Shown one piece after another: positions 1-61,882 of a stretch of DNA of 61,882 bases. A program made the position numbers and the translations under genes. The stretch's first letter is position 1. Every line of letters starts with the position of its first letter. The DNA comes from Bacteroidia bacterium (GTDB taxonomy: Bacteria; Bacteroidota; Bacteroidia; UKL13-3). The stretch lies in assembly GCA_023151275.1 (NCBI GenBank), contig JAKLJI010000019.1, positions 1 to 61,882 of the forward strand. Reading direction: 5' to 3'. The notes below the pieces were generated by a model. It did not search any database and was not told the DNA's origin. It saw only the letters and a list, made by a program, of their open reading frames with translations.

Positions 1-347
1 ATTTTTTGGCCTTGTTCACCGCTGGCAATCAATCTCTCTCCTACCCTAGCCTCATAGGAACAGATGATTTCATTTTTTTCGATTGATTTCAGGGTTGCAG
101 TAAAATCAACCCGAGAGCCCAATAACGCGGGACTATGATGCCGTATGCTGAGAAAGGTTCCAATTCCTTCCTCATCCTCCTCCTTCATGTCGAGCACAAA
201 CAAACGGCAGCACCATTCTGCATCTCTGCCTAAGGCAAAAGTGGCATAAACCGGATGAACTGCTCCGCTTTCAAAAGCAGCTGTATCTTTTTCGCTTACC
301 TGAACCGAAAAAAACTTTTGATCGCCTGAATGAAATGGAGTCAACAC
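1..347 (-). CDS. Thioesterase-like hotdog protein (FlK-type), 3' end cut by window edge
   Basis: About 115 residues are visible; the C-terminal end lies off the left edge. The translation carries HPVYATFALGRDAEW, RLFVLDMKEEDEEGIGTF and HHSPALLGSRV, the pattern of the single-domain hotdog family related to the fluoroacetyl-CoA thioesterase FlK; members hydrolyse or bind acyl-CoA thioesters, but the substrate here cannot be told. No ATG fits: an in-frame TGA lies two codons before a GTG (345-347) that is followed directly by a TTG, so one of these starts the gene. A -7-like TATATTTG ends 4 nt before the GTG, so the mRNA may be nearly leaderless. It lies 64 nt downstream of the Mn transporter gene on the same strand, but a shared function is not apparent. 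Confidence 0.75.
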   Translation of the reverse strand, partial: MLTPFHSGDQKFFSVQVSEKDTAAFESGAVHPVYATFALGRDAEWCCRLFVLDMKEEDEEGIGTFLSIRHHSPALLGSRVDFTATLKSIEKNEIICSYEARVGERLIASGEQGQK

Positions 348-411
348 GGCTCAAATATACAATGAATGCAGCAAAGAGACGCTTGAAAAGCTTTGAATCC
401 AACGCCGAACT

Positions 412-2286
412 TCAAGGATTGGACTTTACTACCAGCACTGGAATATCAACAAGATGCCTTACCGAATCAACAGTTGAACCAAAAATAAAATCCTTAAACA
501 CATGGTGCCCATGGGCTCCAAGCACCAACAATTCAATTTCTTCTGATTTTACAAAGCCGGTTATTGCAGTGGTACGATTGCCAAATCCCAAGCAAGCCTT
601 TACAGAAAATCCCTTTTCCTCAAGCTCATTGATATAACTGCTTAAATAAATTCGGTCAGACTTGGTTTCTTCGTCTTCTACCTGGCCTTCGTATTGGCGA
701 GCAGCAGCTGATTCCACCACGTGAATAAGAACATACCTAGACTGTTTTCCTCCCATTTTTATGGCATGTGAAATTGCCATTGAATCCGTTTTGCTAAAAT
801 CAACCGCAATGCCAATACACCCATAATTAGCCAATTTCTGAAATTGAATGGGAGCCATTTTGGCGTGAGGAATAATTTGTCGGCGTGCATGCTTTTGCAT
901 GAATAGCGGCTGAATGACAATCCATACCAATAACAGAAATGCAAAAGCTACTAAACTTACAATAGGTATAGAAAGCCAGAGCGCATCACCATAAGAAGAT
1001 TGAAAGAAGTTGCCCAACTCCTCTGCCACCAACTTAAAATTGAGGAAGATTATAATACCTGCAACCAACCACGACAATACAGTTAGCCAGGTTTTAATCC
1101 GGAACTCACCCATAATATGTCGAGATGAGCTGAAATGAATTAGCGGCACAATGGCAAAACCCAATTGAATACTTAAAACAACCTGACTTAAAATGAGCAA
1201 TTCACCCAAACGGTCTTCACCAAGGTAAACTATAGTGAACACAGCAGGAAGCACAGCCAACAGACGAGTTATCATTCTGCGCAGCCAGGGACTAATGCGT
1301 AGGTTCAGGTATCCCTCCATCACAATTTGTCCGGCAAGCGTACCTGTAATGGTTGAACTTTGTCCGGCCGCAATAAGTGCAATTGCAAATAACGAAGGCG
1401 CCAGATTGCCAAACATACCTCTCAACAACTCATGCGCATTTGAGATATCGGCTACTTCAAGAAATCCATTTTTATAAAAAGCAGAAGCTGCCAATACAAG
1501 AATTGCTGCATTTACGAAAAATGCCGCATTCAAAGCAATTGCGGAATCGAGAAAATTGTACTTCAAGGCTTTCAAAATTCCATCTCTATCGCGGGTAAAA
1601 CGGCGTGTTTGAACCAATGAAGAATGCAGGTACAAATTGTGAGGCATTACGGTTGCACCAATAATTCCAATGGCAATGTACAAGGCGTCTCCCCCAGGAA
1701 TGGAAGGCACAAAACCTTTCACCAATTCAGCGGCATCAGGTTTTACAATAAACAGTTGGGCTATAAATGAAAGGCCAATAATTCCAACCAAACTAATAAT
1801 AAAGGTTTCTAGTTTACGAATTCCTTTATTGAGTAAAAACAGCAGAACAAAGGTATCTAAAACGGTTATGGCTACGCCCCAGAGCAACGGGATATCAAAC
1901 AAAAGTTGCAGACCAATTGCCATACCAATTATTTCCGCCAAATCGGTTGCCGCAATGGCCACTTCTGCAAATGCATATAGCGAAACATTAACCCAGGCCG
2001 GATACTGTTGGCGACTAGCCTGTGCCAAATCCCAACCTTTCACCACTCCGAGACGAGCCGAAAGTGATTGCAGCAACAGTGCCATCAAATTGCTCATGAG
2101 GAGCACCCAAATAAGACTATATCCGAATTGGCTTCCACCGGCAATATCGGTGGCCCAATTCCCAGGGTCCATGTAGCCAACACTTACCAGGTAAGCCGGA
2201 CCAATAAATGCAAGGAACTTTCTGAAACCTCCTTTGCTTTTGGAGGTATCAACACTTTCGTGGACTTCGCTCAATGATTTTTCCAT
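412..2286 (-). CDS. mntH: NRAMP divalent metal transporter fused to a universal stress (UspA) domain
   Basis: 624 residues. Residues ~25-450 form the NRAMP fold (proton-coupled Mn2+/Fe2+ uptake, inner membrane, about 11 helices), with the metal-site motif DPGNW in helix 1 and MPHNLYLHSS in helix 6. From ~485 to the end is a UspA domain with the nucleotide-binding motif GAHGHHVFKDFIFGST. NRAMP proteins alone are about 400-450 residues, so the C-terminal third is an added cytoplasmic domain. The start ATG lies 34 nt after the stop of mntR, so both are probably one transcript under metal control. That the Usp domain senses nucleotide or stress state to gate transport is only inference. Confidence 0.92.
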   Translation of the reverse strand: MEKSLSEVHESVDTSKSKGGFRKFLAFIGPAYLVSVGYMDPGNWATDIAGGSQFGYSLIWVLLMSNLMALLLQSLSARLGVVKGWDLAQASRQQYPAWVNVSLYAFAEVAIAATDLAEIIGMAIGLQLLFDIPLLWGVAITVLDTFVLLFLLNKGIRKLETFIISLVGIIGLSFIAQLFIVKPDAAELVKGFVPSIPGGDALYIAIGIIGATVMPHNLYLHSSLVQTRRFTRDRDGILKALKYNFLDSAIALNAAFFVNAAILVLAASAFYKNGFLEVADISNAHELLRGMFGNLAPSLFAIALIAAGQSSTITGTLAGQIVMEGYLNLRISPWLRRMITRLLAVLPAVFTIVYLGEDRLGELLILSQVVLSIQLGFAIVPLIHFSSSRHIMGEFRIKTWLTVLSWLVAGIIIFLNFKLVAEELGNFFQSSYGDALWLSIPIVSLVAFAFLLLVWIVIQPLFMQKHARRQIIPHAKMAPIQFQKLANYGCIGIAVDFSKTDSMAISHAIKMGGKQSRYVLIHVVESAAARQYEGQVEDEETKSDRIYLSSYINELEEKGFSVKACLGFGNRTTAITGFVKSEEIELLVLGAHGHHVFKDFIFGSTVDSVRHLVDIPVLVVKSNP

Positions 2287-2320
2287 GGTATTGGGACTGT
2301 TTAAGGCGGTTGAAAATAGA

Positions 2321-2977
2321 TTATACTTTCATGAGGAGGTTTCGGGCAACTTCGGCACTCACCTGAATTTCTTTTTCTGCATTTAAGCGAATGCTCATGC
2401 TTTTATCAAAGGCATTTTTTTCTAGCACTTCAACAGAGATACCTAGTACCAGATTCTGTTTTTGCAGATACTGAAGGAAAACCGGGGAGTGATTTACGAC
2501 ACCACTAATTATAGCAAAAGCTTTTTCGGGCATTTGTTCAAGTAAGATTAGCGCCTGTGATAGCATTTTGCCATCTTGTTGCGGAATAGGATCACCATGT
2601 GGGTCGTGCTTAGGAAAGCCAAGGAATTCATCCAGCTTATCTACCAATTCTTCAGATTTGATATGCTCCAATTGTTCGGCCAATTCGTGAACTTCATCCC
2701 AGGTGAAACGCAATTTATCTACCAGAAAGGTTTCCCAAAGCCTATGCTTTCTAACCAATCCAATTGCTACTTTCCTGCCAGCTTCGGTAAGCACAACGCC
2801 TTTGTATTTCTCGTATATGAGTAAACTTTTACCCGAAAGCTTTTGAACCATATCAGTAACAGAAGCAGCTCGGGTATTCAAGGAATCAGCAATGGCATTT
2901 GTGCTTACCGCTTCTTCTTGACGTTCTTGTAGCTTGTAGATGGCTTTTAGGTAGTTTTCTTCTGTAAATGAATACAT
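2321..2977 (-). CDS. mntR: Metal-dependent transcriptional regulator, DtxR/MntR family
   Basis: 218 residues with the three-part plan of long DtxR-family members: winged helix (~1-65), metal-binding dimerisation domain (~66-140, including HDPHGDPIP and the HELAEQLEH helix), and an FeoA-like SH3 domain (~150-218). Such proteins repress metal uptake genes when Mn2+ or Fe2+ is bound. The gene is followed by the NRAMP transporter and is preceded, 11 nt before its ATG, by a perfect 14-bp inverted repeat of DtxR/MntR-site form, so it probably represses itself and the transporter. Choice of manganese over iron rests on the neighbour gene only. Confidence 0.9.
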   Translation of the reverse strand: MYSFTEENYLKAIYKLQERQEEAVSTNAIADSLNTRAASVTDMVQKLSGKSLLIYEKYKGVVLTEAGRKVAIGLVRKHRLWETFLVDKLRFTWDEVHELAEQLEHIKSEELVDKLDEFLGFPKHDPHGDPIPQQDGKMLSQALILLEQMPEKAFAIISGVVNHSPVFLQYLQKQNLVLGISVEVLEKNAFDKSMSIRLNAEKEIQVSAEVARNLLMKV

Positions 2978-2988
2978 AGCTGCAAAAT

Positions 2989-3020
2989 AAACAATTTTTA
3001 GACTAATCTAAAAATTGTTT
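2989..3020. promoter_or_regulatory. Palindromic operator upstream of mntR-mntH
   Basis: Perfect inverted repeat: AAACAATTTTTAGA (2989-3002), spacer CTAA, and its exact complement at 3007-3020. The core TTTAGACTAATCTAAA has the TTTAG...CTAAA form bound by DtxR/MntR-type repressors. It ends 11 nt before the mntR start codon, where a repressor would cover the promoter. A -7-like TTATTTTG follows it on the minus strand, 5 nt before the ATG. Confidence 0.8.
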
Positions 3021-3043
3021 TCAACCAATCAAAACCAAGTCCA

Positions 3044-3074
3044 TTCCAGAGCTGTTTAAAAAGAGTTACCTTTG
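3044..3074 (+). promoter_or_regulatory. Probable Bacteroidota promoter for the small membrane protein gene
   Basis: TTC, 20-nt spacer, TACCTTTG (3067-3074). This matches the phylum consensus TTG-N19/20-TAnnTTTG except for one base of the -33 element. The start codon follows 16 nt later. Confidence 0.55.
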
Positions 3075-3090
3075 AACTAAACCAGAAATT

Positions 3091-3255
3091 ATGTGGCAAA
3101 AATTTGTTTCTTACCTTGCCTTTTGGCGCAAACCTGACCCTGACAGTCCGTCATCCTTTAATTTAAAAATCATGCATGGGATTAATCGCGTCAGTATTTT
3201 CATGTTTTTGATTGCACTTTTGGTCATTCTTTTCCGATTGGTACGCAGTTTGTAA
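3091..3255 (+). CDS. Small single-span membrane protein (DUF6728-like)
   Basis: 54 codons from ATG to TAA. The N-terminal half is polar (WRKPDPDSPSSFNLK) and is followed by MHGINRVSIFMF and a hydrophobic segment ending in RLVRSL, so one membrane helix near the C-terminus is expected. I recognise the NLK-MHGIN-RISIFMFL pattern as a short conserved Bacteroidota family (I believe DUF6728), whose function is unknown. It has its own promoter-like sequence and ends 24 nt before the zinc peptidase gene, so the two may be cotranscribed. Confidence 0.7.
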   Translation: MWQKFVSYLAFWRKPDPDSPSSFNLKIMHGINRVSIFMFLIALLVILFRLVRSL

Positions 3256-3279
3256 TCAAGAAATCATTATCATAAAACT

Positions 3280-3954
3280 ATGTTGTATTTCATTGTTCCT
3301 CTCCTGCTAAGCTTTTTAGTTAGTTGGAGATTCAAGTCAAAAATTAAAGAATACTCTCAGGTAGGTTTAGCCAATCGCCTAACCGGTGCTGAGATTGCCG
3401 AAAAAATGCTTCGGGAGAATGGAATTTACGATGTGCGGGTTTTGAGCACAGATGGCCAATTAACCGACCATTACAACCCCACAGACAAAACCGTGAATTT
3501 GAGTCACGACGTATATTATGGACGCAGTGTTATGGCGGCAGCTGTTGCAGCGCACGAATGCGGACACGCTGTTCAGCATGCCAATAGCTATGCTTGGTTG
3601 AATTTCAGATCGAGCATGGTGCCTGTGGTGAGTTTTGCATCCAATTGGGTTCAGTGGATTTTGTTGGGTGGCGTTTTGTTGGTAAACAAATTCCCTATGT
3701 TGTTACTGGGCGGAATTGTATTGTTTGCCCTAACTACTTTATTCTCCTTGGTAACACTTCCGGTTGAATTTGATGCCAGCAAAAGGGCACTGAATTGGTT
3801 GAACGAACGCGGAATGGTTAGAGACAATGAAGGTCCAATGACTAGGGATGCTTTGAAATGGGCAGCTATGACCTATGTAGTTGCTGCCATTGCTTCGGTA
3901 GCTACCCTGTTGTATTACTTACAGATTTTTATGGGTAGCCGACGGGAGGAATAA
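3280..3954 (+). CDS. Membrane zinc metallopeptidase, YugP family
   Basis: 224 residues. The zinc motif HECGHAVQHA is at ~residues 90-99, preceded by the NPTDKTVNLSHDVYYGRSV segment typical of the YugP-like putative neutral zinc peptidases. Hydrophobic helices lie at the N-terminus, at ~114-160, and near the C-terminus, with FDASKRAL between, as in the family. It is an inner-membrane protein whose substrate is not established for the family. It lies downstream of a small membrane protein gene and is closed by a strong terminator. Confidence 0.9.
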   Translation: MLYFIVPLLLSFLVSWRFKSKIKEYSQVGLANRLTGAEIAEKMLRENGIYDVRVLSTDGQLTDHYNPTDKTVNLSHDVYYGRSVMAAAVAAHECGHAVQHANSYAWLNFRSSMVPVVSFASNWVQWILLGGVLLVNKFPMLLLGGIVLFALTTLFSLVTLPVEFDASKRALNWLNERGMVRDNEGPMTRDALKWAAMTYVVAAIASVATLLYYLQIFMGSRREE

Positions 3955-3971
3955 GAAAATTAATTTGTCTG

Positions 3972-4008
3972 AAAAGCTGCTTCAACTTGGATTGAAGCAG
4001 CTTTTTTT
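3972..4008 (+). terminator. Rho-independent terminator after the zinc peptidase gene
   Basis: Perfect 14-bp stem (3972-3985 with 3992-4005), loop CTTGGA, then a run of T. Confidence 0.9.
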
Positions 4009-4064
4009 ATGCTTGAAGGTTAATGAGATTCTCGACAGAAGTCTTGCTCGAAAAACTAAATTTT

Positions 4065-4110
4065 CACCGCAAATCATGCGGCGAAAAAGTGCTTTTTTCG
4101 CCGCATGATT
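4065..4110. repeat. Three-half-site repeat, copy downstream of fic
   Basis: Contains CACCGCA-AATCA-TGCGGCG followed by a 17-bp perfect inverted repeat (4072-4088 with 4094-4110, loop GTGCT) built on GCGGCGAAAAA. The same arrangement lies just upstream of the fic start codon in the same orientation. In the fic direction no T-run follows, so it is not a classical terminator and may be a second operator. Confidence 0.7.
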
Positions 4111-4157
4111 AAAATTTATGAATAAAATGAAATAGTTCTTTCCCTTCAATGGACGGG

Positions 4158-5282
4158 TTAAGCAATCTTGGGCAACCTAATATGCTTTGGACTAACAATT
4201 ACGTAATTGGTTTTCTTACCACTATCCTCCGCTTTCAGCATTCCTTTATGAACAAGATCCTGCAAATCACGCAAGGCAGTATCGGTGGAGCATTTTGCCA
4301 TTTTAGCATACGTTGAGGTGCGCAAAAAACCAACTTCCTTTTCGTAATTGTCATAGATATAGTTGATAACTAAGCGCTGCCTTGAATTGATGCTTTTGGA
4401 TTTGTGACTATCCCAAAAATATGCCTTATCCAAGATAACTTCCAGATTCTTCTCGCTTGAACGTAAAGCTCTTTCGAAGCAACCTAAAAACCATTCCAAA
4501 TATTCGGTAATATCTGTTGTTCCCTTCTGGGTTTTCTCAAGGATATCATAATAGCTTTTTTGCTCCTTAACCAGCTGATTTGAAAGACTATAAAATCGAA
4601 TTCTGCTTGAATCGCTTTGGGTTAAAACCTTATCCAATATTGCACGAGCTATCCTTCCATTGCCATCATCAAAGGGGTGAATGGTTAAAAACCACAAATG
4701 CGCAACAAGTGATTTTAGAACCAAATCAAGCTGGGTATCTCTGTTTAGCCAATCCAAAAAAACATGCATTTCTTCAGGAACTCGATTGGCTGAAGGCGCT
4801 TCAAAATGAATCTTTTCCTTACCAAAGTTTCCTGAAATTACCTTCATGCCACCAGAACGGTATTTGGCCACATCAATTTGAAGATGACCACTATATCCGG
4901 ATTGAAAAAGCGAATTGTGCCAACCGAATAAACGTTCGGAGCTAAGTGGTTTATCAAAATTTTGGGTGGCATCCAACACCACATCAACTACTCCCTCAAT
5001 GTTTCGGGGTATTTTGATTAGGGTTGTATTTTCAATTCCCAACTTTCGAGCAATTGAGGACCGAACAAGTTCAGGGTTTAAAAATTCACCTTCAATTCGG
5101 GAGGTATCTACCACATCAAGAATGAGGGATTCAAGTGTAGCTCTTTCGTTAAACTCAAAACCCAAACTCTCCATTCGGCCAAGTAAACGCCCTTGCAAAT
5201 ACCTAACAGAAGTAAGAACAGGAGTAAGTTTATCCCTGTCCCAATAAAAATTTGGCCAATCTTCTCTTTCGTGAATGTACAT
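4158..5282 (-). CDS. Fic family AMP-transferase with DUF4172 and winged-helix domains
   Basis: 374 residues. Order: N-terminal DUF4172-type region (~1-80; REDWPNFYWD, RYLQGRLLG), an inhibitory helix with TSRIEGE that fits [S/T]xxxE[G/N], the Fic core with HPFDDGNGRIAR (~residues 203-214), and a C-terminal winged helix (~300-374). Fic proteins transfer AMP from ATP to protein hydroxyl groups; the inhibitory glutamate before the core marks class II, which is self-inhibited. The C-terminal helix-turn-helix and the palindromic repeat 5 nt before the start codon suggest that it controls its own promoter; that is inference. No antitoxin gene is adjacent. The target protein is unknown. Confidence 0.92.
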   Translation of the reverse strand: MYIHEREDWPNFYWDRDKLTPVLTSVRYLQGRLLGRMESLGFEFNERATLESLILDVVDTSRIEGEFLNPELVRSSIARKLGIENTTLIKIPRNIEGVVDVVLDATQNFDKPLSSERLFGWHNSLFQSGYSGHLQIDVAKYRSGGMKVISGNFGKEKIHFEAPSANRVPEEMHVFLDWLNRDTQLDLVLKSLVAHLWFLTIHPFDDGNGRIARAILDKVLTQSDSSRIRFYSLSNQLVKEQKSYYDILEKTQKGTTDITEYLEWFLGCFERALRSSEKNLEVILDKAYFWDSHKSKSINSRQRLVINYIYDNYEKEVGFLRTSTYAKMAKCSTDTALRDLQDLVHKGMLKAEDSGKKTNYVIVSPKHIRLPKIA

Positions 5283-5287
5283 TTTAC

Positions 5288-5328
5288 CACCGCAAATTAT
5301 GCGGTGAAAATACTATTTTTTCACCGCA
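5288..5328. promoter_or_regulatory. Operator-like repeat just upstream of fic
   Basis: Palindrome CACCGCA-AATTA-TGCGGTG (5288-5306), overlapping a second inverted repeat GCGGTGAAAA / TTTTCACCGC (5301-5310 with 5318-5327). It therefore holds three half-sites of GCGGTGAAAA form. It ends 5 nt before the fic ATG, and it is repeated with C/T substitutions at 4065-4110 beyond the other end of fic. Confidence 0.65.
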
Positions 5329-5332
5329 CACC

Positions 5333-5837
5333 AAAAAAAACTCAGAAAATCACCTTTTTACGAAAACAACAAACCCGAATTAATTCCGATGCATTTCCTT
5401 TTTTGTTGGAAAACGTCCAACTCCTAGTCAATTGGCGAGACTTAGAGAAAACCTTGAAGGTGGTAAAACGAAGCAAGACCTTTTGATGGATGGAGATTTC
5501 GGGGTTGTAATGGGCTTGTCTTGCAAACTCGGATTCACATAGCATCGAAATTTTGGATGGAGTTGGATTCTGCTTTTGATTTTTAGACAATTGTTATCCA
5601 GCAGGTAATTTGCCTTAGGGGCAGAAGCGGTGCCCCGCAAAGCAGCAACTTTAGCGTTTTGCAGGAGGGCGGGCTGCCGGCAGAAAGCCCCGACAGCCTG
5701 CTAAAAACGCAAAGCTTGCGGCTGCGGAGTACAAGCGGATGACCCGGGCCAGGCGGCAACATGAAGCTATAAACTCTTCCAATTTGGATAGCCGCCACTG
5801 GCAAGGCCCAAAAACAAACTGGAAACGGATTTAAATC
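5333..5837. other. Gene-free region with a GC-rich hairpin element (5618-5796)
   Basis: 505 nt between fic and mltG without a credible gene. 5333-5617 is ordinary AT-rich sequence in which I see nothing. 5618-5796 is much richer in G and C than its surroundings and strongly structured. GGGGCA/TGCCCC form a hairpin at 5618-5636. At 5642-5725 a long imperfect stem pairs GCAGC with GCTGC, CTTT-GCGTTTT-GCAGG with CCTGC-AAAACGC-AAAG, and GGGCT with AGCCC around the palindrome CTGCCGGCAG. GGCGGC (5752-5757) can pair with GCCGCC (5791-5796). Short open frames crossing it have no recognisable protein character. It could be a dispersed repeat or a structured RNA at the 3' end of the mltG transcript. 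Confidence 0.55.
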
Positions 5838-6890
5838 CTAATTGATACCTCTTTGGTTGAGCGCCATTTGGTACAAACGGGCGTTGTTTTGATGTTGACG
5901 AAGGTTGGCAGCGAAATTGTGGTATCCGCTAAAATCTTCTTTGGCGCAGAAATAGAAATACTCGTGTTTTTGCGCATTTAAGACGGCATCAATGGCTTGC
6001 ACACTTGGCATGCAAATGGGACCAGGCGGAAGTCCGGCGTATTTGTAGGTATTGTAAGGCGACTCAATGGCGGTATGGAACGATGTTACTCTTCGTATTT
6101 CGTTGTTATTCCAGGCAAATATGATGGTTGGGTCGGCTTGAAGTGGCATTCCGGCACGCAACCTGTTTAGATAAACGCCAGCAACTACTGGCATCTCATC
6201 TGTTTTATTGGTTTCTTTTTGTACAATAGAAGCCAGGGTGGACACTTGTTGTTGAGTAAGGTTTAAGTCTAGGGCTTTTACAATTCGCTCCTTATTCCAA
6301 AACTGTTTGTACTCGCGTTGCATGCGGGTAATGAGCTGTTTGGAATTGGTATTCCAGTAAAAATTGTAGGTATTGGGTACAAAGAGGCTAATTACTGTGT
6401 TGGAATCAAATCCCAATTCGTTTAACACCACCGGATCGCGAAGTTGTTGCAACAAATCAAGGCTATCTAACTCGAGTTGATGACTAAAAAAACCTGCGAT
6501 TGAATAGATGTCCTGTGCTTGTTTCAATACCACATTAAGGGTTTGTTGCTTTCCTGAAATCAGCAAACGAATGAGTTGCATATTGCTCATGCCTTCCTCA
6601 AACTGGTAACGACCGGGCTTTAGCTTTTTATCGAGGCTAAACAACTTGCCCAAGCGGCGAAAACCATCGTGATTTTGGAGAATGCCACGGGTTTCGAGTC
6701 TGAAAATAAAATTCTCAAAACTTTGTCCGGTGCGTATGGTAATGGCTTGAGGGAATTTTACATTGGGTGAAAAAACATCGGCATAAATTCGGTAAACGGA
6801 TGTGATAAGCAGCAATGCTATCACCACCGACAGGTATTTGAATCCCTTACGGGTTTTTAGGTAACGCTGAAAAAAACTATATGCCTGCAC
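5838..6890 (-). CDS. mltG: Endolytic murein transglycosylase MltG
   Basis: 350 residues, usual for the family. One membrane helix near residues 19-38 is followed by a LysM-like part and the YceG domain with ASIVQKETNKTDEMPVV, GVYLNRLRAGMPLQADPT, and SPYNTYKYAGLPPGPI. The QKET segment carries the family's catalytic glutamate. The enzyme cleaves nascent peptidoglycan strands near the inner membrane and helps set glycan length. The start appears to be GTG, since no ATG precedes the membrane helix. It lies 42 nt downstream of the cytochrome gene, at the end of a five-gene run on this strand. Confidence 0.93.
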   Translation of the reverse strand: MQAYSFFQRYLKTRKGFKYLSVVIALLLITSVYRIYADVFSPNVKFPQAITIRTGQSFENFIFRLETRGILQNHDGFRRLGKLFSLDKKLKPGRYQFEEGMSNMQLIRLLISGKQQTLNVVLKQAQDIYSIAGFFSHQLELDSLDLLQQLRDPVVLNELGFDSNTVISLFVPNTYNFYWNTNSKQLITRMQREYKQFWNKERIVKALDLNLTQQQVSTLASIVQKETNKTDEMPVVAGVYLNRLRAGMPLQADPTIIFAWNNNEIRRVTSFHTAIESPYNTYKYAGLPPGPICMPSVQAIDAVLNAQKHEYFYFCAKEDFSGYHNFAANLRQHQNNARLYQMALNQRGIN

Positions 6891-6932
6891 CTTACGAATA
6901 AACGATAAAATGCCAGCAAGTGCAAACCCGAA

Positions 6933-8855
6933 TCACTTACTTAACTGGCTCAGGAGCTCTTTTACTTGAAGATTTCCGGGATTTAATTTATGCAGCAACT
7001 CCAAATCCTGACGTGCTTTGGGCCTGTTTCCCAATAAATTAAATAAGGCAGCACGGTTAAGCAATGCTTGTTGGTGGAATGGAAACAACCCAAGTTCATT
7101 GGTGTAAGAATTCATTGCTTTATCGGGTTGATTGCTTTGCAAATAGGCAAAACCAAGGTTTACCCAAACATCTTCCTGTCGCGATTGAATGCTTAAGCTT
7201 TTTTGGTGGAACTGGATAGACTCATTGAATTTCCCATCCATTAACAGAGCTAGCGCAAGTTTATTCAAAAAGTTCAGGTTATTTGGACTTAAGGAAAGCG
7301 CCTGTTGGAACCAGGCTATTGCGCTGCTTATGGCGCCTGTGTTCAAAGCCGATTGTCCGATGCGGTAAGCTGTCCAGGCATCTGTGCAGGAGCTTGGTGT
7401 TTTTGTGCCACGAAGTTTTAGAACCTTTTCGTAATTGCCAGAGATAAATTCCAGACGAATTTGCAACTCCCATTTTTGCTGTTCATCGGTAAGTTGTTGA
7501 ATGTACCAACGAGCAGAATCGAGTGCCTGGTTCTCACCCTCAAATTTTTCTACGTAATTGATATAAGCCTCTGCCCTATCGGCCAAGGTTTCATTGCCTT
7601 TGGTAATGCAAAACAATCCGGCAAAGCGTCTGATGTTTTTCTTTTGTGTTTCGGAAACGGGAACGCGAATTTTATGGTCGTGAACCGTAACGTGTGGAAT
7701 ATCAATTGAGCCGCTTTTGGGCATGTGGCAACCAACGCAGTTGTTTTTCTCAGCTTTTAACAATTCTGGAGATTCCTTGCAGGTTTGATTCTGGTGGCAT
7801 TTGATGCAGGCATTGTTAAAAATTTGCTTGCCCGTAACCTTAACACTCACATGCGGGTTGTGGCAGGTAATGCAAGTAAGCACCATGCTTTTCCCTTCTT
7901 TATTGGATTGGATAAAACACTTACTTTCTTGCAAGCGCTGGGCATGCGAAGCCATTATAAATTCATTTTCTGCTCCTTCATATTTAGGCAAGTAAACATT
8001 GAAGTAATCAGCCAATTGCTGCCCAGGTCTGAAATCGGCAAAACGCTTTCCAGGTTTCAAAACTGCATTGCCTTGCAAATGGCAACGCTGGCACAAATCG
8101 GTTTGGCGCTCCCAGGAAAGTCGCTTGGGATTGACAATGGTTCGGTCTGCTTCTAGGGAAGTATCAACCAAATTTCCGGCAAGTTTCTCTTTTACGTGCA
8201 ATTCACCGGGACCATGGCAGCGTTCGCAATCAATTCCATTTGGGATGGCGGAATACAAATTCGTAGCCGTTTCATCCATTTTGGGCAAAGCATTGTGACA
8301 GCTCATGCATTCGGCACCAATTTCGCGCGAAAAACGAACATTACGTCCGGCCTCAAAACCTGGAGGTAAATCCCATTTCTTTTTTTGTGCATACCAGGTA
8401 AGTGGCAATTGGTACAAATACCCATTGCGAAGACCGAGGTGAGAATTGGTATGCTGCCCGGATCCCACTATAAAATCAACCCGTTCTGAGCGTTTGTAAG
8501 CGGTATCTTTTCCACGAAGCAAAAACTCAATGATATACAAGGAATCACCCATCCAGCGGGCTTGGTAGTACAAACCACTCGAAGCATCATATACCGGAGG
8601 ATGATTTCCTGTTCCGGCAGCAGATTTCTGTTTGGTTGCGGGCCCAAACGAGCTTCCCATACCGGTTTGAATGAACGTATTGTAAATATTTGCGTGGCAA
8701 GAACGGCATTGGTCCATTCCCACGTAATGAACAGAAGTATCGTGATTCAGATAGTAATCGGCAGATTGTTGCGGTTTATTGCAAAACACCTGCGCAACTA
8801 AAATGAACAGTAGCGCCGGAAACAGCCACCAAGTATGGAAACTCCGGAACTTCAT
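6933..8855 (-). CDS. Exported heptaheme c-type cytochrome with TPR domain
   Basis: 640 residues with an N-terminal signal segment (TWWLFPALLFILVAQVF). Seven CXXCH heme motifs are visible in the first 380 residues: CRSCH, CMSCH, CERCH, CQRCH, CITCH, CIKCH, CVGCH. From ~460 to the end it consists of tetratricopeptide-type helical repeats. This cytochrome c554-like plus TPR layout is found in Bacteroidota and other anaerobe-capable groups, and suggests periplasmic electron transfer in a protein complex; the donor and acceptor are unknown. It starts 2 nt after the rhodanese gene ends. Heme attachment would need the Ccm system encoded at 20.1-23.8 kb. Confidence 0.88.
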   Translation of the reverse strand: MKFRSFHTWWLFPALLFILVAQVFCNKPQQSADYYLNHDTSVHYVGMDQCRSCHANIYNTFIQTGMGSSFGPATKQKSAAGTGNHPPVYDASSGLYYQARWMGDSLYIIEFLLRGKDTAYKRSERVDFIVGSGQHTNSHLGLRNGYLYQLPLTWYAQKKKWDLPPGFEAGRNVRFSREIGAECMSCHNALPKMDETATNLYSAIPNGIDCERCHGPGELHVKEKLAGNLVDTSLEADRTIVNPKRLSWERQTDLCQRCHLQGNAVLKPGKRFADFRPGQQLADYFNVYLPKYEGAENEFIMASHAQRLQESKCFIQSNKEGKSMVLTCITCHNPHVSVKVTGKQIFNNACIKCHQNQTCKESPELLKAEKNNCVGCHMPKSGSIDIPHVTVHDHKIRVPVSETQKKNIRRFAGLFCITKGNETLADRAEAYINYVEKFEGENQALDSARWYIQQLTDEQQKWELQIRLEFISGNYEKVLKLRGTKTPSSCTDAWTAYRIGQSALNTGAISSAIAWFQQALSLSPNNLNFLNKLALALLMDGKFNESIQFHQKSLSIQSRQEDVWVNLGFAYLQSNQPDKAMNSYTNELGLFPFHQQALLNRAALFNLLGNRPKARQDLELLHKLNPGNLQVKELLSQLSK

Positions 8856-8857
8856 GA

Positions 8858-9166
8858 TTACTTGTTTCCGAAGGCTTCTCTCCAGGCTAACATGCCTCCA
8901 AGTAGGTTACGAACTTGGTCGAAACCATTATCCGATAAAAACATTTTCGCATTTGCACTTCTGGCACCGCTGCGGCAATGAACAATGATCTCCTGGTTTT
9001 TCAAGGATTCCAAATCGGCAATTTTGGATGGCAAAGTTCCAAGTGGAATCAATTGAGCTCCAATATTGAACTCCTCATATTCATGAGGTTCACGAACGTC
9101 GATAATGGTTAATTTTTCGCCTTTGTCTATGCGCTCTTTAAGTTCTTGTACGGTGATATCCTGCAT
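8858..9166 (-). CDS. Single-domain rhodanese-like protein
   Basis: 102 residues, one rhodanese domain, with DVREPHEYEEFNI and the active-site loop HCRSGARSA, whose cysteine would carry a persulfide. No signal peptide, so it is cytoplasmic. Such proteins move sulfane sulfur between carriers, but the acceptor is not known. The gene is packed between the T9SS cargo gene (1 nt gap) and the cytochrome gene (2 nt gap), so all three are cotranscribed. Confidence 0.92.
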   Translation of the reverse strand: MQDITVQELKERIDKGEKLTIIDVREPHEYEEFNIGAQLIPLGTLPSKIADLESLKNQEIIVHCRSGARSANAKMFLSDNGFDQVRNLLGGMLAWREAFGNK

Positions 9167-9167
9167 A

Positions 9168-11978
9168 CTATTGATTTATTAATTTATGTATTTCAATTCG
9201 TCCTGATTTTTGGCCCTTGAATCGAGCTATAAAGATCCCTTGAATTCCCTCGGGAACAGTAAACACCCCATTCTGGGTTTCGGTTTTTGAAAGTTGTCTT
9301 CCGCTCAAGTCAAACAGTTCAACCTCATATTCTTCGGGATTTTGAGATTGAACATTTCGTGTTGAATTGCCCGGATTTGGAAAAACGTGCAACATTCGAG
9401 TTTGCTCAGGTTTAGCTGTTTCGGAAACAGAAGCCGGAAGTTCCAGCCATTTGCCCAAAATGGGGCGCATCATTAAAGCACCGGCAATTTCAGATGGATA
9501 CCATTGTCCATCTTGTTTAAAGAACAAATTGTTGGCTGTGCCAAAAGGATAATTTTTATCAAAGCCAATGTTCAACACATAAGCCTGAGTTTGTTCCCAA
9601 CCAATTAAAAAGCTATCTGAAACAGCAATGGGTGGTTCGATTTTGTAAGCAGTAAATCCATTGATTTTATTGGAATAACTGGGTTTGATATCAGCGGTTT
9701 GATACAAAACCAAATCATCATTGGCTGGTGCCATCAAGGGCGAAATGGATTTCCAAATTTTCAATCTGAAATTTTGCTGGCTTACATTGCTTTCGCTTTG
9801 GTTGAAATACACGTAAAGTCCATAGATGGAATCGGGTTGCTCAAGTTTAAAACGCAATGCAGCTCCGCAATTGGTTTTGTTTTTAATGCCATAACCACCT
9901 TCAGCCGATCCATCGTCGTATGCCAAGTAATTGCTAAACACGGTTTCAGTTGAAAAGGTATCATTGGTTCCAATAGCGTCTTTTTGGGAGCTTGAAAGCG
10001 AAACCCGATAGCTGGTTCTAAAAACCAGGGAATCAGCACTTGTTGATGAACTGGTAAAACTCACCGGCTTATTGAAGCGCACCACCGTATCGTTACGTTG
10101 AAAAATATTGGTGATGTTGTTGAAGGTATTGATTGAGGCTCCTTCAGGGTTGGTAACCGTTCTGAAATAATCGAGCAGGTAAATCTGGTTATCGTAATTG
10201 CTCAGTCTTAAGCTAACTGTATCGTTACTGTATTTGGATGGATTGGCGGAATACTGTTTCCAGCTCATGGAGGTGAACTGACCCAAACGAACCGCAGGCG
10301 TATTGGTTAATGTAACATCGTTGTAGGGATCATTTGCTTTTCGACCTTTATCAAAGCGAACAAAATCCAAATGCCAATGGCTTAAGTTACCCGTAAGGCT
10401 GCCCCGGTTTCTGAATCGGAACTGCACCTCTTCATGAAAGAGTGCTGTGTCTTTGAGGGGAATATCAAAACGGGTAAAACTTCCGGGCACCATTTGGTTC
10501 GCAGATATCCGAAACAAAATTGTGTACGATTCAGGGAAATACTTGCTGTTGCGCAACTCGAGGTAAAAGCTATCATCTGGAAAAACCTGTCCGGTTGCGC
10601 CCTGCAATTCATATTGGCAGTAAAACGAAAGGTAAACCGAATCGGAAGGTTTTAGTCCGCGCAAGTTAAACGGCCAAGAGGTTAGCACATCTGCGGTGCC
10701 TTTCAAGGCAAAACTGGAATATGGATTTCCAAACTGGTTTAATCCGTCAAACGTTGCAACCTGCACACTGGGTTGACCAAGTGGAAAATCATTGTTCACA
10801 TAAACAAATGAATCCGCCCAACGAAAACGGTCTGTAACAGTGCGTGAAGACGAAAAGTCATCTATAAATGGCAGTGAATTCCTACGATTGAATGCAAAAG
10901 CACCGAGTAAAAATTTTGCAGTATCGGCCGCTGAATTTCCTGATTTTAGGATAAAACGTGGTCTGAAAAAGGCATGACGGTTGCGACCTGAATTGACAAA
11001 TAAGCTAAAATCGCGCTGCTGACCTGCAACAAAGTTTCCAAGAGAAAGTGCTCTTACCCATTGTCCTAAGTTATTTCTGAATTCCAAAATCAAGGAATCC
11101 TGAGCTTGGATTCCTGCTAGCGCTTCGGCAGAAAAAGAGAAAAACAAGGAATCTGAAAGTGAATATCCGGATAGGTTAATGGGATGCACCCAAACAGAAT
11201 CGGAGCCACCATAACCCGTAGAATACGCTGAATTGGCTCCATTGATTCCATCAAGCAAAATTCCTGCGCCAAAGCGGGTTGATTCACGCATAAATGCAGC
11301 CTTGCTATCCGGAGCAACAAATGAGGTATTTAAATTCATGCCAACCGCAAGCGTTGGTTTCCAACCTGGACTTAGGTGATTGATGAGAGCCAGTTTACTA
11401 ATTCGAAAACAATCCTCTTTGCTAACCTTTAAGTCTCCTGAATAAGAAAATCGAAGTGCAAACTCGGGACCATAAAATACATTTCGTGGAAGAGTCAGGT
11501 ATATTTCCTGAGCATTGTTGAGATTAGAACCTGCACTCCAAAGGAATGTCCAAACTTGGTTACCACTCAATGCTTCCAGTACTAATGTATCACCAGCTTC
11601 TATGTTTGAACCGGGTTCAGCTACAAACGTTAAAACCAATGCACCCGATGAAGTTCGAACATCAATGGCTTTGGTTTGCATAACATCTGCCGTGCCTGAA
11701 GTACCGGAATAGGGTTGATCATTGGCATCCAAGCAATTGAAAATCAACTTCCGATTTAGCGGTGTAGCCGAGGAATCTCGCCAGATTCTTTTATCAAGCT
11801 GGTTGGATTCAAAGAAATCAACTACCGGAATTTGTAGCGAGCCATTTTTCTGAAGTACCTTGGATTGATTTTCAGGTTGAATGAACTTGGTTCCGCGGTA
11901 TGCTGGAAGTAGCACCTCTTGCGCCGAAAGTTGAACAACAACCAAAACCAGACTTAAAAGCAGCGAAAATTTCTTCAT
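9168..11978 (-). CDS. Large secreted protein with type IX secretion C-terminal domain
   Basis: 936 residues. A signal peptide (MKKFSLLLSLVLVVVQLSAQ) is followed by repeated beta-rich segments, three of them of similar make-up (FFESNQLDKRIWRDS, LLDGINGANSAYS, FIDDFSSSRTVTDRFRW) that look like jelly-roll or lectin-like modules. The last ~75 residues have the T9SS type A sorting pattern: LHVFPNPGNS, YEVELFDLSGRQL, IFIARFKGQ. The protein is expected outside the cell or on its surface. Function of the body is unknown. Its ATG overlaps the stop of the PASTA gene by one base (TAATG), so translation is probably coupled. Confidence 0.85.
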   Translation of the reverse strand: MKKFSLLLSLVLVVVQLSAQEVLLPAYRGTKFIQPENQSKVLQKNGSLQIPVVDFFESNQLDKRIWRDSSATPLNRKLIFNCLDANDQPYSGTSGTADVMQTKAIDVRTSSGALVLTFVAEPGSNIEAGDTLVLEALSGNQVWTFLWSAGSNLNNAQEIYLTLPRNVFYGPEFALRFSYSGDLKVSKEDCFRISKLALINHLSPGWKPTLAVGMNLNTSFVAPDSKAAFMRESTRFGAGILLDGINGANSAYSTGYGGSDSVWVHPINLSGYSLSDSLFFSFSAEALAGIQAQDSLILEFRNNLGQWVRALSLGNFVAGQQRDFSLFVNSGRNRHAFFRPRFILKSGNSAADTAKFLLGAFAFNRRNSLPFIDDFSSSRTVTDRFRWADSFVYVNNDFPLGQPSVQVATFDGLNQFGNPYSSFALKGTADVLTSWPFNLRGLKPSDSVYLSFYCQYELQGATGQVFPDDSFYLELRNSKYFPESYTILFRISANQMVPGSFTRFDIPLKDTALFHEEVQFRFRNRGSLTGNLSHWHLDFVRFDKGRKANDPYNDVTLTNTPAVRLGQFTSMSWKQYSANPSKYSNDTVSLRLSNYDNQIYLLDYFRTVTNPEGASINTFNNITNIFQRNDTVVRFNKPVSFTSSSTSADSLVFRTSYRVSLSSSQKDAIGTNDTFSTETVFSNYLAYDDGSAEGGYGIKNKTNCGAALRFKLEQPDSIYGLYVYFNQSESNVSQQNFRLKIWKSISPLMAPANDDLVLYQTADIKPSYSNKINGFTAYKIEPPIAVSDSFLIGWEQTQAYVLNIGFDKNYPFGTANNLFFKQDGQWYPSEIAGALMMRPILGKWLELPASVSETAKPEQTRMLHVFPNPGNSTRNVQSQNPEEYEVELFDLSGRQLSKTETQNGVFTVPEGIQGIFIARFKGQKSGRIEIHKLINQ

Positions 11979-12727
11979 TATTTTTTGATGGAAAGAAAGA
12001 GGTCCACAGCCTGACCGCTATTTATTGTGGCGCCCTGACTGAATGGCGGATTTTGACGAATCACGACAGCTTTTGTGCTATCAGTAATTGCGCCATCGGC
12101 CACCACAGAACCAAGTTGTAACAACGAACTTTCCAAAACTTTTGTTGCGTCGATAATTGACAAACCACTTAAATCAGGCATCATAACCGGCACCCCGCCA
12201 CTTCCATCGCCTACCACCAGGTTAATGTATGAACCTTTAGGGATTTTGGTATCAGGTTGAACGCTGCGGCCATTCCAGAGCTGATCGAGAACTGCATTTT
12301 GAGCAATATCCGGCTTGTAAGTTACTTCACCCAATTTAAGACCCAATCCATTCAAAACAGTTTCGGCGTAACGCAGCGAACTGTTTATTAAATTAGGCAT
12401 CATAACACTAGCAGCCGTATTTGAATTAATACTTAAATAAATAATTCTACCTTCTTTAACCTTTGAATTTGGGATTGGATTTTGCTCAACAACGGCAGAC
12501 TTTGGCATACCTTCCACAAAAACGGTATCTGTAATGATGTACCGTAGCTTTTTTTCTTCAAGCACCTGCTCAGCCTTTTCAAAGCTTAATCCTTTAAGGT
12601 TTGGCAAAGTAAGGTATTGACCATGACGGGTATATGAACTCAAAGCCATAGATGCCACCCAAGTTATTAGGTAAAGCACCAACAAAATAAGGGCTATATG
12701 GAGTCCGAAAGTTTTTAAAAATCTCAC
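11978..12727 (-). CDS. Membrane-anchored PASTA-domain protein
   Basis: About 249 residues from a GTG at 12725-12727 (MRFLKTFGLH...), chosen because a membrane helix follows directly and no ATG precedes it; a TTG 11 codons upstream is possible. After the helix (~residues 6-27) come three PASTA repeats with LPNLKGLSFEKAEQVL, MPNLINSSLRYAETVL and MPDLSGLSIIDATKVL. PASTA domains bind peptidoglycan or its fragments. There is no kinase or transpeptidase domain, so it is a stand-alone cell-wall-facing protein. First gene of the run that ends with mltG, another cell-wall gene. Confidence 0.88.
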   Translation of the reverse strand: MRFLKTFGLHIALILLVLYLITWVASMALSSYTRHGQYLTLPNLKGLSFEKAEQVLEEKKLRYIITDTVFVEGMPKSAVVEQNPIPNSKVKEGRIIYLSINSNTAASVMMPNLINSSLRYAETVLNGLGLKLGEVTYKPDIAQNAVLDQLWNGRSVQPDTKIPKGSYINLVVGDGSGGVPVMMPDLSGLSIIDATKVLESSLLQLGSVVADGAITDSTKAVVIRQNPPFSQGATINSGQAVDLFLSIKK

Positions 12728-12763
12728 CCCGCAAAATATTGATAATTTGACTAAGTGCAAAGC

Positions 12764-12771
12764 TATCTTTG
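12764..12771 (+). promoter_or_regulatory. -7 box abutting the MarC start codon
   Basis: TATCTTTG ends 4 nt before the ATG at 12776. No TTG lies at the usual 19-20 nt spacing, so only the -7 element is clear. If used, transcription would begin at or very near the start codon. Confidence 0.4.
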
Positions 12772-12775
12772 CACC

Positions 12776-13336
12776 ATGTTTTCGCTTCAGGATATTACCA
12801 CCATCACACTTACCCTGTTTGCCATTATTGATATAATAGGCGCATTACCCATCATTATTGCTATAAAAAACCGTCAAAAACACCTCGATAGCGAAAAAGC
12901 CACGCTATCTGCAGGCGTTTTAATGATTGTGTTTCTGTTTCTTGGAGAGCAATTTCTCCATTTGTTTGGCGTAGATATTAAATCATTTGCCTTAGCAGGT
13001 TCTATTGTCATTTTTATTATCGGTTTAGAAATGATTTTGGGAATTGAGTTGTTGAAGAATGACCCAAGTGAAAAAACAGGCAGTATTATTCCTATTGCCT
13101 TTCCAATTATTGCAGGTTCAGGAACCTTAACTACGATCATTTCCATGCGCGCCGTTTACACCATTCCAAACATTCTTACTGGCCTGCTAATCAACCTGTT
13201 GTTTGTGTATCTGGTTTTAAGGTCAAGCTCATGGATTGAACGCAAACTTGGTAGTTCAGGCCTATCCTTGATTCGTAAGTTTTTTGGAATTGTATTGTTG
13301 AGTATTGCCATTCGCATATTCAAAACCAACTTCTGA
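12776..13336 (+). CDS. MarC family inner-membrane protein
   Basis: 186 residues, almost entirely hydrophobic, with six predicted helices. LTLFAIIDIIGALPII near the N-terminus and PIAFPIIAGSGTLTTII in the middle are characteristic of MarC (UPF0056) proteins. The family was once linked to multiple antibiotic resistance, but its actual transport role is not established. An upstream in-frame start would give seven extra residues overlapping the -7 box, so ATG at 12776 is preferred. Divergent from the PASTA gene, with 48 nt between the starts. Confidence 0.9.
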   Translation: MFSLQDITTITLTLFAIIDIIGALPIIIAIKNRQKHLDSEKATLSAGVLMIVFLFLGEQFLHLFGVDIKSFALAGSIVIFIIGLEMILGIELLKNDPSEKTGSIIPIAFPIIAGSGTLTTIISMRAVYTIPNILTGLLINLLFVYLVLRSSSWIERKLGSSGLSLIRKFFGIVLLSIAIRIFKTNF

Positions 13337-13427
13337 TGCGGGCGTAATTTTTTACCACCTGTCAAAGACTATCAGCCCTTTATCCTACAAATTTTTGGGA
13401 GGAAAGGGAAATCCTTAGATTGCAACC

Positions 13428-15443
13428 ATGAGAAGAATTGTAAGCGTTTGTCTGATTTTACTTTCAGGAACTTTGTTTGGAGCCACGCCTGCCGATAGCA
13501 GCAAGCTTGTCCTGAAAACCTATGAACCTGAATCACAACACCCTGTGCTTTACCAATTGGTGGGTCAGATATTGAATTCATACCATTACCAAAAGCTGGC
13601 AATTGATGATAAACTATCTTCCAACCTGCTTGATGCCTATCTTGAAAATTTAGACCCGGGAAAAGTCTATTTCCTGAAATCGGATATCGACCAATTTGAA
13701 AAATTCAGAACCAAACTGGATGATGATTTAATGGCCGGAAACGTTCAAAAAGCCTTTGATATTTACAACGTTTATCAAAAAAGGGTTGAAGACCGAATTA
13801 ATTTCACCAAAGTATTGTTGAAAGGCCCTTTTGATTTCACGAAAAATGATTCCATACTCAGCAAGCGTGAAGATGCTCAATGGCAACCCAATTTCAAGGA
13901 AATGGATGAATTGTGGAGGAAGAAAATCAAACAGGAATATTTGCAACTCAAAATTGGTGGAAGAAAAGACAGTGCCATTGCTGCAGATTTAACCAAGCGT
14001 TACGATGGATTTTTAAAGCAGATGGCCAAAACCAAAAATGAAGATGTGTTTGCGGCCTATGCCAATTCTTTATCCGAGATTGCAGATCCTCATACCAATT
14101 ACTTTTCGCCACGTATGGCTGAGGATTTCAACACCAGTATGAGTCTAAGTTTAGAAGGAATCGGAGCTACCCTTCAAACCGAAAACGAATACACTAAAAT
14201 CAGAGAAATTGTAAAAGGTGGTCCAGCAGATAAAAGCGGTCAATTGCATGCGAACGACAAAATTGTGGCGGTTGGACAGGGCAAAGATGGTGAAATGGAG
14301 AGCATTCTGGATTGGCGAATTGACGATGTAGTTTCTAAAATCAGGGGCAAGAAAGGAACTCTGGTTCGTCTTGAAATCATTCCACACGATGCCACCAACA
14401 CCAAAACTAAAATTGTAGAAATTACCCGGGATAAAATTGTACTGGAAGATCAGAGTGCTAAGGGAAGTGTTAAAGAATTAACTCAGGCGGATGGCAGAAA
14501 AATTCGTGTTGGCATAATCACTATTCCTACCTTCTACCTCGATTTTGCCGGGATGCAACGTAAAGATCCAAACTACAAAAGCACAACCAAGGACGTTCGC
14601 AGACTAATCACGCAATTCAAAAAAGACTCAGCAGTTAATGCCTTTATTATTGATTTGAGAAACAATGGTGGAGGTTCATTGCAGGAAGCTGTGGAACTAA
14701 CCGGATTGTTCATTAAAAAGGGTCCTGTTGTTCAGGTTCGCGATGCATACAGCACCAAATCAGAGGTTGATAGAGATGAAGACATTCTTTGGGAAGGTCC
14801 TTTGATGGTCATGGTAAATCGTTTTTCAGCATCGGCGTCTGAAATTTTTGCAGCTGCCATGCAGGATTACCAACGCGCTATTGTGGTGGGTGAAAAAACC
14901 TTCGGAAAAGGCACTGTTCAGAATTTGCTCGATTTGAATCAGTTTATGATGATGGATGGAAAAACCCTCGGCCAAATGAAAATTACCATTGCTAAGTTTT
15001 ACCGAGTTTCTGGCGGAAGTACACAGCATAGGGGTGTAATTCCTGATATTGAATTCCCATCCATATATGCTGCCAAAGAATACGGAGAAGAAGCCAGCAA
15101 ATATGCCCTTCCTTACGATGAAATTCCCGCCGCGGCTTATACTCCGGTTACAAACCTGAACTTATCAAACAAATTACCTCAATTAAAAAATGCGCATGCA
15201 GAACGCATGAAGAACAATGCTGAATACCGCTATTTACTAGAAGATATTCGCATTTTTAATGAAGGCAGAGAGCGGGCATGGAGCAGTTTGAATGAAAACA
15301 AACTCAAGGCAGAACAAGCGGATGATGAGGCCCGGAAAAAGAAACGGGAAGAGGAACGTAAAGCTCTTAAATCAGCCGGACAAGCAGATGCAAATTTGAT
15401 TCTGGATGAAAGTCTTCAAATTCTTGCAGATAGCATGAAATAA
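13428..15443 (+). CDS. C-terminal processing (tail-specific) protease, S41 family
   Basis: 671 residues with a signal peptide (MRRIVSVCLILLSGTLFGA). Prc/Tsp plan: an N-terminal helical domain, a PDZ domain (~235-320; SLSLEGIGATLQ, GGPADKSGQL), the S41 serine protease core with FIIDLRNNGGG, NRFSASASEIFAAAM (nucleophile serine ~467) and GEKTFGKGTVQ (lysine ~495), and a C-terminal DUF3340-like tail ending in a charged KKKREEERKAL helix. It degrades or trims periplasmic proteins from their C-termini. Closed by a strong hairpin terminator before rarA. Confidence 0.94.
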   Translation: MRRIVSVCLILLSGTLFGATPADSSKLVLKTYEPESQHPVLYQLVGQILNSYHYQKLAIDDKLSSNLLDAYLENLDPGKVYFLKSDIDQFEKFRTKLDDDLMAGNVQKAFDIYNVYQKRVEDRINFTKVLLKGPFDFTKNDSILSKREDAQWQPNFKEMDELWRKKIKQEYLQLKIGGRKDSAIAADLTKRYDGFLKQMAKTKNEDVFAAYANSLSEIADPHTNYFSPRMAEDFNTSMSLSLEGIGATLQTENEYTKIREIVKGGPADKSGQLHANDKIVAVGQGKDGEMESILDWRIDDVVSKIRGKKGTLVRLEIIPHDATNTKTKIVEITRDKIVLEDQSAKGSVKELTQADGRKIRVGIITIPTFYLDFAGMQRKDPNYKSTTKDVRRLITQFKKDSAVNAFIIDLRNNGGGSLQEAVELTGLFIKKGPVVQVRDAYSTKSEVDRDEDILWEGPLMVMVNRFSASASEIFAAAMQDYQRAIVVGEKTFGKGTVQNLLDLNQFMMMDGKTLGQMKITIAKFYRVSGGSTQHRGVIPDIEFPSIYAAKEYGEEASKYALPYDEIPAAAYTPVTNLNLSNKLPQLKNAHAERMKNNAEYRYLLEDIRIFNEGRERAWSSLNENKLKAEQADDEARKKKREEERKALKSAGQADANLILDESLQILADSMK

Positions 15444-15484
15444 GCCGCTGAATTCGTTCACAGCAAAAGAATTATGTACATTCG

Positions 15485-15519
15485 AAAGGCCGGAAAACAC
15501 GTGTTTTCCGGCCTTTTTT
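15485..15519 (+). terminator. Terminator between the S41 protease gene and rarA
   Basis: Perfect palindrome AAAGGCCGGAAAACAC / GTGTTTTCCGGCCTTT followed by T residues. Confidence 0.9.
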
Positions 15520-15532
15520 ATCCTTTGAACTT

Positions 15533-16798
15533 ATGCAACAAAAACCTTTGGCAGAGCGTGTTAGACCCGAAAACCTAGATGAAGTTTTTGGACAAGAACA
15601 TTTAACCGGACCCGATGGTGTTATTCGTATTGCACTTAATAACCAACGCATTCCTTCCCTTATTTTTTGGGGACCACCCGGAGTTGGAAAAACCACGTTG
15701 GCAAAAATAATTGGCGAAAAACTAGGCCTTCATTTTTACTACCTGAGTGCCATTCAAGCTGGCGTAGCAGAAGTTAGAAAGGTTATTGAAGAGGCAAAAA
15801 AAATTGGCAAAGTGCTTTTGTTTCTGGATGAAATTCATCGATTCAATAAAAGTCAGCAAGATGCCTTATTAGGTGCCGTTGAAAATGGGAGCATAGTGCT
15901 AATTGGCGCCACTACCGAGAACCCTTCGTTTGAAGTAAACAATGCCTTATTAAGCAGAGCACAGGTTTATGTTTTGAATGAGTTGAACAAAGATAGCCTT
16001 GCAAAAATTGTCAATCATGCTATGGAAAAAGATAGCTGGCTGAAGGAGAAAAATCCGGTGCTGCAAGAAACCGATGCCCTCCTGCGGTTTTCGGAAGGCG
16101 ATGCCCGAAAATTGCTGAATCTGCTTGAGTTGATTATTCATCAAATCAAGGAAAACGAGCCTGTGGTAATTACCAATAAGCTAGTTGAGAAATGCCTTCA
16201 GCACAAATCAATTGGCTACGATAAAAATGGGGAAGAGCATTACAATATTGTTTCGGCCTTTATCAAATCCATTCGTGGCAGCGACCCCAATGCAGCGGTG
16301 TATTACCTGGCAAGAATGCTGGAAGGTGGCGAAAACAGTGAGTTTATTGCACGCCGAATGTTGATTCTGGCCTCAGAAGACATTGGAAATGCTAACCCAA
16401 ATGCCCTGCTTCTTGCAAATACCTGCTTTCAAGCCATTCGTGTGATAGGAATGCCCGAAGCTCGAATAATACTTTCTCAATGTGCTATTTACCTGGCAAC
16501 TTCTCCCAAAAGCAACGCCTCATACATGGCTATTCAAGAAGCAGCAGCCTGGGTAAAAAAAACAGGTCAGCTACCCGTGCCTTTGCATTTAAGAAATGCT
16601 CCAACTGGGTTGATGAAAGAATTGAATTACGGGAAAGACTATGCCTATGCCCATGCCTATGAAAATAATTTTATCGACCTGGAGTTTTTGCCTGAAGCCA
16701 TTCAAGGATTAAAACTGTACGAACCCGGAAACAATGCCAGAGAAAACGAACAAAGGCAATTTTTAAAACAGCGTTGGAAGGAAAAGTACGGATACTAA
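15533..16798 (+). CDS. rarA: Replication-associated recombination protein A (MgsA/RarA AAA+ ATPase)
   Basis: 421 residues, family length. Walker A GPPGVGKT at 47-54, Walker B FLDEIHRFNKSQQDALL near 98, sensor segment GATTENPSFEVNNALLSR, then the helical tetramerisation part with GGENSEFIARRMLILASEDIG. RarA acts at stalled replication forks with single-stranded DNA-binding protein. The ATG lies 13 nt after the preceding terminator, with TATCCTTTG just before it, so the leader must be very short. Confidence 0.96.
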   Translation: MQQKPLAERVRPENLDEVFGQEHLTGPDGVIRIALNNQRIPSLIFWGPPGVGKTTLAKIIGEKLGLHFYYLSAIQAGVAEVRKVIEEAKKIGKVLLFLDEIHRFNKSQQDALLGAVENGSIVLIGATTENPSFEVNNALLSRAQVYVLNELNKDSLAKIVNHAMEKDSWLKEKNPVLQETDALLRFSEGDARKLLNLLELIIHQIKENEPVVITNKLVEKCLQHKSIGYDKNGEEHYNIVSAFIKSIRGSDPNAAVYYLARMLEGGENSEFIARRMLILASEDIGNANPNALLLANTCFQAIRVIGMPEARIILSQCAIYLATSPKSNASYMAIQEAAAWVKKTGQLPVPLHLRNAPTGLMKELNYGKDYAYAHAYENNFIDLEFLPEAIQGLKLYEPGNNARENEQRQFLKQRWKEKYGY

Positions 16799-16851
16799 AT
16801 CATTAGCCAACTAAATTATTTCCTTGATAAGGAATCCAACCCACTTACCAA

Positions 16852-17397
16852 ATGCAAAGCATGAAACCAAAATCGTATTACAAACCTGTTGGACTGATTC
16901 TTTTTGTGCTCATGATTCTTGGAATTGGAATGGCCATACCCCAACGTTTCACAATGCCGGTTCAAGGTGCGAAACGGAGTAGCTATAATCAGGAATCCTT
17001 CTGGTATTATCCATGGGGAAAATCGGTAACGCATAAGGGTGTGGATATTTTTGAGAAAATTGGAACTCCCATCCTCTCCTCCACTGCTGGTTTGGTTTTG
17101 TATTCGGGCGAATTTGGAATTGGGGGCCGTGTTGTAGTTGTATTAGGACCCAAATGGAGATTGCATTATTATGCGCATTTAAAAGAAAGCAATTGTCATG
17201 CTTTGCAATTTCTATCTCGTGGAGAATTGCTTGGTAAGCTTGGCGACAGTGGTAACGCCAAAGGAAAACCACCCCATTTGCATTATTCCATCTTTAGTTT
17301 AATTCCTTATATTGGTTTTATGGACAATTCCAGGCAGGGATGGAAAAAAATGTTCATTCTAAATCCCATACCCGAATTGAATAAAGTTTGCAAGTAA
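16852..17397 (+). CDS. M23 (LytM) family peptidase, membrane-anchored
   Basis: 181 residues. An N-terminal helix (~11-30) is followed by the LytM domain with THKGVDIFEKIGTPI and PPHLHYSIF, which carry the zinc ligands H and D of HxxxD and the HLH of HxH. The first-half ligands and the final HxH are all present, so it is likely an active peptidoglycan endopeptidase. ATG at 16852 or three codons later (16861) are both possible. It ends directly before the next gene's untranslated region. Confidence 0.88.
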   Translation: MQSMKPKSYYKPVGLILFVLMILGIGMAIPQRFTMPVQGAKRSSYNQESFWYYPWGKSVTHKGVDIFEKIGTPILSSTAGLVLYSGEFGIGGRVVVVLGPKWRLHYYAHLKESNCHALQFLSRGELLGKLGDSGNAKGKPPHLHYSIFSLIPYIGFMDNSRQGWKKMFILNPIPELNKVCK

Positions 17398-17475
17398 ATG
17401 CCCAAATCACAAGTAAGTTTTAAGCTTACCTCGTTTGAATTGATTTTTGGACTAAGTTTGAATTTCTGCAAAACT

Positions 17476-18330
17476 ATGGAAAACTATTCGGTTGAATACG
17501 CACTTAGAAAAGGAAGAATTAAGCTGAGCTATATTCCAGTTGCCCTTTTTATTTCGGGCTTGGGTCCTGGTATGATTGGGCTTGTAAAATTGAATTTTCA
17601 TCCTGGCCTTGCCGCTTTAGGTGGATTTTTAATTGGGGCGATATTGGCTTGGTTGTGGTGGAGTTTCACAAGCGCAGCCTGGAAAATTGATGCATTTGGC
17701 AATACCCGAAATGTGCATGAACTGAGGCAAAAGGCCATCCGTGAAAAGCTAATTTATCCGGAAGGACATTGGGGAAATAAAACGGAAATTTGGTCGCAGG
17801 AGCAACGGGATGCCTGGAGTTTAATTGAAAAGAAATTTGAAAAGCCGGATGAACTAAAAGTAGATGGAAGCCTACCCGAGGTAACGGAAATCTATTTCGC
17901 CAAAAGAAAAAACTACCTTGAAACTGCCGGAAGTATTTTGCTTAGCGGACTTGGCATTTGGTTATTGACCCAAGAAAGTTACATCATTGGGGGACTGCTT
18001 GTTCTTGGTGGACTTTATGGTGCTTGGAAAAATTATAAAGAGGCTACCAATCCCAATGCCCAACTTACCATTGGTGAAAATGGAATTAGCGTGGCAAATG
18101 GAAACCTCTACTCCTGGGATAAAATTGTAAATGAAGAAGCGTACCGCGATGTAGTTGGCAAAAACGCCTATGATGTGCTGGAATTTCAGATTATCGACCC
18201 GGAGGAAGAACCTGAATTATATGAAGATGAACGGATTGAATTGGAAGAATTTACGCATTCCGCCGAAGAGATTGACCATTTGTTAAGGGTGTATCGAAGT
18301 CGGTATCAATCCAAAAAACAGAAAAAATGA
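17476..18330 (+). CDS. Hypothetical membrane protein, four predicted helices
   Basis: 284 residues from ATG at 17476 (MENYSVEYALRKGR). A longer reading starts at 17398 but adds 26 residues over a promoter-like TAAGTTTG (17453-17460), so the internal start is preferred. Two helices lie at ~21-66, then a soluble part with HWGNKTEIWSQEQRDAW, two more helices (~156-196), and an acidic C-terminal domain (IIDPEEEPELYEDERIELEEF). I do not recognise the family. Its stop overlaps the next start (ATGA), so it is translationally coupled to the thioesterase. Confidence 0.75.
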   Translation: MENYSVEYALRKGRIKLSYIPVALFISGLGPGMIGLVKLNFHPGLAALGGFLIGAILAWLWWSFTSAAWKIDAFGNTRNVHELRQKAIREKLIYPEGHWGNKTEIWSQEQRDAWSLIEKKFEKPDELKVDGSLPEVTEIYFAKRKNYLETAGSILLSGLGIWLLTQESYIIGGLLVLGGLYGAWKNYKEATNPNAQLTIGENGISVANGNLYSWDKIVNEEAYRDVVGKNAYDVLEFQIIDPEEEPELYEDERIELEEFTHSAEEIDHLLRVYRSRYQSKKQKK

Positions 18331-18749
18331 AAGAACTCAAGCTCGATGATTTCCCTATAAAATCTTACGATAAAGTTCGGTATGCAGATACCGATAGACA
18401 AGGCCATGTGAACAATGCTGTATTTTCAACCTTTTTGGAGACAGGTCGGGTTGATTTACTGCTTCTCAACAATCCCAATCCGCTCCCTGATGGGGTAAGC
18501 TTTGTAATTGCAGGGATTCAACTCAATTACATCAACGAAATCCATTTTCCAGGCTTGGTTGAGCTTGGAACCGGAATTTTGAAAGTAGGAAATAGCTCCA
18601 TCAAACTCTACCAGCACCTGTTTCAAAATGGCAAACTGGTTGCTGATGCCGAAACGGTAATTGTTCAGGTTGGAAGCAATGGAAAAAGCCTTTCCCTGGA
18701 TGATAAAACGAGAGCCTATTTGAATGGGATGTTACTGAATAATCAATAA
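18327..18749 (+). CDS. Acyl-CoA thioesterase, YbgC/FadM-like hotdog
   Basis: 140 residues. RYADTDRQGHVNNAVFSTFLETGR is the 4HBT hotdog active-site region (catalytic Asp in the YADTD motif), followed by the central-helix and strand pattern of YbgC/FadM-type enzymes. It hydrolyses acyl-CoA thioesters in the cytoplasm; the chain-length preference is not visible. Starts 4 nt inside the preceding membrane protein gene and converges with the START-domain gene 23 nt away. Confidence 0.88.
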   Translation: MKELKLDDFPIKSYDKVRYADTDRQGHVNNAVFSTFLETGRVDLLLLNNPNPLPDGVSFVIAGIQLNYINEIHFPGLVELGTGILKVGNSSIKLYQHLFQNGKLVADAETVIVQVGSNGKSLSLDDKTRAYLNGMLLNNQ

Positions 18750-18772
18750 GATTCTTTTTCAAATAGAAAAAC

Positions 18773-19399
18773 TTACTCTTTAATCCAGCTAAACTTTTTG
18801 CTTTTGTAAGGTTCCGTTTTAATGCCTTCTTTCATTTTGCTGAGGCTACTTAAGGGACCATCCGTTATAAACATGTTAATGAGCCAAGCGGGAATTAAAC
18901 CTGCCGGATCGGTTACCAGGTGGTACTCGCCACTCAGTTTTCCATTGCCGAGTGATTTTACAGTCCAGTTTGAATGCGAGTTCTTAACGCGAATAACACC
19001 AGGAACTTCAGGCAACAATTTCGGCTCGGCTCGGGAAGAAAGTTTCAATTCGCCGGTTTTAGTATCCATTCGTATAACATAATGGGCACATAAATCCCTA
19101 TCGCTTACAGGCCATGGGGCTTTAATGCGTTGATAAAAGTAGAGTTCGGTATCGCCATTCATTTTGAGAATTCGCGCCTCACTGCACCCGTACATCCAAT
19201 TGGGATAATTGGGAATATCTTTAACAAAAGCCACAACAGAACTCAGTGAACCTTCCAGTTGCAAATCGGCTTTTACTTCCTTAATGGGTGAACCTTCAAC
19301 GCTGCGGGTGTAAACACGTATTCCCTTTTCATTTTTTCCAAGCTCCCAGTTGCTGATGCTTGAAAAGAAAAGCATTGAACAAATCACCATCCATTTCAT
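18773..19399 (-). CDS. START-domain (lipid-binding) exported protein
   Basis: 208 residues from ATG at 19399 (MKWMVICSMLFFSSISNWE), which gives a signal peptide. A longer reading from 19459 would begin inside the terminator of the upstream efp gene and is rejected. The rest is a START fold of about 190 residues: YTRSVEGSPIKEVKADL, DIPNYPNWMYGC, FYQRIKAPWPVSDRDLC, VTDPAGLIPAWLINMFI. Such domains bind hydrophobic ligands; the ligand is unknown and the location is probably periplasmic. Confidence 0.85.
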   Translation of the reverse strand: MKWMVICSMLFFSSISNWELGKNEKGIRVYTRSVEGSPIKEVKADLQLEGSLSSVVAFVKDIPNYPNWMYGCSEARILKMNGDTELYFYQRIKAPWPVSDRDLCAHYVIRMDTKTGELKLSSRAEPKLLPEVPGVIRVKNSHSNWTVKSLGNGKLSGEYHLVTDPAGLIPAWLINMFITDGPLSSLSKMKEGIKTEPYKSKKFSWIKE

Positions 19400-19457
19400 G
19401 GAATCAATTATCGGAAATAGCAGGCAGAAAAAAGGCGACTTAACGAGAAAATAACAC

Positions 19458-19492
19458 AAAAAAGGCGTTCAAACCAAGTCTGACCGCCTTTT
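19458..19492 (-). terminator. Terminator after efp
   Basis: On the minus strand AAAAGGCGG, a loop of about 14 nt, and CGCCTTTTTT; stem about 7-8 bp, 20 nt beyond the efp stop. Confidence 0.65.
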
Positions 19493-19512
19493 CCAATATA
19501 GAATCTGACTTC

Positions 19513-20073
19513 TTATTTTACGCGCTCAACGTAATCGCCTGTGCGGGTATCTACTTTTACTTTATCACCCACGTTACAGAACAAAGGAACACGAACTTCT
19601 GCGCCGTTATCCAAAGTTGCAGGTTTCAAGGTGTTGGTTGCAGTATCGCCTTTCAAACCTGGCTCTGTGTAGGTAATTTCAAGAATTACAAAAGTTGGGG
19701 CCTCTGCACCAATGGCCACATCACCTTCAAATGAAACTTTAACGGTCATTTCTTCTTTCAAAAATGCCGCTGCGCTTCCAAACAACGCTTCTTCAATATA
19801 CACTTGTTCAAAGGTTTCAGGGTCCATACAAACCAGGTTATTTCCGTCTTTGTACAAGTACTGCATTTCTTTGAATTCTACCCGAACCATTTCAACGCTT
19901 TCGCCGGCACGGAAACGATGTTCCATTTGTTTTCCGGTTTTAACGTTGCGCAATACTACCTGATAAAAAGCACGCAGGTTACCTGGAGTACGGTGCTGGT
20001 ATTCCATCACCTGACAAAGCTCATTATTGTACTTAATAAAGCAGCCTCTGAATAAATCGCCTGTATTAGCCAT
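19513..20073 (-). CDS. efp: Translation elongation factor P
   Basis: 186 residues from MANTGDLFRGCF at 20073; an upstream start would add a 14-residue tail with no counterpart in the family. Three-domain EF-P throughout, with the C-terminal signature ITYTEPGLKGDT, VPLFCNVGDKVKVDTRTGDYVERVK-type ending. It relieves ribosome stalling at polyproline. The loop that in E. coli carries the modified Lys34 reads HRTPGNLRAF, so Asn stands at the tip where Lys (EpmA type) or Arg (EarP type) is modified. No modification enzyme gene is in the window. Confidence 0.95.
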   Translation of the reverse strand: MANTGDLFRGCFIKYNNELCQVMEYQHRTPGNLRAFYQVVLRNVKTGKQMEHRFRAGESVEMVRVEFKEMQYLYKDGNNLVCMDPETFEQVYIEEALFGSAAAFLKEEMTVKVSFEGDVAIGAEAPTFVILEITYTEPGLKGDTATNTLKPATLDNGAEVRVPLFCNVGDKVKVDTRTGDYVERVK

Positions 20074-20140
20074 GTTTGTTTTCTTGAATTGAGGGGCGAA
20101 AATAAGGATATCCAATCATTTCGCCATAAAAAAGCTTAAA

Positions 20141-22543
20141 TCAGGAATCCAGGCGTTTAAACTCGCCAATCCTTCTGAAGATGGCAATCATAAAGCCAAT
20201 GATCATGATGATTGTTCCACCCCAAACCAGATTAATCCACGGGAATACAATGGCCTTCATAATAACAAAATCTCCACTGGTATCCTTTTCAGAAGTCTCA
20301 ATGCTGATTTTGCCCGATTCAGGATGAACACCTGTGAAACTAAACTTCAATTTGGCTTCATCAACCAAGGCATCATAACTCACCGCCTGATTGTCTTGAA
20401 CACCGTACATAGGCATGGCATCATACGCTTTATCGAGGGTATGCACCTTTAATTCTGCTCCCAACAACACCTTTAGGTTTCTGGCGTCTAAATCTTCCGG
20501 ATTTGCATTGGTATTTACTCCTACCAAAATAATCCATGCATTGTTGGTATAAATGGTATCACCTGGCTTTACCAAGTGCTCTTTCTTGTTTACAAATTTG
20601 GCTTCTCCTTTTTGAGAAGGAACAGAACTTACATAGGTAAACACGTCGTGGCTCAGGTAATGCCGGGTATCAGGATTAGCAACCAAGCCAAACTTAGGAT
20701 TGATTTGCCCATTAGGATATAAATTGAAGGAATAATCAACTTCTCCTTTTGAGTTTAACTTTTGGTAGTTTACCTGATAGTAGGTGTTTACCCAATGCTG
20801 AGAATCTTTAACATAAGTGATAATGTAATCACCCATTTTTGAAGGCTTTCCACGCTCAAGGAATATATTCTCAACGTTCTCGCGGTTTGAGAATTCAGGA
20901 TTCAAGGCTTGCCCGGTTTCATTGATGGAAATTACTTTTTTATTGGCCGATGATATCAAAACACCAATCAACAATACCCCAAAACCAATATGCGCAACGC
21001 TGGCACCTGCCAATTTTATCTTTCCGGTTAAAAAGGGCACTAACAAAACCGAATTGGAAACGATGGCGTAAATAGAAGCAAATAATAATAAGGCATACAA
21101 CCACACTTCTAAGCCAAATGCAAAGTAAAGAACCGGAGTTAATACTGCTGAAATTCCCGCATGCATTGCAATTTTCTTCCAAGCATTTTCAGGGTTCTTT
21201 TTGTACTTGAGCAATTGCGCAACCGCAGTTAAAATAGCTATGAGAACCGCAATTGGCAATTGCCATTTGTTGTAATGGGCAATTACATCGGCAGGTGGAG
21301 CCAAATTGGCTGAAAACACCTTATTGAATACAGGAATTGAAGTGGTAAGAATAACTTGGAAGGATGAAATAACAAGTAATAAACTTCCAATAAACATCCA
21401 GAACTCACGAGTATAAACATCCTCATCTTTTGCTGAACGAGGCAATCCTTTCCAACGAACCGCCATCAGAACAATGGATAGCACAACAAAAATCAAAAGG
21501 AAAACCAATAGCTGTCCACTCATTCCTAAATCGGTAAACGAATGCACGGAGGAATTTCCCAAAATGCCTGAACGGGTTAAGAAGGTGGCATACAATACCA
21601 AGACAAAAGTAGCCAAGGTAAGCACCTTCGCAACAATGAGTGAATTTCCGGTGGATTTGTAAATCAGCATTACATGGACTGCCGCAATCAGAATAAGCCA
21701 TGGAACTAAGCTGGCATTTTCAACAGGATCCCAAGCCCAGTATCCACCAAAACTTAAACTCTCATAAGCCCAGAATCCACCCATAATAATTCCTGCGCCA
21801 AGTACCATCACACTAACCAATGCCCAAGGAAGGGTTGGTTTCAACCATTCATCAAACGACTTTCTCCACAATGCAGCAATTACATAGGCAAATGGAACAA
21901 CTGTGGTTGCGAATCCAAAAAACAAGGTTGGCGGGTGAATTACCATCCAGTAATTCTGAAGCAAGGGATTCAATCCATTACCATCTTTTACCTTGCTTAA
22001 GTAGTCTGCCTGTTTGAAAATAGGCGCATCAACCATCACATTTCGCAACAACTCAAAAGGACTGCTACCAAGTTTGTAACCAAATACCTTAATGCCCAAT
22101 AGCATACTTGTAAGAGCAACCTGCGAAAGCATAATTACCGCCATTACCGGAGCTTTCCAATCCTTTGCTGTGCGAATTAGTATTTGTCCAATTACCATTT
22201 GCCAGAATATCCAAAGCAAAAAGCTTCCTTCCTGACCTTCCCAGAAACAAGAAATCATAAAATGCACAGGCAAATCGCGTGAGCTATGTTGCCAGGCATA
22301 ATGGTACTCGAAATAATGGTTATAAATAATATAGAAGAGGCTGAAAATAATAGTCAACACCGAAAGACTATGCACCTGAAAGGACCAGGTTGCCAGTTTC
22401 TGCCAACTTTTATCAAGCGGATTCTTTTCCTGGAAAAACCAAGAAAGTGAGGCCATAATGGAACTGATAAAGGAGACAACCACGGCGCTATGACCCAGGT
22501 TTCCCCAGAACAGATGTTCGTTCAGGAATACAACTTCATTCAT
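20141..22543 (-). CDS. ccmF: Cytochrome c maturation heme lyase subunit CcmF
   Basis: 800 residues, polytopic. Carries the heme-handling WWD-type motif GGYWAWDPVENASLVPW (~residues 271-287), PTLFFGFA upstream of it, and HSFTDLGMSG downstream, then a large periplasmic loop (~520-760) and a final C-terminal helix. CcmF receives heme from CcmE and attaches it to CXXCH cysteines at the outer face of the inner membrane. TACCTTTG ends 7 nt before the ATG, so it may have its own promoter besides read-through from ccmE, 80 nt upstream. Confidence 0.92.
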   Translation of the reverse strand: MNEVVFLNEHLFWGNLGHSAVVVSFISSIMASLSWFFQEKNPLDKSWQKLATWSFQVHSLSVLTIIFSLFYIIYNHYFEYHYAWQHSSRDLPVHFMISCFWEGQEGSFLLWIFWQMVIGQILIRTAKDWKAPVMAVIMLSQVALTSMLLGIKVFGYKLGSSPFELLRNVMVDAPIFKQADYLSKVKDGNGLNPLLQNYWMVIHPPTLFFGFATTVVPFAYVIAALWRKSFDEWLKPTLPWALVSVMVLGAGIIMGGFWAYESLSFGGYWAWDPVENASLVPWLILIAAVHVMLIYKSTGNSLIVAKVLTLATFVLVLYATFLTRSGILGNSSVHSFTDLGMSGQLLVFLLIFVVLSIVLMAVRWKGLPRSAKDEDVYTREFWMFIGSLLLVISSFQVILTTSIPVFNKVFSANLAPPADVIAHYNKWQLPIAVLIAILTAVAQLLKYKKNPENAWKKIAMHAGISAVLTPVLYFAFGLEVWLYALLLFASIYAIVSNSVLLVPFLTGKIKLAGASVAHIGFGVLLIGVLISSANKKVISINETGQALNPEFSNRENVENIFLERGKPSKMGDYIITYVKDSQHWVNTYYQVNYQKLNSKGEVDYSFNLYPNGQINPKFGLVANPDTRHYLSHDVFTYVSSVPSQKGEAKFVNKKEHLVKPGDTIYTNNAWIILVGVNTNANPEDLDARNLKVLLGAELKVHTLDKAYDAMPMYGVQDNQAVSYDALVDEAKLKFSFTGVHPESGKISIETSEKDTSGDFVIMKAIVFPWINLVWGGTIIMIIGFMIAIFRRIGEFKRLDS

Positions 22544-22623
22544 CGGGGGGCAAAGGTAGCCATCTTTGCCGCTTTTCTAGTTGTAAAAATCCTGTTTGAA
22601 TTCGCGAAATCCCTTGTAGCTTA

Positions 22624-23007
22624 TTAAGTTTTCACCTGATTGTCCGTATACTTACTCGGACATTTTAAGAGAATCTTGGAGGCTTCAAACTCCTGACCAT
22701 TCATCTTTCCAACGATAACAATCTTCTCGGAACGGTCAAAATCAGCAGGTTCCGGATTGTGATAAACCACCTTGCTTTCATTTCCACGTTCATCAATCAT
22801 GTAAAATGTAAAGAAGTTGGGGTCTTTTTGCGGATTGTAATATTTTTCTTTTTCGCGGTTTAGAGTACCAACCACGTGAAATTCTTTGTTTGGATGATCA
22901 GCTGCTGCCTCAAAATCCTCGTAAGTACTTGCATCACCGTACATGCTAACAATAGCGGCAATTGCAACACCAATTAACAAAATCCCTAAGATATACGACT
23001 TCTTCAT
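22624..23007 (-). CDS. ccmE: Heme chaperone CcmE with a CxxxY heme site
   Basis: 127 residues: membrane anchor (~4-21), then the OB-fold domain (FHVVGTLNREKEKYY, TFYMIDERGNESKVVYHNPEP, KIVIVGKMNGQEFEASKILLKCPSKY). Classical CcmE binds heme through the His of HDENYTP; here the same place reads KCPSKYTD, the CxxxY variant known from some Desulfovibrio and archaeal systems, where Cys replaces His. The start overlaps the ccmD stop (ATGA). Confidence 0.93.
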   Translation of the reverse strand: MKKSYILGILLIGVAIAAIVSMYGDASTYEDFEAAADHPNKEFHVVGTLNREKEKYYNPQKDPNFFTFYMIDERGNESKVVYHNPEPADFDRSEKIVIVGKMNGQEFEASKILLKCPSKYTDNQVKT

Positions 23008-23171
23008 GCTTTATCCTCCAGCTTTTTTAAGCGTTTATCGATATAAATTAGAAAACCACTAATTCCCAGAAAAACCAGTGCTATTACGCCCACAACAACA
23101 AAAAACTTGCCGTTAGATGCCAAATCTGCCTGCGTGGCAGTGCTTACTTTTTGCAAAAACAAATGCTTCAT
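23004..23171 (-). CDS. ccmD: Small CcmD-like membrane protein
   Basis: 55 residues. One membrane helix (FFVVVGVIALVFLGISGFLI) is followed by IDKRLKKLEDKA, the usual short basic tail of CcmD-like proteins. In the Ccm system CcmD links CcmC to CcmE release. The call rests on size, topology and its place between ccmC (2 nt gap) and ccmE (overlapping start), because CcmD sequences are poorly conserved. Confidence 0.8.
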   Translation of the reverse strand: MKHLFLQKVSTATQADLASNGKFFVVVGVIALVFLGISGFLIYIDKRLKKLEDKA

Positions 23172-23173
23172 GC

Positions 23174-23830
23174 TTACTCTTCGTTTTTAATTTCTAATTT
23201 TTTCATGCGAAGGCCAATATCAGCCAGCCAAAATCCAAACAAAACCCAACCAATTACGGCAGGATAAAATACCATACGCAAACGGCTGTCTAAATCATAT
23301 TGATTAAATCCGGGATTACCTCCATTGCCCGGATGCAAGGAATCTGTTAATCTGGGAATAACAAAAATCAAAACAACAAAAACAGGAAAACTAAACAAGT
23401 TGTAAACGGCAGAAAAACGGGCACGTTTCTCTTCTTCATCCATAGAACCCCGAAACACAAAATAGGCTGCATACATCAACATGCCAATTGCTGCACTGTT
23501 TAGTTTTGGGTCTGAAACCCAGTAAACTCCCCAGGTGTTTTTGGCCCAAAGCATTCCGGTTACAATGCCGATCATTCCATACAACATTCCAACTGTTGCA
23601 AAAGTTGAGGAAGCGGCATCGGCCAATCTGCCCTTTCCATTCAATACCCGAATGGCTTGCCAGGCAGAAGCCATCAACAATAAAATCATTGAAAACCACA
23701 TAGGTACATGGTAATACAAATTACGTATGCTTTGCTCCAAAATGGGTAAATCTGGAACCGGCATCAACAACCCGCCAATTAGGGCGTATAAAATCAAAAC
23801 AATAGACAATACCTTCCAAAAACTAATCAT
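23174..23830 (-). CDS. ccmC: Heme exporter protein CcmC
   Basis: 218 residues from ATG at 23830 (a GTG two codons upstream is possible). Six helices; LYYHVPMWFSMI holds the first heme-ligand histidine, and NTWGVYWVSDPKLNSA is the tryptophan-rich WWD region. CcmC loads heme onto CcmE. It heads the ccmCDEF operon. CcmA and CcmB are not next to it: the upstream neighbour is an unrelated DUF885 gene. Confidence 0.92.
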   Translation of the reverse strand: MISFWKVLSIVLILYALIGGLLMPVPDLPILEQSIRNLYYHVPMWFSMILLLMASAWQAIRVLNGKGRLADAASSTFATVGMLYGMIGIVTGMLWAKNTWGVYWVSDPKLNSAAIGMLMYAAYFVFRGSMDEEEKRARFSAVYNLFSFPVFVVLIFVIPRLTDSLHPGNGGNPGFNQYDLDSRLRMVFYPAVIGWVLFGFWLADIGLRMKKLEIKNEE

Positions 23831-23943
23831 TGGCACGAAAGTAATACTTCCCTGAGATTATTAGGAATGGATGGCACATACTGACAGAAATCAGCTTCCT
23901 TTTGACCAAAACCTTTCATGAAAACAACAAAGTCAGGAAATGA

Positions 23944-25635
23944 CTAGTTGTTTTCACCCTTCATCATGGCTGCAATTTCTTTTACAGGTGCAGAACCAAA
24001 CGACAAAAGCTTTTCATGGAAGGCTTTTAGGTTGAAGCCGGGCTTGCTTTCCAATTCCTGTTTCAAGGCCATAATTTCTGAATAACCGGCAAAATAACTG
24101 CACAATTGCACCTGCGACAGGGTTGCGCGCTTCCATTTTCCTTGAGCCTCTGCCTCTTGCTGAAAAGCTTGTCGAACCAATAAATCCAAAGCCTGGTCTT
24201 TATTCCAATTTAAACAATGAATGCTATAATCCAGAATAGTATTGCAAACCGTACGCAAATGCCATTTGGAATAGAACAACTTCATTTCCGGCTGGCCATT
24301 TCCATAACCAGCATCCATCATGGCTCGCTCTGAATAAACAGCCCAACCCTCAATCATGGCCCCATTTCCAAAAACTGATTTAATTAAGGATGGCGATTTG
24401 TTGGCATAAACCAATTGCGCGTAATGACCGGGAATGGCTTCGTGAATATTTAGAATTTGGAGCACGTAATCATTGTACTCCCGCAAATAACTTTCTGCTT
24501 GTTCGGCAGAATAAGTTTCAAGCGTGCTCACATTGTAAAAGGTCTCCCCTTTCTCGTCATACGGACCCGGCGCACTAATGCTTGCCCCTGCTACCCCATC
24601 CATGTAAGCTGGCGTTTTTCTTACCTTCAGTGGTTTATTAGGGTCTAGTGTCAACAAATCTTTTTCAACTACAAATTTTTCCAATTCTGGAATTTGTTGC
24701 TGAATGGTTGCAAGAAAGTTCTCTGGCTTGGTATGCTTTTTAGATAATTCCTGAATTACTTCACTGATAAGTTGAAGGCTATCTTGTGGCAAGGGTGATT
24801 TCATGTAAAGCGGCCACAATTGCTTGCTTAGGTTAAACATTTCAGCATGTAACTCGGCTTTGCGCTGAACAGCTTTTTCGTAGATTTCATCTGCCGACAA
24901 AGCAGCTTGAATATCGTGTTTGAATTTGGATGCATAGAGAGATTTACCCAATCTAAAATCTCGGTAATTGCTGTCTGGTTTTTGGCTGATGGATGTTAAA
25001 AATGAGGCATAGCGTTTCATAGCCTTTTCGGCTGACTCCAGCAACGATGGCTCGTTAACCCAAGTTGCGATATCTGAAAACAGATAATCCATCACCCCGG
25101 CATGTTGGTCTATTGCCAACTGCAAATGCTCTCGGGTTGGCTTATTAATATTTCTAGCGGCAGTTGTGTAATAGTCGGGAACAGCCTTCATTCTTGCCGT
25201 GATAAAGTTCCGTTTCTGAATGGAATCCAGGTTTTTGGCATTCACAATATCAGCAAATGCACCTGCCAGATTGTACATGGATGGATCCCATTCCCAAGCC
25301 TTCAAGGTGTCTGTATAAAACAACAATGAATTCAAGGCTTCCTTCATCAATGCCAAATCACTGCGCTCTGCATCATTGGCTAGGTCTTTTGGTTCGATTG
25401 CTTGCAAGCGTTCAAGCCAATGCGCTGCAAATTCCCTATCCGAATTTCGCAGTTCACTTGAATAGGCAGGAAGCAAGCTATCATAATTGTGAAATCCCGC
25501 GCTACTTGCCTGAGTTGGAAATTGATGCCACCAGCTTTGAATAAACTCATCGCTTAGCGTTTTCATGTCGGTTTTTTCGTGCTTGTTGCACGAAAAAACC
25601 GCCAATAGTATTAGTCCAAAATACAGGTTCTTCAT
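23944..25635 (-). CDS. DUF885 family lipoprotein (peptidase-like)
   Basis: 563 residues from ATG at 25635 (MKNLYFGLILLAVFSC), which gives a lipoprotein signal with Cys16; an upstream reading would place 13 polar residues before it. The DUF885 hallmark HEAIPGHYAQLVY (~residue 395) resembles an HExxH-type zinc site, and EGWAVYSERAMM follows it at the distance seen in this family. Members are putative zinc peptidases; the substrate is unknown. Begins 1 nt after the acetyltransferase stop. Confidence 0.88.
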   Translation of the reverse strand: MKNLYFGLILLAVFSCNKHEKTDMKTLSDEFIQSWWHQFPTQASSAGFHNYDSLLPAYSSELRNSDREFAAHWLERLQAIEPKDLANDAERSDLALMKEALNSLLFYTDTLKAWEWDPSMYNLAGAFADIVNAKNLDSIQKRNFITARMKAVPDYYTTAARNINKPTREHLQLAIDQHAGVMDYLFSDIATWVNEPSLLESAEKAMKRYASFLTSISQKPDSNYRDFRLGKSLYASKFKHDIQAALSADEIYEKAVQRKAELHAEMFNLSKQLWPLYMKSPLPQDSLQLISEVIQELSKKHTKPENFLATIQQQIPELEKFVVEKDLLTLDPNKPLKVRKTPAYMDGVAGASISAPGPYDEKGETFYNVSTLETYSAEQAESYLREYNDYVLQILNIHEAIPGHYAQLVYANKSPSLIKSVFGNGAMIEGWAVYSERAMMDAGYGNGQPEMKLFYSKWHLRTVCNTILDYSIHCLNWNKDQALDLLVRQAFQQEAEAQGKWKRATLSQVQLCSYFAGYSEIMALKQELESKPGFNLKAFHEKLLSFGSAPVKEIAAMMKGENN

Positions 25636-25636
25636 A

Positions 25637-25918
25637 CTAAAATAGGATATCGTGAAAGGCCGAATTTTTCTCAATTACTTTAGCCGCATACGGACAAATG
25701 GCTTGAATTTTCACATGCAGTTCCCGTGCTTTTGCTACGCCGGCTTCTACCAATAACTTACCATATCCTTTGCCTTCATTTCCGGGAAACACTTCGGTAT
25801 GATCAATCGTAAACTTGCCTGGTCCGGAAGGATAGAAGGTCATTTCCCCTTCCTTTTTGCCCTCAACAATAAGCTCAAATTGCGGCTTATCTGCCTTTTC
25901 ATTCCAATGAATTTCCAT
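25637..25918 (-). CDS. Small GNAT-type acetyltransferase (YjdJ-like)
   Basis: 93 residues from ATG at 25918 (MEIHWNEKADKP). This is the compact one-domain GNAT family of COG2388: GEMTFYPSGPGKFTIDHTEV, then the acetyl-CoA loop EGKGYGKLLVEAGVAKARE, and CPYAAKVIEKN near the end. Acceptor unknown. Divergent from murI, with 88 nt between the starts. Confidence 0.88.
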   Translation of the reverse strand: MEIHWNEKADKPQFELIVEGKKEGEMTFYPSGPGKFTIDHTEVFPGNEGKGYGKLLVEAGVAKARELHVKIQAICPYAAKVIEKNSAFHDILF

Positions 25919-26006
25919 AATCTGTTTTCGACGAATATAAGCACAGTTCATTGAACATAACCAACCCTTCAAATCGCATCTCGGGTTAAAACCTTATCTT
26001 TCGCCC

Positions 26007-26831
26007 ATGCAAGGCCCTATAGGTGTTTTTGATTCAGGTTTTGGAGGTTTGACTGTTCTTAAATCGATTGCCGCAAAACTTCCTCAGTATGATTACTTGT
26101 ACCTGGGCGATAATGCTCGCGCTCCTTACGGTTCAAGGTCGTTTGAAACTGTTTATCAGTACACCCTGGAATGTGTAAAATACTTGTTTTCGCAAGGTTG
26201 TCCATTGGTAATTCTGGCTTGCAATACAGCGTCTGCAAAAGCTTTAAGAACCATTCAGCAACATGATCTTGCAAAAATTGCTCCCCAAAATCGGGTATTG
26301 GGCGTCATTCGTCCAACCACCGAAAGGGTTGGTGAAATAAGTCAGGGCAAACATGTTGGCGTGCTTGGAACCCGAGGAACGGTGCAAAGTGAATCGTATG
26401 TGGTAGAAGTTCACAAGTTTTTCCCGGAAGTAACAATCAGTCAAGAAGCTTGCCCAATGTGGGTTCCTCTCATTGAAAACAATGAACATGAAAGTCCGGG
26501 AGCAAGTTATTTTATCGAACAACACATCAAATCGCTTCTTGAAAAAGACCCGCAAATTGATACCATTATTTTAGGATGCACACATTATCCCTTGCTCAAA
26601 AATCAAATTGAACAATTCCTATCCAATAAGATTCAGGTGCTTGCCCAGGGCGATTTGGTTGCCAATAGCCTCGTAGACTACCTACAAAGGCATCCGGAAA
26701 TGGAAACTCGTTTGAGCAAAAACGGAACTTTCCGCTTTGAAACAACCGATGATTCAAATGCTTTTGATGAAATGGGAAGTCGTTTTTTTGGTCAACCCAT
26801 TCAAAGCAAAACCATTCACCTGCCTGTTTAA
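26007..26831 (+). CDS. murI: Glutamate racemase
   Basis: 274 residues. Both catalytic cysteines are present, in ILACNTASAKA (~73) and ILGCTHYPLL (~188), with the N-terminal GVFDSGFGGLTVL and the YLGDNARAPYG loop. It makes D-glutamate for peptidoglycan. TATCTTTC ends 4 nt before the ATG, suggesting a very short leader. Convergent with mutS2, 14 nt apart. Confidence 0.96.
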   Translation: MQGPIGVFDSGFGGLTVLKSIAAKLPQYDYLYLGDNARAPYGSRSFETVYQYTLECVKYLFSQGCPLVILACNTASAKALRTIQQHDLAKIAPQNRVLGVIRPTTERVGEISQGKHVGVLGTRGTVQSESYVVEVHKFFPEVTISQEACPMWVPLIENNEHESPGASYFIEQHIKSLLEKDPQIDTIILGCTHYPLLKNQIEQFLSNKIQVLAQGDLVANSLVDYLQRHPEMETRLSKNGTFRFETTDDSNAFDEMGSRFFGQPIQSKTIHLPV

Positions 26832-26845
26832 CCCGGAATACGCAT

Positions 26846-29245
26846 TTAATCCAGAGTTACCAAGCTCACACCATCTCCACCAAAGTCAATATGCTCATCC
26901 TGAACACGGGTAACGTATTTCTGTCCGGCAAGAAATTCTCTAACTAACTTTCTCAAAATTCCATAGCCTTTGCCATGCACTATGCGCACCTGCTTGATGC
27001 CTAGCAAATGGGCATCATCTAAGTACTCTCTCAATTTTAGAATCGCATCTTCACCACGTGTGCCTATTAGGTTTAACTCCGCCTGAAAGTTTCGCATTTT
27101 ATCGTTCAGGTCAATTCCTTTGGAAGCTTCCCGAATTTGTGGTTTGGCTTGCTCCTGCTTTAAAAGAACCAGTTTTTTGATATCCACCGTGGTTCGCAAT
27201 CCACCCAAAGCAACAACAGCTTTATTCTTATTCAACTCAAGCACCTCGCCAACCGATTCCTGATCGCGAAGCTGAACCTTTGAACCCACTTTTATTTCAC
27301 CATCTGCCGGCTTAAGCACTTCTGCTTTCTGCTCCAATTCCTTTTGGCGCTCTTCTTCAACAAAGGTTTTAAGTTCCTGAATGGTTTCTTTGATTTCAGT
27401 CCTGGCTTTGCGCTGACTTTCTAAATTGGCTTGATTTTCCTTGATTTCGCGAATCAGCGCCTCCACTTTTGCATTGGCTTCAGAAACCAGTGCCAGAGCT
27501 TCTTGCTTAGCCTTTTTGATGTATTCCCGTTTTTGATTTTCAAGGTCAGCTTTCAAGCGTTCGTATTGCTCAGACATCACCTCAGCCCTGCCCTCTTTTT
27601 CACTCAAACGCTGTTTCAAATCGCGAACTTGCTTTTGTTCTTTTTCCAACTCAAGCAGCAAATCATCAACCTTCTTTTGCTTTCCACCAACCTTGTTCTT
27701 TGCATAGTTGATAATGGTTTCGGGTAACCCACTCTTATAAGCCAACTCAAAGGCATACGAACTTCCAGGCTTGCCTAATTCAAGTTGATATAAAGGCTGC
27801 ATCTTTTCATGATCAAAAAGCATACACGCATTTTCCAAACCTTTGTTGTTAGCCGCAAAATTCTTCAGGTTACTAAAGTGGGTTGTTATAACCCCATGTG
27901 CTCTTTTTTGCATGAGTTGATGCAGGATGGCTTCAGCCAATGGCCCACCAAACTGGGGATCGGTCCCTGTGCCAAATTCATCAATTAAAAACAAGGTTTT
28001 TCCATCTGCAAAATCACAGAAATTTTTCATGTGCAACAAATGCGAAGAATAGGTACTCAGGTCGTTTTCAATGCTTTGTTCATCGCCAATATCAACCATT
28101 ATTTCCTTGTAAATTCCCATTACACTGTGGCTTTGACAAGGCACCAAAAAGCCACATTGCAGCATGTATTGCAGCAATCCCACTGTTTTCAGGCAAACCG
28201 ACTTTCCTCCAGCATTGGGTCCGGATATAACAACAATATGAGATTGATTATTGAGTTTTAAAGACAAGGGAACGGTGGTAATTCCTTGCTTATCATGATT
28301 CATCTTAAGAATAGGATGATAAGCCTGGTACAATTCCAAACCGGGATGTTTACTCAACAAGGGCAAATCTGCCTTCATTTCTAAGGCCAATAAGGCTTTT
28401 GAGCGAATAAAATCAAACAAGCCCATGCGGTTCATGTTCAATTCTATTTCTGGAATATGCGGACGGATTTGATCTGTGATTTCTAGCAAAATTCGCTCGC
28501 GTTCGCGGCGGTATGAAATCTGCAACTCGCGAAGCACATTATTTAGGTCGAAGCAATCAGTTGGTTCAATAAAAACCGTTTGTCCCGTTTGAGATTCATC
28601 GTGAACAAAGCCAGGAACATGTCGCTTGTGTTCAGCAAGAACAGGTAGCACCAATCTGCCATCGCGGATGGTAATCCCAATTTGTTCAGTTAAGTAGCCG
28701 AGGTCGCTATTTTTCTCGAAGAGCTTATTAATCCGCTTTCTAATTTCAGCTTCGCGCTCATTTATTTTTGCCGACAATTTTGCCAATTCCGGACTCGCAT
28801 TAGGCTTCATGTTTCCTTCCAGGTCCAGAATACGCTCGATTCTTCTAATCAGCAAATCATTAAATATCAAGCCGTCAAGCAAAGCCTCCAATTGAGGATA
28901 TTTTCCTGCCCTGTCTCGCAAGTATCGTGTAATTTGAAGAAATGCTGATAAAACCAATTTGAGCTGATGCAACTCTTCTTCCAAGAGCCAAACGCCTTCA
29001 ATACGCGCCTTGCTGAGTGAATGACTGATATCAAAATAATGGTCTGCCGGAAAAGGCTGATCTTCACTTAAGATGACTTTGAACTCCCGGGTTTGTTCCA
29101 ACATTCGGCTGAGCAAATCAAGCCGGTTTACAAATCGGATTTTCTCAACGTATTGCTGTCCCATCACCGATAGGCAGCGGGCTTTAACCATTTCTTTTAC
29201 TTGATCGAATTCAAGTTTGGTTTCGAGATTTTTTGGATAAGGCAA
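26846..29245 (-). CDS. mutS2: Endonuclease MutS2
   Basis: 799 residues. MutS-type core with Walker A GPNAGGKS (~345), IGDEQSIENDLSTYSSH, Walker B FLIDEFGTGTDP, a long charged coiled coil (~520-650), a KOW-like segment, and a C-terminal Smr nuclease domain (~715-799) with LNLIGTRGEDA and VRIVHGKGYGILR. There is no mismatch-recognition domain, as expected for MutS2, which acts on collided ribosomes or recombination intermediates. No ATG fits; TTG at 29243-29245 is the likely start, 13 nt after the DUF4296 stop. Confidence 0.95.
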   Translation of the reverse strand: MPYPKNLETKLEFDQVKEMVKARCLSVMGQQYVEKIRFVNRLDLLSRMLEQTREFKVILSEDQPFPADHYFDISHSLSKARIEGVWLLEEELHQLKLVLSAFLQITRYLRDRAGKYPQLEALLDGLIFNDLLIRRIERILDLEGNMKPNASPELAKLSAKINEREAEIRKRINKLFEKNSDLGYLTEQIGITIRDGRLVLPVLAEHKRHVPGFVHDESQTGQTVFIEPTDCFDLNNVLRELQISYRRERERILLEITDQIRPHIPEIELNMNRMGLFDFIRSKALLALEMKADLPLLSKHPGLELYQAYHPILKMNHDKQGITTVPLSLKLNNQSHIVVISGPNAGGKSVCLKTVGLLQYMLQCGFLVPCQSHSVMGIYKEIMVDIGDEQSIENDLSTYSSHLLHMKNFCDFADGKTLFLIDEFGTGTDPQFGGPLAEAILHQLMQKRAHGVITTHFSNLKNFAANNKGLENACMLFDHEKMQPLYQLELGKPGSSYAFELAYKSGLPETIINYAKNKVGGKQKKVDDLLLELEKEQKQVRDLKQRLSEKEGRAEVMSEQYERLKADLENQKREYIKKAKQEALALVSEANAKVEALIREIKENQANLESQRKARTEIKETIQELKTFVEEERQKELEQKAEVLKPADGEIKVGSKVQLRDQESVGEVLELNKNKAVVALGGLRTTVDIKKLVLLKQEQAKPQIREASKGIDLNDKMRNFQAELNLIGTRGEDAILKLREYLDDAHLLGIKQVRIVHGKGYGILRKLVREFLAGQKYVTRVQDEHIDFGGDGVSLVTLD

Positions 29246-29258
29246 AGTTTTTTAAATT

Positions 29259-29693
29259 TTATTGTGCCGGCACCATGGCAGCTTGAACTGTATCGCCTGT
29301 AGAAACGCCAGCATCCGGCTGCTTTTGGAACCCCGGCTGATGTGTGGCCTCCAGGTGATTTAGTTTGGCTAAAACTTCCTGGTAAATGCTATCAAGCTCA
29401 GCCGGACGGCTTAGGTAATAAGTATAACTAGCGCGGAATTGTTTTTCATCAACCCCGTTCTTTTTGAATAGCAAGGCATAATCATCCAAATTGCGCTGAA
29501 TGAGTGAATCTCCGGCAAGTGTTGTAGTGGCTACACCTGCTTCGGCAATATGAATATCGCTCAAAATCATAGCCATCTCTTTCCGATTAAGTAAATCAGC
29601 GGGTTTATCGGTAATTTCGTGCTGTCCGCTTTGACAGGAAAAAACACCTATTACAAGCGTAAGAAATAAACCAATTAGATTTTTGTTTGACAT
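29259..29693 (-). CDS. DUF4296 lipoprotein
   Basis: 144 residues (ATG at 29693; ATG at 29699 would add two). The lipoprotein signal MSNKNLIGLFLTLVIGVFSC is followed by DUF4296: LNRKEMAMILSDIHIAEAG and RASYTYYLSRPAELDSIYQEVL. Function unknown; family confined largely to Bacteroidota. Its start codon overlaps head-on with that of yggS on the other strand. Confidence 0.85.
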   Translation of the reverse strand: MSNKNLIGLFLTLVIGVFSCQSGQHEITDKPADLLNRKEMAMILSDIHIAEAGVATTTLAGDSLIQRNLDDYALLFKKNGVDEKQFRASYTYYLSRPAELDSIYQEVLAKLNHLEATHQPGFQKQPDAGVSTGDTVQAAMVPAQ

Positions 29694-30357
29694 GAGCATA
29701 GCCGCAAATATCCAAAAAATCCGCGAGGAAATTGGCCCTCAGGTAAAGTTGATTGCCGTAAGTAAAACTAAACCCAATGAAATGATTCAAGAGGCCTACA
29801 ATGCCGGTCAACGCGCTTTTGGAGAAAACAAGGTGCAGGAAATGGTTGCCAAGTTTGAACAATTGCCTAAAGATATTGAATGGCACATGATTGGCCACTT
29901 GCAAAGCAATAAGGTAAAATACATTGCTCCCTTTGTGCATTTGATACATTCAATCGACAGTCAGAAATTACTTGAAACCGTTCAAAAAGAAGCGGTTAAG
30001 AACAACAAAACAATAGATGTGCTGCTACAGATTTACATAGCCAGCGAAGAAACCAAATTCGGTCTTTCGGAAGAAGAAGCCTTGGACTTGATTCATCTAT
30101 ACAAACAAAACAAGTATTCCAATATTCGGGTGCGCGGACTGATGGGCATGGCTTCCTTAACCGATGACAGGAATACCTTAAATCGCGAATTTTCAGGCCT
30201 TAAAGCCTTTTGGGATTCCCTTAAATCTGAAGAATTCATCAACAACCCCGAATTTGATACCCTATCCATGGGAATGAGCGGTGATTATGGGCTTGCCGTG
30301 GATTGTGGTAGCACTATGATTCGAGTTGGAAGCTCAATCTTCGGTTCAAGAGCCTAA
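29692..30357 (+). CDS. yggS: PLP homeostasis protein, YggS/PLPBP family
   Basis: 221 residues from MSIAANIQKIREEIG. VKLIAVSKTKP carries the PLP-binding lysine, followed by FGENKVQEM, WHMIGHLQSNK, RGLMGMAS and SMGMSGDYGLAV, all family signatures. It binds pyridoxal phosphate and is involved in its homeostasis. The start codon lies in the same CATG as the start of the divergent DUF4296 gene. Confidence 0.96.
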   Translation: MSIAANIQKIREEIGPQVKLIAVSKTKPNEMIQEAYNAGQRAFGENKVQEMVAKFEQLPKDIEWHMIGHLQSNKVKYIAPFVHLIHSIDSQKLLETVQKEAVKNNKTIDVLLQIYIASEETKFGLSEEEALDLIHLYKQNKYSNIRVRGLMGMASLTDDRNTLNREFSGLKAFWDSLKSEEFINNPEFDTLSMGMSGDYGLAVDCGSTMIRVGSSIFGSRA

Positions 30358-30377
30358 GCATTTTGTATTTTCGGACT

Positions 30378-30734
30378 ATGTCTGAAACCAAAATTTGTCT
30401 GAATTGCCACAACCCCATTAAAGGAAGAGCCGACAAAAAATTTTGCGACGATTCTTGCCGAAGCTCTCATTTTCACAAACAAACCCAGGACGAACTTTTC
30501 CTGTATAAACGCATACACAGCATTCTTCGAAAAAACCGAAGGATATTGATGCAGCTATTTTCGCCCGATTCAAGCAAAGGTTCGGTTCCCAAAACAGAAC
30601 TTCAGGAACAAGGCTTCCATTTTGATTACCATACCCAGGAAATTCGGAAGGGAAAGAACTGCCTGTATGCTTGTTACGATTATGCCTACCAAGAAATCAA
30701 CGAACGCGAAGTAGTACTGCTAAAAATCCGCTGA
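30378..30734 (+). CDS. Small protein with N-terminal zinc ribbon
   Basis: 118 residues from MSETKICLNCHNPI. CLNC and CDDSC with KFC form a C-x2-C...C-x4-C zinc-ribbon-like knuckle in the first 30 residues; the rest is basic and helical (FLYKRIHSILRKNRRIL) with a beta-rich end. I recognise no named family beyond short zinc-ribbon proteins of Bacteroidota. TGTATTTTC ends 5 nt before the ATG. It is 20 nt behind yggS. Confidence 0.75.
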   Translation: MSETKICLNCHNPIKGRADKKFCDDSCRSSHFHKQTQDELFLYKRIHSILRKNRRILMQLFSPDSSKGSVPKTELQEQGFHFDYHTQEIRKGKNCLYACYDYAYQEINEREVVLLKIR

Positions 30735-30830
30735 GCCTCTCGCTCAACCAGTTCTGAATTGTGGGTTTTCTGTGGGTTTCTTATCAGGAGGCTGAGCTAA
30801 CTTGCTCCGTTCAATTCGCACTCAAAAAAC

Positions 30831-33467
30831 ATGCTCACCTCTCTTACCATACTGAATTCCAAGGTTTACGGAAAAGCTGAAATCCGAATAAACGACTGCG
30901 ACAGCTTGCAGCTTGTGGGTCCCAATAACATCGGAAAAAGTACACTCATTTATGCCCTCAACTTCCTGTTTATTATTGATGGCAATAAAATGACCTTTTC
31001 GGGACAGCGCCGCGGGGACAAAGAAACGCTTCACCACTATTTCCCGAACCACAACCAGAGTTATATTGTATTCGAGATTTTCAAGAAATCGTATTACTGC
31101 ATTCTGGTTAAGCGAAATTCTGACAGCGAATTGGAGTATTTCCGCTTCAACAGTGAGTACAAAGAAGAGTATTTTGTTGATGCAGATAAGCGTTTGCTGA
31201 AATTTGATGAAGTTCAGGCAAAACTGGCAGAAAAAGGAGTTGAATTTGAGGCTTTTAAAGACAAACGTGAGGTTTTCAATACGGTTTATCAACGCGGAAG
31301 GAGAAACAATGGCGTGGTTTGGTTGGAAGACACCGTTAAAACGGAGGGACTTTCCAACAATTTCTCGCGTATTTACCGCTACCTAATCAATACCAAACTC
31401 ATCACCAATAAAAACCTGAAAGAAGCTTTAATTATTGCCGATAACCGGGAAAATGAATTGTTAAACTTCTCTCAGAAGAATAAAAAAGACATCAACGATC
31501 TTCGGAAAATTAACAACGAAATCAGAAACCTGAAATCGGTTAAAAATGAATTCGATGAGTTCCGCGAGGTTGTCAGCCTGTATACTGCAAAAGGTAAAAT
31601 CATTAACCAATTGTACTATGGGTTTGTAAAAACCTATGAAAGTACGCTTCCAACCTTGCAAGCCCAGCTGGTAGATAAAAACAAATTAATTGCCAAAATC
31701 AATACCGAAATCAACGAGGACTTAATCCCTCAAAAAGCTGATTTCGACCGAAAAATTGGAGGCAAAGAAGCTGAAATCAAGAACAGAGCCAATTCACTCA
31801 ACGAACGAGAATCGGAACTGAAACTGATTAATACCTTCGACCCCATTGAACTGCTGAACGAGAGCCTTGCCAACCTGGATAAAAAACGGAAAGAAATTGA
31901 AAGCCGAATTACCATGGTGGAAGTTCAAAAACTGAACAGCAGAACCATTGAATTCAGGATTGAGCAATTGCAAGAACAGGTTAATCGCTTCCAAAATCAA
32001 ATCAAGAATTACGGTAATCTCTTGATTAATAAAATCTCCGGAAACAAAGACAACCGCAAAATGCTGAATGCCATTTTGAGTGAGGAAGTGAAAAGCTTAC
32101 CCGGAAATCAGGTGCTCAAGGCTGTTCACCAAATTGGAGATAAATTGAGCTTGTTTGATGGCGAAATTGATATCAGCAAAAACCTTTCCCCTAAAGACTT
32201 CCAGTCGGTAGATGAAATCCGCGAATTGCTTGAAAATGCGCAAGCCGACCTGAAAAACCAGGAAGCACTACTTGAAGTGGTAAAAGACCTTGAAAAATCC
32301 CAGATGGATTTGAAGAACATCAACATCGAAATGGAGGAAATCAAGGAAAAAATTACCCGTATTAAGTCTAAGCCTGCTTTAAATAAATCCATCGATAAAC
32401 TGAAGCAAGAACTTAATTTCCTGAATGAAGAGAAACAAAAGCTCGAAAACGAACAACGTATTGTAGCCAAAACCATTGCCAAAAAACAATTAGAAGTGCA
32501 GGAAATGGTTGGCGATAAAGACAAACGTGAACGCCGCATTCGTGAACTTCAGGAATACAAAGCCCAATTGGAAACTTTTGGACTTGCTCAGGAAGAATTT
32601 GAAACTTCTGACGACTTGGATAACCTGTATAAAAAGGTAATCATCAATATTCAGGATCGCTATGAATTGAAAACGTCCAAGGACAAACTTTTTGAAAAAC
32701 TACGCGAGCGCCTGCAGTCAACTTTTGCAGATGAACAGGATTTCATCAAATATGTAGAAGAAGAAATTGCCTTAGTTGAAGACAAAGAACGTTCCATTTC
32801 AAGCTTGCTGGAAAGCATTTCAACTCAGTTTGCCAATCCGGCATTCACCTTGCTTAAACGTTACGAAGAATTCAAGGAATTCGTTTACAATAAATTTAAC
32901 ACAAAACTTTCTCAAGCCCGAATTTCAGATATTGAATCCCTAACCATTGAATTGGTTGATAACAAACGTCTGGTGGAAGAGGTCCGCAAAATCAGTCAGA
33001 TTCAGCAAGTGCGTGGTCAGTTGATGTTTGAATTTGACCATTCAGAAAACCTGAAAGTATTGGATGGCTATTTGGATTCAGGCAAAAAAATTGAGTTTGA
33101 TGATTTGTTTGATATCACCTTGCACCTTACACGCAAGGGAACAACCAAACCGGTTGATTTAAATGAACAAATTGAATCAGATGGAACAGATAAAATGATT
33201 CGCTTGATGATTATTATGAATATCATTAACCGATTATCTGTTAACGATGATGAAAACCGCATTGCCTTGTTTATTGACGAGGTGGCAACCATAGACAAAC
33301 AAAACAGGCCTGAATTGGTGCGTTTTTGTAAAGAGCATCATTTCATTCCCATTTTTGCTGCCCCTGATGCGGTTCCAGGATTTGGTAAATACTATTTCAT
33401 TTACCCAAGTCCAGGTAAAATCAACATCAACGAAAAAGTAAATGCCATGTATGGTGAACGCAATTAA
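30831..33467 (+). CDS. SMC-like ATPase, MksB/JetC-like
   Basis: 878 residues. An ABC head is split by long coiled coil: Walker A GPNNIGKST at 30-38 near the N-terminus; long charged heptad stretches (~195-330, ~350-720); then SDGTDK at ~783-788 in the place of the SMC signature, and Walker B RIALFIDEVATID (Asp ~816). The head, with the short degenerate signature, is closer to MukB/MksB/JetC than to classical SMC or Rad50. At 878 residues it is smaller than MukB (about 1,480). Followed 9 nt later by a kleisin-like gene and then a MukE-like gene, so it is probably the ATPase of a condensin-like complex that extrudes DNA loops. Confidence 0.75.
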   Translation: MLTSLTILNSKVYGKAEIRINDCDSLQLVGPNNIGKSTLIYALNFLFIIDGNKMTFSGQRRGDKETLHHYFPNHNQSYIVFEIFKKSYYCILVKRNSDSELEYFRFNSEYKEEYFVDADKRLLKFDEVQAKLAEKGVEFEAFKDKREVFNTVYQRGRRNNGVVWLEDTVKTEGLSNNFSRIYRYLINTKLITNKNLKEALIIADNRENELLNFSQKNKKDINDLRKINNEIRNLKSVKNEFDEFREVVSLYTAKGKIINQLYYGFVKTYESTLPTLQAQLVDKNKLIAKINTEINEDLIPQKADFDRKIGGKEAEIKNRANSLNERESELKLINTFDPIELLNESLANLDKKRKEIESRITMVEVQKLNSRTIEFRIEQLQEQVNRFQNQIKNYGNLLINKISGNKDNRKMLNAILSEEVKSLPGNQVLKAVHQIGDKLSLFDGEIDISKNLSPKDFQSVDEIRELLENAQADLKNQEALLEVVKDLEKSQMDLKNINIEMEEIKEKITRIKSKPALNKSIDKLKQELNFLNEEKQKLENEQRIVAKTIAKKQLEVQEMVGDKDKRERRIRELQEYKAQLETFGLAQEEFETSDDLDNLYKKVIINIQDRYELKTSKDKLFEKLRERLQSTFADEQDFIKYVEEEIALVEDKERSISSLLESISTQFANPAFTLLKRYEEFKEFVYNKFNTKLSQARISDIESLTIELVDNKRLVEEVRKISQIQQVRGQLMFEFDHSENLKVLDGYLDSGKKIEFDDLFDITLHLTRKGTTKPVDLNEQIESDGTDKMIRLMIIMNIINRLSVNDDENRIALFIDEVATIDKQNRPELVRFCKEHHFIPIFAAPDAVPGFGKYYFIYPSPGKININEKVNAMYGERN

Positions 33468-33476
33468 TCTTTTCCT

Positions 33477-34673
33477 ATGATTAAAGCAGAACCAAAAACC
33501 ATACTCAATTTCCTCAGCAATTATTTTGAGGTTCTGAAAGACATTTTCGATGTGCAAAAAGAAAGTGGCCAAATCAGGAAAGAGAAGCTTAACGAGATTT
33601 TTAAGGATCGGGATGAAAATGTGCTTCAGCAATTGTTGGATTACAAAATCCTGAAAAAGCTGGGCGATGATTTTGAATTCAGAGATACCTATTTCAAATT
33701 ATTTGAATTTATTCTGAATGAATTTCGGCCCCTACTTCCGGAAACCATTCAGAAATACGAACGTTCCATAGGTGTGCTGTTCAAAAAAATTCGCGATGGA
33801 ATCAACGGCGATAAACTCATTCTTGGCCAGCGCATTCTCGACCTGCATGGTGAAATAAAAGAATTTAGCGAGGCGGTAGAAAAAAACACCATTCGCTTGT
33901 TGGCAGAAACCCGCGAATTGAAATCCAATGTCGACAAATTGGATTACATGGAAAAAGTACGAAAAGCCAGTTTTTGGATTGATTATTACATCACTCCATT
34001 GAATAATATTCTGGATATTAACCATGCTGAATCCATTACCAATAAATTGTTCGAGATTTCTAATTATGTCAATATTCGTCGTTTGAATTTTGATGATGAA
34101 TTGATTCGACTTCAATTTGAAAAGCTGTATGTGTTCCTGGTGCAGTCAAACGACGATTTATTGCGTCAATCCAAATTACTCACCAATGAACTACTTCCAC
34201 TAATTGAGCGTATTCGCACAGAATCTGTCATATTAACCGGATTTATTGAGTTCCTCAAAGCACCCCACAAGGCCAAAGTTCCAAAGGTATTTAAGGTTGA
34301 AAGGCAATATCCCTACAGCAACGATATGTACCTCAATGCAAGGGAGTTTGTACAGCAATTTCTTCAAGACGAAACTATTTTCCTCGAAGACCCAAATGCC
34401 TTATCCGATAAATGGGTATTCAACAAAGACCTTTACAAAGAAAAACTCATGCAGCAATTGCCACTCGATAGTTTTTTTGATTGGGCTGGATTAACCCTTC
34501 GAGGGGAATACCAAACCATTGAAACCGATAAACTTTTTGCATTAACTGCCCTTTTGTTTGAAGATGGAATTAGCATTGAAGTGGATTTGAAACAGGAAAG
34601 AAGCCTGATTAGAACCAGCCAAATGAACCTTCGTGTCCCTAAAATTAAAATCAACCGTTATGGAATTTCCTAG
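33477..34673 (+). CDS. Kleisin-like subunit, MksF/JetA-like
   Basis: 398 residues, mostly helical. The N-terminal ~100 residues read as a winged-helix (ILNFLSNYFEVLKDIF, KEKLNEIFKDRDENVLQQLL, FELRDTYFKLFEF-type), then helical bundle and linker (SVILTGFIEFLKAP), and a C-terminal small domain. Together with the ATPase upstream and the short wHTH protein downstream, this is the layout of MukF/MksF. Direct similarity is weak, so the call leans on order and size. The next gene starts 14 nt before its stop. Confidence 0.6.
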   Translation: MIKAEPKTILNFLSNYFEVLKDIFDVQKESGQIRKEKLNEIFKDRDENVLQQLLDYKILKKLGDDFEFRDTYFKLFEFILNEFRPLLPETIQKYERSIGVLFKKIRDGINGDKLILGQRILDLHGEIKEFSEAVEKNTIRLLAETRELKSNVDKLDYMEKVRKASFWIDYYITPLNNILDINHAESITNKLFEISNYVNIRRLNFDDELIRLQFEKLYVFLVQSNDDLLRQSKLLTNELLPLIERIRTESVILTGFIEFLKAPHKAKVPKVFKVERQYPYSNDMYLNAREFVQQFLQDETIFLEDPNALSDKWVFNKDLYKEKLMQQLPLDSFFDWAGLTLRGEYQTIETDKLFALTALLFEDGISIEVDLKQERSLIRTSQMNLRVPKIKINRYGIS

Positions 34674-35205
34674 ATACCACAAAGAAATAGTTAGCGACCT
34701 CATGGGAGGGAAATTTATTCTGGCTAGCGACCAGAAATTTATCTCTCTAAAAGACAATGCCGCCTTTTACGAAAAATTCTTCAAAGAAAGTTTTGGCTAC
34801 GAATTGGAATTGAAATCCGATTATGGATTTATCCTTTCGTATGAAACAGGAGAACAGTTGAGTAGAGATATTTGCCTCTTCTTTGCAATCCTTTGTTATG
34901 AATTGGATAAGGACGGAAAAAACTTTCTTGAGGAAATTCAGTACGCCGAATTTGAACATGAAAAAGTTGATGACTACTTTGAAAACAGTGCCTATGCCGA
35001 TTTAATCAACAACAATAACCAGCTTAAATCTGGAGAAAGCAGAAGAGATTTTATCCGGACCCTGGCAAGAAGAAACATTGTTGAACGGAACGGAGATCAA
35101 AAATTTTTCTTCACCCCGGCGTATAAGGTGTTTATTGATTTTGCTGCCGACTTTGCCAAAGACCGATTGCAGAATTCAGAACCGGCACTCGAAGAGGAAT
35201 ACTAA
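34660..35205 (+). CDS. MukE/MksE-like subunit
   Basis: 181 residues from MEFPRYHKEIVSDLMGGKF, overlapping the end of the mksF-like gene by 14 nt; an earlier start would add nine residues in a region already coding. The size, the opening 'xFPRYxKEIxxxLMxGKF', the tandem winged-helix pattern (SRRDFIRTLARRNIVERNGDQKFF), and its position match MksE. In Muk/Mks complexes this subunit sits on the kleisin dimer and touches DNA. An acidic C-terminal tail (EPALEEEY) follows. A strong bidirectional terminator lies directly downstream. Confidence 0.65.
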   Translation: MEFPRYHKEIVSDLMGGKFILASDQKFISLKDNAAFYEKFFKESFGYELELKSDYGFILSYETGEQLSRDICLFFAILCYELDKDGKNFLEEIQYAEFEHEKVDDYFENSAYADLINNNNQLKSGESRRDFIRTLARRNIVERNGDQKFFFTPAYKVFIDFAADFAKDRLQNSEPALEEEY

Positions 35206-35207
35206 TT

Positions 35208-35250
35208 GAAAAGAACAGCCTAATGTGATTAACATTAGGCTGTTCTTTTC
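35208..35250. terminator. Bidirectional terminator between the mks-like operon and the XRE-S24 gene
   Basis: Perfect 19-bp stem (35208-35226 with 35232-35250), loop GATTA, ending in TTTTC on the plus strand and in a similar run on the minus strand. It serves the plus operon and probably also the convergent repressor gene, whose stop is at 35308. Confidence 0.9.
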
Positions 35251-35307
35251 TTGCTGAAAATTCAGAACCTCATTAACATGTCCTTCAATGAGAAAAACCA
35301 AATTAGC

Positions 35308-36090
35308 CTACTTCAAACTTCCCAACCTGCTCTCAACTGCCGTTAGTCGTTGAAGAATTTGCTCATTGGTACTAAGAGGTTCAGGCAATTCATGGCTAAA
35401 ATAATTGATAAATTTCCAGACCTCAGATATCTCAGAAACCGGAACCTCATAGGGCTTAAATTCTGGATTTAGGGAATGAAGTTCCAAACTCCTTTTTGTA
35501 CTCAAAAAATTCTTAACCACTTTGAATACGGCACCTTCATGTTGCGTAACAACAACATAAGCATCTCCGGATTTAATTTCATGCCAATTGCTTACATATT
35601 CGGCAACAACATAACTCCCATGTTTAATGGGTAACATGGAATCCCCATCAATTTGAAAGGCACGGTATTTCCGTTCCCTGGCCAAAAAGGGAAGCTGAAA
35701 AGTTGGGAGACTACCAATAAACTCCGGATCATTAAAGCCAGTTGCATATCCTGCTTTAACTCGCAAGGGAACCAACTCTATATTCTCCTTATTATTAGCA
35801 TCAAGTGTTGTGGCTAAAACCCTCAACTTTGAACCGGAAATATACTCTTCCATCAGACCTCTGAGTTTAAATTCCGACTCACTTAAATCGCTTAGTAACA
35901 AAGGTTCAACCGGTACTTCAAAATACCTGGATACTTGGATTATCAAATCAATGGGAGGATTTAAGGCAACTGAATTTTCATAACTATTCAGTTTAGAACG
36001 TGTTACCCCAAATTCTTGCGCCAACTGTTCCTGACTTAAACCTTTTCTATTCCTTAAGAACCGAAGATTACTTCCAAATAACACATCCAT
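35308..36090 (-). CDS. XRE-S24 (LexA/CI-like) self-cleaving regulator
   Basis: 260 residues. N-terminal XRE helix-turn-helix (~8-62; LSQEQLAQEFGVTRSKLNSYE) and C-terminal S24 peptidase domain with the nucleophile in QIDGDSMLPI and the lysine in GAVFKVVKNF; KAGYATG is a plausible Ala-Gly cleavage site. Such proteins repress promoters until RecA* or other stress triggers self-cleavage. A perfect palindrome overlaps its own start, so autorepression is likely. The final helix (NEQILQRLTAVESRLGSL) may help oligomerise. No phage genes are nearby; these regulators are common as stand-alone genes in Bacteroidota. Confidence 0.9.
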   Translation of the reverse strand: MDVLFGSNLRFLRNRKGLSQEQLAQEFGVTRSKLNSYENSVALNPPIDLIIQVSRYFEVPVEPLLLSDLSESEFKLRGLMEEYISGSKLRVLATTLDANNKENIELVPLRVKAGYATGFNDPEFIGSLPTFQLPFLARERKYRAFQIDGDSMLPIKHGSYVVAEYVSNWHEIKSGDAYVVVTQHEGAVFKVVKNFLSTKRSLELHSLNPEFKPYEVPVSEISEVWKFINYFSHELPEPLSTNEQILQRLTAVESRLGSLK

Positions 36091-36103
36091 ATTGTTAACA
36101 ATA
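36090..36103. promoter_or_regulatory. Palindromic operator at the XRE-S24 gene start
   Basis: TATTGTTAACAATA, a perfect 14-bp palindrome. Its first base is the A of the ATG, so it spans -13 to +1 of the coding sequence, downstream of the promoter-like element at 36108-36139. Confidence 0.6.
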
Positions 36104-36107
36104 ATAA

Positions 36108-36139
36108 CAAATATATGAAATCTAAATTAACACTTGCAA
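36108..36139 (-). promoter_or_regulatory. Probable promoter of the XRE-S24 gene
   Basis: Minus strand TTG, 21-nt spacer, TATATTTG. The spacer is one or two bases longer than the consensus. Confidence 0.5.
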
Positions 36140-36184
36140 TGTTTATAGCAAATAATCAACAATTCCTATGGATGAAATTTCAGC

Positions 36185-38380
36185 TTATGAAGCGCTGCTT
36201 GAATTAGTTGCTGTTTCCAAATCCAATGGAAACTCAAGTGAAAAAACAGAACCAACTTCTTTTCTGCTTTGCACATGAAGTTGTCCGCCATTGCGCTCTA
36301 CAAATTCTTTTGTTAGCAAAAGACCAATTCCTGCGCCATGCTCGCCAGAGGTTCCAAAATTCCCTTGTTTTTGTTTGATGGTAAACAAATTATTCAAAGT
36401 TGACTCATCCATTCCTACACCTTCATCGCGAATTTCAAGAACTCCACGAATTCCTTTGATTTTACCAAAAACTTTAATGGATTTTCCAGGATATGAAAAT
36501 TTGATGGCATTAAAAATCAAATTCCTCAAGGCAATGTCCAAATGGTCAGGATCGCAATACAATTTAAATCCTGATTCTATTTCAACAACCACTTGCAAAT
36601 TCTTACCTTGAATTTGATTGGAAAAAAGTTCAAGATTTCGTCTAACGATTTCCGAAACATCCACGAATGATGGCTGAAGAACAAGTTCACCCGACATCTG
36701 TGATTTTCCCCAATTCAGGGTATTCTCCAATAAAATTCCAATTTGTCGAAGCTGATTTTGAAAACTACTTTTTAATGAAACGAATTCTTCCTGACTCAAG
36801 TGGCCTTCGTCCAATAAATCCAGCACATTTGCCAAATTTTGAACGGGATGTCTCAAATCATGAGACAAAATAGAAAATGTCTTTGTTTTGAACTGGTTCA
36901 ATTCGGATAAATGCTTTGCCTGAATCTCCATTTCATTTTTTTGCTTCAAAATCAATTCTTTGGCTTTGGTAGCCTTCAGGCGATTTCGATTTACACCAAT
37001 AACAATTCCGGAGAGAACCAAGATTAATAAGACTAAGCCCAATGTATACAAGCGCTGAACCTGATTTTCAGCTTGCTGTATTTTCTTGTTCTTTTCTAGC
37101 AATGCAATTTGGTTCTGCTTTTTTTCCAATAAGTAATTGAATTCAATTTTGTGTGACTTATTTAAGGTTTCTTCATTGAACAAACTGTCCTTGTACAAAA
37201 CGGAAAGCTTCAAGTAATGCATAGCCTGATTAATCGTTCCCAATGCCTCATAAGCTTTAGCTAAGTATTGGGTCGATTCATAAGCTTGAAGCTTATTGTG
37301 TATTTCACTTGAATAATTATAGGCGTTAATAAAATGGGATATTGCTTGTTCTTTATTCCCTTTCAGGAATTCACACCTACCGATTCCATTTTCACTGATG
37401 CTGATGCCTTGTAAATCCCCATAAAGTTTATCAATCTCAAGGCCCTCGGCAAAACTCTTAATTGCCAAATCAGGCTGACCGGTCCGTTCAAAAATATAAC
37501 CAAAATTCTTTAAGCAAACGGATAGTCCACCTGGATTATCCATTTTATTGCAGCGGTCATAGCCTCTTTTGAAAATTTCGAGTGCTTTATTAAACTTCTT
37601 CTCCTCTAAAAATGCTGTTCCAAGTATTACCTCTGAGTGGAACATGCCTTCTTCATCACCAAATCTCTCTTGTATAGAGAAAGCCCGCTCAGCATGTTTA
37701 CGAGCATCATCAAATTTCTTCAAATTCGAATAAACGCCTGCAATATTGGAAAGGCTATTAGAGATTCCCAAAGAATCACCCATGCGTTCACGAATCAACA
37801 ACCCATCAAACAATCGAGAAAGCGCTTCAACATAATTTCCTTTATCCGTGTAAACATTACCAATATTGTTGTAACAATCAGCAATTCCTTTTTCATCATT
37901 GATCGACTTACGTAAATTGAGGCTACGTAAATAAAATGAAAAGGCTGAATCAAATTTACCCTCATTGTGGTAAACTATGCCCATGTTATTAAGCACAGCA
38001 GCTTCGCCAGAAACATCACCCATCTTCCGATAAATCAGAAGGGCTTCTTCATTCTTCTTAACCGTCTTAGATACATTACCAATTAAATAATTAGATATCG
38101 CCTCAACACCCAAGGCTTTGGCTTCACCTTTCAAATAGCCCAACTGCTTTGCCAACTTTCTAGCCTCCCCAGCATAGAATAAACTACTGTCAGTTTTTAC
38201 TACATGGTAGGAATAGGCAATTTCATTTAAGAGGATTACTTTAAGAGTATCATTCGATTTATGGTTCGCTAATTTGCGCAACTGTTCCTGTAACCGTATA
38301 CCTTGAGCTAACAAGTGGTTGGCATCCCAAAAATTCAACAGCAAAAAAATCCCTAAACAGAAACGGATTCTGATTCTCAT
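36185..38380 (-). CDS. Orphan sensor histidine kinase with TPR sensor domain
   Basis: 731 residues. Signal peptide; about nine tetratricopeptide repeats (~40-400) in the periplasm or outer face (GDVSGEAAVLNNMGIVYHNEG, IADCYNNIGNVYTDKGNYVEAL and similar); coiled coil; a membrane helix (~440-462); the HisKA box FSILSHDLRHPVQNL (His ~505); and the ATPase domain with N-box LRNLIFNAIKFS, G1 RDEGVGMD and G2 GEHGAGIGLLL. No response regulator is adjacent, so its partner must be encoded elsewhere. This TPR kinase layout is frequent in Bacteroidota. Confidence 0.9.
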   Translation of the reverse strand: MRIRIRFCLGIFLLLNFWDANHLLAQGIRLQEQLRKLANHKSNDTLKVILLNEIAYSYHVVKTDSSLFYAGEARKLAKQLGYLKGEAKALGVEAISNYLIGNVSKTVKKNEEALLIYRKMGDVSGEAAVLNNMGIVYHNEGKFDSAFSFYLRSLNLRKSINDEKGIADCYNNIGNVYTDKGNYVEALSRLFDGLLIRERMGDSLGISNSLSNIAGVYSNLKKFDDARKHAERAFSIQERFGDEEGMFHSEVILGTAFLEEKKFNKALEIFKRGYDRCNKMDNPGGLSVCLKNFGYIFERTGQPDLAIKSFAEGLEIDKLYGDLQGISISENGIGRCEFLKGNKEQAISHFINAYNYSSEIHNKLQAYESTQYLAKAYEALGTINQAMHYLKLSVLYKDSLFNEETLNKSHKIEFNYLLEKKQNQIALLEKNKKIQQAENQVQRLYTLGLVLLILVLSGIVIGVNRNRLKATKAKELILKQKNEMEIQAKHLSELNQFKTKTFSILSHDLRHPVQNLANVLDLLDEGHLSQEEFVSLKSSFQNQLRQIGILLENTLNWGKSQMSGELVLQPSFVDVSEIVRRNLELFSNQIQGKNLQVVVEIESGFKLYCDPDHLDIALRNLIFNAIKFSYPGKSIKVFGKIKGIRGVLEIRDEGVGMDESTLNNLFTIKQKQGNFGTSGEHGAGIGLLLTKEFVERNGGQLHVQSRKEVGSVFSLEFPLDLETATNSSSAS

Positions 38381-38666
38381 TGGCTACTATTACGGTTTCA
38401 ATATAAGCTTTTTCATGACAATCAGCGATTCCAAAAAAAAGAAATACACTACCAATGAAAAGCCAATAGTAACCGCCAGATAGTAATCAAATCGATTTCA
38501 ATTTCAGGTTTCAGAATCTGAAATAGGTAAAATCAACAAAATGAAAGAGTCCCAAAATTCACCAAAAAACAGGCAATAGTTCTGGTTAATGGGTGAAAGC
38601 AAAGGAATAAAAAGTTTCAGGGAGGGGTGATGGTAAAATCAAACTGCCATAACCTAGAAAAAAGGT

Positions 38667-38703
38667 GCAAAAAAAAAGCCCTACTCAAGGAGTAAGGCTT
38701 TTA
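38667..38703 (-). terminator. Terminator of the rRNA operon
   Basis: On the minus strand AAGCCTTACT, loop CCTTG, AGTAGGGCTT, then nine T. It lies 5 nt beyond the 3' end of the 5S gene. The rest of the 38381-38666 stretch holds no gene that I can see. Confidence 0.85.
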
Positions 38704-38708
38704 AAGAA

Positions 38709-38819
<111 letters not shown>

Positions 38820-38889
38820 AAGATCGTAAAAGTTCTTATTTTGACATAAAACAGGAGAAAACACAACCATCATCAGGTATTAAATTAAT

Positions 38890-41682
<2,793 letters not shown>

Positions 41683-41740
41683 TTAATATCCTAATGAATA
41701 TTCTAATTGAATATGTCTTAATTGTGTTTTCTCCTATTAT

Positions 41741-41750
41741 GTCAAAGAAC
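41741..41750 (-). promoter_or_regulatory. boxA-like antitermination site before 23S
   Basis: Minus strand GTTCTTTGAC, 58 nt before the 23S 5' end. The same core GTTCTTT recurs upstream of 16S and in the 16S-tRNA-Ile spacer. Confidence 0.5.
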
Positions 41751-41772
41751 TTTACCGCACGTTTGCGGTTTG

Positions 41773-41847
41773 TTGCTAATCCAGGAATCGAACCTGATAC
41801 CTCATACAAATTCAATTCGTATGCGCTCTACCCTTGAGCTATTAACA
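41773..41847 (-). pseudogene. tRNA-like element with aberrant anticodon arm in the rRNA spacer
   Basis: 75 nt between tRNA-Ala and 23S. Acceptor stem TGTTAAT/ATTAGCA (one G-U), D arm GCTC-AAGGGTA-GAGC and T arm TCAGG-TTCGATT-CCTGG are all tRNA-like. The anticodon arm is 21 nt instead of 17: CATACGAA pairs with TTTGTATG over 8 bp around TTGAA, and one of the two bases between acceptor and D stems is missing. It therefore gives no standard anticodon. I take it as a degenerate tRNA or processing element rather than a working tRNA. Confidence 0.6.
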
Positions 41848-41897
41848 TCTTGTCATTACTTAACTCCTTCTCTTAACCCAAATCCTAAATCCTCTTG

Positions 41898-41971
41898 TGG
41901 AGAATAACGGATTCGAACCGTTGACCCCCTGCGTGCAAGGCAGGTGCTCTAGCCAGCTGAGCTAATTCCCC
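41898..41971 (-). tRNA. tRNA-Ala (TGC)
   Basis: 74 nt cloverleaf: acceptor GGGGAAT/ATTCTCC, anticodon loop CTTGCAC with TGC, CCA not encoded. Standard second spacer tRNA of the rRNA operon. Confidence 0.95.
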
Positions 41972-41978
41972 ATTTCTG

Positions 41979-42052
41979 TAGTCCCGCGCAGACTTGAACT
42001 GCGGACCTCTACATTATCAGTGTAGCGCTCTAACCACCTGAGCTACGAGACT
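41979..42052 (-). tRNA. tRNA-Ile (GAT)
   Basis: 74 nt: anticodon loop CTGATAA with GAT, T loop TTCAAGT, CCA not encoded. First spacer tRNA, seven bases before tRNA-Ala. Confidence 0.95.
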
Positions 42053-42149
42053 ATAATTGCTTATTACTCCCATCCTCAGATGCTTTTCCCATTTCCTCTC
42101 CGCTTTCGCTATCTGCATTAGGGGCGATCCAAAGCTTGTAATGTTGTCT

Positions 42150-42159
42150 TGTAAAGAAC
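42150..42159 (-). promoter_or_regulatory. boxA-like site in the 16S-tRNA-Ile spacer
   Basis: Minus strand GTTCTTTACA, about 50 nt after the 16S 3' end. One of three copies of the GTTCTTT core in the operon. Confidence 0.45.
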
Positions 42160-42210
42160 TAATTTTTTTGAAGATATATGAGATAGCTCGCTAAACGAAA
42201 TTCTTCTCTA

Positions 42211-43737
<1,527 letters not shown>

Positions 43738-43813
43738 AAAAGATTTTTGATTGATTGTTTCTCAAGAATTTTGACCTTAAACATCTCTGTTCAAGTGCTT
43801 GCTATCTCATATC

Positions 43814-43823
43814 TTCAAAGAAC
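43814..43823 (-). promoter_or_regulatory. boxA-like site in the rRNA leader
   Basis: Minus strand GTTCTTTGAA, between the nearest promoter and the 16S 5' end; expected place for a Nus-factor antitermination signal. Confidence 0.5.
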
Positions 43824-43920
43824 GTTATCCCTTATTTATTTAACCTGTCGCCAGGCCGGAATCTCTATTTTAATTTCCCCCTTATCCTCTCTCCTAATTC
43901 TCTCTTCCTTTTCGGGGTGG

Positions 43921-43951
43921 CAAAGGTAAGTGTTTATTTTATCATTGCCAA
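43921..43951 (-). promoter_or_regulatory. rRNA operon promoter, proximal
   Basis: Minus strand TTG, 20-nt spacer, TACCTTTG, then CCACCCC. Matches the Bacteroidota consensus. About 185 nt before 16S. Confidence 0.85.
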
Positions 43952-44014
43952 ATGTTTTTTTCATTTATTTTCCCTTCCTCATTCTCTCGTCGTCGCTTGC
44001 TCTGGAAGGGGTTG

Positions 44015-44044
44015 CAAAGGTAATTCAAATTTTCTTATTGTCAA
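44015..44044 (-). promoter_or_regulatory. rRNA operon promoter, middle
   Basis: Minus strand TTG, 19-nt spacer, TACCTTTG, then CAACCCC. Lies 94 nt upstream of the proximal promoter. Confidence 0.85.
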
Positions 44045-44113
44045 GTTTTATTTGAAATTTCTTTTGCTGATTTGTGAAAGAACATTGTGTTTCCCTCTTG
44101 CTGAAAGGGGCTG

Positions 44114-44143
44114 CAAATGTAGGGAGATTATTAGCTATTGCAA
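44114..44143 (-). promoter_or_regulatory. rRNA operon promoter, distal
   Basis: Minus strand TTG, 19-nt spacer, TACATTTG, then CAGCCCC. Lies 99 nt upstream of the middle promoter. Confidence 0.8.
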
Positions 44144-44263
44144 GTCTATTTGCAAAGTATTTCAATAACTACCTATTCATCAGGCAAAAAAAATGCAAAA
44201 ACCATCTCAATTCTCCTGAATCAATCACTCAAAAATGTAAAGCAACCCCTAAAAATATCCCAT

Positions 44264-44293
44264 TTGCTCAAGCCAATTATTGAAATAAATTTG
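44264..44293 (+). promoter_or_regulatory. Promoter of the PaaN-type gene
   Basis: TTG (44264-44266), 19-nt spacer, TAAATTTG (44286-44293), a full consensus match; the ATG is 19 nt further on. Divergent from the rRNA promoters. Confidence 0.8.
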
Positions 44294-44312
44294 CCTCATC
44301 ATCTAAAATCAA

Positions 44313-45962
44313 ATGAATTTGTTTGAAAAACATCAGGCTTTATTAACCGATGCAGTAGCTGCATTGAAAAGCAGAACCTATTTTACTCCCTATCCTGAAA
44401 ACCCAAAAGCTTACAGCGAAGATGCTGATGCCAAAGCGAAAGCCTGGATTAGCAGCATTATGAACAATAATTACACTGCCCTACCTGCTGCCGCTTCGGG
44501 AAAGTGGATTGGTGAAGAGGTTTCTCCCTTTCTTCAATTAGGCATTGGTGTTAACTATCCCGATTACTCTATTGATGAACTTATCTCAAATGGAGTTGGT
44601 GCCCATGCTAGCTGGAGCAAACAGTCTCTTGAAACCCGTGTAGGTATATTAATAGAATCACTCGAACGCATCAAACAGCGTTTTTTTGATATTGCTTATG
44701 CTACTATGCATACAACCGGACAATCCTATATGATGAGCTTTCAGGCATCCGGCCCCCATGCAAACGATAGAGCGCTTGAAGCTATAGCTATGGGCTACCA
44801 AGAACTTAGTAGATATACTAATGAAACCAATTGGGTTAAACCAATGGGTAAGTTTGATCTTACCTTGAAAAAGAACTTCAAAGCAATGCCAAAGGGATTA
44901 GGCCTTGTTATTGGCTGTTCTACTTTCCCGGTATGGAATACTGTACCCGGGTTATTTGCATGTCTTGTAAGTGGAAGCGCATGTATTGTTAAGCCCCATG
45001 CAAAAGCTGTTCTTCCAATAGCTATTGTTGTAGAAGAACTTCAAAAGTTATTTGCTGAAGTTGGACTTGACCGTTCTATTGTTCAATTGGCAACCGATTC
45101 ACAAAATGAACCTAAAACCAAATTGCTGGCAGAGCATGCTGCTGTAAAACAAATCGACTTTACCGGCAACTCTAGTTTTGGTAGCTATATTGAATCTTTA
45201 CCAAAAACAACCTTTACCGAAAAGGCAGGAGTAAATTCAATCATTCTAGATTCAGCAAACGACCTCAAAGCAGTTTGTTCAAACATTGCCTTCTCGGCAT
45301 CTTTATATAGCGGTCAAATGTGTACCGCTCCACAAAACATCTTTATATCTGCCGATGGCGTTCAAACTGCAGAGGGAGTTGTTTCTTATGCAGATGCTGT
45401 AACCGCACTAAAAGATGCGTTCAATGGTTTGATTGACCATCCCAAAGCCGGCCCTGGAACATTGGGAGCAATTCAGGCCGATCTTACATTTAACCGAGTT
45501 AAAGAATTAGCTTCAAAAGGCCTTACAGAAGTGGTTAATTCAAAAAACATCCGCAATGAAGAATTCCCTGATGCACGAATTGCAAGCCCAATTGTGGTTG
45601 AAATCAATCCAAACGACCCTGCACTTTACCGCGAAGAATGTTTTGGTCCGATAGTATTTATCATTAAAACCAACAGCTTTGAAGATTCATTGAATAGAGC
45701 TGTTGAGCTTGCTTCAGAAAAAGGAGCACTCACTTGTGGTGCTTACACCACATCCTTGGAGCGTCAAACCAAAATTGAAGATGCCATGAATGCCATTTAT
45801 GTTCCGGTTTCTTTCAATTTTACCGGTGCTGCATTTATTAATTCACATGCGGCATTCAGCGATTTTCACTTAACCGGTGGCAATGCAGCTGGTAATGCAT
45901 CTTTCACCAACGCCGACTTTATCAATAAAAGGGTGGTTTGGGTTGGAAACCGATACATGTAA
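44313..45962 (+). CDS. paaN: PaaN-type aldehyde dehydrogenase family protein
   Basis: 549 residues, aldehyde-dehydrogenase fold throughout: IGCSTFPVWNTVPGLFACLVSGSACIVKPH-type cofactor region, the FTGNSSFG loop (~285), and the catalytic cysteine in SLYSGQMCTAPQNIF (~336). The diverged N-terminus (TYFTPYPENPKAYSED) and overall pattern match PaaN, the phenylacetate-degradation dehydrogenase family of Bacteroidota and Actinobacteria. No other paa gene is in the window, so its substrate here is uncertain; a general acyl or ring-aldehyde dehydrogenase is possible. Confidence 0.82.
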   Translation: MNLFEKHQALLTDAVAALKSRTYFTPYPENPKAYSEDADAKAKAWISSIMNNNYTALPAAASGKWIGEEVSPFLQLGIGVNYPDYSIDELISNGVGAHASWSKQSLETRVGILIESLERIKQRFFDIAYATMHTTGQSYMMSFQASGPHANDRALEAIAMGYQELSRYTNETNWVKPMGKFDLTLKKNFKAMPKGLGLVIGCSTFPVWNTVPGLFACLVSGSACIVKPHAKAVLPIAIVVEELQKLFAEVGLDRSIVQLATDSQNEPKTKLLAEHAAVKQIDFTGNSSFGSYIESLPKTTFTEKAGVNSIILDSANDLKAVCSNIAFSASLYSGQMCTAPQNIFISADGVQTAEGVVSYADAVTALKDAFNGLIDHPKAGPGTLGAIQADLTFNRVKELASKGLTEVVNSKNIRNEEFPDARIASPIVVEINPNDPALYREECFGPIVFIIKTNSFEDSLNRAVELASEKGALTCGAYTTSLERQTKIEDAMNAIYVPVSFNFTGAAFINSHAAFSDFHLTGGNAAGNASFTNADFINKRVVWVGNRYM

Positions 45963-45971
45963 TACAATAAT

Positions 45972-46000
45972 AAAAAAGGAGGCGCTCGGCCTCCTTTTTT
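45972..46000. terminator. Bidirectional terminator between paaN and the acyltransferase gene
   Basis: AAAAAAGGAGGC, loop GCTCG, GCCTCCTTTTTT. T-runs on both strands, just beyond both stop codons. Confidence 0.88.
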
Positions 46001-46002
46001 AT

Positions 46003-47751
46003 TTATCTGCTTACCAAATCAAATGCTTCGTCCGGTATATCTTCCACCTTCACCACTAAAAATCCATCCAAGGCATCATTGAAATGCGGGTCGATATTGA
46101 AGGCGATAATTTTCCCATTCAATTTCAAGTACTTCTTTACTAATACGGGTACTTTCAATTTCTGAGCCCCCTCGATATCTCCGATAAAATTATCCAATAG
46201 CTTTAAATCCTCACTATACTTCTTCATCAACAAATTCTTGCCTTCGGTTTTTGACTGATACGAGAAAGCTTTTCGGGCTTGAACCATTTTGGCTAACCTT
46301 TTATCCCAATGGTTGTGCCGAATATAGGCAACCAATAGGTCCTTACTCAGGTTCGAAAAGCTATTGCTAATGCTAACCGGGCCAATCATGTACCGGAATC
46401 TTTCAGGATTTGATTTCAGGTAAACGTGAACTCCCTTCCACAATAACATTAAAGGAGCAGCCTTTTTTTGATACTCGGGCCTAATCCAAGACCTGCCTAA
46501 TTCAATGGATTGGAACAAGAGCGGATAAAAATCTCTGCTTATTCTAAACAATTCATGCAGGTAAAAGCCTTCAACCCCATATTTCCTGAAAATAATATCA
46601 CCCTCTCCAACCCTATAAGCACCAACTAGGCGCTGTTCTTGGTTATCCCAAACAAAGAGATGCTTATAATAAGCATCGTAAGCATCTGAATCAAATGAAC
46701 GATTTGTGCCCTCCCCTACCAATCTAAAGGTTAGCTCACGAAGCCTCGCTATTTCGCGCATAAGAGTTGGCGCATCCTTGTGCTTGCAGATAAAAACCGA
46801 AAACACATCGTAATCCACCAAATGAGCCTCTTTAGGTAATGCCTCAATTTCTGCAATCAACTGTGCTTTTGGGCTTTCATCAATAATAGGTTGGGGCCGT
46901 TTTAAACGTTTTAAGGGATTTACAACGGGAAGCTTTCGGGCATCCAAATGTGCACCCAAAGCATACGTTTTGGCTCGCACAAAATCTAAAATACCCGGAG
47001 CATTCATGCCTTCCATTTCTTTGAATACAATAGGCTTTCCGATTCGAAGTTTAATATCGTTGCGTTTATTAAACATCTCCGAAGGGAGTTTGATAGTTCT
47101 CAAACTGGGATGAAGAAGCCCAAGTAAATTGAAGCCCAAGCTATTGTGTCCCGAAAAGTATACTGGAACTACTTTCACCTTTGCTTTAGCAATTATTCTT
47201 CCAACTACAGGCTCCCACTCTTTATCCCGAATTTTCAGGTTGTTTAGCTTGAGCGCACTTACTTCACCTGCCGGGAAAATGCCAAGTGGACTTGTCTCCA
47301 AATGCTTCAAAATATGTTTCACTCCGGAAACATTCATTCCTTTTTCGCCAATATTCTCAAATGGATTCACAGGAATAAAGGAATCCTTTAAAGGTGGAAT
47401 TTGCTGCAACAAGTAATTGGCAACAATTTTGAAATCGGGGCGTAATCGTTGAATCAGGGCGATTAATATTACCCCATCAATACCTCCATAAGGATGATTG
47501 GCTACTAAAATAAAGGGCCCTGTTTTCGGAATATTTTCTAGTTCTTCAGGACTAACCTGAAAATCGATTCCGAATTGCTTCAGAATTTCATCTGCAAAGG
47601 CAACTCCTGTTTCATCCTGGCTGTTGCTATACACCTCATTTACACGCTCAAGTTTAAGAAGTTTCATGAGAGCGGGAGCCAGAATATCAAGCCGTAGCTT
47701 TTGAAGTTTTAACGCCTTTGAGAAATCGTCTTTCTCAATGAGTTTAGACAT
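46003..47751 (-). CDS. Bifunctional acyltransferase, OlsF-like (PlsC + GNAT-type N-acyltransferase)
   Basis: 582 residues from ATG at 47751 (MSKLIEKDDFSKAL); a GTG six codons earlier lies in the palindrome and is less likely. The N-terminal half is PlsC-like: ANHPYGGIDGV (the HPYGxxD variant of HX4D) and FPAGEVSAL. The C-terminal half (~300-560) is an OlsB-type acyl-ACP-dependent N-acyltransferase (RLRELTFRLVGEGTNRSFDSDAYD, ELFRISRDF, SWIRPEYQKKAAPLMLLWKG-type). This O- plus N-acyltransferase fusion is known as OlsF, which makes ornithine lipids, and related enzymes make glycine lipids in Bacteroidota. Which head group is used cannot be told from the sequence. Confidence 0.85.
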   Translation of the reverse strand: MSKLIEKDDFSKALKLQKLRLDILAPALMKLLKLERVNEVYSNSQDETGVAFADEILKQFGIDFQVSPEELENIPKTGPFILVANHPYGGIDGVILIALIQRLRPDFKIVANYLLQQIPPLKDSFIPVNPFENIGEKGMNVSGVKHILKHLETSPLGIFPAGEVSALKLNNLKIRDKEWEPVVGRIIAKAKVKVVPVYFSGHNSLGFNLLGLLHPSLRTIKLPSEMFNKRNDIKLRIGKPIVFKEMEGMNAPGILDFVRAKTYALGAHLDARKLPVVNPLKRLKRPQPIIDESPKAQLIAEIEALPKEAHLVDYDVFSVFICKHKDAPTLMREIARLRELTFRLVGEGTNRSFDSDAYDAYYKHLFVWDNQEQRLVGAYRVGEGDIIFRKYGVEGFYLHELFRISRDFYPLLFQSIELGRSWIRPEYQKKAAPLMLLWKGVHVYLKSNPERFRYMIGPVSISNSFSNLSKDLLVAYIRHNHWDKRLAKMVQARKAFSYQSKTEGKNLLMKKYSEDLKLLDNFIGDIEGAQKLKVPVLVKKYLKLNGKIIAFNIDPHFNDALDGFLVVKVEDIPDEAFDLVSR

Positions 47752-47755
47752 GCTT

Positions 47756-47771
47756 TTGTGATTTGTCACAA
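47756..47771. promoter_or_regulatory. Palindrome just upstream of the OlsF-like gene
   Basis: TTGTGA-TTTG-TCACAA, perfect 6-bp arms, 4-bp spacer, ending 4 nt before the ATG. It resembles a CRP/FNR-family half-site pair with the 4-bp FNR spacing. Which protein binds is unknown. Confidence 0.4.
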
Positions 47772-47818
47772 TATACCAAAGAAATTAGGATTCTTTGATG
47801 GGTTAACAAAGACTTAAT

Positions 47819-48352
47819 CTATTCCTTCTCGGAATCTTCGATGGCCTTTTCAATCATCTTCTCAACCACTTTTCTTTCCTGCTCAGAAAGATTCTTTTGG
47901 TCGGCAAGGCGCAATTGAATGCGTTTGTAGTAATCCTTTTTGTGCATTTCGAGTGCTACCCATTGAACATACACATTGTCTTTACGCACATAGGTTTTAT
48001 TGCCAATTGTGCGTACATCGCTAAGGCTGGTTGATAGCACCTCTCGGGTTAGTTGTTGGAAGCGCTCACCAAAATCGGCAGGTGTTCCTAAATTTCGTTC
48101 ATTGATATACGATTCAGAAACCGATTTCATTTCGGTTTGAACAGCAGATGCCAAGCGTTGATTGGCCAATAAAAGCGCTTTACTCTTTGCAGTCTCCATG
48201 TTTTGACTTTCTCCGGAAGCCACTGCACGAAAATAGCGGCCATTCGACCGATAAGAGCTTCCATCAAATGGGCCTTTAACTTCCTGCATTCCATTTTTTG
48301 ATGAACCGCAGGCCATCAAAAAAATCATTCCAAGGATCAATAGATTTTTCAT
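47819..48352 (-). CDS. LPP20-like lipoprotein
   Basis: 177 residues. Lipobox at LMAC (Cys15). The body has FRAVASGESQNMETAKSKALLLANQRLASAV, typical of the LPP20 domain of secreted or outer-membrane lipoproteins, and a charged helical C-terminus. Function unknown. Stands alone between the acyltransferase and Nudix genes. Confidence 0.75.
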   Translation of the reverse strand: MKNLLILGMIFLMACGSSKNGMQEVKGPFDGSSYRSNGRYFRAVASGESQNMETAKSKALLLANQRLASAVQTEMKSVSESYINERNLGTPADFGERFQQLTREVLSTSLSDVRTIGNKTYVRKDNVYVQWVALEMHKKDYYKRIQLRLADQKNLSEQERKVVEKMIEKAIEDSEKE

Positions 48353-48382
48353 GCTTTACCATTAGAAATTTTTATGCCAAAC

Positions 48383-48838
48383 TTATAATTCCCTTATGCG
48401 AGATACCAAAAATTTATCAATCGGAAAGCTTAAATCACTTTCTGTTAGTTGGCTAATCGACTTCCAATGAAATTTCAATACCTCGGTTTTTCCTGAAATG
48501 AATAGCGTTCGCTCCATTTCTGTTAATTCTTGTTTCGGGTTGATAAGCTTTAGCAGGTAATAAATAGCTATAAGCTGGTCGGAACTTCTGAAAGCACTTT
48601 GCTGAAAATGACCTGTGGTATAAAAATGGCTATCAACCTTTACATCAAGGCCAGTTTCTTCTTTGAATTCCCTAACTACGCAATCTTCAGGACCTTCCCC
48701 AAACTCAACTCCACCACCAGGAAATTTGGTAAACTCCATTTCGGGCATGGTTTCATGAACCAACAAAACCTCCTTTTCGGCATTTAGCAAAATGCCATAA
48801 GACCTTACTGTGAATCGGCTTGGCTTGTTTTTTTCCAT
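48383..48838 (-). CDS. Nudix hydrolase
   Basis: 151 residues. The Nudix box fits GX5EX7REUXEEXGU: GGGVEFGEGPEDCVVREFKEETGLD (residues ~41-64, broken here only by naming its parts). It hydrolyses a nucleoside diphosphate derivative; the substrate is not deducible. Starts 34 nt inside the 3' end of the beta-barrel gene, so the two are coupled. Confidence 0.9.
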   Translation of the reverse strand: MEKNKPSRFTVRSYGILLNAEKEVLLVHETMPEMEFTKFPGGGVEFGEGPEDCVVREFKEETGLDVKVDSHFYTTGHFQQSAFRSSDQLIAIYYLLKLINPKQELTEMERTLFISGKTEVLKFHWKSISQLTESDLSFPIDKFLVSRIREL

Positions 48839-49626
48839 TTTTTCAAATCAGATAATGAAGCCTCAAACCCAACATGCACAATCAAACCAAGGGGATACAC
48901 CTTTCTATCTCCCGAACTAACCGACAAAGGAAAAAACTGAATAAGCGGCTGAACGAAGAATTTTCCCTTTTCAAGTCTGTATTCCATTTTCACACCGGTA
49001 TTCAATTGCAATGCAATGGGCGAAGCTTTAAATCCGCTTGAATCAAGTACAAATCGGGTATTTCCATCGATGGAATAACCGGTAATGGTTTCTGCAACCA
49101 AGCGATGGCGAAGCAAAACATTCAAGGCCAATCCCCCAGAAAAATAAAGGCGGTACTTAAAGTTGGGAGAGCGGTACAATTGGGCATTCCACAAAACAGG
49201 TACCTGAACATATTGAAAGCGGTACTGATAAGTCAACTGCTTTTCAGAATTGGATAAATCCTCAATCATTCCGGTTCCAATACCCGGATATGTTTTGGCT
49301 TTAAAGGCTAAATTTTCTTGAACTCGATTAAACCCATAATCCGCATAACCAATCCCAACTTGGAGATTGGCTTCTTTGCTAAGCATTTTATTTACCCAAA
49401 GATTGGCTTGTATTCCAATACGAACGCTTTGTGTAGAGTTGGAAGTATCCAGGTAATTGTTCCAGGAATTTCCATTGATAATACTGGCATTCATCTGTGG
49501 TCCAAAACTGGCTCCATAAGTTAAATCTGCGCTGCTTTGAGCTACAGAAGATAGACTTGCCAAGGAAAGAAAAAGTATTCCGAATAAAATCAGTGATTTA
49601 ATCCGGATTAAATTCAAGCTCTTCAT
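48805..49626 (-). CDS. Outer-membrane beta-barrel protein
   Basis: 273 residues from ATG at 49626 (MKSLNLIRIKSLILFG...), with a signal peptide ending near SSVAQ. Alternating strands follow (YGASFGPQMNASI, YRFQYVQVPVLWNAQLY, FRVYFSGGLALNVLLRH-type, FFVQPLIQFFPLSV), as in the PorT-like/OMP_b-brl family. It overlaps the end of the AsmA gene by 29 nt and the start of the Nudix gene by 34 nt. Precise function unknown. Confidence 0.75.
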   Translation of the reverse strand: MKSLNLIRIKSLILFGILFLSLASLSSVAQSSADLTYGASFGPQMNASIINGNSWNNYLDTSNSTQSVRIGIQANLWVNKMLSKEANLQVGIGYADYGFNRVQENLAFKAKTYPGIGTGMIEDLSNSEKQLTYQYRFQYVQVPVLWNAQLYRSPNFKYRLYFSGGLALNVLLRHRLVAETITGYSIDGNTRFVLDSSGFKASPIALQLNTGVKMEYRLEKGKFFVQPLIQFFPLSVSSGDRKVYPLGLIVHVGFEASLSDLKKWKKTSQADSQ

Positions 49627-52084
49627 GGTTATTGTTTTTAGAATTATTCTCTTTAATCGTACTGTCCTTGAAAACTGAAAGTTCATTTTTCAGGGTTGAA
49701 AGAATTGCCTTTTTCTCTTCCTTCACTGTTTCCTTCACTTTTTCACCCAAGGCTTGCTTATCGTAAGTAAAAACCAGTTTATCGGCCGGACCTTTTATCC
49801 GCAACATTAAAGTAGCTCGGCTTCCTCCATCTTCCGATTCGCCAAACTCATTTGGTTTTACTTTTCGTTTGCGGTTTAACAATTCCGAAAGAGTGACCTT
49901 CATCCGATAATCAAGTACATTCCCAAAGGTATGTGTGCCTGAAAGCAACAAGCCAATTGCATTCGTCTTGATTGCCATTTCTGGAATAGAAACTACTTCA
50001 TTTTTTATTTCAATCACATTCTTCATTTCCTGGAAACGCAAATCCCTAAGATCATTCAAATCCAAAAAGCCTGATAATGCATACAGTGGTGTGTAATTAA
50101 ACAAGCGGCCTTCTTTCCATTCCAATTCACCCAAGGCATAAAACTCTTTGGTTAAGAAATTAAACTTGGCATCCCAAACCAATCTGGTTCTGAATTTCCC
50201 ATTCAAAGTTCCGTCAATATGGCTTGATTTGATAGCGTTCTGACCAAAATCATCGAACTCCTGCAAAAGCTGTTTTACACGAACCCCTTTTATTTGTTCG
50301 TCGGTTACCAATGAATAATGGTCTGTACCAATTGTCAAACTACCCTTTGCAGAAACTCTTCCTGCCCAAGCCTTAAAACTCAATTCCTGAATTTCAAGCT
50401 CGTTTGATGCATAAATGGCTGTCAAACCAAAGTCGGAGCATTGAAATTTATCCTGTTTCATAGTTCTGGCCTGAACATCCAATTCAAGTTCAATAGCACG
50501 AGCAGTTGTTGTTTTGGAGGAATCAGCCGCCTCACCAAAACTTGGCCAACCCATAAAATCCGAAACATCCAAATTACTTGACCTTGATTGTAATTTCACG
50601 ATTAATGGAGATGCATTCGAATCAAACAATCCTTCCAACCGAGCCGAACCTTGAATGTCTGAACTACCCGATTTGACTGAAAGGTTTGAAACCACCAATT
50701 GCTTGCCTTGGAGTTGAGCCTTTCCTATCAGTTCTGAAATTAACTTTTTTGAATTCTGCAGCTCAATCCGGCTGGCGTTTAAACCCAAATCAACAGAGGA
50801 GCGACCAAAATCAAGAGCCCACGAACCCGTTTCCAAAACAGGCTTTAACTCCAGATTTAGGTTTAAATCAGCAGAACCTGCTATCGTTTTAATCGTATTG
50901 GCAGGATACCAATTTTGAATTTCTTGCAAATCAAGGAAGGCTTGAACCTGAGTGGTGATTTTTTTCAGCTGGCCCAATTGTATTTCGGCATTACCGCTAA
51001 ACCGAGATTTTTCCAATTTGCCCGATACATTTCTTAAGGATAGCACAGATTGATTATCTCCACCAATACTTCCTTTCCAATTCCCTTCCAGTTCAATCGC
51101 CTGTAAAGCCAATCCTGTTTTGGTATTTTTTAGGCTTCCATTTTGAATGCCGAATTCAATAGCCAAACTACTTCCTTTTTGAACTGAAGGATTTGAAACA
51201 AAACTTCCTTTAAACGTAGTTTTTCCTGTGGCTTTAAATTCATTAAAAGTTGCTGGCAATTGAATTGGCAATAAACTAAGCAGTTGAGTAATGGTGGTTC
51301 CCGGACTATTGAAATTAAGTTCTATCTGTTTATTTGTATTCAATCCAAAAAAGCCCTTTACCTCAAGGGGTAATTTGTCTAAAAGCAATTTCGTTTTTCC
51401 TAAAACAAACTTCTTGTCGTTCACATCCATGCTAGATTGAATTTCTATGGATTTGTTTTGAAGGATATTCAAGTTATCGATACGGAGCTGATTCATCAAC
51501 ATGCCGGCATCTACAGCAAGTGAATAGCTTGATTCAGAAAAATCTCCTGACAGGCTTGCTTTGCCGATATCGAAATTTGTATAAAAAACAGCAGGAGCAT
51601 CAAAATAACTGAATCGACATTTGGAAAGCCGAATACGCTTTAAACTAAGTTTAAATTCAGACGACTTTCCTGAGCTAGGAGTTTGCTCCTTTACAATATT
51701 CCAATTTACAGTACCATCTAAAAGCTTTTTCAAATGAACAGAGGCCCCGTTAAGTTCAAAGGATTGGATGGTATAATTCCCTTGAAGCATTTGGAGGGCA
51801 TTAAAACCCAGATAAGCCTTAGCATCTTTCACCAAAAAAGAATCTCCTGTAATAGGAGAAGTAACACTAAGTCCTTTCAAGGAAAAACTTACCTCTGGAA
51901 ACTTACTAAAAACCTGAATATCGATATGGTCAACAGAAACCTTGGCATTTAAATTGGCATTTAATTCATCAAGGACCAATCGCTTCACCTTGTCGAGATG
52001 CTGATACACGAGAATCCCAAAACTGAGGAAACCCATAAACAGGCACATCGCAGTAATCAATATGTATTTAAACCACTTGTTCAT
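49598..52084 (-). CDS. AsmA family protein
   Basis: 828 residues. N-terminal membrane helix (~7-28) followed by the AsmA N-terminal region (LNANLNAKVSVDHIDIQVFSKFPEVSFSLKGLSV-type, VKDAKAYLGFNALQML, LDGTVNWNIVK) and a long beta-rich body; the C-terminal part ends in a polar tail with EEKKAILSTLKNELSVF. AsmA-like proteins span the periplasm and are linked to phospholipid transport to the outer membrane. First gene of an overlapping set with the barrel and Nudix genes. Confidence 0.88.
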   Translation of the reverse strand: MNKWFKYILITAMCLFMGFLSFGILVYQHLDKVKRLVLDELNANLNAKVSVDHIDIQVFSKFPEVSFSLKGLSVTSPITGDSFLVKDAKAYLGFNALQMLQGNYTIQSFELNGASVHLKKLLDGTVNWNIVKEQTPSSGKSSEFKLSLKRIRLSKCRFSYFDAPAVFYTNFDIGKASLSGDFSESSYSLAVDAGMLMNQLRIDNLNILQNKSIEIQSSMDVNDKKFVLGKTKLLLDKLPLEVKGFFGLNTNKQIELNFNSPGTTITQLLSLLPIQLPATFNEFKATGKTTFKGSFVSNPSVQKGSSLAIEFGIQNGSLKNTKTGLALQAIELEGNWKGSIGGDNQSVLSLRNVSGKLEKSRFSGNAEIQLGQLKKITTQVQAFLDLQEIQNWYPANTIKTIAGSADLNLNLELKPVLETGSWALDFGRSSVDLGLNASRIELQNSKKLISELIGKAQLQGKQLVVSNLSVKSGSSDIQGSARLEGLFDSNASPLIVKLQSRSSNLDVSDFMGWPSFGEAADSSKTTTARAIELELDVQARTMKQDKFQCSDFGLTAIYASNELEIQELSFKAWAGRVSAKGSLTIGTDHYSLVTDEQIKGVRVKQLLQEFDDFGQNAIKSSHIDGTLNGKFRTRLVWDAKFNFLTKEFYALGELEWKEGRLFNYTPLYALSGFLDLNDLRDLRFQEMKNVIEIKNEVVSIPEMAIKTNAIGLLLSGTHTFGNVLDYRMKVTLSELLNRKRKVKPNEFGESEDGGSRATLMLRIKGPADKLVFTYDKQALGEKVKETVKEEKKAILSTLKNELSVFKDSTIKENNSKNNNHEELEFNPD

Positions 52085-52402
52085 ATTCGACTAACGAAAA
52101 TCGGCACATTAAATGGCCTCGCCAATTTTTTGAATTCACAATTCCAGCGTTTGAATAAGAAAGTGTTCACAAGAATCTAAACCATCTAAGAGAAGAAAAA
52201 GAATTAATGGATATAGATAGCTGAAGAAATGAAATGGCAATATTTGAAATTCGAATATTATTGAATAGGTAAATGAACCAACTCAGACATCTCTATGAAA
52301 AACTGAAATCAACCATTCAAAAGAACCTGGAAAAACATAGGTAAAACATCTTTTTAAAGATACTCGGATTTGAAGCTGTAAATAAAAATCCTTCAAAAGC
52401 AG
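52085..52402. other. Gene-free stretch upstream of AsmA
   Basis: 318 nt, AT-rich, no gene or strong structure seen. It holds the promoter region of the AsmA gene, but no consensus TTG-N19-TAnnTTTG is visible. Confidence 0.5.
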
Positions 52403-52432
52403 AAAACCCCGTCAATCTTGCGATTAACGGGG
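52403..52432 (-). terminator. Terminator of tRNA-Val
   Basis: Minus strand CCCCGTTAATC, loop GCAA, GATTGACGGGG, then TTTTC. Stem 11 bp including one G-U. Confidence 0.85.
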
Positions 52433-52442
52433 CTTTTAAGAG

Positions 52443-52517
52443 TGGAAGCACATGGATTCGAACCAAGGACCCTCTGCTTGTAAGGCAGATGCTCTGAACC
52501 AGCTGAGCTATGCTTCC
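52443..52517 (-). tRNA. tRNA-Val (TAC)
   Basis: 75 nt: acceptor GGAAGCA/TGCTTCC, anticodon loop CTTACAA with TAC, T loop TTCGAAT, CCA not encoded. The T stem has one mismatch (CTTGG/CCATG). Single-gene unit with its own promoter and terminator. Confidence 0.93.
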
Positions 52518-52529
52518 GATTGGGGACTG

Positions 52530-52559
52530 CAAAGATAGGGCAGGAACCCAAAAATCCAA
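52530..52559 (-). promoter_or_regulatory. Promoter of tRNA-Val
   Basis: Minus strand TTG, 19-nt spacer, TATCTTTG, then CAGTCCCC; 12 nt before the mature tRNA. Full consensus match. Confidence 0.85.
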
Positions 52560-52961
52560 TACTACTTTCAAAAAAAAACAAAATATCTGCTCAACTTCTG
52601 ATTATCAACTGGATAAATTTAATCAAAAAAATGAATAGGTTTAATTCACTACAATCAACTTGATTAAAGGGCGCAGATTTAATGGTGAAAACCGTTTTAC
52701 ATCTCTCTACTTAAAACAGCTTAATTCATACGGAATGGCAAAAACAAATGCAGAAGACAACTAAGGCAAAGTAAATAAACCCAAAAACATGCAACATATC
52801 AAAGGTCATACAGTAATTGGTAGCATACCTATTCCCAATAAGAAGAAATAATCGTTAAAGTATGCCGAATGATATTAGTTATTGATTCGAACCCATTCTC
52901 ATAGGAAAACAAATCCCTAAACGATATAAAAATCCAATACATTAAAGAACAAAAAGACATA
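52560..52961. other. Gene-free stretch between tRNA-Val and the gldN terminator
   Basis: About 400 nt, AT-rich. No open frame with protein character, no repeat and no RNA structure that I can see. Confidence 0.5.
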
Positions 52962-52990
52962 AAAAAGGCCTCGCAGTGCGAGGCCTTTTT
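52962..52990 (-). terminator. Terminator of the gldKLMN operon
   Basis: AAAAAGGCCTCGC, loop AGT, GCGAGGCCTTTTT. Directly after the gldN stop. Confidence 0.92.
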
Positions 52991-52996
52991 CCGGGA

Positions 52997-53845
52997 TTAA
53001 TATTCCCAATAATCGTGTTCCTTCTCAAACAATTCCTGTTTGATTCTTTCACCCTCTAAGAGAGATGCAACACCGTTATCTTTAAATTGATCGTACTCTT
53101 TGATGTACATATCGTGTTGGTTCGCCTCTTTGGTAATGTAACTAGTGAATAACCTGTTCTCAAACCAATCGTCGTAGGTTAAACGAGCAGCATCATTCTG
53201 GCGATTAAATATTTCATAATTCACCAACAAATGCCTTAAATCGTTTTCACCACTTCCTTCACGAGCATGATACTTCAACACACACAAATCCTGTTCACCC
53301 AAATCAATACCCTTAATACGCACATTGTAACGAGGCGCAATGGATACGATACGAACATACATTTGACTGTGCTTTTTATCAAACAACCAATCTTCTACTA
53401 CGCGGTACTTTTGAATCCTTAACTCAGGCACCATAGGAGTAATAATGGTATCTGTTTCAGTAAGTGAAGGATCGTTTGGATCAATCGGAGTTTCGATGTA
53501 ATCTGTATCTGTACCGAGTGTCAGAAAATATTCAATTGACATCTGAGAAGAAAGTGAATCATTGGTATAAGGAATGATTTTACCCTCTTTGATGTTGTTG
53601 TAAAGAATCACACTCAAAGGATTCTTTGGCCAGGCCATAGGTTGATTCTGTTTCTCACGCACGTCGATTACACGAACGATACGTTTAGCGAAAAACACGT
53701 CAGCTTCCCTCAGGTAGGGCCATGGAATAACTTTTCTTTCGGTAACAGCCTGTCTGTTGTAGATGAAATCATCATACACACCCTGAGCGAAGGAAGTGAA
53801 ACTCAGGATTCCAAACAGAAGAACTACCAGTGATTTCTTTATCAT
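52997..53845 (-). CDS. gldN: Type IX secretion / gliding motility protein GldN
   Basis: 282 residues with a signal peptide (KKSLVVLLFGILSFTSFAQ). The GldN/PorN fold is shown by FIYNRQAVTERKVIPWPYLREADVFF, WPKNPLSVILYNNI and the C-terminal LTYDDWFENRLFTSYI. GldN forms with GldK the large periplasmic ring under the outer membrane. 22 nt after gldM; last gene of the operon. Confidence 0.95.
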   Translation of the reverse strand: MIKKSLVVLLFGILSFTSFAQGVYDDFIYNRQAVTERKVIPWPYLREADVFFAKRIVRVIDVREKQNQPMAWPKNPLSVILYNNIKEGKIIPYTNDSLSSQMSIEYFLTLGTDTDYIETPIDPNDPSLTETDTIITPMVPELRIQKYRVVEDWLFDKKHSQMYVRIVSIAPRYNVRIKGIDLGEQDLCVLKYHAREGSGENDLRHLLVNYEIFNRQNDAARLTYDDWFENRLFTSYITKEANQHDMYIKEYDQFKDNGVASLLEGERIKQELFEKEHDYWEY

Positions 53846-53867
53846 TGCTATTTTGTTTGAATCAAAT

Positions 53868-55400
53868 TTATTGTCTTACAGTAACAGTAAGTGAGCTAGG
53901 CAATTGAACTGCACCTGCAGGACCTTGAGCACTTACACCTGTTAAGGTATAGGTATCACCAGGTTTTGCAAGGTTCAACAATGCTTTTGCTTCACCAGTA
54001 ATATTGGTTCCTTGTCCAGGAGCAAATTTACCATCACCTCTTTTAGGTTGATAAATCAAAGTCCAACGAAGGGTTGTAAAGTTTACGCCTTCAAAGGCAA
54101 AGTCTTTCAATGCTGTGATAACAAAGTTTGCAGCTCTGATTTCACCAGCAGAGTAAGAACCTGATTGCGCAATTGAACCCAATTGAGGCATTGGTTTAGG
54201 GATTGGACGAACACGGTACTTTTGGAAGCCCATTGTTTTTCCGTTCACGTTAGCAGTAATGGTAACTTCTTTTTCAGAACCACCAACTGTCAACAAATAG
54301 GTTCCATCTTGTTTGTCTTTTTTCAAAGTTCCACCTGATGAGCATGTAACCTGAACCTCACGAGCAGATACACCTGGAACTGAAACCGAGATTGGATTCT
54401 CAAGACCGATGTAAACTACATTCATTTTGGTTGCAGAGATTACTGCCAAAGGCTTTAATGCAAAGTAAGAACCTTCAACTTCATCACGCTTAGGTTTACC
54501 TTGAGCGTCTTGAGTGATGATTACAGCTTTGAACTTATTTTCACCTTCAGATTGAGGAGATACTTCATATTTACCTACACCACCTTCTACTTTTACTTTC
54601 GCACCATTTACAGTAATGTCTGGGTTGGTACGTGAAGAAGAAGCAGCTAGAAAGATATCAGCAGAATATTTATTACCAATGGTGATATAAGTACCATTGT
54701 TAGGAATAATCTTAGCCTCAAGTTTGTCGATAATCAACACATCTTCTTTGATTGAACCTTTCAAGTAATCAAGAACCTGAGCTTCTGTATTTTTGATATC
54801 ATTCTGTATTTTAGAAATGATAGCTACAACAGCCGCTAAAGGGGTATGCTCGAACATCTCAGACTCCCAAGTACCTTTTTTAGGTTCCTCAGTAATCAAA
54901 TCTGATTTAATCTCTGCACGTTTGTCAGCAGGTACGAAAGCAAGAATCTTTTCGCGGAGTTCGTTGATTTTATTCTTAACCTCTTTACCTTTTCCTTGAT
55001 TAATCATCAAGTTAGCGTGTTTCTCCATGTTTGAAGCTTCAGCAACTTCACCATCTGGATCACCATCTTTACGACCACCGCCGGCAGTGATTAACTGCTC
55101 TTTCAAGGTGGCGAAGTATTTTACACCTTCGTCAGCAATTTGTTTAACCTGCATGGCTTTGTCATAAGCCTCTTTACCTTTCGGGTCAGCAGGACTTATT
55201 TCCTTGTGGTACTTATCAATTTGCTTAAGTGTATTTTCATTTTTCTTGTCGATGTTCATGCCAGCACGATCCATGCTGACTTCCACCATGTGGAAGGCTT
55301 TAAGAATCTCAGCCGATACGTTTAGTGCCAACAAAGCTGTTAACACCAAATACATCATGTTGATCATCTTCTGCCTTACGGAAACTTTACCTCCTGCCAT
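53868..55400 (-). CDS. gldM: Type IX secretion motor protein GldM
   Basis: 510 residues. The start MAGGKVSVRQKMINMMYLVL gives the single membrane helix with Arg9, the residue that faces the GldL glutamate in the known motor. The periplasmic part holds the D1-D4 domains (KPLAVISATKMNVVYIGLENP, GFQKYRVRPIPKPM). With GldL it converts the proton gradient into rotation that powers secretion and gliding. 37 nt after gldL. Confidence 0.96.
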   Translation of the reverse strand: MAGGKVSVRQKMINMMYLVLTALLALNVSAEILKAFHMVEVSMDRAGMNIDKKNENTLKQIDKYHKEISPADPKGKEAYDKAMQVKQIADEGVKYFATLKEQLITAGGGRKDGDPDGEVAEASNMEKHANLMINQGKGKEVKNKINELREKILAFVPADKRAEIKSDLITEEPKKGTWESEMFEHTPLAAVVAIISKIQNDIKNTEAQVLDYLKGSIKEDVLIIDKLEAKIIPNNGTYITIGNKYSADIFLAASSSRTNPDITVNGAKVKVEGGVGKYEVSPQSEGENKFKAVIITQDAQGKPKRDEVEGSYFALKPLAVISATKMNVVYIGLENPISVSVPGVSAREVQVTCSSGGTLKKDKQDGTYLLTVGGSEKEVTITANVNGKTMGFQKYRVRPIPKPMPQLGSIAQSGSYSAGEIRAANFVITALKDFAFEGVNFTTLRWTLIYQPKRGDGKFAPGQGTNITGEAKALLNLAKPGDTYTLTGVSAQGPAGAVQLPSSLTVTVRQ

Positions 55401-55437
55401 TTTTTTCTACGCTTAAGATAGTATTGGTTAAGGTGTA

Positions 55438-56235
55438 TTAGTTGCTACGAACGTTCATTGCGGCAAGCATGTTACCGTAAACGCTATTCAAGTTAGTCAG
55501 GTTCTTAGACAATTTATCCATTTCTGATTTGAATTGTTCTGCCTGAGTGTTTGACTCATTGAGGGTAGTAACAACTTTTGACAAACCACCAACAAACTGG
55601 TTAATAGATTGGATATGTTTGTTAGACTCAGAAATCTCAAGTTCGTAGATAGAGTTCAAAGAAGAAAGGTTTTTAGTCATTTTCTCAATTTGAGCACCGT
55701 ATTCACGTGAACCTTCTGAAGCACTAACTAGGCCTTCCATTGCACTTACTGCTTTTGAGTAAGAAGTATTGATGCCGGTGAGGGAATCGGCAGCAGCTTG
55801 TACATTCTTAGTGTATTTTTCTGTAGCTGAAGCAGCGCTAGAAAGATCTTTCAAGCCTGTAACATTTTCATTTAATGCACGGATTCCATTTCCAAGACTG
55901 TTGATCAAATCTGGACCAATTTTAGCGTCCTCTAACATTTTATCCAATTGCTGAGTGATGCTACCTTTGTTGCTTGTTGTTTTCTTTTCTTTTGGTTCTA
56001 GACCTGCTAATTCAGGATAAACTAAGGTCCAGTCTGGTTCTTGGTGTGGTGGCTCGAATGCAGAGATAAAGAAAATCACGGCCTCTGTTAACAATCCTAC
56101 CATCAGCATTCCGTCGGCACCTGGTAAGTGGAGAATCTTAAATAGAGCTCCTACGATTACTACTGCCGCACCAATACCATAGGCTTTTGCCATGATTGAC
56201 TTGAAAAGCTTGCTTTCTAAAAAACTGTTTTTCAT
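55438..56235 (-). CDS. gldL: Type IX secretion motor protein GldL
   Basis: 265 residues, somewhat longer than F. johnsoniae GldL. Two membrane helices (~18-36 and ~43-60); helix 2 has TEAVIFFISAFEPP, with Glu51 matching the key proton-carrying glutamate. The rest is a cytoplasmic helical tail. 42 nt after gldK. Confidence 0.95.
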   Translation of the reverse strand: MKNSFLESKLFKSIMAKAYGIGAAVVIVGALFKILHLPGADGMLMVGLLTEAVIFFISAFEPPHQEPDWTLVYPELAGLEPKEKKTTSNKGSITQQLDKMLEDAKIGPDLINSLGNGIRALNENVTGLKDLSSAASATEKYTKNVQAAADSLTGINTSYSKAVSAMEGLVSASEGSREYGAQIEKMTKNLSSLNSIYELEISESNKHIQSINQFVGGLSKVVTTLNESNTQAEQFKSEMDKLSKNLTNLNSVYGNMLAAMNVRSN

Positions 56236-56277
56236 CTGCTTGTTTGGGTTAAAGTGTTATTGAATTTGCTTAAGTGT

Positions 56278-57570
56278 TTATTTTTTATCTCTGTTTGAAC
56301 GACCTACGTAAGGCTGAATTGTTCTAAATCCAGTGTATGAGTTTGCTGAATCTTGGTACTCATAAGAGCGACTTCCAACTTGAATGAAGTGAGAAATATC
56401 TTTCCAAGAACCTCCACGAATTACTTTTCTTTTCAAGGTTTCTGAATCTTCATCTTTTGCGTCATACTGGTAATCTGAGTTCAAGTCGTGTGTAAATAAG
56501 TGAGCAGACTCTGCGTACGCTGTAACTGTCCACTCTGACACGTTTCCACTCATATCATACAAACCAAAATCATTCGGGAAGTAAGAAGCAACACGAATTG
56601 GATATACACCACCGTCTGCTGCGTAATCACCTCTTCCTGGTTTAAAGTTAGCCAAAGAACATCCTTTCGCATTTCTTACATATGGACCACCCCAAGGATA
56701 CATACTTTGGTCTCTTCCTCCGCGAGCTGCATATTCCCATTCGTATTCAGTTGGAAGACGGAATGCTGTTACACCGTTCTCACCGTTTTCAGCATAAAAT
56801 GCGTTCAATTTAAATGTTCTCCAGTGTGCGAAAGCGCGAGCTTGTTTCCAGTTCACACCCACTACCGGATAATCATCGTATTTTGGGTGCCAGTAGTACA
56901 TAGTAGAGATTGGCTCATTGTATGCATAGGTGAAATCACGCATGAAAACCAAAGTATCAGGATAGATTTCAACCTCTTCAGTTTTCTTGAATTTCTCCCT
57001 TGATACTTTGTACGAATCCTGACGCTTCAACTGAGCAGCGGCACGCAAATCGATATAATCGTAGCGGTACTTGATTTTGCGTACGTCGTACTGTTTTGTG
57101 CGGTAGTAAACCTCACCACCTTGGTAGTACAAGTCCTGAATATCTCCATTCTTCATGTCCTCTTCTTCAATATCCTCGTCATACTTGATAGCATGATCAC
57201 CGGTTTCTTCACCGGTAATAGGATCCAGAAGCGGCTCCTGAAACTTCTCTCCCATTCTTTCACGGAAGATGGAGTCGAGAACTGCATCCACAAACTGGCG
57301 GTATTCGTTGTTGGTGATTTCAGTATCATCCATGTAAAATGCAGTGATAGTGATTTGCTTGTTAGGAGCAATCAAAGCATTGGGGATGTCCTGTTCGTTG
57401 GCACCAACGTGAATTGTACCAGATGGAATATACACCGTACCGTAAGGTTGCGGGTGGAACCAGGCCTTGCGACCCTGAACGCCCGTTAGTTCCCCGTTAT
57501 CGGAACTCAGACCGCAAGCAGCCAGAGAGCTCACAAAAAAGGAAATTACGATCCACCTAAATGTCTTCAT
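56278..57570 (-). CDS. gldK: Type IX secretion lipoprotein GldK
   Basis: 430 residues. Lipobox SSLAAC (Cys19), then the formylglycine-generating-enzyme-like (FGE-sulfatase) fold: YIPSGTIHVGANEQD, ITAFYMDDTEITNNEYRQF, FRLPTEYEWEYAARGG, DMSGNVSEWTV, VIRGGSWKD. Enzyme residues are not expected to be active in GldK; it is the lipoprotein of the periplasmic ring. Preceded by a full-consensus promoter (57602-57631), so it heads the gldKLMN unit. Confidence 0.96.
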   Translation of the reverse strand: MKTFRWIVISFFVSSLAACGLSSDNGELTGVQGRKAWFHPQPYGTVYIPSGTIHVGANEQDIPNALIAPNKQITITAFYMDDTEITNNEYRQFVDAVLDSIFRERMGEKFQEPLLDPITGEETGDHAIKYDEDIEEEDMKNGDIQDLYYQGGEVYYRTKQYDVRKIKYRYDYIDLRAAAQLKRQDSYKVSREKFKKTEEVEIYPDTLVFMRDFTYAYNEPISTMYYWHPKYDDYPVVGVNWKQARAFAHWRTFKLNAFYAENGENGVTAFRLPTEYEWEYAARGGRDQSMYPWGGPYVRNAKGCSLANFKPGRGDYAADGGVYPIRVASYFPNDFGLYDMSGNVSEWTVTAYAESAHLFTHDLNSDYQYDAKDEDSETLKRKVIRGGSWKDISHFIQVGSRSYEYQDSANSYTGFRTIQPYVGRSNRDKK

Positions 57571-57601
57571 CTTAGTCTTGATTATAATTAGTCGATTTGG
57601 G

Positions 57602-57631
57602 CAAATTTATTAATTCTAAAGTTAAATGCAA
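57602..57631 (-). promoter_or_regulatory. Promoter of gldKLMN
   Basis: Minus strand TTG, 19-nt spacer, TAAATTTG. Leader about 30 nt to the gldK ATG. Confidence 0.85.
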
Positions 57632-57674
57632 GTTTTTCAACAATTGGCTAAAAAACGAGACACTTCTTAATTTA

Positions 57675-58679
57675 TTACATGAAACGTGGAGTTAAAACCG
57701 GAACTGGTGGTTTATAGGTCTTTGGAATAGAAATCCCAAAGCAATATCTCAACATAATTTCATGTGAGCCAGAGCTATAATTAAGAATTCGAGTTGTAGT
57801 CAAATCGTACGAATAACCTACATACAAGTTCTGTAAAGCTTGAGGTCTGTATCCTAACAATACTACAGCTGCATCCATTGGTCTCCAAGTTAATCCGCCG
57901 TACAAGCTACCATTCCAAACAGCGTAACAATTTAGGTCTGCCTGAATTTTGGCAGGATCTTTTTTGATTAAGATATTTGGCTCCAAAGAAATTTGTGAGG
58001 ATAAATTATACTTGGCACCTGTCATCAGGTAGTAATGCATTTTGGTATTCACCATGGTGCTGCCACCATTCCATTCGTAAGTAACAGATCCCTGGTTCAG
58101 GTGTGAAGCTGATAATCCAACGTAGAAATCATCGAAACCCATTAATGATTGTTTGGTATAGTAAATACCTGCACCAAAATCCATTGTGCTTCCACTTACC
58201 GCTGAAGTTGGGATTTTAGGATCACCTTCTTCTTGCGGACGTAATTTTGTTCCATCCAGGGATTTCTGCATCAGGCCTGCGCTTGCGCCAATGGCTAATA
58301 CATCACCATTCTTTAATTGTTGCTTGTAGGAAAGTGAAAGTGTTGGGTTGATTGAAACTTCAAAACCAAGCTCATCGCGAAGCAAATGAAGACCCACGCC
58401 TAATTTATTACCAACAGGAGCATTGAACGAAGCAACCAAGTTAGTTGGGGCAGCACCTCTTGGAACGCCACCCGCTTCGGTTCCTCCTCCAAATCCCGTC
58501 CATTGCGTACGCTGAAGTCCGGTAAAGCAAAACTTATCTCCATTTCCTGCAAATCCAGGATTCAAAACCAATTTATTGTGCATAAATTGACTGTAATGAG
58601 GATCCTGTTGGGCATTGGCTGCCAAACCGGTTGAAAGACCCGCCAACAGAGTAAAAATTCTGGTAAAGCTTAATTTCAT
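57675..58679 (-). CDS. porP: PorP/SprF family outer-membrane protein
   Basis: 334 residues with a signal peptide (LLAGLSTGLAANAQ). Hallmark QDPHYSQFMHNKLVLNPGFAG right after cleavage (named here in part), followed by the barrel with NKLGVGLHLLRDELGF and YVGYSYDLTT. PorP/SprF proteins partner a T9SS cargo or the secretion ring at the outer membrane. Has its own near-consensus promoter and is followed 104 nt later by gldK. Confidence 0.93.
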   Translation of the reverse strand: MKLSFTRIFTLLAGLSTGLAANAQQDPHYSQFMHNKLVLNPGFAGNGDKFCFTGLQRTQWTGFGGGTEAGGVPRGAAPTNLVASFNAPVGNKLGVGLHLLRDELGFEVSINPTLSLSYKQQLKNGDVLAIGASAGLMQKSLDGTKLRPQEEGDPKIPTSAVSGSTMDFGAGIYYTKQSLMGFDDFYVGLSASHLNQGSVTYEWNGGSTMVNTKMHYYLMTGAKYNLSSQISLEPNILIKKDPAKIQADLNCYAVWNGSLYGGLTWRPMDAAVVLLGYRPQALQNLYVGYSYDLTTTRILNYSSGSHEIMLRYCFGISIPKTYKPPVPVLTPRFM

Positions 58680-58705
58680 TCGCGTTCCGATTACTATATG
58701 GAAAA

Positions 58706-58735
58706 CAATAATACGGAATTTTTCGTATTTAACAA
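58706..58735 (-). promoter_or_regulatory. Probable promoter of porP
   Basis: Minus strand TTG, 19-nt spacer, TATTATTG, one base off the -7 consensus. Leader about 26 nt. Confidence 0.6.
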
Positions 58736-58794
58736 TTAATAACGAACGTAAATGAAAAATAAAGAAACAGCTAAATTAGCTGGTAGTTAGCTAG

Positions 58795-59550
58795 TTAAGA
58801 TTTGTTATAGGCCTCAATAAATTTATCAATTGCCATTACCATTGAAGGAGTTGCCGGAGTTGGAGCCTGAATATTGACGTCTAAACCTGCATCAGTCATA
58901 GCTTTGATGGTTGTTGCACCAAAACCTGCAATAAGGGTATTGTTCTGTTTGAACTCCGGAAAATTCTCAAATAATGAGCGAATATCCGCAGGTGAAAAAA
59001 AGGCAATTATATCATAATTCACGTGCGTTAAATCCGATAAATCAGAGGATTTAATGCGGTAGAAGAAGGCTTCTTTAAACACAATTTTGCTCTTCTTCAT
59101 AAACTTTTCGATGTCTTGCTTTCTCCAGTCTGAGCAAGGGAAAAGGTATTTCTCTGTAGGATGATTTTTAAAAACAGCCATCAATTCAGTTTCTGTTCCT
59201 TTTCCTGTAAAAATTTTCCGCTTACGCACCTGAATGTATTTAGCCAGGTAATTGGCAATACTTTCATTCACACAGAAATACTTCATCTCAGCAGGAATTT
59301 CGACCTTCAACTCCGTACACATGCGAAAGAAGTTGTCTACTGAATTTCTGGAATTCAGGATAATCGCCGTGTAATCGAGAATATTCACCTTTTGCTGGCG
59401 AAACTCTTTGGCTCCAATTGGTTCCACCTGAATAAACGCACGGAAATCCATTTTCAATCCGTATTTGCGGGCCAGGTCAAACCAAGGCGACTTTTCACTC
59501 TCCGGCTTGGGTTGCGAGATAATGATGCTTTTTACTTTTGAGTTTTTCAA
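58795..59550 (-). CDS. hemD: Uroporphyrinogen-III synthase family protein
   Basis: 251 residues. Two-domain HemD fold with SIIISQPKPESEKSPWFDLARKYGLK at the start, YTAIILNSRNSVDNFF, and IIAFFSPADIRSLF ... LIAGFGATTIKAMTDAGLDV in the second half. HemD closes the tetrapyrrole ring in heme synthesis. Such diverged HemD-like genes beside porP are common in Bacteroidota. Its ATG overlaps the DUF4271 stop (ATGA). Confidence 0.85.
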   Translation of the reverse strand: MKNSKVKSIIISQPKPESEKSPWFDLARKYGLKMDFRAFIQVEPIGAKEFRQQKVNILDYTAIILNSRNSVDNFFRMCTELKVEIPAEMKYFCVNESIANYLAKYIQVRKRKIFTGKGTETELMAVFKNHPTEKYLFPCSDWRKQDIEKFMKKSKIVFKEAFFYRIKSSDLSDLTHVNYDIIAFFSPADIRSLFENFPEFKQNNTLIAGFGATTIKAMTDAGLDVNIQAPTPATPSMVMAIDKFIEAYNKS

Positions 59551-60509
59551 TTGAACCAGGTATTTAAATACAGTTTAAATACAACCAAAAAAGGCAATAT
59601 TTCGAGGGCGCAAAGATAAATAAAAAGATAGAGGAATGGATAACCCTGTACGCTTAGGCCCATCAGAACATCTTTCAACAACCTGAAAACGATGGTTACC
59701 AACAGGACAATTAAGGCAAAATCCCCTATTAACATAGCAGATTCGGCCGTTGGCACATAAATGTAAAGCAGATTGAAGAAAATTAACACCAGGCCTGCCA
59801 GATTGCTTGTTGAGAGCGTATTCAGCAAAAAGAGCTGTCCAAATTGCCTTACTTTAAAAACAGATGAGATGAAAAGCTGGATGAGCATTTTGCCCAGATA
59901 TATCAAAATCAAGGTAAAAAACACCTTGAAAAAAAGCTCCGAATTCGACAAGGTGTCGAGCATTCTTCGATTTTCAGCATAACTCACCAAAAACAGTGCT
60001 AAGGAGGCTAGATAAGCTATGAATATTCCAATTCCGGTGATTACGGAATCTACTCCTCGTTCGAGATAAATTCGAATATCGGTTGTGGTGTCAAATGCGA
60101 TGGAAAGCGTTTCATCAAACCTCCGAATATTCATCAACCTCAGAATTGCAACAAATATGAGAATCGCCGCAAGCACAAAAAACTTCCAATTTCTATCCTT
60201 CTTTTTCCTGAAGCCAATTTCTTTTACACCCGGCAAATCGCGGTGAGAGAACTCTTCTACCTTTTCGGGGGCAAGATGCCTGATGGCCTCATAAGGAAAG
60301 ATAAATTGACGCATCCGCTCCGGTTTTCTCAAACTATCCAATAAGGGGAATTTAGATGAGGTTGGTAGCACAAAGGTATCTACCTGTTGAACCCCAATTG
60401 TATCGGTAATTGCTACATTAGGTTGTGGTGCAGGTGAAATGGACGGCTGCCCAAAAACCGACGCCAGGCAAACCAAGAAAACCAGGATATTTAGTAAAGA
60501 TTTCTGCAC
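59547..60509 (-). CDS. DUF4271 membrane protein
   Basis: 320 residues. Signal-like N-terminus, a polar N-terminal third, then about six membrane helices (~120-318). The last helices hold YPFLYLFIYLCALEILPFLVVFKLY, typical of DUF4271 in Bacteroidota. The start is GTG overlapping the stop of the upstream gene by one base (TAGTG). Function unknown; the link with hemD and the T9SS genes is by position only. Confidence 0.83.
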   Translation of the reverse strand: MQKSLLNILVFLVCLASVFGQPSISPAPQPNVAITDTIGVQQVDTFVLPTSSKFPLLDSLRKPERMRQFIFPYEAIRHLAPEKVEEFSHRDLPGVKEIGFRKKKDRNWKFFVLAAILIFVAILRLMNIRRFDETLSIAFDTTTDIRIYLERGVDSVITGIGIFIAYLASLALFLVSYAENRRMLDTLSNSELFFKVFFTLILIYLGKMLIQLFISSVFKVRQFGQLFLLNTLSTSNLAGLVLIFFNLLYIYVPTAESAMLIGDFALIVLLVTIVFRLLKDVLMGLSVQGYPFLYLFIYLCALEILPFLVVFKLYLNTWFN

Positions 60510-61882
60510 TAAAATAAACTTGAATATCCAACATGAATACGAGCGGCATTCAAATTAAACCCTGCATTTCCGGTCTTACCCAAGGCATAATAAAAAACCA
60601 ATTTACCGGCACCCGTTTCCGCATGCATGCCAAGGCCAAAGCCCGGGGCCTGATTGATGGTAGAACTCCTGCTTATGTTGGTGTACATACCTTGATTGTA
60701 AAAGGCACAGAAATAAGAGTCCTGTCCAAATTTATACCTGAATTCCGATAAGCCAATTGCATACTTATCGGCAAAAATACGCTGTTCATCAAATCCGCGC
60801 AGGGTTTTTAATCCACCAATCCGAAAATATTCATTCAAAAACAATTGCTTTGCATACAAGGCTCCTACCGAAATCTGGTTAAACCATATCCAGTTTCCAA
60901 AAATTTTGGTTTGTAATCCTGCCTGAAATTGCCCCTTGAATCGCACAGACTGCAGATTAGCGGTTTCATACAAATTGTAAAAGTTTCCATTTTCATTCTC
61001 AAACTTCATGGAGGCAATTAGCGGATTTTGAACCAGGTTTCGCAAGCCCATTCCCACTTCGGTTTCAAGCTCCCAAACATTTCGACTTAACCTGAAGAAA
61101 CCAGGTGTTTTCCGAGTAATGCGCAAACTCAATTGATTCAATCGGAAATCTGAAAAATCAGGTAGCTGAGCTGAAAGGCGAATAGTTCCGGTATCCGGAT
61201 TTAACAAATCAACGCGTTGCCAAGCATATAACAATGCCCATTCAACATGCTTAGTTATCAGTTGACTTAGTCCTGCACCAGCCTGCAAATCCAGGTAAAT
61301 ACTATCAAACCGAAGCAGGGAAAAATTACCGGTAAACCCAAACCCTGTTCTCCAAAATGCAGGGTCGTCAAACTGAATTTTTAAATCGGAAGAGCCAGCC
61401 CTGAAACTTCGAAAACTTACCTGCAGGGATTTTCCGGTGGAAAGCAAATTTTGAAGTTTGAGATTGATATCACCAGTAAGTACCAATTTTCCATTAATAG
61501 CACTATTTGGAGCTACTCCCAAAAAGCCATCAAAAGAAGAGGCATTCTTCTTGTTGAAATAAAAATAAGGCTTTGCCCAATTCCCATAATAGTAGAGTGC
61601 ATAAGGGCGAACCTGTTGAACAAAAGGTAATCGGATTAATTTTGATTCTGCCAACTTTAACCGCTCTTCTGAATAGTTCTGTCCCGGCTTCAAGCCTAGG
61701 TAATTTGACAAAAAGTTGGATTTTAACTCGGCAGTACCGGCCAATCCAATGGAATCAAACAAGATAAGTGGGCCTAAATCTGAAATGAGATTTGCGTAAA
61801 CGCTTTGGGTATCCAGCTGAAAATTCTTTAGCTGTAAAAGGGCAAATGGAAAACCCTGATTTTGCTTCTCTAAAAGATATGC
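60509..61882 (-). CDS. Omp85/BamA-like outer-membrane protein, N-terminus beyond window
   Basis: About 457 residues are visible and the frame is open to the right edge, so the true start lies outside. The visible N-terminal part is POTRA-like: YLLEKQNQGFPFALLQLKNF, LGPLILFDSIGLAGTAEL, FLSNYLGLKPGQNYSEERL. A beta-barrel follows, with the conserved late strand motif FRIGGLKTLRGFDEQRIFADKYAIG (partly quoted). Such proteins insert or translocate outer-membrane proteins, or transport lipids. Last visible gene of the hemD-DUF4271 operon. Confidence 0.82.
   Translation of the reverse strand, partial: AYLLEKQNQGFPFALLQLKNFQLDTQSVYANLISDLGPLILFDSIGLAGTAELKSNFLSNYLGLKPGQNYSEERLKLAESKLIRLPFVQQVRPYALYYYGNWAKPYFYFNKKNASSFDGFLGVAPNSAINGKLVLTGDINLKLQNLLSTGKSLQVSFRSFRAGSSDLKIQFDDPAFWRTGFGFTGNFSLLRFDSIYLDLQAGAGLSQLITKHVEWALLYAWQRVDLLNPDTGTIRLSAQLPDFSDFRLNQLSLRITRKTPGFFRLSRNVWELETEVGMGLRNLVQNPLIASMKFENENGNFYNLYETANLQSVRFKGQFQAGLQTKIFGNWIWFNQISVGALYAKQLFLNEYFRIGGLKTLRGFDEQRIFADKYAIGLSEFRYKFGQDSYFCAFYNQGMYTNISRSSTINQAPGFGLGMHAETGAGKLVFYYALGKTGNAGFNLNAARIHVGYSSLF

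What the first reader, a model, noticed from the sequence alone, without database searches (positions are those of the whole stretch)
4065..5328. fic is flanked on both sides by the same three-half-site repeat
The fic gene is preceded (5288-5328) and followed (4065-4110) by copies of CACCGCA-N5-TGCGG(T/C)GAAAA...TTTTTTC(A/G)CCGC in the same orientation. The upstream copy lies 5 nt before the ATG, the protein ends in a winged helix, and the enzyme is a class II (self-inhibited) Fic. This suggests autoregulation through two operator sites, possibly with looping, or insertion of the gene as a unit between repeats.
Basis: partly seen in the sequence, partly recalled or inferred. Interest (0 to 1): 0.55.

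Follow-up and report, generated by a model that had tools for sequence, protein, structure and literature searches.

The report
Self-repressing Fic enzyme's three-part operator
A gene for a protein-modifying (Fic) enzyme carries, right at its start, a three-part DNA docking site that relatives in several bacterial phyla also carry and that changes in step with the enzyme's DNA-reading helix, so the enzyme very probably switches off its own gene; the second copy behind the gene looks like a leftover.

Summary
Two copies of a three-half-site element (GCGG-23-CCGC-11-GCGG, core start to core start) flank fic and are the only two found in the 3.9-Mb genome. The upstream copy is the operator/promoter of a family of DUF4172-Fic-winged-helix genes: in 29 genomes (own included) 30 of 33 near-exact copies sit directly before fic, the other three near a fic gene. 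Over Fic loci from several phyla the 23 spacing recurs (61 of 84 and 19 of 40 loci by exact core; at most 0.1 expected). Half-site letters co-vary with the recognition helix, partly confirmed on loci fetched after the rules were noted. TATTTT (-7 box) stands inside the element in 29 of 30 fic-linked copies. Best reading: autorepression by Fic's own winged helix, as published for CccR but with another operator layout. The downstream copy has lost TATTTT; extra copies occur in 3 of 29 genomes and two of them look like decayed duplicates, so it is probably a leftover, perhaps doubling as terminator. fic is inserted relative to two sister genomes; that the repeats are the insert's ends is not supported, though its exact ends were not determined.

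The parts
4158..5282 (-). fic gene: DUF4172 - Fic - C-terminal winged helix, 374 aa, class II
   Evidence: ORF; Pfam DUF4172 7.2e-30 and Fic 2.3e-15; PADLOC SoFic 6.1e-40; model mean pLDDT 88.5, nearest solved fold 8cil with TM 0.90
5290..5327 (-). operator triad of fic: half-sites 1 (5327-5318), 2 (5310-5301) and 3 (GCGG 5293-5290)
   Evidence: the same triad at 0-1 mismatch precedes fic in the 28 other genomes given
5307..5312 (-). -7 promoter box TATTTT overlapping half-site 2 (inferred)
   Evidence: TATTTT at this place in 28 of 29 anchored close relatives and 29 of 30 fic-linked copies; -7 consensus TAnnTTTG from PMC9723704 (passages)
5332..5334 (-). -33-like TTG, 19-nt spacer (inferred)
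   Evidence: sequence; TTG with spacer 19 in 15 and spacer 20 in 5 of 29 anchored relatives; the -33 motif itself is recalled
5300..5300 (-). predicted transcription start; 18-nt leader holding only half-site 3 (inferred)
   Evidence: from the -12 to -5 position of the -7 box in a flavobacterium
4067..4104 (-). downstream (orphan) operator triad; CTTTTT where the upstream copy has TATTTT
   Evidence: no fic start behind it
4061..4087 (-). terminator-like hairpin made of half-sites 2-3 of the orphan, followed by TTTAGTTTTT
   Evidence: 4 terminator-like sites in the 2-kb region on both strands, 2.5 expected
4197..4385 (-). coding part of the winged helix (residues 300-362); recognition helix 333-345 with D334 and R338, inferred to read the half-site
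3280..3954 (+). left neighbour (zinc-protease-like, name by eye); next to the right neighbour in two same-genus genomes that lack fic here
5838..6890 (-). right neighbour (MltG-like, name by eye)

Best explanation
The upstream element is the operator of fic, and the Fic protein itself is the repressor. Its C-terminal winged helix reads half-sites of the type TGCGGTGAAAA. Three half-sites in fixed geometry (> 23 < 11 >) cover the -7 box and, by inference, the transcription start, and the third ends just before the start codon, so Fic bound there blocks its own transcription. The enzyme is then held low twice: by its inhibitory helix (class II) and by negative feedback on its gene. The operator travels with the gene through horizontal transfer. 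The downstream copy is most likely a leftover operator from a lost duplicate of the operator and gene start; it keeps the half-sites but not the promoter box, and its half-sites 2-3 may serve as fic terminator. Shown here: presence, position, uniqueness in the genome, spacing, overlap with a promoter consensus, co-variation with the recognition helix. Inferred: binding, repression, transcription start, origin of the downstream copy.
For: Only two copies in the own genome. In 29 genomes 33 matches with 0-1 mismatch, 30 of them directly before fic; at up to 3 mismatches 44 matches against 10 for the reversed pattern. Spacing GCGG-23-CCGC in 61 of 84 loci (0.1 expected) and 19 of 40 further loci (0.0 expected); CCGC-11-GCGG in 43/84 and 9/40, -10- in 10/84 and 11/40. 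Exact 7-bp inverted pairs upstream of fic in 68 of 84 loci against 571 of 1680 shuffles. Co-variation over 124 loci, counting loci with two or more copies in 120 nt: TGCGG in 94 of 102 with D and R in the helix, 0 of 8 with K+I/V, 0 of 3 with R->N, 1 of 9 with D->A; GC[AG]ACG in 7 of 8 K+I/V against 0 of 102; TGA-type in 8 of 9 D->A against 0 of 102; TTCGG in 2 of 3 R->N against 1 of 102 (the other two of the 124 fit no class). The rules were noted before the new loci were seen. D334 and R338 lie in the first turns of the recognition helix 333-345. Precedent: CccR, a class II Fic with C-terminal HTH, represses its own promoter through palindromes; dimerisation and the HTH are needed (PMC9755527: abstract, passages, section 9).
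Against: No binding or expression data for this protein. Co-varying groups are partly clades: seven of eight K+I/V members are 56-80% identical to each other (L212, 42-47% to them, is the outsider); L015 and L181 are 66% identical (L083, 46-47%, is the outsider). Exceptions: L058 has K with an ordinary half-site; a rule for His failed; eight of 102 D,R loci have fewer than two TGCGG, among them L187 with another motif; L211 and L091 (no start codon found) show none of the class motifs twice; L095 (D->A) has two TGCGG; TTCGG also occurs twice in the D->A loci L216 and L217. The TGA pattern was widened after the new loci were seen. A letter-free caller put 51 of 84 loci above the 99th percentile of shuffles. 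CccR's footprint (two 10-bp boxes 26 bp apart) is not this geometry.
Confidence: 0.86

Rival explanations
1. The element acts as RNA: the middle half-site pairs alternatively with the first or third half-site and works as an attenuator or leader switch.
For: Both copies fold well as RNA (z -4.9 and -4.3); three inverted half-sites allow two exclusive hairpins; with G-U counted, most half-site positions pair between sites 1 and 2, position 6 included (25 of 29 close and 43 of 49 distant dyads).
Against: The -7 box lies inside the element, so the predicted transcript holds only half-site 3 (inference). Even with G-U, position 7 pairs in only 15 of 29 close dyads, and positions 5 and 8 in only 27 and 29 of 49 distant ones. 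17 of 61 loci have a further 23-spaced dyad upstream of the promoter-proximal one. The letters follow the protein's recognition helix.
Confidence: 0.06
2. Another regulator of the host, not Fic, binds the half-sites.
For: No binding test was made; sites for a host regulator would also be conserved.
Against: At 0-1 mismatch the triad occurs in 29 genomes only at or near fic; the geometry accompanies fic in several phyla; letters change with Fic's own helix.
Confidence: 0.05
3. The two repeats are the ends of a mobile unit that carried fic.
For: fic is absent between the same two genes in two same-genus genomes, where the aligned neighbours are about 72-79 bp apart and no half-site core is found. 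On the left, the stretch between the neighbour gene and the downstream copy (3955-4066) is not much longer than the whole empty site, so an insert edge near the downstream copy is possible. In two relatives fic sits between long direct repeats.
Against: On the right about 500 bp, with a dispersed repeat, lie between the upstream copy and the neighbour gene. The upstream repeat is an operator that precedes fic in all 29 genomes, 26 of which have no extra copy. The flanking repeats of L040 and L093 (146 and about 200 nt) lie outside the operator.
Confidence: 0.06
4. The downstream copy is a functional second operator (loop, decoy or roadblock) kept by selection.
For: All half-sites are intact while TATTTT is lost, also in the L053 orphan; half-sites 1-2 lie in a perfect 17-bp inverted repeat.
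Against: Extra copies in 3 of 29 genomes, at different distances. One (L121) still has TATTTT and about 45 bp of a fic start, one (L053) a remnant of it, so decay of duplicates explains those two. Behind the window's copy no fic remnant is detectable (489 of 1000 shuffles reach its score), which neither supports nor excludes decay. Perfect hairpins can also arise by templated correction (recalled).
Confidence: 0.2
5. The downstream copy now serves as the transcription terminator of fic.
For: Half-sites 2-3 form an 11-bp stem followed by TTTAGTTTTT about 70 nt after the stop codon; it is the only terminator-like site found on that strand between fic and the next gene.
Against: Four such sites in the 2-kb region against 2.5 in shuffles; a stronger hairpin of half-sites 1-2 competes; an extra copy is missing in 26 of 29 genomes.
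Confidence: 0.3

Closest known systems
CccR of Yersinia pseudotuberculosis (PMC9755527; abstract, passages and section 9 seen)
   Same: Class II Fic enzyme with C-terminal HTH that represses its own promoter through inverted repeats near the -35 and -10 boxes; homodimer.
   Different: Published operator is two 10-bp boxes 26 bp apart; here three half-sites in 23/11 spacing with other letters. CccR is a secreted effector; secretion of the window's Fic was not tested.
CbFic2, PDB 8cil (PMC10628234; abstract and passages seen)
   Same: Nearest solved structure: TM 0.90, 41% identity (sequence match 3.2e-94); DUF4172-Fic-HTH; DNA binding through the HTH reported.
   Different: The paper used random DNA and names no specific site in the passages seen; it proposes DNA-induced switching of activity, which was not tested here.
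SoFic of Shewanella oneidensis (3eqx, 3zcn) and the PADLOC SoFic model
   Same: PADLOC model match 6.1e-40; a Shewanella relative (L095) has TGAGGC half-sites that, read by eye, lie > 22 < 11 > 23 < (sequence).
   Different: Looser structure match (TM 0.57-0.59). The CbFic2 paper says DNA binding by SoFic had not been shown. In the Sofic defence paper PMC12249575 (passages seen) the words winged, DNA-binding, transcription and upstream do not occur in the main text. Whether the window's Fic is a defence gene was not tested.

Membership tests
[quoted passage not shown]
   H202PFDDGNGRIAR213 and T60SRIEG65; definition as in PMC9755527 section 9
DUF4172-Fic-winged-helix subfamily | DUF4172, Fic domain and C-terminal wHTH in one chain | tested here: met
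   Pfam hits above cut-off for the first two; wHTH by model (helices 300-311, 322-329, 333-345, strands 349-354 and 357-362) and by the full-length match to 8cil; Pfam finds no wHTH above its cut-off
CccR-type autorepressor | Inverted-repeat operator overlapping the gene's own core promoter | tested here: met
   by sequence only
CccR-type autorepressor | HTH reads that operator | tested here: inconclusive
   co-variation supports it; no binding measured
CccR-type autorepressor | Operator layout of two 10-bp boxes 26 bp apart | tested here: not met
   23/11 geometry with three half-sites
CccR-type autorepressor | Gene is de-repressed when the protein is absent | not testable with these tools
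   needs a reporter
SoFic anti-phage defence | Protection against phage | not testable with these tools
   only a profile match
REP/MITE-like dispersed repeat | Many copies scattered in the genome | tested here: not met
   two copies only
Repeat-bounded mobile unit | Repeats coincide with the ends of the inserted DNA | tested here: inconclusive
   empty site seen in two same-genus genomes, but the ends of the insert could not be fixed; about 500 bp lie beyond the upstream copy

The most novel reading that the evidence does not exclude
The operator array is also a switch of the enzyme: on the array the Fic is assembled into closely spaced dimers or oligomers that are held inactive or deAMPylating, and when the array is vacated or saturated the free enzyme AMPylates its target. 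Array length (one triad to two or more) would then set both gene dose and the fraction of active enzyme, making the operator a DNA-encoded antitoxin.
Probability: 0.15. Interest if true: 0.82.

Novelty: new variant of a known kind. Interest (0 to 1): 0.56.

Why it matters
It turns a single published case of a self-repressing Fic into a family-wide, testable rule: a fixed operator geometry overlapping the promoter, with a readable link between two or three helix residues and the half-site letters. It predicts binding sites for family members whose specific site is unreported in the papers seen here, and gives a way to ask whether DNA occupancy controls AMPylation.

Tried and rejected
Dispersed-repeat idea (my first lead, from a recalled repeat): rejected, only two copies. 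Rfam: no match reaching a gathering score in 3900-5900. RNA switch: disfavoured; my first pairing count left out G-U pairs, and with them the argument from pairing is weaker, so I raised that rival from 0.05 to 0.06. Fic remnant behind the window's downstream copy: none detectable. A rule for His in the recognition helix: failed on new loci. Letter-free half-site caller: 51 of 84 above the shuffle threshold, weak where the last dyad lies close to the ATG, so counts were made with exact cores. Matching CccR's boxes to this geometry: inconclusive. On re-reading, 'the repeats are not the ends of the insert' was too firm; that test is now inconclusive and the rival raised from 0.04 to 0.06 (main confidence 0.87 to 0.86).

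One search was given 29 genomes (own and 28 others); G124, the genome of L086, was left out. The TGA-type pattern was widened (TGAGCC) after seeing L216 and L217; the prediction made beforehand was C3 to A.

Full report
What was checked. Read in the direction of fic they are GCGGTGAAAAAATAGTATTTTCACCGCATAATTTGCGG (5327-5290) and GCGGCGAAAAAAGCACTTTTTCGCCGCATGATTTGCGG (4104-4067). Two gapped patterns and one 38-base pattern with up to 3 mismatches find only these two places in the 3.9-Mb genome. The genome has four weaker Fic matches at 24-32% identity; one search finds no copy of the element at them.

The gene. fic (4158-5282, minus) encodes DUF4172 and Fic domains, a class II inhibitory motif and a winged helix: helices 300-311, 322-329 and 333-345 and strands 349-354 and 357-362 in a model of mean pLDDT 88.5. 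The nearest solved structure is 8cil, Coxiella burnetii Fic protein 2 (TM 0.90, 41% identity). PADLOC's SoFic model matches at 6.1e-40.

The upstream element belongs to the gene. The 29 loci at 65-80% identity listed (L039-L066 and L093; titles such as Belliella, Runella, Flavobacteriales, Saprospiraceae, Bacteroidales) show the element right before the ATG when read by eye; in L055, L057, L059 and L061 one half-site is imperfect. In 29 other genomes a first pattern found 26 sites in 22 genomes: 22 before a full fic, L121 before a fic start only, and L102, L109 and L119 at unrelated places. With the 38-base pattern 29 genomes (own included) gave 44 matches at up to 3 mismatches, the reversed control 10. 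Of the 33 at 0-1 mismatch, 30 directly precede fic and 3 are extra copies near a fic gene. Of the 11 at 2-3 mismatches, three (in G101, G106 and G120) are the same fic operator read on the other strand and one (G109:C41) precedes another fic; the remaining seven were not followed up.

Geometry. Over 84 Fic loci (from and the window) GCGG and CCGC are exactly 23 apart in 61, against 0.1 expected; in 40 further loci in 19, against 0.0. CCGC to the next GCGG is 11 in 43 and 9 loci, 10 in 10 and 11. Loci with the exact 23 spacing include records titled Taklimakanibacter (L070), Acidobacteria (L072), Chthoniobacteraceae (L073), Nitrospira (L074), Omnitrophota (L077 and others) and Auribacter (L088); many of these are MAGs. 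Seventeen of 61 loci have two or more such dyads.

Promoter. Anchored on half-site 2, TATTTT stands at a fixed place in 28 of 29 close relatives, and a TTG lies 19 or 20 nt before it in 20 of 29. The flavobacterial -7 consensus is TAnnTTTG at -12 to -5 (PMC9723704, passages). The predicted start is therefore 5300 and the leader 18 nt; this is inference.

Who reads it. In the recognition helix CSTDTALRD (331-339), changes coincide with half-site changes (rules noted; new loci; counts). Arg338 to Asn goes with loss of the G in TGCGG (L015, L083; new: L181). Asp334 to Ala goes with C3 to A (L085, L087, L089, L090, L092, L095; new: L216, L217; L091, without a start codon found, shows nothing). Lys with Ile/Val (CSKD[TS]A[IV]RD) goes with GC[AG]ACG (L017, L031, L071; new: L182, L192, L199, L209, and L212 with one copy). 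A His rule failed, L058 is an exception, L187 has another motif. Members of a group are partly related, so independent events are fewer than loci.

RNA or DNA. The dyads could fold as RNA. Pairing between half-sites 1 and 2 is good at the core; counting G-U, position 7 pairs in 15 of 29 close dyads and positions 5 and 8 in 27 and 29 of 49 distant ones. This alone does not exclude an RNA hairpin; the promoter box inside the element, the extra dyads upstream and the link to the recognition helix speak for DNA.

The downstream copy. Extra copies near fic exist in 3 of 29 genomes. I read them as duplicates in decay. In the window half-sites 2-3 also make a terminator-like hairpin with TTTAGTTTTT behind it.

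Insertion. In two same-genus genomes the aligned left and right neighbours are about 72-79 bp apart, without fic and without a TGCGG or CCGCA. fic is 76-80% identical to relatives with quite different titles, while within the genus the neighbours' products are 78-81% (protease) and 48-49% (MltG) identical; this points to horizontal transfer. The stretch between the neighbours (3955-5837) includes a dispersed repeat of about 140 bp near 5610-5750. The exact ends of the insert were not determined.

Known work. CccR is a proven self-repressing Fic (PMC9755527), so the principle is known; layout, letters and the family-wide rule differ. Searches for DUF4172 (3 papers) and for Fic with regulation terms (20 of 187 and 15 of 29 papers listed), seen as listings, showed no other description of this operator; the library holds only open-licence papers.

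Noticed in passing
window 5610-5750: GC-rich block of about 140 bp repeated elsewhere in the own genome: ten further copies at 77-91% identity over 129-149 nt, plus weaker or shorter ones.
   Followed up: partly
L040:2734-2879 and 4127-4272; L093:2533-2753 and 4266-4484: fic lies between long direct repeats (146 nt at 87%; about 200 nt in pieces at 82-95%), so in these genomes it may ride repeat-bounded units; matches to the L040 repeat occur in 6 of 7 genomes searched, weakly in the own genome.
   Followed up: partly
L109 and L119 (Runella): GCGGTGAAAATTTTATTTTCACCGC palindromes without a third half-site and without fic; terminator-like by eye.
   Followed up: no
L121 (G109:C43): Fic operator plus about 45 bp of a fic start, followed by other sequence, about 2.5 kb from an intact fic on the same contig.
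   Followed up: partly
L187: Fic relative with recognition helix HRDTARRD and a quite different palindrome TACTGCAAATA...TATTTGCAGTA upstream.
   Followed up: no
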